This document shows, piece by piece, positions 1-16,114 of a stretch of DNA of 16,114 nucleotides. The stretch spans positions 1-16,114 of the forward strand of contig CALXDE010000203.1 of the NCBI GenBank assembly GCA_944386965.1, in the 5' to 3' direction. Within the stretch, counting starts at the first letter, position 1. Each line of letters begins with the position of its first letter. The position numbers and the translations under genes are program-made. The DNA is from an uncultured Oscillospiraceae bacterium (GTDB lineage Bacteria > Bacillota_A > Clostridia > Oscillospirales > Oscillospiraceae). A model generated the notes under the pieces. It was not told the origin of the DNA and searched no databases. It saw nothing but the letters and a program-made list of their open reading frames with translations.

Positions 1-2358
1 AAGACCCACCACGGCGTGGACTGGAAGCGCACCGGCGGCGCGGTGGTCTACATGTTCTTCGGCATGAAAAACACCTTCGGCGGGTCCACCATCACCCAGC
101 AGGTGGTGAAGAACATCACCGGGGACAACCAGAACACGGTGAAGCGGAAAATCACCGAGATCTTCCGGGCCCTGGAGCTGGAGAAGAACTATACCAAAGA
201 GCAGATCATGGAAACCTACCTGAACAAGATCACCTTCGGCGGGCAGGTTTACGGGCTGGGCGCGGCGGCCAAGACCTACTTTAATAAGGAGGCCAAGGAC
301 CTGACCCTGGCCCAGTGCGCCAGCATCATCGCCATCACCAACAACCCGTCCATCTACGACCCGCTGTTCAAAAACGAGGTGTCCCGCTATATCACCAACG
401 CCGACGGCGAGGAGGAGCTGGTGACCAAGGACACCGTGGGCTGGAACAAGTACCGCCAGGAGGTCATCCTCTACGAGATGCTCAAACAGGAGCTCATCAC
501 CCAGGCCGAGTACGACCAGGCCGTGGCGGAGAAGCTGGTGTTCTACGGCACCGACGAGTACGAGGCCCTCTACGGTCCGACCGAGGAGGAGACGGAGGGC
601 GAGACAGCGGAAGAGGAGGCGGCAGCCCAGGAGGGCGAGGACGGAGAGGCCGACAGCGCCAGCTCCAATGGACAGTACTGGTCCTGGTTCGTCGAGCAGG
701 TGTTCACCGACGTGAAGGACGACCTGATGGAGGAGTACGGCTATACCGAGGAGACGGCGGTGGATCTGATCTACAGCGCCGGCTACCGGATCTACGCTAC
801 CGTGGACCCGGAGATCCAGGAGATCGCCGAGGATGTCTACGAGGATGTGAACAACCTGAATGTCCAGTCCCCCAAGGGCCAGCAGCTCCAGTCGGGCATC
901 ACGGTCATGGACCCCTACACCGGGGAGATCAAGGCCATAGTGGGCAAGATCGGGGAGAAGACCGGCAACCGGGTCCAGAGCTTTGCCGCCACCCGGCGGC
1001 CCTGCGGGTCGGCCATCAAGCCTTTGTCCATTTACGCCCCGGGTCTGAACAGCGGGGCTATCACCATGGCCAGTATCTACGACGACTACCCCGTCTCCCT
1101 CAATGACAAGGAGACGTCCGGCTACCCCCGGAACTCCCCCAACCGGTACGATGGGCTGGTGACCATCACCCAGGCGGTGCGCCAGTCCAAGAACACCGTC
1201 ACCGTCCGCATCCTGCGGGAGATGGGGGCCTCGGTGGGCTATGACTTCATGGTCAACAACCTGGGCTTCCAGCTCAATCCCGCGGATATGGACGAGGGCC
1301 CCATGGCCATGGGCGGCCTGACCTACGGCGTCACCACCATGGAGATGGCCGCGGGCTTCAGCGCCTTCGCCAACAGGGGGATCTACAACCGGCCCAAGAC
1401 CTACACCAAGGTCACCCAGATCCAGGATGGGGCCGAGGTCACCATCCTGGACAACAACAAGGGGGAGGACTCCTGGGTGGCCATGGAGGAGACGACCGCC
1501 TACCTGATGAATGAGCTGCTCAAGGGCGTGGTCACCAGCGGTACCGGCACCGAGGCCCGCATCAGCGGCATCACCGTGGCCGGCAAGACCGGTACCACCA
1601 GCAGCAACTACGATCGCTACTTCGTGGGCTATACCGGCTACTACTGCGCGGCGGTCTGGGTGGGCTACCCGGAGTTCAACGAGGTCATCAGCTATAACAA
1701 GGGCAACCCCGCCGCGGACCTGTGGTACATGGTCATGAGCCAGGTCCACGAGGGACTGGAGGACAAGGCCTTCTTTGACCGGCCCGAGGGGCTGGTCAGC
1801 GTCCGCACCTGCACCGACAGCGGCCTGCTGGCCGGGGAGAGCTGTACCAGCACCCAGAGTGTGCTGGTGGTGTCCGGCACCGAGCCCACGGCAACCTGCG
1901 CCGCCCACCAGACCGTGGAGATCTGCACCGAGAGCGGGATGCTGGCCGGACCTTACTGCCCGGCAGACTGCCGGGAGACGAGGACCGTCAGCACCTATGA
2001 GCGGCAGGTGGTGTATCTGGGCAGCACCATCACCGTGGACGAGGAAACCGGCGAGGAGATCGTCACCGGCACGCCCATCGAGGCCCCGGACGACGATGAG
2101 ATTCTCTCTGCGCTCCAGGCCAAGGGGACCTGCGATGTCCACACTGACCCCTTCAGCGGGTGGTTTGATCCGGACAATCCCCTCTTCCCCTGGGGGAATG
2201 AGGACGATCCCACCTACGACCCCACCGATCCCGACCGGCCCATCACCGGCCCGGATGGGGAGACGGGGGAGGACCCCGAGGAGGAGCCCGATGAGTCCGA
2301 GGAATCGGATGAGCCGGGCGGGCTGGACGATTGGCTCAGCGGCCTGCTGGGCAGATGA
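1..2358 (+). CDS. Class A penicillin-binding protein (PBP1A-type transglycosylase/transpeptidase), 5' partial
   Basis: Bifunctional peptidoglycan synthase acting on lipid II outside the membrane. The reading frame is open from base 1, so the start, the membrane anchor and the first glycosyltransferase motif with its catalytic Glu lie off the left edge; the window begins within KTHHGVDW, just after that motif. Visible glycosyltransferase motifs are GGSTITQQ (about 79-102), the RKITEIFRALELE segment, and YLNKITFG. The transpeptidase domain carries the three penicillin-binding motifs: SAIK with the nucleophilic Ser at 1009-1011, SKN at 1186-1194 and KTGTT from 1585. An acidic Glu-rich linker (about 583-666) separates the domains. 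Two Cys-bracketed repeats (CTDSGLLAGESC at 1810, CTESGMLAGPYC at 1924) follow, then an Asp/Glu/Pro-rich tail. Family assignment is secure; which paralogue it is (for example PonA) is not decided here. Confidence 0.96.
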   Translation, partial: KTHHGVDWKRTGGAVVYMFFGMKNTFGGSTITQQVVKNITGDNQNTVKRKITEIFRALELEKNYTKEQIMETYLNKITFGGQVYGLGAAAKTYFNKEAKDLTLAQCASIIAITNNPSIYDPLFKNEVSRYITNADGEEELVTKDTVGWNKYRQEVILYEMLKQELITQAEYDQAVAEKLVFYGTDEYEALYGPTEEETEGETAEEEAAAQEGEDGEADSASSNGQYWSWFVEQVFTDVKDDLMEEYGYTEETAVDLIYSAGYRIYATVDPEIQEIAEDVYEDVNNLNVQSPKGQQLQSGITVMDPYTGEIKAIVGKIGEKTGNRVQSFAATRRPCGSAIKPLSIYAPGLNSGAITMASIYDDYPVSLNDKETSGYPRNSPNRYDGLVTITQAVRQSKNTVTVRILREMGASVGYDFMVNNLGFQLNPADMDEGPMAMGGLTYGVTTMEMAAGFSAFANRGIYNRPKTYTKVTQIQDGAEVTILDNNKGEDSWVAMEETTAYLMNELLKGVVTSGTGTEARISGITVAGKTGTTSSNYDRYFVGYTGYYCAAVWVGYPEFNEVISYNKGNPAADLWYMVMSQVHEGLEDKAFFDRPEGLVSVRTCTDSGLLAGESCTSTQSVLVVSGTEPTATCAAHQTVEICTESGMLAGPYCPADCRETRTVSTYERQVVYLGSTITVDEETGEEIVTGTPIEAPDDDEILSALQAKGTCDVHTDPFSGWFDPDNPLFPWGNEDDPTYDPTDPDRPITGPDGETGEDPEEEPDESEESDEPGGLDDWLSGLLGR

Positions 2359-2377
2359 CATCCCAATCGCGCAGATC

Positions 2378-2413
2378 AGCGGCGGCCCGGTCCAACCGGG
2401 CCGCCGCTTTTTT
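2378..2413 (+). terminator. Rho-independent terminator of the PBP gene
   Basis: A perfect 13-bp GC-rich stem (2378-2390 pairing with 2396-2408) with a 5-base loop is followed by six T on the + strand (2408-2413). It sits 20 bases after the PBP stop codon. There is no T-run on the opposite strand, so it should act only on + transcription and not on the convergent membrane-protein gene. Confidence 0.92.
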
Positions 2414-2425
2414 GGCAGGGGCGGG

Positions 2426-3472
2426 CTATTTCCATAGGCGGATGATCCCGCCATCCTGGAGCTGCTTGACAAAGAGCAGCAGGATGGGCAGAAGCAGCAT
2501 CCCCCATACGCCGAAGAGACTGTATCCCAAGTACATGGCCAGCAGGGCGGAGAGGGGGGCGAGTCCCGCCTGGGCGGCCATGACCCGGGGCTCCAGGAGG
2601 CTGCGCACCAGAACGGTGATGGCGTACAGCGCCAGGAGGGCGACGCCCCGGGGAAAGCTCCCCAGCAGCAGGTGATAGATGGCCCAGGGGATCAGGACCG
2701 TGCCCGCTCCCAGCACCGGCAGGGCGTCCACGGCGGCGGAGAGCACCGCCATGAGCAGCGCGTAGTCCAGGCGCAGGTAGAGAAATCCCGCCAGCAGCAG
2801 GCAGAAGGTGACCAGGCACAAAAGCGCCTCCGCCTTCAGCCACTTCCAAAAGGTGCTGCGCAGGGTCCTGGCCGCGGCGCTGAGGGTTCCCTGCCAGCGC
2901 CGGGGGATCTGGCGGCGGATAAAGGCGGCGACCTTGGGATAGGACACGGCGGTGAAATAGGCGGCCAGCACCGTGGTGGCGCAGAAGAGCAAAAGGCCCG
3001 GGAGCTTTCCCACCAGGCCCGAGGCCCCGGACAGCAGGGCGCCGGAGGCGTGGCTCACCAGGGACAGGCCCTCCTCCGCGAGCTTCTCCAGCGCCCCGTC
3101 CAGCCAGAGGCGGACCTCCGCCGGACAGGCCCGGTAGAGCCCGGCGTACCGGGCCTCCAGACCATCCAGCAGGCGGGGCAGGCGGTGGAGGAGCTGGGGC
3201 AGGGCATCCAGACAGGAGGCGGCCTGTTCCAGGAGCGTTCCGGCCAGGAGAAACATGCCGCCCCCCAGCAGGAGCAGCAGGATTGTGGTGAACGCCGCGG
3301 CGGTAAAGTCCCGGCGCAGACCCAGCCGCCTGCGGCAGCGCTGGACCCAGGGCTCCAGCAGCACCGACAGCCCCAGGGCGATCAGAAAGGGCAGAAGCGG
3401 CACCAGTAAAAACCGCAGCCCCAGATAGACGCCGGCCAGAAGGAGGGCGGCGCGCGGCAGCTTGTTGTGCAA
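2426..3472 (-). CDS. AI-2E family transporter / YtvI-like integral membrane protein
   Basis: Polytopic membrane protein of the AI-2E (PerM/YdiK/YtvI) family. About 348 residues are predicted with several hydrophobic segments: an N-terminal pair (LLLAGVYLGLRFLLVPLLPF), a second pair around FTTILLLLLGGGMFLL, a middle amphipathic region rich in Leu and Arg, and a C-terminal block with the family-typical order PVLGAGTVLIPWAIYHLLLG, LEPRVMAAQAGLAPLSALLAMYLGYSLFGVWG. The length and C-terminal signature resemble YtvI, a sporulation-associated member, which fits a spore former, but the transported substrate is unknown. Start choice: an AAAGGAGGG ribosome site at about 3483-3491 favours a TTG at 3470-3472; a longer frame from a TTG at 3502 would place that site inside the coding region. 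The gene is convergent with the PBP gene and divergent from pheB. Confidence 0.85.
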   Translation of the reverse strand: MHNKLPRAALLLAGVYLGLRFLLVPLLPFLIALGLSVLLEPWVQRCRRRLGLRRDFTAAAFTTILLLLLGGGMFLLAGTLLEQAASCLDALPQLLHRLPRLLDGLEARYAGLYRACPAEVRLWLDGALEKLAEEGLSLVSHASGALLSGASGLVGKLPGLLLFCATTVLAAYFTAVSYPKVAAFIRRQIPRRWQGTLSAAARTLRSTFWKWLKAEALLCLVTFCLLLAGFLYLRLDYALLMAVLSAAVDALPVLGAGTVLIPWAIYHLLLGSFPRGVALLALYAITVLVRSLLEPRVMAAQAGLAPLSALLAMYLGYSLFGVWGMLLLPILLLFVKQLQDGGIIRLWK

Positions 3473-3522
3473 TGTGGGCAATCCCTCCTTTGAAAGCGGC
3501 AAAAAACTGTCTGGTTTGACGG

Positions 3523-3551
3523 TTGCGTGGGGCGGACATCTGTATTATACT
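3523..3551 (+). promoter_or_regulatory. Candidate sigma-A promoter of the pheB-hom-lysC operon
   Basis: TTGCGT (3523-3528), a 17-base spacer, then TATACT (3546-3551). The predicted start of transcription is near 3558, about 32 bases before the pheB ATG. The first of two GTGTACAC palindromes covers that start point. Confidence 0.55.
3544..3549 (-). promoter_or_regulatory. Candidate -10 element for the AI-2E family gene
   Basis: A perfect TATAAT on the minus strand, overlapping the TATACT used on the plus strand for pheB. I see no convincing -35 element at 16-18 bases, so this is a weak call. If used, it gives a leader of about 65 bases to the TTG start. Confidence 0.35.
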
Positions 3552-3590
3552 GGTGTACACAAGGACAAATGCCCGCGGGAGGTGTACACA
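3552..3590. repeat. Two copies of GGTGTACACA, each containing the palindrome GTGTACAC (candidate operator)
   Basis: The identical ten-base word is at 3552-3561 and 3581-3590, spaced 29 bases apart. The first copy lies at the predicted transcription start of pheB; the second lies between the ribosome binding site (GGGAGG, 3577-3582) and the ATG (3590) and supplies the A of the ATG. Because the octamer is self-complementary, the two copies could also pair in RNA if both are transcribed. The binding protein is unknown. Confidence 0.5.
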
Positions 3591-4030
3591 TGAGCGGAAA
3601 GACCAAGTTTTATATTGTGTCGGCGGACGCTCTGCCGGAAATCTTTGTGAAAGTGGCGGAGGCCAAGAGCATGCTCCAGACCGGGGAGGCCGGTACAGTG
3701 GGGGCCGCCACCAGGAAGGTAGGCATCAGCCGCAGCGCCTTTTACAAGTACAAGGACGCTGTCCAGCCCTTTAACAATATGAAGGCCGGACACATCATCA
3801 CCTTTTACGCCATGCTGAAGGATACCCCGGGCGTCCTGAGCAACATCCTCTCTATTTTTGCCGCCTCGGGGGCGAATATTCTGACCATCAATCAGTCCAT
3901 TCCCACCAACGGCTGCGCGGCGGTGACGGTGTCGGCGGAAACCTCCGACATGACCATCTCCCTGGAGGAGCTGATGGCCCAGGCCGCCGCCGCTCCCGGA
4001 ACAGTGCGCTTTGAGATCCTGGCGGGCTGA
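3590..4030 (+). CDS. pheB: HTH-ACT protein, PheB/UPF0735 family
   Basis: Small protein of 146 residues. An N-terminal helix-turn-helix-like segment (about residues 30-57, GAATRKVGISRSAFYKYKDA) precedes a C-terminal ACT domain (about 69-144) with the signature LKDTPGVLSNILSIFAASGA, followed by NILTINQS. ACT domains bind amino acids and control amino-acid biosynthesis; members of this family are usually found next to pheA or hom in Firmicutes, but their biochemical role is not settled. The start is fixed by GGGAGG seven bases upstream of ATG 3590; a longer frame from 3527 lacks a site and would overlap the promoter. It is the first gene of an operon with hom (39-base gap) and an aspartokinase gene, so a sensor or regulator role for threonine, methionine or lysine synthesis is the reasonable inference. 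Confidence 0.9.
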   Translation: MSGKTKFYIVSADALPEIFVKVAEAKSMLQTGEAGTVGAATRKVGISRSAFYKYKDAVQPFNNMKAGHIITFYAMLKDTPGVLSNILSIFAASGANILTINQSIPTNGCAAVTVSAETSDMTISLEELMAQAAAAPGTVRFEILAG

Positions 4031-4037
4031 GCCCGCC
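4021..4037 (+). other. Hairpin with the pheB stop codon in its loop
   Basis: A perfect 7-bp stem, GGCGGGC (4021-4027) and GCCCGCC (4031-4037), leaves TGA, the pheB stop codon, as the three-base loop. No T-run follows, so it is not an intrinsic terminator. It could affect RNA stability or the balance between pheB and hom expression. Confidence 0.5.
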
Positions 4038-4069
4038 GACCACATACAGACAGAAGGAGAAGAGAACGT

Positions 4070-5251
4070 ATGGCAAAGATTGCGATTATGGGGTTTGGAA
4101 CCGTTGGCGCCGGCGTGGCGGAGGTGGCCCGGATGAACCGGGACGTCATCGCCGCGCGGCTGGGCGAGGAGATCTACGTCAAGTATATTCTGGATGTCCG
4201 GGATTTTGCCGGCAGTCCCTATGCCGACCGGATGATCAAGGATTTCTCCATTATTGAAAACGACCCCGAGGTGGAGGTGGTGGTGGAGTCCATCGGCGGA
4301 GCCAAGGTGGCCCTGGACTTCACCCGGCGCGCGCTGCTGGCAGGCAAGCACGTGGTGACCTCCAACAAGGAGCTGGTGGCCACCCATGGCCGGGAGCTGC
4401 TGGAGATTGCCCGGGAGAAGAACGTCAACTACCTCTTCGAGGCCAGTGTGGGCGGGGGTATCCCGGTGCTGCGTCCCCTGTTCCAGTGTCTGGCGGGCAA
4501 CGAGATCGAGGAAATTTACGGGATTCTCAACGGCACCACCAACTATATCCTCACCCGCATGGTGAAGGGCGGCATCTCCTTTGCCGACGCGCTGAAGGAG
4601 GCCCAGGCCAAGGGCTATGCCGAAAAGGACCCCACCGCCGATGTGGAGGGCATCGACGCCGGACGCAAGATCTGCATTCTCTCGGACCTGGCCTGGGGGA
4701 AGGAGGTTTCCCCCGCGGATATCACCATGGAGGGCATCAGCGCCATCCATCTGACGGATGTGGACATCGCCGCGCGGGCGGGCTATCGCGTCAAGCTTCT
4801 GGGCCGGGCGCTGCGCCTGGAGGGCGGAAAGCAGGCGGCCTATGTGGCGCCTCACCTGGTCAGGGAGGACTGCCCCATCGCCACAGTGGATGATGTGTTC
4901 AACGGCATCATGATCCGCGGCAACGCCGTGGGGGATGTGATGTTCTACGGCCGGGGCGCCGGGGACCTGCCCACCGCCTCCGCTGTTATGGGGGATGTGA
5001 TCGACGCGGTACAGCATCGGGAGAAGCGCCGGGATCTGGGATGGAGCCAGGGGGCGGAGCTGGTCCGGGCCTCTGCCCTCCCCATGAAGTGGTACCTGCG
5101 GGGCGATTTCTCCCTGGAGGATGCCAGGACCGTCTGCGGCCAGGCGGAGGAGCTGGACCAGGGCGCTGTGATCACCGGAGCTATGGCAGAGGAGGAGGCC
5201 AAGGCCGCGGCGGAAAAGCTGGGTGCCGTGTCCATGCTCCGGGTGCTATAA
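4070..5251 (+). CDS. hom: Homoserine dehydrogenase, form with a shortened ACT region
   Basis: Reduces aspartate semialdehyde to homoserine with NAD(P)H, the branch step toward threonine and methionine. The 393-residue protein starts with the Rossmann motif GFGTVGAGVAEV (about residues 6-17). TSNKELV carries the conserved Lys (K100), NGTTNYILTRM marks the catalytic domain, and the DPTADVEGIDAGRK segment carries the active-site Asp (D196) and Lys (K200). After about residue 325 only about 60 residues remain: WYLRGDF near the start and GAMAEEEAKAAAEKLGAVSM near the end look like the first and last parts of an ACT domain, but the usual DKPGVLAxIA core is absent. AAGGAG ten bases upstream supports ATG 4070. 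The gene is between pheB and an aspartokinase gene, on one predicted transcript. Confidence 0.95.
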   Translation: MAKIAIMGFGTVGAGVAEVARMNRDVIAARLGEEIYVKYILDVRDFAGSPYADRMIKDFSIIENDPEVEVVVESIGGAKVALDFTRRALLAGKHVVTSNKELVATHGRELLEIAREKNVNYLFEASVGGGIPVLRPLFQCLAGNEIEEIYGILNGTTNYILTRMVKGGISFADALKEAQAKGYAEKDPTADVEGIDAGRKICILSDLAWGKEVSPADITMEGISAIHLTDVDIAARAGYRVKLLGRALRLEGGKQAAYVAPHLVREDCPIATVDDVFNGIMIRGNAVGDVMFYGRGAGDLPTASAVMGDVIDAVQHREKRRDLGWSQGAELVRASALPMKWYLRGDFSLEDARTVCGQAEELDQGAVITGAMAEEEAKAAAEKLGAVSMLRVL

Positions 5252-5252
5252 T
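5244..5252 (+). promoter_or_regulatory. Candidate extended -10 promoter element ahead of the aspartokinase gene
   Basis: TGCTATAAT (5244-5252) is an exact extended -10 sequence overlapping the hom stop codon TAA. No good -35 is present at 17-18 bases, which extended -10 promoters can tolerate. It would give the aspartokinase gene its own transcript with a leader of about 66 bases that contains a GC-rich imperfect hairpin (5267-5287). The core is partly forced by hom's last codons, so chance occurrence is possible. Confidence 0.4.
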
Positions 5253-5324
5253 AGGTGTGAAGGGCACCCCAGCCGGACCGGCCGGGGCGTCCATGGATCG
5301 AGACGAAGGAAAGAGGGTAAATGG

Positions 5325-6539
5325 ATGAAACTTATTGTGCAGAAATTCGGCGGCAGCTCCGTCCGGGATGCCCAGCGCATCCAGAACGTGGCGGGAATCA
5401 TTGCCGAAACCTATAGGGCCGGCAACAACGTGATCGTGGTGCTCTCCGCCCAGGGCGACACCACCGACGACCTGATTGAAAAGGCCCGCGAGATCAGCGA
5501 CACCCCCTCCAAGCGGGAGATGGATATGCTCCTGTCCACCGGGGAGCAGATCTCCATTGCCCTGTGCGCCATGGCTCTGGAGAAGATGGGGATTCCCGCC
5601 GTGTCCCTGGCGGCGTGGCAGGTGGGGATTCAGACCGACCGCACCTACTCCAACGCCCGCATCAAGCGTATCGACCACGAGCGCATCGAGTCGGAGCTGG
5701 ATCGGAAAAAGGTGGTGCTGGTGGCGGGATTCCAGGGCGTCAACCGCTATGGCGACGTGACCACTTTGGGCCGGGGCGGCTCGGATACCAGCGCTGTGGC
5801 GCTGGCCGCCGCGTTCAACGCCGATCTCTGCCAGATCTATACCGATGTGGACGGGGTCTATACCACCGATCCCCGCATTGTGCCAAATGCCCGGAAGCTG
5901 TCGGAGATCACCTACGACGAGATGCTGGAGCTGGCCAGCCAGGGGGCCCAGGTGCTCCACAACCGCAGCGTGGAGCTGGCGAAAAAGTATAATGTGAACA
6001 TGGAAGTCCTGTCCAGCCTGGAGCGCAAGCCCGGCACAAAAGTCAAGGAGGTTGCGAAAATGGAAAAGAACAACATCGCCGGCGTGGCGAAGGATACCAG
6101 CATCGCCCGAATTGCCCTGGTGGGGCTGCAGCACAGCCCCGGTGTGGCCTTCAAGGTGTTCTCCACCCTGGGCCAGGCCAAAATCAACGTGGATACCATC
6201 ATTCAGTCCATCGGCCGGGAGGAGTTCAAGGATATCTCCTTCACCCTGCCCAAGGCCAGCGTCCCCGAGGCGGTGAAGGCCCTGGAGGCGGTGAAGGACA
6301 GCCTGCACTTTGACCACATCACCGTGGACGACAAGATCGCCAAGGTGTCCATCGTGGGCGCGGGCATCATGACCACGCCCGGCGTGGCGGCCAAGATGTT
6401 CGAGGCCCTGTACGACGCCAACATCAACATCCAGATGATCAACACCAGTGAAATCCGCGTCAGCGTCCTCATCGACCAGGAGGATGCGGACCGGGCGGTG
6501 AAGGCGGTGCACGACCGCTTCTTCGGCAGCGCCGAGTGA
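5325..6539 (+). CDS. lysC: Aspartate kinase (LysC-type, with ACT regulatory domains)
   Basis: Phosphorylates aspartate, the first step to lysine, threonine and methionine. 404 residues, close to the 408 of B. subtilis LysC. The N-terminal kinase domain shows KFGGSSV (residues 7-13), the substrate-region segment DMLLSTGEQIS, and TLGRGGSDTSAVALA followed by YTDVDGVYTTDPRIV. The C-terminal third carries two ACT units, with GVAFKVFSTLGQAKINVDTI in the first and GVAAKMFEALYDANINIQMI in the second, the usual allosteric site for lysine or threonine. ATG 5325 is chosen because the protein begins MKLIVQKFGG and GAGGG lies seven bases upstream. An internal start at 6060 has its own ribosome site (separate entry). 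It is third in the pheB-hom operon, so regulation by threonine or lysine is likely; which one is not visible. Confidence 0.95.
   Translation: MKLIVQKFGGSSVRDAQRIQNVAGIIAETYRAGNNVIVVLSAQGDTTDDLIEKAREISDTPSKREMDMLLSTGEQISIALCAMALEKMGIPAVSLAAWQVGIQTDRTYSNARIKRIDHERIESELDRKKVVLVAGFQGVNRYGDVTTLGRGGSDTSAVALAAAFNADLCQIYTDVDGVYTTDPRIVPNARKLSEITYDEMLELASQGAQVLHNRSVELAKKYNVNMEVLSSLERKPGTKVKEVAKMEKNNIAGVAKDTSIARIALVGLQHSPGVAFKVFSTLGQAKINVDTIIQSIGREEFKDISFTLPKASVPEAVKALEAVKDSLHFDHITVDDKIAKVSIVGAGIMTTPGVAAKMFEALYDANINIQMINTSEIRVSVLIDQEDADRAVKAVHDRFFGSAE
6045..6539 (+). other. Internal ribosome site and in-frame start for an aspartokinase beta subunit
   Basis: AAGGAGG at 6045-6051 is followed eight bases later by ATG 6060, which is codon 246 of the aspartokinase gene. 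Translation from there gives a 159-residue protein made only of the two ACT units. B. subtilis aspartokinase II is known to be built from an alpha chain and such a beta chain made by internal initiation at the equivalent methionine. The spacing and strength of the site here match or exceed those of the ordinary starts in this window. Confidence 0.7.
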
Positions 6540-6553
6540 CAACAGAACATAAA

Positions 6554-6591
6554 AGAGCGCCCCGGCGGGAATTTTCCCGCCGGGGCGCTCT
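6554..6591. terminator. Bidirectional terminator between lysC and the anti-sigma candidate gene
   Basis: A perfect 17-bp GC-rich stem (6554-6570 with 6575-6591) around a four-base loop. On the minus strand it runs directly into TTTTATGTTC, giving a usable U-tract for the gene ending at 6609. On the plus strand the tract is weaker (CTGTATTTT). The two genes are convergent. Confidence 0.88.
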
Positions 6592-6608
6592 CTGTATTTT
6601 AGGACATC

Positions 6609-7739
6609 TCAGCTCCGGGAATCCGCCGGAGCGGGAGAGAAGTCCTCCGCCCTGGGGTAGTCGCAGAGGCCCGCCTCCGCCTGTCGTCCCTCCGCCAGGG
6701 CGCCGCTGTCGTCCCACCGGGGCTCGGCGTTGGGCAGTTCCTGCCCCCAGTCCTCCTGGGGACGCCACTCCCCCCGGTCCACGGCGATCTCCCCGCTGGC
6801 AGCCTCCCCCTGGGGAGAAGCGGCCTCCTGGACCGCCGGCCGGGCAGCCGCCGCGTCTGCCTCTCCGGCCTCCACCGGTTCCGACCCGTCCCCGGAGCGG
6901 GAGAGCATGGAGCGGATATAGGCCGCCGCGTCCTCCAGGGTGGCCTCGCTGGGCGCCACGCCCAGGTCATAGACGTCGCTGGCGTAGCGGAGCCCCTCCT
7001 CCGTCTCCAGGAACAGGAACCGGACGCCCTCATCGAACCAGAAGTCCGCCACGTCGGCGTAGCAGAAGTAGCTGTCGCCGCTGGTGACGCCGGTGTCCGC
7101 CGCGGCGATGCTGGGCATGAAGATGGCCTTACTGCCGATCTCCAGCGCCTCCAGGGCTCCGGCGGTGGACACGCTCATCCCCGGGGCGCAGGGGAGATAG
7201 ACGCGGCAGGTGCCGCCGGCCTCCACATCCCCCCGGATGGGGTCTGTGACCTCCACCGCGGCCACGGTGAAATAGGCACGGTAGCCGCCGGTGACCTCAT
7301 AGTACTGCAAATCCGTCACCGTGCCCCGGAAGATGGCGGTGTCCATGGCGAAGATCTCCTCCGGCTCCAGCCAGGCCAGGCAGGAGGACATGTCCATCCC
7401 CGTGTCGGAGGCTGGCGGCGGGCTGTCCAGCTGTCCGATGTCCACGTTTTTGGAGTAGGCCGCCGGCCCGCCTATGTCCGGGTCATGGATCATGTTACCC
7501 GGCCGGTCGCCGCTGGTGGAGTACTCGCTGCCGTCCAGTTTGGAATCCACCGCGCCGGCGTCGGCGGTGTTGTCCGCCTGCCGGGGCAGCGTCAGTGCCG
7601 CAGTCGCGATCAGAGCCAGGCACGCCGCCAGGGCCGCGGCCCTGGGCCAGAGGCGCAGGCGCCCTTTCGGCGTCTCCGCCTCCATGATCTGCTGGTCCTC
7701 CACCGAGCCGATGGCCCGGAACAAGTCCTCCTTTGTCAT
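6609..7739 (-). CDS. Membrane-anchored protein coupled to an ECF sigma factor (candidate anti-sigma factor)
   Basis: 376 residues, not assigned to a named family from memory. An N-terminal cytoplasmic stretch of about 32 residues (MTKEDLFRAIGSVEDQQIME...) is followed by one membrane segment at about 33-51 (AAALAACLALIATAALTL). The large extracytoplasmic part has a beta-rich region with FRGTVTDLQYYEV and VEVTDPIRGDVEAG, and the C-terminal 70 residues are low-complexity Ala/Gly/Glu/Pro-rich. Its ATG overlaps the stop of the sigma gene (ATGA, 7736-7739), which implies translational coupling and a functional pair. No zinc-binding HxxxCxxC anti-sigma motif is visible in the cytoplasmic part, so if it is an anti-sigma it is of another type. 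The anti-sigma role is inferred from context and topology only. Confidence 0.75.
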   Translation of the reverse strand: MTKEDLFRAIGSVEDQQIMEAETPKGRLRLWPRAAALAACLALIATAALTLPRQADNTADAGAVDSKLDGSEYSTSGDRPGNMIHDPDIGGPAAYSKNVDIGQLDSPPPASDTGMDMSSCLAWLEPEEIFAMDTAIFRGTVTDLQYYEVTGGYRAYFTVAAVEVTDPIRGDVEAGGTCRVYLPCAPGMSVSTAGALEALEIGSKAIFMPSIAAADTGVTSGDSYFCYADVADFWFDEGVRFLFLETEEGLRYASDVYDLGVAPSEATLEDAAAYIRSMLSRSGDGSEPVEAGEADAAAARPAVQEAASPQGEAASGEIAVDRGEWRPQEDWGQELPNAEPRWDDSGALAEGRQAEAGLCDYPRAEDFSPAPADSRS

Positions 7740-8290
7740 AGGGAAAACCCCTCCTCCCTGAGAAATGCCCGCAGCCCCTGCCGGGTGCGGTGCAGCATAG
7801 ATTTTACCTTGGCTTGGGTAAAGTGAAACGACGCCGCGATCTCCTGAATGGAGTCGCCGTACCAGTAGCGCCGGAGGAACACCTGCCGCGCCTCGCGTTT
7901 GCGGGCGGAGAGATACCGGGAGATGGCCTCCCCCAGGAGGGCGGCGTCGAAGTCCGCCTCCGCGCTGCCGCCGCCCACGCACTCGGAGAGCTCCTCCAGC
8001 ACCGCGTCAAAGTCGGCGCTGCGCTTCTCCGCCCGGCGATAGGCGTACCGGTCCAGGGCCAGGTTCCGGGCGATGCGGCCCAAAAAGAGGCGCAGGCAGT
8101 TTGGCACCTGGGGCGGGATGGCGTTCCAGGCGCTCAGCCAGGTGTCGCTGAGACACTCCTCCGTGTCCTCCGGACTTTGGAGAATGCGCTGGGCGATGGC
8201 GCGGCAGTAGCCGCCATATTTTGCGGCCGTCTCCGCGATGGCAGATTCCGCGCGGGCAAAGTACAGGGCGATGATGTCCCGATCCTCCAT
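7736..8290 (-). CDS. ECF-type RNA polymerase sigma factor
   Basis: 184 residues. Region 2 covers about residues 25-92 (YGGYCRAIAQRILQSPED, then CLSDTWLSAWNAIPP and FLGRIARNLALDRYAYRRAE), the part that binds core polymerase and the -10 element. Region 4 covers about 128-180 (ARQVFLRRYWYGDSIQEIA, then FTQAKVKSMLHRTRQGLRAFL), the helix-turn-helix for the -35 element. Region 3 is absent, as in ECF sigma factors. ATG 8290 has AAGGAG nine bases upstream. The stop overlaps the start of the downstream membrane protein gene. Upstream lie an ECF-like promoter and a cre-like palindrome, suggesting autoregulation and carbon control. The inducing signal is not evident. Confidence 0.92.
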   Translation of the reverse strand: MEDRDIIALYFARAESAIAETAAKYGGYCRAIAQRILQSPEDTEECLSDTWLSAWNAIPPQVPNCLRLFLGRIARNLALDRYAYRRAEKRSADFDAVLEELSECVGGGSAEADFDAALLGEAISRYLSARKREARQVFLRRYWYGDSIQEIAASFHFTQAKVKSMLHRTRQGLRAFLREEGFSL

Positions 8291-8305
8291 AAACAGCAAC
8301 TCCTT

Positions 8306-8319
8306 TGAAAGCGCTTTCA
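8306..8319. promoter_or_regulatory. Candidate CcpA cre site upstream of the ECF sigma gene
   Basis: TGAAAGCGCTTTCA is a perfect 14-base palindrome matching the cre consensus (TGNAANCGNTNNCA) at every defined position. It lies directly after the predicted transcription start and abuts the ribosome binding site of the sigma gene, a position expected to repress. Binding by CcpA is inferred from sequence alone. Confidence 0.6.
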
Positions 8320-8327
8320 CCCTGACA

Positions 8328-8353
8328 GACGGAAAAGAGAGAGAAAGGTTGCA
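8328..8353 (-). promoter_or_regulatory. Candidate ECF-type promoter of the sigma operon
   Basis: Read on the minus strand: TGCAAC (8353-8348), 16 bases, CGTC (8331-8328). This resembles the ECF consensus TGAAAC-16-CGTC known from B. subtilis extracytoplasmic sigma factors, with one mismatch in the -35. An ECF sigma gene carrying its own promoter type fits autoregulation. The -35 overlaps the end of the queH terminator. Confidence 0.5.
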
Positions 8354-8387
8354 AAAGCCGGGCACAAAATTTTGTGCCCGGCTTTTG
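8352..8387 (-). terminator. Terminator of queH
   Basis: A perfect 36-base palindrome centred at 8369/8370, ten bases beyond the queH stop codon. Its GC-rich stem portion is followed on the minus strand by the final CTTTTG. The A/T-tracts on both sides let it fold equally on either strand, but only queH transcription reaches it in the right order. Confidence 0.82.
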
Positions 8388-8396
8388 TCTCTCTGT

Positions 8397-8954
8397 TTAC
8401 TGGCTGTTCTCCCGGTCCCGGCGGATCTGTTTTTGATAGCGGTCCTCCTCGGAGAAGATACAGCCGCAGTACTTCTGCATGTAGAGGCCCAGCGCCCGGG
8501 CCTTGGCCTGGCCCTCCCGGAAGCCGGGGCGGAAGTCCCGGTAGAGGAAGGTGACGCCGTATGCCCCGGCGAAGCGCTCCGCGGCGGCCACGATCCCCTC
8601 ATGGTTCTGGTAGGGACTCACCAGCAATGTGGTGGAGATGTGGGTGAAGCCGTGTTCCGCGGCGTACCGGGCAGTCTCCTCCATGCGCACCGCGTAGCAG
8701 TAGGCGCAGCGGTGGTCGATGTCCCCCGCCACCGCCCGGACAAAGGGCCGCAGGCCGTAGTCCTCCCGGAGGATGAGGGCGAGATCGATGGCCGCGGCGT
8801 AGTCCTTCAGGGTGTCCCGGCGGGCCTTGTACTCCTGATAGGGGTGGATGTTGGGGTTGTACCAGAAGCTCACCGGCTCGATGCCCTCGCCGCGAAGGCT
8901 CTCCACGCAGTAGACGCTGCAGGGGGCGCAGCAGGTGTGCAGCAGCAGTTTCAT
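8397..8954 (-). CDS. queH: Epoxyqueuosine reductase QueH
   Basis: Catalyses the last step of queuosine formation in tRNA, reducing epoxyqueuosine; QueH is the non-cobalamin alternative to QueG. The 185-residue protein has the family hallmarks: HTCCAPCS at residues 6-13 (Cys 8, 9, 12), YNPNIHPYQEY at about 32-42, DHRCAYCYAVRMEETA at about 80-95 (Cys 83, 86), and a C-terminal FLYRDFRPGFREGQA and YMQKYCGCIFSEEDRY. These cysteines hold the iron-sulfur cluster in the characterised family. GAGGTG seven bases before ATG 8954 sets the start; the longer upstream frame has no ribosome site and crosses the promoter. It is a single gene with its own promoter and terminator, divergent from the spoIIA operon. 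Confidence 0.95.
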   Translation of the reverse strand: MKLLLHTCCAPCSVYCVESLRGEGIEPVSFWYNPNIHPYQEYKARRDTLKDYAAAIDLALILREDYGLRPFVRAVAGDIDHRCAYCYAVRMEETARYAAEHGFTHISTTLLVSPYQNHEGIVAAAERFAGAYGVTFLYRDFRPGFREGQAKARALGLYMQKYCGCIFSEEDRYQKQIRRDRENSQ

Positions 8955-8976
8955 ATTCTTCACCTCGGTGAGGGGT

Positions 8977-9005
8977 ATTCTACCACACCCTCGGACGGAA
9001 TGCAA
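8977..9005 (-). promoter_or_regulatory. Candidate sigma-A promoter of queH
   Basis: On the minus strand: TTGCAT (9005-9000), 17-base spacer, TAGAAT (8982-8977), with TGG just before the -10, giving an extended -10. It lies 22 bases upstream of the queH ATG. Good spacing and two near-consensus hexamers. Confidence 0.6.
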
Positions 9006-9045
9006 CCGGGCCGGCGGGGTGGGAAAACTTCCCGGAGCTCCGCCC

Positions 9046-9080
9046 TTTCGACAGATTCCTGTCGGCGGACAGGCTATACT
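9046..9080 (+). promoter_or_regulatory. Candidate Spo0A-controlled promoter of the spoIIA operon
   Basis: TTTCGACA (9046-9053) is the reverse complement of TGTCGAAA, an exact match to the Spo0A box TGTCGAA. A second, weaker half (TGTCGGC) begins at 9060. The -10 is TATACT (9075-9080). The -35-like TTCGAC (9047-9052) lies 22 bases from it, the unusual spacing known for the Spo0A-activated spoIIG promoter of B. subtilis. Two overlapping dyads, CGACAG-ATTC-CTGTCG and CCTGTC-GGCG-GACAGG (9049-9073), also lie here. Confidence 0.55.
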
Positions 9081-9114
9081 GCTCTCATGGATACCAAAGA
9101 GGGGGCGTAAAGCG

Positions 9115-9420
9115 TTGGAAATCAGAACAAAGGTGGAGGACCGCACCCTGACCATCGCCCTGGTGGGCGACCTGGATCACCATGAGGCCCGGGGACTGAT
9201 GGAGCAGGCGGACCGGCTCATGGAGCAGAACCTCCCGGCCAAGACCATTCTGGATTTGGGCGGGCTGTCGTTTATGGACAGCAGCGGCATCGCCGTCATC
9301 CTGCGCTCCAAGCGGCGGATGGAGGCCCTGGGGGGAAACCTGGTGGTGGTGAACATCCCCAAGCAGGCCGCCCGGGTGCTGGAGACGGCGGGCCTGGCCC
9401 GGTATGTGAAACTGATCTAG
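9115..9420 (+). CDS. spoIIAA: Anti-sigma F factor antagonist SpoIIAA
   Basis: STAS-domain protein that releases sigma F by binding SpoIIAB in the forespore. 101 residues, slightly short against 117 in B. subtilis. Visible signatures are GDLDHHEA at about 18-25 and LSFMDSSGIAVILRSKRRM at about 51-69; Ser56 corresponds to Ser58 of B. subtilis, the residue phosphorylated by SpoIIAB. The start is a TTG at 9115, with AGAGGGGG nine bases upstream; no ATG or GTG in frame has a better site, and a longer frame would run through the promoter. It is the first gene of the spoIIAA-spoIIAB-sigF operon; its stop codon overlaps the ribosome site of spoIIAB. Confidence 0.94.
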   Translation: MEIRTKVEDRTLTIALVGDLDHHEARGLMEQADRLMEQNLPAKTILDLGGLSFMDSSGIAVILRSKRRMEALGGNLVVVNIPKQAARVLETAGLARYVKLI

Positions 9421-9430
9421 GAGGTGCGCC

Positions 9431-9871
9431 ATGCAAGTGCGAAACTACATAACCCTGGAGTTCCCCAGCCGCAGCGCCAACGAGGGCTTTGTCCGCTCGG
9501 CGGCGGCGGCCTTTGCCGCCCAGCTGGACCCGACGCTGGAGGAGCTGGGGGACATCAAGACCGCCGTCAGTGAGGCGGTGACCAACGCCATCGTCCACGG
9601 CTACCCGGATACCATCGGAAAGATCGTGGTGAAGTGCCGCATCCTGGAGGGGGAGGTGCTGGAGGTGATCGTCCGGGACTGGGGCCGGGGCATCGCCGAT
9701 GTGGACCGGGCCCGGGAGCCCCTCTTCACCACCGGCGGAGAGGAGCGCAGCGGCATGGGCTTTACCATCATGGAGAGCTTCATGGACAGCCTGCGGGTCG
9801 CCTCAAAGGAGGGACAGGGCACCAAGGTGACCATGCGCCGCCGCATCGCCCAGCGCGCCGCCCGGCGATGA
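9431..9871 (+). CDS. spoIIAB: Anti-sigma F factor / serine kinase SpoIIAB
   Basis: GHKL-fold kinase that holds sigma F inactive and phosphorylates SpoIIAA. 146 residues, the family's normal length. The N-box is SEAVTNAIVHGY (about 47-58, Glu48 and Asn52), the G1 box is DWGRGI (83-88), and the G2 segment is TTGGEERSGMGF (about 100-111), which together bind ATP-Mg. AGGAGG lies six bases before ATG 9431 and overlaps the spoIIAA stop. Its stop overlaps the sigF start as ATGA (9868-9871), so the switch proteins and sigma F should be made in coupled amounts. Confidence 0.97.
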   Translation: MQVRNYITLEFPSRSANEGFVRSAAAAFAAQLDPTLEELGDIKTAVSEAVTNAIVHGYPDTIGKIVVKCRILEGEVLEVIVRDWGRGIADVDRAREPLFTTGGEERSGMGFTIMESFMDSLRVASKEGQGTKVTMRRRIAQRAARR

Positions 9872-10572
9872 ACGGAACCACCGAGCTGCTGGAGGCCGCC
9901 CGGCGCGGGGACCAGGACGCCTGTGAGACGATGCTCCGGGAGAACGCGGGCCTCATCTGGAGCATTGTCCGCCGGTACTACGGCCGGGGGGCGGAGCCGG
10001 AGGACCTGTATCAGCTGGGGTGCCTGGGCTTTTTGAAGGCCATCCGGGGGTTTGATCTGGGGTACGGCACCCAGTTTTCCACCTATGCCGTGCCCAAGAT
10101 CGCCGGGGAGATCCGGCGCTTCCTCCGGGACGATGGGGCGGTGAAGGTGGGACGGGGACTCCGGGAGCAGGCCATGGCGATCCTGTCCGCCCGGGAACGT
10201 CTGGCTCACGACCTGGGCCGGGAGCCGGCACTCTCAGAACTGTCGGAGGCCACGGGACTGAGCGCCGAGGAGATCGCCGCGGCGGAGCTGGCTGCGGCGG
10301 CGCCGGAGAGCCTGCAGCAGGAACTCTCAGAGGGCCTCACCCTGGAGTCCGTCCTCCCCGGCGGCGGCAGCGAGGAGGATCTGGTGGAGCGCATCGCCCT
10401 GCGCGGCGCCATTGACGCCCTGCCGGAGATGGAGCGAAAGACCATCCTCCTGCGGTTTTTCAAGGGGCTGACCCAGACCCAGACCGCGCGGGTCCTCCAT
10501 GTCTCCCAGGTGCAGGTTTCCCGGCTGGAGCGCCGGGCCCTGGGCCGGCTGCGGGAGGCATTTGCGCCATAG
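9868..10572 (+). CDS. sigF: Forespore sigma factor SigF (sigma F)
   Basis: First compartment-specific sigma factor of sporulation, active in the forespore after SpoIIAA frees it from SpoIIAB. 234 residues. Region 2 is at about 28-88 (EDLYQLGCLGFLKAIRGFDL, then QFSTYAVPKIAGEIRRFLRDD); region 3 at about 95-150 includes ARERLAHDLGREPALSELSE; region 4 at about 183-232 (LPEMERKTILLRFFKGLTQT, then VSQVQVSRLERRALGRLREAF). It has no recognisable ribosome site; the ATG overlaps the spoIIAB stop, so translation probably depends on re-initiation after spoIIAB. It is the last gene of the operon and is convergent with the DUF4130 gene. Confidence 0.97.
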   Translation: MNGTTELLEAARRGDQDACETMLRENAGLIWSIVRRYYGRGAEPEDLYQLGCLGFLKAIRGFDLGYGTQFSTYAVPKIAGEIRRFLRDDGAVKVGRGLREQAMAILSARERLAHDLGREPALSELSEATGLSAEEIAAAELAAAAPESLQQELSEGLTLESVLPGGGSEEDLVERIALRGAIDALPEMERKTILLRFFKGLTQTQTARVLHVSQVQVSRLERRALGRLREAFAP

Positions 10573-10574
10573 GA

Positions 10575-10617
10575 AAAAACCGGGAGGCCGGCGGCTTGTT
10601 CAGCTGCCGGCCTCCCG
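10575..10617 (-). terminator. Terminator of the DUF4130 gene, overlapping its last codons
   Basis: Stem of 12 perfect GC-rich pairs (10581-10592 with 10606-10617), extended by four more including one G-U, loop 10597-10601. On the minus strand it is followed by six T (complement of AAAAAA 10575-10580). The last codons and the stop (10600-10602) of the minus-strand gene lie inside the hairpin. There is no T-run on the plus side, so efficient stopping of sigF transcription is doubtful. Confidence 0.82.
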
Positions 10618-11484
10618 CTGTGCGCGCCGAGTCCTGTCCGGACCGCCTGCCCCTGCCGACGGGCTGTCCCGGAGGTGCCCGGCGGTCCCCGGGGCGGGTT
10701 CATACGCGCCGTCAGGCAGGGAGCGCTCCGCTTCGCTGCGGAAGAAATCCTCCCCCTGGAACTCTGTCATGGTGCCCCAATAGCGCATGGGCATCTGGGT
10801 GCGGCGGCATGTCGGGTTGTACCGCTCCCGGATGGCCACCGTGTCGTAAAACCGCTTCCACAGGCGGCGAAATTCCGCCTCCCGGGCATCCGGCCGGGCC
10901 ATCTCAAAGTGGTCCAGGGGCAGGATGCCCCACCGCCCGCCCTGGTAGAACAGGGCCTCCCGGTGGGTGCGGTCGTAGAGCAGAAGCCGTTCGTTGTAGA
11001 ACCGGGCGCAGAAGTGGGGCCGCAGCAGGGGCAGCACCCGGTTTTTGGGGGCGATCTCCCCCACCAGCGTACCCCCCAGGTCGGAAAAACGGACGAAGCC
11101 CTTGAGCAGGTGGGCTTCCCCCTCCAGGTGGCGCACCGCCTGGAGCAGGGGGAGCACCGCCGCGTCGCTGAGGCGGCGGAGCAGGGAGGGACCCTCGCTG
11201 TAGAGCGCGGCGATGAAGCGGAAGAGCATCATCTCCCGGTCTGGAGCGCAGGTGAGGAATCCCTTCTCCGTCAGCTCCCCGGCCCAGGCGGACCGGCGGC
11301 GGATACTCTCGGCAATGCGGCGGGCGTGGGCGCTGTCCGCCTCCACCCAGCGCACCGGGAACAGCGTGGGCTCCAGGTCCTCCGGGCCCTGAAAGCCCAT
11401 GGGGGGCTCTCTGTGGACATAACTCTCGAACACGCAGCAGAGAAACCCCTGAAAGCTGCCGTCGTAGCGATAGATGACGTCCAT
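10600..11484 (-). CDS. DUF4130 / TIGR03915 putative DNA metabolism protein, partner of a radical SAM protein
   Basis: 294 residues. Recognised by its N-terminus (MDVIYRYDGSFQGFLCCVFE), the middle HLLKGFVRFSDLGG (about 125-138), HFCARFYNERLLLYDRTHREA (about 157-177), and the end of the family body RRTQMPMRYWGTMTEF (about 227-242). TIGRFAMs describes such proteins as probable DNA metabolism proteins that occur with a radical SAM protein (TIGR03916), and in other bacteria as fused to a uracil-DNA-glycosylase-like domain; no such domain is present here. The molecular activity is unknown. The last 50 residues (about 243-294, PDGAYEPAPGTAGHLRDSPS...) are low-complexity and look like an extension beyond the family. 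ATG 11484 has AAGGAA about ten bases upstream. It is last in the run rSAM, TraX-like, DUF4130. Confidence 0.87.
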   Translation of the reverse strand: MDVIYRYDGSFQGFLCCVFESYVHREPPMGFQGPEDLEPTLFPVRWVEADSAHARRIAESIRRRSAWAGELTEKGFLTCAPDREMMLFRFIAALYSEGPSLLRRLSDAAVLPLLQAVRHLEGEAHLLKGFVRFSDLGGTLVGEIAPKNRVLPLLRPHFCARFYNERLLLYDRTHREALFYQGGRWGILPLDHFEMARPDAREAEFRRLWKRFYDTVAIRERYNPTCRRTQMPMRYWGTMTEFQGEDFFRSEAERSLPDGAYEPAPGTAGHLRDSPSAGAGGPDRTRRAQREAGS

Positions 11485-11510
11485 AGCGATCCGCTTCCTT
11501 TCCGCTTGAT

Positions 11511-12371
11511 TTAGATGGGATGGCCCAGCCACACCGAGATGGCCCAAAGCGCGCTGAGGTGGGCAGGGTAGGCCCAGTAGAAGAGCCGGCGGTCGTCTCC
11601 TCCCCGCCTGCCGTTGTAGCACAGCACCAGCGCGGGGGCCAGCAGGGCGCCGATGGCCTGGCCGATGTCCAAGGCCGGCGGATACATCCACACCGCCGCC
11701 AGGGCCAGGACGGCAGCGCGCTGCCGCTTGTTCCGGCACAGCCACAGCAGGGCAAAGAGGAAGAGGGCGGTGTAGGAGTACTCCACTTCGATGCCCGTCC
11801 ACTCGTGGAGCAGCTGGTAGAGGATCAGGAAGGCCGCGGTCTTCCAGGCCCAGTCCCCCAGCCTCTGACACCAGGCAGGGAGCTTGTCTCCGCCCAGCAG
11901 GCCGACGCTGCCCACAAGCAGCAGGACGGCGATGAGCTGCGTCAGTTCCCACACGCCCAACTGTAAAAACACCGGCAGGATCAGCGCCAGGGGCGCCAGT
12001 CCCGCCAGCCGCCTCCAGCCGCGGAGCCGGGGTGTTCTCCACCGGAGCAGCAGCATCAGCGCCACCCCGCAGGCCAGGGTAAAGCAGATGTTGAGACTGC
12101 GCACCCTGGTCCAGAAGTCAAAATACTTATTGATCGTAAAGCAGTAGGGGATGGTGGAAATGAGGCCCATGACCGTCAGGCGCAGGGCGTATCTGGGCGC
12201 GGAGCGGGTGTGCCGGAACCCCTCGGCCAGAAAAAAGGCGTAGATCAGGAAGGCCATGCGGCCAAAGGCGCGCAGGGGATCATACAGGGGCGAGGCGGTC
12301 AGCAGCACCGCCGCCGTGTGGTCGCAGACCATGCTCAGCAGGGCCAGGAGCTTCAAAGCAAAGGCGGACAT
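11511..12371 (-). CDS. TraX family integral membrane protein
   Basis: 286 residues, polytopic. The N-terminal signature of the TraX family is clear: KLLALLSMVCDHTAAVLL (about 7-24), FGRMAFLIYAFFLAEGFRHT (about 36-55), and YALRLTVMGLISTIPYCFTI. Several more hydrophobic segments follow, including FTLACGVALMLLLRW, GLAPLALILPVFLQLGVWEL and AAVLALAAVWMY. F-plasmid TraX acetylates pilin; chromosomal relatives in Firmicutes have no established role, and no conjugation gene is nearby. GGAGG lies seven bases before ATG 12371. Only 26 bases separate it from the DUF4130 gene, so they are probably co-transcribed. It sits between two genes that are normally a pair, with no visible mechanistic link. Confidence 0.85.
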   Translation of the reverse strand: MSAFALKLLALLSMVCDHTAAVLLTASPLYDPLRAFGRMAFLIYAFFLAEGFRHTRSAPRYALRLTVMGLISTIPYCFTINKYFDFWTRVRSLNICFTLACGVALMLLLRWRTPRLRGWRRLAGLAPLALILPVFLQLGVWELTQLIAVLLLVGSVGLLGGDKLPAWCQRLGDWAWKTAAFLILYQLLHEWTGIEVEYSYTALFLFALLWLCRNKRQRAAVLALAAVWMYPPALDIGQAIGALLAPALVLCYNGRRGGDDRRLFYWAYPAHLSALWAISVWLGHPI

Positions 12372-12400
12372 GGGAGTTCCTCCGTTTCCCAGGATATTGT

Positions 12401-12421
12401 CAGTTTACCATGGACAGTTTA
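12401..12421. repeat. Direct repeat CAGTTTA-N7-CAGTTTA upstream of the TraX family gene
   Basis: Two exact seven-base copies (12401-12407, 12415-12421), 14 bases apart and flanking a CCATGG, about 30-50 bases before the TraX ATG. It may be a regulator site or chance. I see no convincing promoter in the 120-base gap from 12372 to 12491 and no terminator after the radical SAM gene, so read-through from upstream is possible. Confidence 0.3.
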
Positions 12422-12491
12422 AGAAACAGGAGGAAAAACCATTAAGATTTGTTTAAGCCCGCGCGGCTCTGGCTGGGGAAGCTGGAAACCT

Positions 12492-13748
12492 TCAAAACAG
12501 GGACAGCTGCTCCATCTCCGGCTGGGGGAGGGCGATCCCCTCGGCGGCGATGAGCCCCCGGAGGACACTGTCCTGGGAGAATCGCAAGTTGTCTATGGTT
12601 TTTCCTTTACAGGTAATGAAATACTGGGCCCGCTTCATCACGACCCCCAGCTTTTTCAGATCCTCATGGCACAGCGTCCCGCCCCGGCGGGCGAAGCGGA
12701 TGCGCTGGGCGCTCTTCACGCCGATGCCCGGCACCCGCAGCAGCGCCTCATAGGCGGCGGTGTTCACCTCCACCGGAAAGAACTCCGGGTGGCGCAGCGC
12801 CCAGTTGCACTTGGGGTCCAAGAGGGGGTTGAAATCGGGCTGGTCGTCGCTGAGCAGCTCCTCCGCCTGAAAGCCGTAAAACCGCAGAAGCCAGTCCGCC
12901 TGGTAGAGCCGGTGCTCCCGCAGCAGGGGCGGTTTGGTGTCCGGGGCGGGGAGGAGGCTGTTCTCCACCACCGGCACATAGGCGGAGAAGAACACCCGCT
13001 TGAGCCCATAGCGGCGGTAGAGCCCCTCCGCCAGGCGGAGGATGTGCCGGTCCGAGTCCGCCGTGGCCCCCACAATGAGCTGGGTGCTCTGGCCGGCGGG
13101 GGCGAATCGGGGGGCGTGGCGGTACTTCACCAGCTCCCGCTTGTTCTCTTGGAGCGTGTCCTTGATCTGGCCCATGGGGGCCAGGATGGCGGCCTTGGTC
13201 TTGTTGGGGGCCAGGGTCCTGAGCCCCTGCTCCGAGGGCAGCTCGATATTGACGCTCAGCCGGTCCGCCAGCAGCCCCAGCCGCTCCACCAGCTCCGGGG
13301 CGGTGCCGGGGATGGCCTTGGCGTGGATGTACCCGTTGAAGCGGTACTCGTTGCGCAGGAGGGACAGGCAGCGGATCATGCGCTCGGTGGTGTAGTCCGG
13401 ATCTCTCAGCACCCCGGAGGAGAGGAAGAGGCCCTCGATGTAGTTGCGGCGGTAAAACTGGATGGTCAGCTCTGCCAGTTCCTCCGGTGTAAAGGCGACA
13501 CGCCTCACATCATTGCTGCACCGGTTGACGCAGTATTTGCAGTCGTACACGCAGAAATTGGTCATCAGCACCTTCAGCAGTGTGACGCACCGCCCGTCGG
13601 CGGAGAAGGTGTGGCAGCACCCGGCCAGGGAGCTGGAGGTGTTGCCGATATAGCCCTTCCGGCTGCCCCGGCGCGCGCCGCTGGAGGTGCAGGCCGCGTC
13701 ATACTTGGCCGCGTCGGTGAGGATGGTGAGCTTCTCCAGCACGTCCAC
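12492..13748 (-). CDS. Putative DNA modification/repair radical SAM protein (TIGR03916-like) with C-terminal clamp-binding motif
   Basis: 418 residues from GTG 13748. Conserved N-terminal block GYIGNTSSSLAGCCHTFSAD (about 32-51) with extra cysteines 44, 45 and 54, then the radical SAM cluster motif CVYDCKYC (Cys66, 70, 73), which holds the [4Fe-4S] that cleaves S-adenosylmethionine. LFLSSGVLRDPDYTTERM is family-typical. A helix-hairpin-helix DNA-binding segment, LLRVPGIGVKSAQRIRFARR, lies at about 336-355. The last five residues are QLSLF, the bacterial beta-clamp-binding consensus. GGGAGGG seven bases before GTG 13748 sets the start; a longer frame to 13862 crosses the promoter. The TIGRFAM family is described as always accompanied by a TIGR03914/03915 partner, here the DUF4130 gene two genes downstream. 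Substrate unknown. Confidence 0.92.
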   Translation of the reverse strand: MDVLEKLTILTDAAKYDAACTSSGARRGSRKGYIGNTSSSLAGCCHTFSADGRCVTLLKVLMTNFCVYDCKYCVNRCSNDVRRVAFTPEELAELTIQFYRRNYIEGLFLSSGVLRDPDYTTERMIRCLSLLRNEYRFNGYIHAKAIPGTAPELVERLGLLADRLSVNIELPSEQGLRTLAPNKTKAAILAPMGQIKDTLQENKRELVKYRHAPRFAPAGQSTQLIVGATADSDRHILRLAEGLYRRYGLKRVFFSAYVPVVENSLLPAPDTKPPLLREHRLYQADWLLRFYGFQAEELLSDDQPDFNPLLDPKCNWALRHPEFFPVEVNTAAYEALLRVPGIGVKSAQRIRFARRGGTLCHEDLKKLGVVMKRAQYFITCKGKTIDNLRFSQDSVLRGLIAAEGIALPQPEMEQLSLF

Positions 13749-13764
13749 GTGTGGTCCCTCCCTT

Positions 13765-13790
13765 GATAATAGAATATATGTTCGATTATC
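13765..13790. promoter_or_regulatory. LexA-like operator within an AT-rich dyad, radical SAM gene
   Basis: On the minus strand 13784-13771 reads CGAACATATATTCT. Against the Gram-positive SOS box CGAACRNRYGTTYC it has two mismatches, one in the GTTC half (ATTC). It is framed by an outer inverted repeat GATAAT (13765-13770) / ATTATC (13785-13790). It lies on the predicted transcription start, where a repressor would block initiation. Confidence 0.5.
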
Positions 13791-13819
13791 AGTATACAGG
13801 ACCAGCGGCCAAAAGTCAA
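13791..13819 (-). promoter_or_regulatory. Strong sigma-A promoter of the radical SAM gene
   Basis: Minus strand: TTGACT (13819-13814), 17 bases, TATACT (13796-13791). Each hexamer has one mismatch to consensus at optimal spacing. Predicted start near 13784, giving a leader of about 36 bases to GTG 13748. Confidence 0.75.
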
Positions 13820-13899
13820 GACCGGGCCGTGCCCTTCCGTTTGGTAAAATCTCCCAGAGCATCGGGAGAAATTTGCGGGAAAAGAGGGGAAAAGGCCCC

Positions 13900-13928
13900 T
13901 TGCCCCGCCGGTCCGGCTGTGGTAGACT
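13900..13928 (+). promoter_or_regulatory. Candidate sigma-A promoter of coaX
   Basis: TTGCCC (13900-13905), 17-base spacer, TAGACT (13923-13928) with TGG directly before it (extended -10). It is 29 bases before the coaX ATG and divergent from the radical SAM promoter. The remaining intergenic stretch, 13820-13899, shows no further feature I can support. Confidence 0.55.
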
Positions 13929-13957
13929 AGGGACAAAACGGGAGAGGGGGCGGGGCT

Positions 13958-14740
13958 ATGCTTTTGGCGCTGGATATCGGCAACTCCAACATCACGGTGG
14001 GGGTATTCGCGGGGGAGACGCTGAAGATGCGGGCAAAGCTCTCCGCCACCGCCGAGCGCAGCAGCGACGAGTTTGCCGCCACGCTCTTCAATCTGCTCCA
14101 CATCAACCAGATCCCCTCCTCCGCGGTGGATGGGTGTATGTTGGCCTCGGTGGTGCCGGGGCTCACGGGCCTGGTGGAGGAGGCGGTGGCCGGCCTGTTC
14201 CGGGCGCCGCTGCTGCGGGTGGGCCCGGGAATCAAGACGGGTTTCCGCATCAGCATCGACGACCCCTCCCAGTTGGGGGCGGATCTGGTGGCGGACACGG
14301 CGGCGGCCCTGGCGGAGTATGGGGCGCCGGTGGTGCTGGTGGACGCGGGCACCGTCACGACCATCGCGGCGGTGGACGAGAGCAGGACCTACCTGGGGGG
14401 CTGCATCCTGCCGGGGATTCGCTCCAGCGCGGAGCTGCTCAAGGACATCACCGCCCTCCTGCCCTCCATCGCCCTGGGACCGGGCGGGGAGGATTGCCTG
14501 GGCCGCAACAGCGCTGACGCCATGCGCTGCGGCCTGCTCCTGGGCAGCGCCATGATGGTGGACGGCTTCATCCAGCGCTATCAGGCCCTGCCCCGGATGG
14601 AGGGGGCCAAGGTCATCGCCACCGGCGGGTCGGCGGCGCTGGTGACATCCCGGTGCCGCACCCATATCCGCCACGACCCGGACCTGACCCTCAAGGGGCT
14701 GCGGTGGCTCTACCAACTGAATACGGTGAAGAAATTGTGA
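13958..14740 (+). CDS. coaX: Type III pantothenate kinase
   Basis: Phosphorylates pantothenate with ATP, the first step of coenzyme A synthesis. 260 residues, the normal length. ASKHA-fold signatures: DIGNSNITVGVF (6-17, phosphate-binding Asp6), GPGIKTGFRI (about 89-98), GADLVADTAAA (about 107-117, with the active-site Asp109), VDAGTVTTIA (128-137), GGCILPGI (147-154) and ATGGSAAL near the C-terminus. The usual GADR motif reads GADL, so the common Arg is Leu here; this may be lineage variation. ATG 13958 follows a G-rich leader (GAGAGGGGGCGGGG) that supplies the ribosome site. The downstream neighbour is an ECF-transporter S component, which supports a vitamin-uptake plus kinase unit. Confidence 0.95.
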   Translation: MLLALDIGNSNITVGVFAGETLKMRAKLSATAERSSDEFAATLFNLLHINQIPSSAVDGCMLASVVPGLTGLVEEAVAGLFRAPLLRVGPGIKTGFRISIDDPSQLGADLVADTAAALAEYGAPVVLVDAGTVTTIAAVDESRTYLGGCILPGIRSSAELLKDITALLPSIALGPGGEDCLGRNSADAMRCGLLLGSAMMVDGFIQRYQALPRMEGAKVIATGGSAALVTSRCRTHIRHDPDLTLKGLRWLYQLNTVKKL

Positions 14741-14749
14741 TCGGGTAAG

Positions 14750-14768
14750 AACAGCGCTGTCTGTTTTT
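14750..14768 (+). terminator. Possible weak terminator after coaX
   Basis: AACAG (14750-14754) can pair with CTGTT (14761-14765) around a six-base loop, and five T occupy 14764-14768. The stem is short and AT-rich, so read-through to the S-component gene is likely. A small imperfect hairpin at about 14808-14824 (GCGGTG-AAA-CACCCGC) follows just before that gene's ribosome site. Confidence 0.3.
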
Positions 14769-14840
14769 ATAAAATTTGTGCGCCGTACCCCCAGCGGGAC
14801 GACAGCACGCGGTGAAACACCCGCAAAGGAGAACATTCCC

Positions 14841-15428
14841 ATGAATCACAGTATGAGCAAAGTCCATAAGATCACACTGACGGCGATACTTATGGCAATC
14901 ATCCTTCTCATGCAGTACACGCCCCTGGGCTATCTCCACGCAGGACCGGTGGAGATCACCTTCATCACCATCCCGGTGGTCATTGGCGCCATCGTTCTGG
15001 GCCCGTGGTACGGGGCCTTCCTCGGCGCGCTGTTCGGCATCACCAGCTTCGCCCAGTGCTTCAGCAGCAGCGTGTTCGGCGCGGCGCTGCTGGCCATTGA
15101 TCCCATCGCCACCTTCTTCTGCTGCATGGTGCCCCGTATCCTCATCGGCATCGTGGCGGGCCTGCTGTTCCGGGGCCTGAGAAAAGTGGATCACACCGGG
15201 ATCGTGTCCTTTGTCATCACCTCGGTGGCCGGGGCGCTGACCAACACCATCTTCTTTGTGGGCATGGTAGTGGCCATCTTCCGCGGCACCTACTTCGGCG
15301 GCAGCGCCTTCTGGACCATCTTCGTCAGCTTCTTCACCGTCAATGTGGCCCTGGAGGTGGTGGTCTGCGGCGCAGTGGCCTCCGCCCTCAGCAAGGTGAT
15401 GGTCCATGTGATCTTGAAGGACAAATAA
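14841..15428 (+). CDS. ECF transporter S component (substrate-binding membrane subunit), probably pantothenate
   Basis: 195 residues with about six hydrophobic segments. The N-terminal pattern KVHKITLTAILMAIILLMQY, the VEITFITIPVVIGAIVLGPW segment, and GAFLGALFGITSF are typical of ECF S components, which capture a vitamin and dock on a shared energising module (EcfA/A'/T) encoded elsewhere. Later helices include CCMVPRILIGIVAGLLF and VTSVAGALTNTIFFVGM. AAGGAG nine bases before ATG 14841 sets the start. Substrate assignment is by context: the gene directly follows coaX, so pantothenate (PanT-like) is the best guess, with other vitamins possible. The gene ends at a strong terminator. Confidence 0.88.
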   Translation: MNHSMSKVHKITLTAILMAIILLMQYTPLGYLHAGPVEITFITIPVVIGAIVLGPWYGAFLGALFGITSFAQCFSSSVFGAALLAIDPIATFFCCMVPRILIGIVAGLLFRGLRKVDHTGIVSFVITSVAGALTNTIFFVGMVVAIFRGTYFGGSAFWTIFVSFFTVNVALEVVVCGAVASALSKVMVHVILKDK

Positions 15429-15450
15429 ACCCCGCGGGAATCAAAAGAGA

Positions 15451-15483
15451 GGACCGGCATGCGCTGCATGCCGGTCCATTTTT
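15451..15483. terminator. Terminator between the S component gene and the histidine kinase gene
   Basis: A perfect 12-bp stem (15451-15462 with 15466-15477) with a three-base loop, followed on the plus strand by ATTTTT (T-run 15479-15483). The minus-strand side has TCTCTTTTGA, so it probably also serves the convergent kinase gene ending at 15492. Confidence 0.88.
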
Positions 15484-15491
15484 GCGCGATT

Positions 15492-16114
15492 TTATGCCTG
15501 GGGCAGCGTCAGCTCCGCCTTGAAGAGGTCCCCGTCCACGGCGATGGAAAAGGTGCCGCCCATGAGCTCCATCAGGCTCCTGGCGATGTTCAGCCCCAGG
15601 CCGCTGCCCTCGGCGTGGCGGGAGGCGTCCCCCCGGACGAAGCGCTCCATGAGCTCGTCGGGACTGATGTTCAGCCGGTCCCGGGAGATGTTCTTCATGC
15701 TCAGCACCACCCGGTCCTCCCGGCGCTTCAGGTCGATGTAGACCCGGCTGCCGGCCATGGCGTACTTGCACACGTTGCTCAGCAGGTTGTCCAGCACCCG
15801 CCACAGGAGACGGCTGTCCGCCGTGGCGGTGATGTTCCCCTCAAAGGTGCTGACGATGACCTCCAGCTTCCCGGCGGTGAGCTTTTCGTCGTATTCTCCC
15901 ACCGCCTGGAGGATGATCTCGTTGACCACCAGGGGCTGGAGGGATACGGCCATGTTGCCCGTGGAGGCCTTGCTGGCCTCCACCAGGTCCTCGGTCAGTT
16001 TCTTCAGCCGATTGGACTGCCGGTCCAGCACCGCCAGGTATTCGGCAGCCGTCCCGGACAGCTCCTCTTTTTTCAGCAGGTCCACGTAGTTGACAATGGA
16101 GGTGAGGGGGGTCT
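15492..16114 (-). CDS. Sensor histidine kinase, C-terminal part (5' end off the right edge)
   Basis: About 207 residues of a HisKA/HATPase protein. The frame is open to the window edge, where it reads TPLTSIVNYVDLLKKEELSG, the segment just after the phospho-acceptor His, which itself lies outside. A dimerisation helix follows (YLAVLDRQSNRLKKLTEDLV, EASKAST), then the N-box LLWRVLDNLLSNVCKYA, and ERFVRGDASRHAEGSGLGLN, which combines the F-box and G2 box. No canonical G1 box (DxGxG) is present: the position reads KNISRDRLNISPDELM, a pattern I associate with some Clostridia kinases. The cognate regulator would be expected upstream, off the right edge. It may sense an envelope signal, but the sensor region is not in the window. 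Confidence 0.93.
   Translation of the reverse strand, partial: TPLTSIVNYVDLLKKEELSGTAAEYLAVLDRQSNRLKKLTEDLVEASKASTGNMAVSLQPLVVNEIILQAVGEYDEKLTAGKLEVIVSTFEGNITATADSRLLWRVLDNLLSNVCKYAMAGSRVYIDLKRREDRVVLSMKNISRDRLNISPDELMERFVRGDASRHAEGSGLGLNIARSLMELMGGTFSIAVDGDLFKAELTLPQA

Follow-up and report, generated by a model that had tools for sequence, protein, structure and literature searches.

The TIGR03916 radical SAM enzyme encoded in the window (the whole 16,114-nucleotide stretch analyzed here, from an uncultured Oscillospiraceae bacterium) is very likely an SOS-induced client of the β sliding clamp, and we regard it as most likely a DNA-repair or DNA-processing enzyme that is recruited to DnaN by the pentapeptide QLSLF at its C-terminus (Table 1). 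Binding of DnaN by the tail is predicted with high confidence from the peptide and its conservation, and action of the enzyme on DNA in replication or repair is likely. Because relatives in five phyla keep a clamp-type peptide, the enzyme probably works on damaged DNA at sites of DNA copying.

Table 1. Features of the window discussed in the text (positions counted from the first nucleotide of the window).
Feature	Position	Strand	Basis or remark
DUF4130 / TIGR03915 partner gene	10600..11484	-	TIGR03915, 204.7 bits
TraX-family membrane protein gene, between the enzyme and DUF4130 genes	11511..12371	-	PF05857, E 4.2e-30
TIGR03916 radical SAM gene	12492..13748	-	likely start GTG at 13748, 418 aa
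QLSLF, C-terminal candidate clamp-binding motif, residues 414-418	12495..12509	-	sequence; CAGCTGTCCCTGTTT, with the stop codon at 12492-12494
Pro/Glu-rich linker, residues 402-413	12510..12545	-	low pLDDT; most variable, gap-rich alignment columns
Helix-hairpin-helix, residues 326-355, presumed DNA contact	12684..12773	-	PF12836
Radical SAM cluster motif CxxxCxxC (C66, C70, C73)	13530..13553	-	PF04055 match
LexA (SOS) box-like CGAACATATATTCT	13771..13784	-	1 mismatch to GAACN4GTTC
Promoter-like TTGACT-17-TATACT, immediately ahead of the LexA box	13791..13819	-	10/12 consensus positions

The window protein scores 650.4 bits against the TIGR03916 profile, for which the curated cut-off is 343.5, and the match extends to residue 455 of the 456 in the open reading frame as listed. 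Since listed homologues are mostly 416-426 amino acids long and GGGAGG precedes the GTG on the minus strand, the gene is most likely the 418-codon one given in Table 1, the 456-residue frame probably overshooting the true start. The protein has the CxxxCxxC motif and the partial TIM barrel of the radical SAM superfamily, and the three cluster cysteines C66, C70 and C73 are present in 193, 194 and 194, respectively, of the 194 family members compared below. Four more residues ahead of this motif (13587-13691, minus strand) are near-invariant, namely C20 (191/194), C45 (186/194), H46 (186/194) and C54 (190/194), and it is possible that they form an auxiliary cluster or metal site. A helix-hairpin-helix had been placed at about residues 336-355 by the first-pass annotation, in agreement with a PF12836 match to residues 326-355 (E 1.8e-4; 22.0 bits, under Pfam's 27-bit cut-off) and with P340, G341 and G343, which are invariant among the aligned members. 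The ComEA-related structure 2duy, matched by profile search with this segment (E 1.7e-4), was the only solved-structure relative of the enzyme recovered by sequence.

That this radical SAM protein ends in QLSLF was proposed in the first-pass annotation and can be read directly from the minus strand, where the stop codon comes next. The peptide fits the QL(S/D)LF clamp consensus, as was also proposed, and equals the peptide of Bacillus subtilis PolC; QL[SD]LF, or more broadly QxxLF, is described as the commonest clamp-binding motif (PMC12309361, in part). It follows the Pro/Glu-rich stretch that the same annotation had described as flexible: the AlphaFold2 model of the enzyme has a mean pLDDT of 92.6, which falls to 64 for residues 401-410 and to 58 for residues 411-418. 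By this prediction the tail (residues 401-418) is probably flexible, and the motif lies in an accessible segment.

Conservation of the peptide was assessed in 201 loci, 80 of them collected with peptide patterns drawn from outside the motif and 121 through a family search that covered the phyla of five centre genomes. In a control, the family search recovered a Caulobacter vibrioides copy that scores over the cut-off. A closed reading frame was present in 199 loci, which together with the window gave 194 proteins distinct over their last 300 residues, from Bacillota, Bacteroidota, Pseudomonadota, Actinomycetota and Fibrobacterota. Phylum labels come from record titles for loci L001-L080, with unspecific titles (e.g., L021 and L024) counted as Bacillota, and from the named centre genome of each search for all other loci. 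For one gene with an internal TGA (L047) the longest piece alone was used, and one member in two overlapping pieces (G076) enters no count.

Since an aligner can force such residues into register, we give more weight to counts made on unaligned tails. QL[SD]LF occurs in 69 of the 194 tails (0.035 in shuffled tails), the strict pattern Q[LM]xL[FW] in 120 (0.5 shuffled) and the pentapeptide pattern Q[LMI]x[LIMF][FWLY] in 144 (4.0 shuffled), and among 645 other stop-to-stop reading frames of at least 150 codons from the same loci the respective numbers were 0, 0 and 4. The pentapeptide pattern is found in 58/67 Bacillota, 31/40 Pseudomonadota, 16/18 Actinomycetota, 15/15 Fibrobacterota and 24/54 Bacteroidota. 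Adding a hexapeptide form brings the count to 167 (6.9 shuffled), and the further addition of QxxL[FW] and a QLxLPG form brings it to 186 (9.8 shuffled), the hexapeptide and QLxLPG patterns having been drawn up only after inspection of the data; eight tails have no recognizable form of the motif. In a MAFFT alignment of the same 194 proteins the five positions are occupied by Q (99%), L (78%; M 11%), S (54%), L (80%; I 12%) and F (77%; W 12%), and the linker ahead of them contains up to 53% gaps. Far from being absent or random in close homologues, an outcome that the first-pass annotation had held out against its own proposal, the motif is kept in five phyla, and on these sequence counts its occurrence is beyond chance.

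The TIGR03916 model itself spans the motif and members picked by HMM rank are therefore biased towards it. Among 79 members chosen otherwise, 51 have the strict pattern and 73 the looser union pattern, and among 25 lower-ranked members the numbers are 13 and 15, the remaining ten having either QL-x-[LF]-[PS]-G-type ends (seven) or QxSLF (three). The enzymes of Bacteroidota deviate most, with endings such as QLKIDF, QLPLNF and QYSIDW.

Two further kinds of C-terminal sequence were seen in these tails. QLVLPGLF-type endings, seen in some Bacteroidota (most of L097-L110 and L258-L265), are present in 12 of the 194. A second signature, resembling [ST]x[ST]G[EQ][LI], is present in 20 of the 194 (0.22 in shuffled tails) and often lies about 20 residues past the clamp motif; its carriers are 14 Bacillota and 6 Actinomycetota (L023, L026, L028, L030, L031, L045, L047, L053, L060, L142-L145, L153, L154, L160, L161, L164, L165 and L175), and the window protein is without it.

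A TIGR03915/DUF4130 gene lies near the enzyme gene in the window, with one TraX-family gene between them. With trimmed seeds, DUF4130 was found in 178 of the 201 loci, on the same strand as the enzyme in all 178 and within 100 bases of the enzyme stop codon in 149; in four loci (L002, L004, L007 and L008) the two genes are 1.0 to 1.3 kb apart at the place where the window has TraX. In all three proteobacterial partners tested, DUF4130 is fused to UdgX. The DUF4130 model bears a weak fold resemblance to RecJ/Cdc45 (DHH/DHHA1), with no obvious metal ligands, and we take the proteins matched by fold to be members of the DHH superfamily; a sequence search with DUF4130 returned nothing better than E 0.033 (S100-A6, ribosomal L30 and others). 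We considered a partner with a clamp motif of its own and rejected it, as the pentapeptide pattern is absent from the last 60 residues of all 165 closed DUF4130 reading frames; the strict pattern matched none of these proteins at any position, and the looser union pattern matched two of the 165.

The frequent company of DUF4130, on the strand of the enzyme wherever it was found and mostly just behind it, would also suit an arrangement in which the receptor of the terminal peptide is DUF4130, or some other cellular protein, instead of DnaN. However, 14 of 16 members that lack a DUF4130 match, with at least 1300 bases seen after the enzyme, keep the union-pattern motif (a partner encoded elsewhere being possible for them), and the peptide not only equals the PolC motif (PMC12309361, in part) but also shows the same kind of variation as PolC motifs. 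We consider docking to such a receptor improbable and docking to the clamp the better account of the peptide.

Other neighbors are more sporadic. In two of the 201 loci (L023 and L026) the gene immediately upstream of the enzyme encodes a Y-family polymerase, many of the flanks being only about 1.5 kb long. In Pusillibacter faecalis (L224; NZ_AP023421.1) the enzyme and DUF4130 form a block with a sigma factor, spoIIAB and a STAS gene, in a record described as a 504-kb plasmid; a valine tRNA ligase is encoded close by. Ten records of a phage collection matched the enzyme, of which one was inspected: in this record, labeled Acinetobacter phage MD-2021a (L223; CAKLQH020000003.1), glyQ, glyS and aidB stand beside the operon and the enzyme ends in QLSLGF. 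This sole inspected record looks like a bacterial chromosome by these three genes, and we make no claim of phage origin.

In the promoter region of the window gene, the LexA box-like CGAACATATATTCT stands directly downstream of a promoter-like sequence, and the search that returned the latter gave a mean of 0.0 sites in shuffled sequence. For the wider family, we counted boxes upstream of 181 of the 194 members (those with a start anchor and at least 150 bases upstream), using what we take to be the LexA patterns of the Bacillus, alphaproteobacterial and Fibrobacter types. Among Bacillota, GAACN4GTTC with at most one mismatch precedes 39 of 59 enzyme genes, compared with 9 of 192 control upstreams (3.9 in shuffled sequence), and the exact box precedes 14 of the 59 and none of the 192 controls; the other 20 upstreams have no box at one mismatch. 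Exact GAACN7GAAC is present in 30/40 Pseudomonadota (0/66 controls) and a LexA box in 8/15 Actinomycetota (1/27 controls), and the Fibrobacterota pattern, at a loose limit of two mismatches, matched 15/15 (7/25 controls; exact in 1/15). In Bacteroidota exact CTAAN5TTAG was found in just 7 of 52 upstreams (1/128 controls) and in 11 of 52 at one mismatch (5.8 shuffled), and GGAN5TCC gave no clear signal there (5/52, 3.0 shuffled).

These counts suggest that the enzyme is probably induced by DNA damage, and the upstream LexA boxes lend independent support to a role in the response to such damage. SOS control is already known in print for some lineages: links have been published for COG4277 and for CAC3343-CAC3344, in Bacteroidetes, Verrucomicrobia, Alphaproteobacteria and Clostridium acetobutylicum, and the enrichment found here agrees with those predictions (PMC8565304 and PMC3828012, each in part). 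The same boxes could serve a checkpoint like that of SocB, a protein that uses a clamp motif to block elongation (PMC9690074, in part); the clamp-bound enzyme would then mainly stall or occlude replication after damage and direct its radical chemistry at another substrate. The near-invariant CxxxCxxC with additional cysteines, the helix-hairpin-helix and a partner fused to UdgX (3/3 proteobacterial partners tested) are instead the signature of an enzyme that acts on DNA, and we consider it unlikely that a clamp-bound SOS enzyme with these features serves chiefly as a block.

Placement of the motif along the tail varies widely. Among the 120 members with the strict pattern, the linker from core to motif measures 13 to 49 residues and the distance from motif to C-terminus 0 to 83 residues, which is what a docking peptide should show. 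A terminal hydrophobic peptide might alternatively be a signal by which a protease removes the enzyme once the SOS response is over, and in 43 of the 120 the motif does form the very end of the protein; in the other 77, however, it is internal to the tail, with as many as 83 residues following it, and its glutamine is conserved at 99%, as clamp motifs require, which makes clearance by this route very improbable. The 57 exact copies of QLSLF are encoded by 44 distinct 15-base spellings, indicating that the amino acids are under selection. A chance or inherited likeness without function can be dismissed as next to impossible, for although close relatives do share the peptide by descent, 120 tails have it where 0.5 are expected, its spellings are many and it persists in five phyla across a linker that hardly aligns.

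A short sister clade of the enzyme, sub-threshold for the family model and from Fibrobacterota, ends directly past the helix-hairpin-helix. None of the 11 proteins taken from 18 such matches carries the motif; of the seven left out, five contain an internal stop. In the tree, these proteins form a single clade (100/100) and motif-bearing members fall on either side of the midpoint root, and the motif is for this reason probably old and was lost by the short clade, the position of the true root being uncertain. The 11 tail-less sisters and the eight tails without a motif form indicate that the fold can do without docking.

The preferred reading, in which the enzyme is a clamp client, leads to the following proposal. 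Inactivation of LexA by DNA damage would switch on the enzyme together with its DUF4130 partner, and the flexible C-terminal tail would let QLSLF dock in DnaN's hydrophobic cleft, thereby concentrating the enzyme on newly replicated DNA. The helix-hairpin-helix would hold the DNA while the [4Fe-4S]/SAM centre acted by radical chemistry on a base that is damaged or modified, and DUF4130, with UdgX where the two are fused, would recognize or handle the substrate. In its fullest form, to which we give slightly more credence than doubt, this would be a widespread, clamp-tethered repair machine based on radical chemistry: an SOS-induced radical SAM/helix-hairpin-helix enzyme that DnaN delivers to newly replicated DNA to act on altered bases or lesions there, with DUF4130 as a scaffold resembling RecJ/Cdc45 and perhaps catalytically silent, and with fused UdgX in Proteobacteria. 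The TIGR03916/TIGR03915 pair is widespread, and its two-gene operon carries no annotation beyond "putative" DNA repair. If the proposal is true, a radical SAM enzyme works with the replication clamp, the set of clamp-bound proteins would gain radical SAM enzymes, and DUF4130 gains a place in the cell; the motif points to a cellular location for the enzyme and provides handles for finding its substrate.

We found no report in the open-access literature of a clamp motif in the TIGR03916 family, nor a paper there that lists a radical SAM enzyme as a clamp client. Measured against the TIGR03916/TIGR03915 two-gene system, the window has the full family match with the partner nearby and differs by the TraX gene between the two. 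SplB (COG1533) is likewise a radical SAM enzyme tied to DNA repair and SOS (PMC8565304 and PMC3765255, each in part); the 50 best matches of the enzyme model to solved structures do not include it, a result that is uninformative either way. A search for DinB in 20 genomes outside Bacillota gave a match in 15 genomes and 20 loci in all, with six rows readable (L227, L231, L232, L233, L237 and L241). DinB tails of Bacteroidota include the hexapeptides QLSLDF, QLTIDF and QLKIPF, which resemble the enzyme variants QLKIDF and QLPLNF. Within single genomes the peptides differ: in none of the four Bacteroidota genomes with both readable did DinB and enzyme match (QLTIDF and QLSLF, QLKIPF and QLTLF, QLRLF and QPTLF, QLSLDF and QYPIDW, respectively), and covariation of the two is unsupported. 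The QLVLPGLF-type ends of some Bacteroidota enzymes resemble QLSLPL, the tight-binding clamp peptide of Hda (PMC12309361, in part).

The closest parallel is PolC. Of the PolC loci in the enzyme-carrying genomes of 21 relatives, one (L222) fell under the cut-off and is uncounted; PolC has Qxx[LFI]F at its end or within five residues of it in 20 of 20, and QLSLF in five. The last five residues of B. subtilis PolC, QLSLF, bind DnaN with a KD of 3.8 µM and could not be truncated (PMC12309361, in part), and the window enzyme has these same five residues at its extreme C-terminus. Clamp clients are already known as a kind, and what the sequence would add is the radical SAM client: PolC is a polymerase with a proven motif, whereas the client in the window is a radical SAM enzyme whose binding is predicted.
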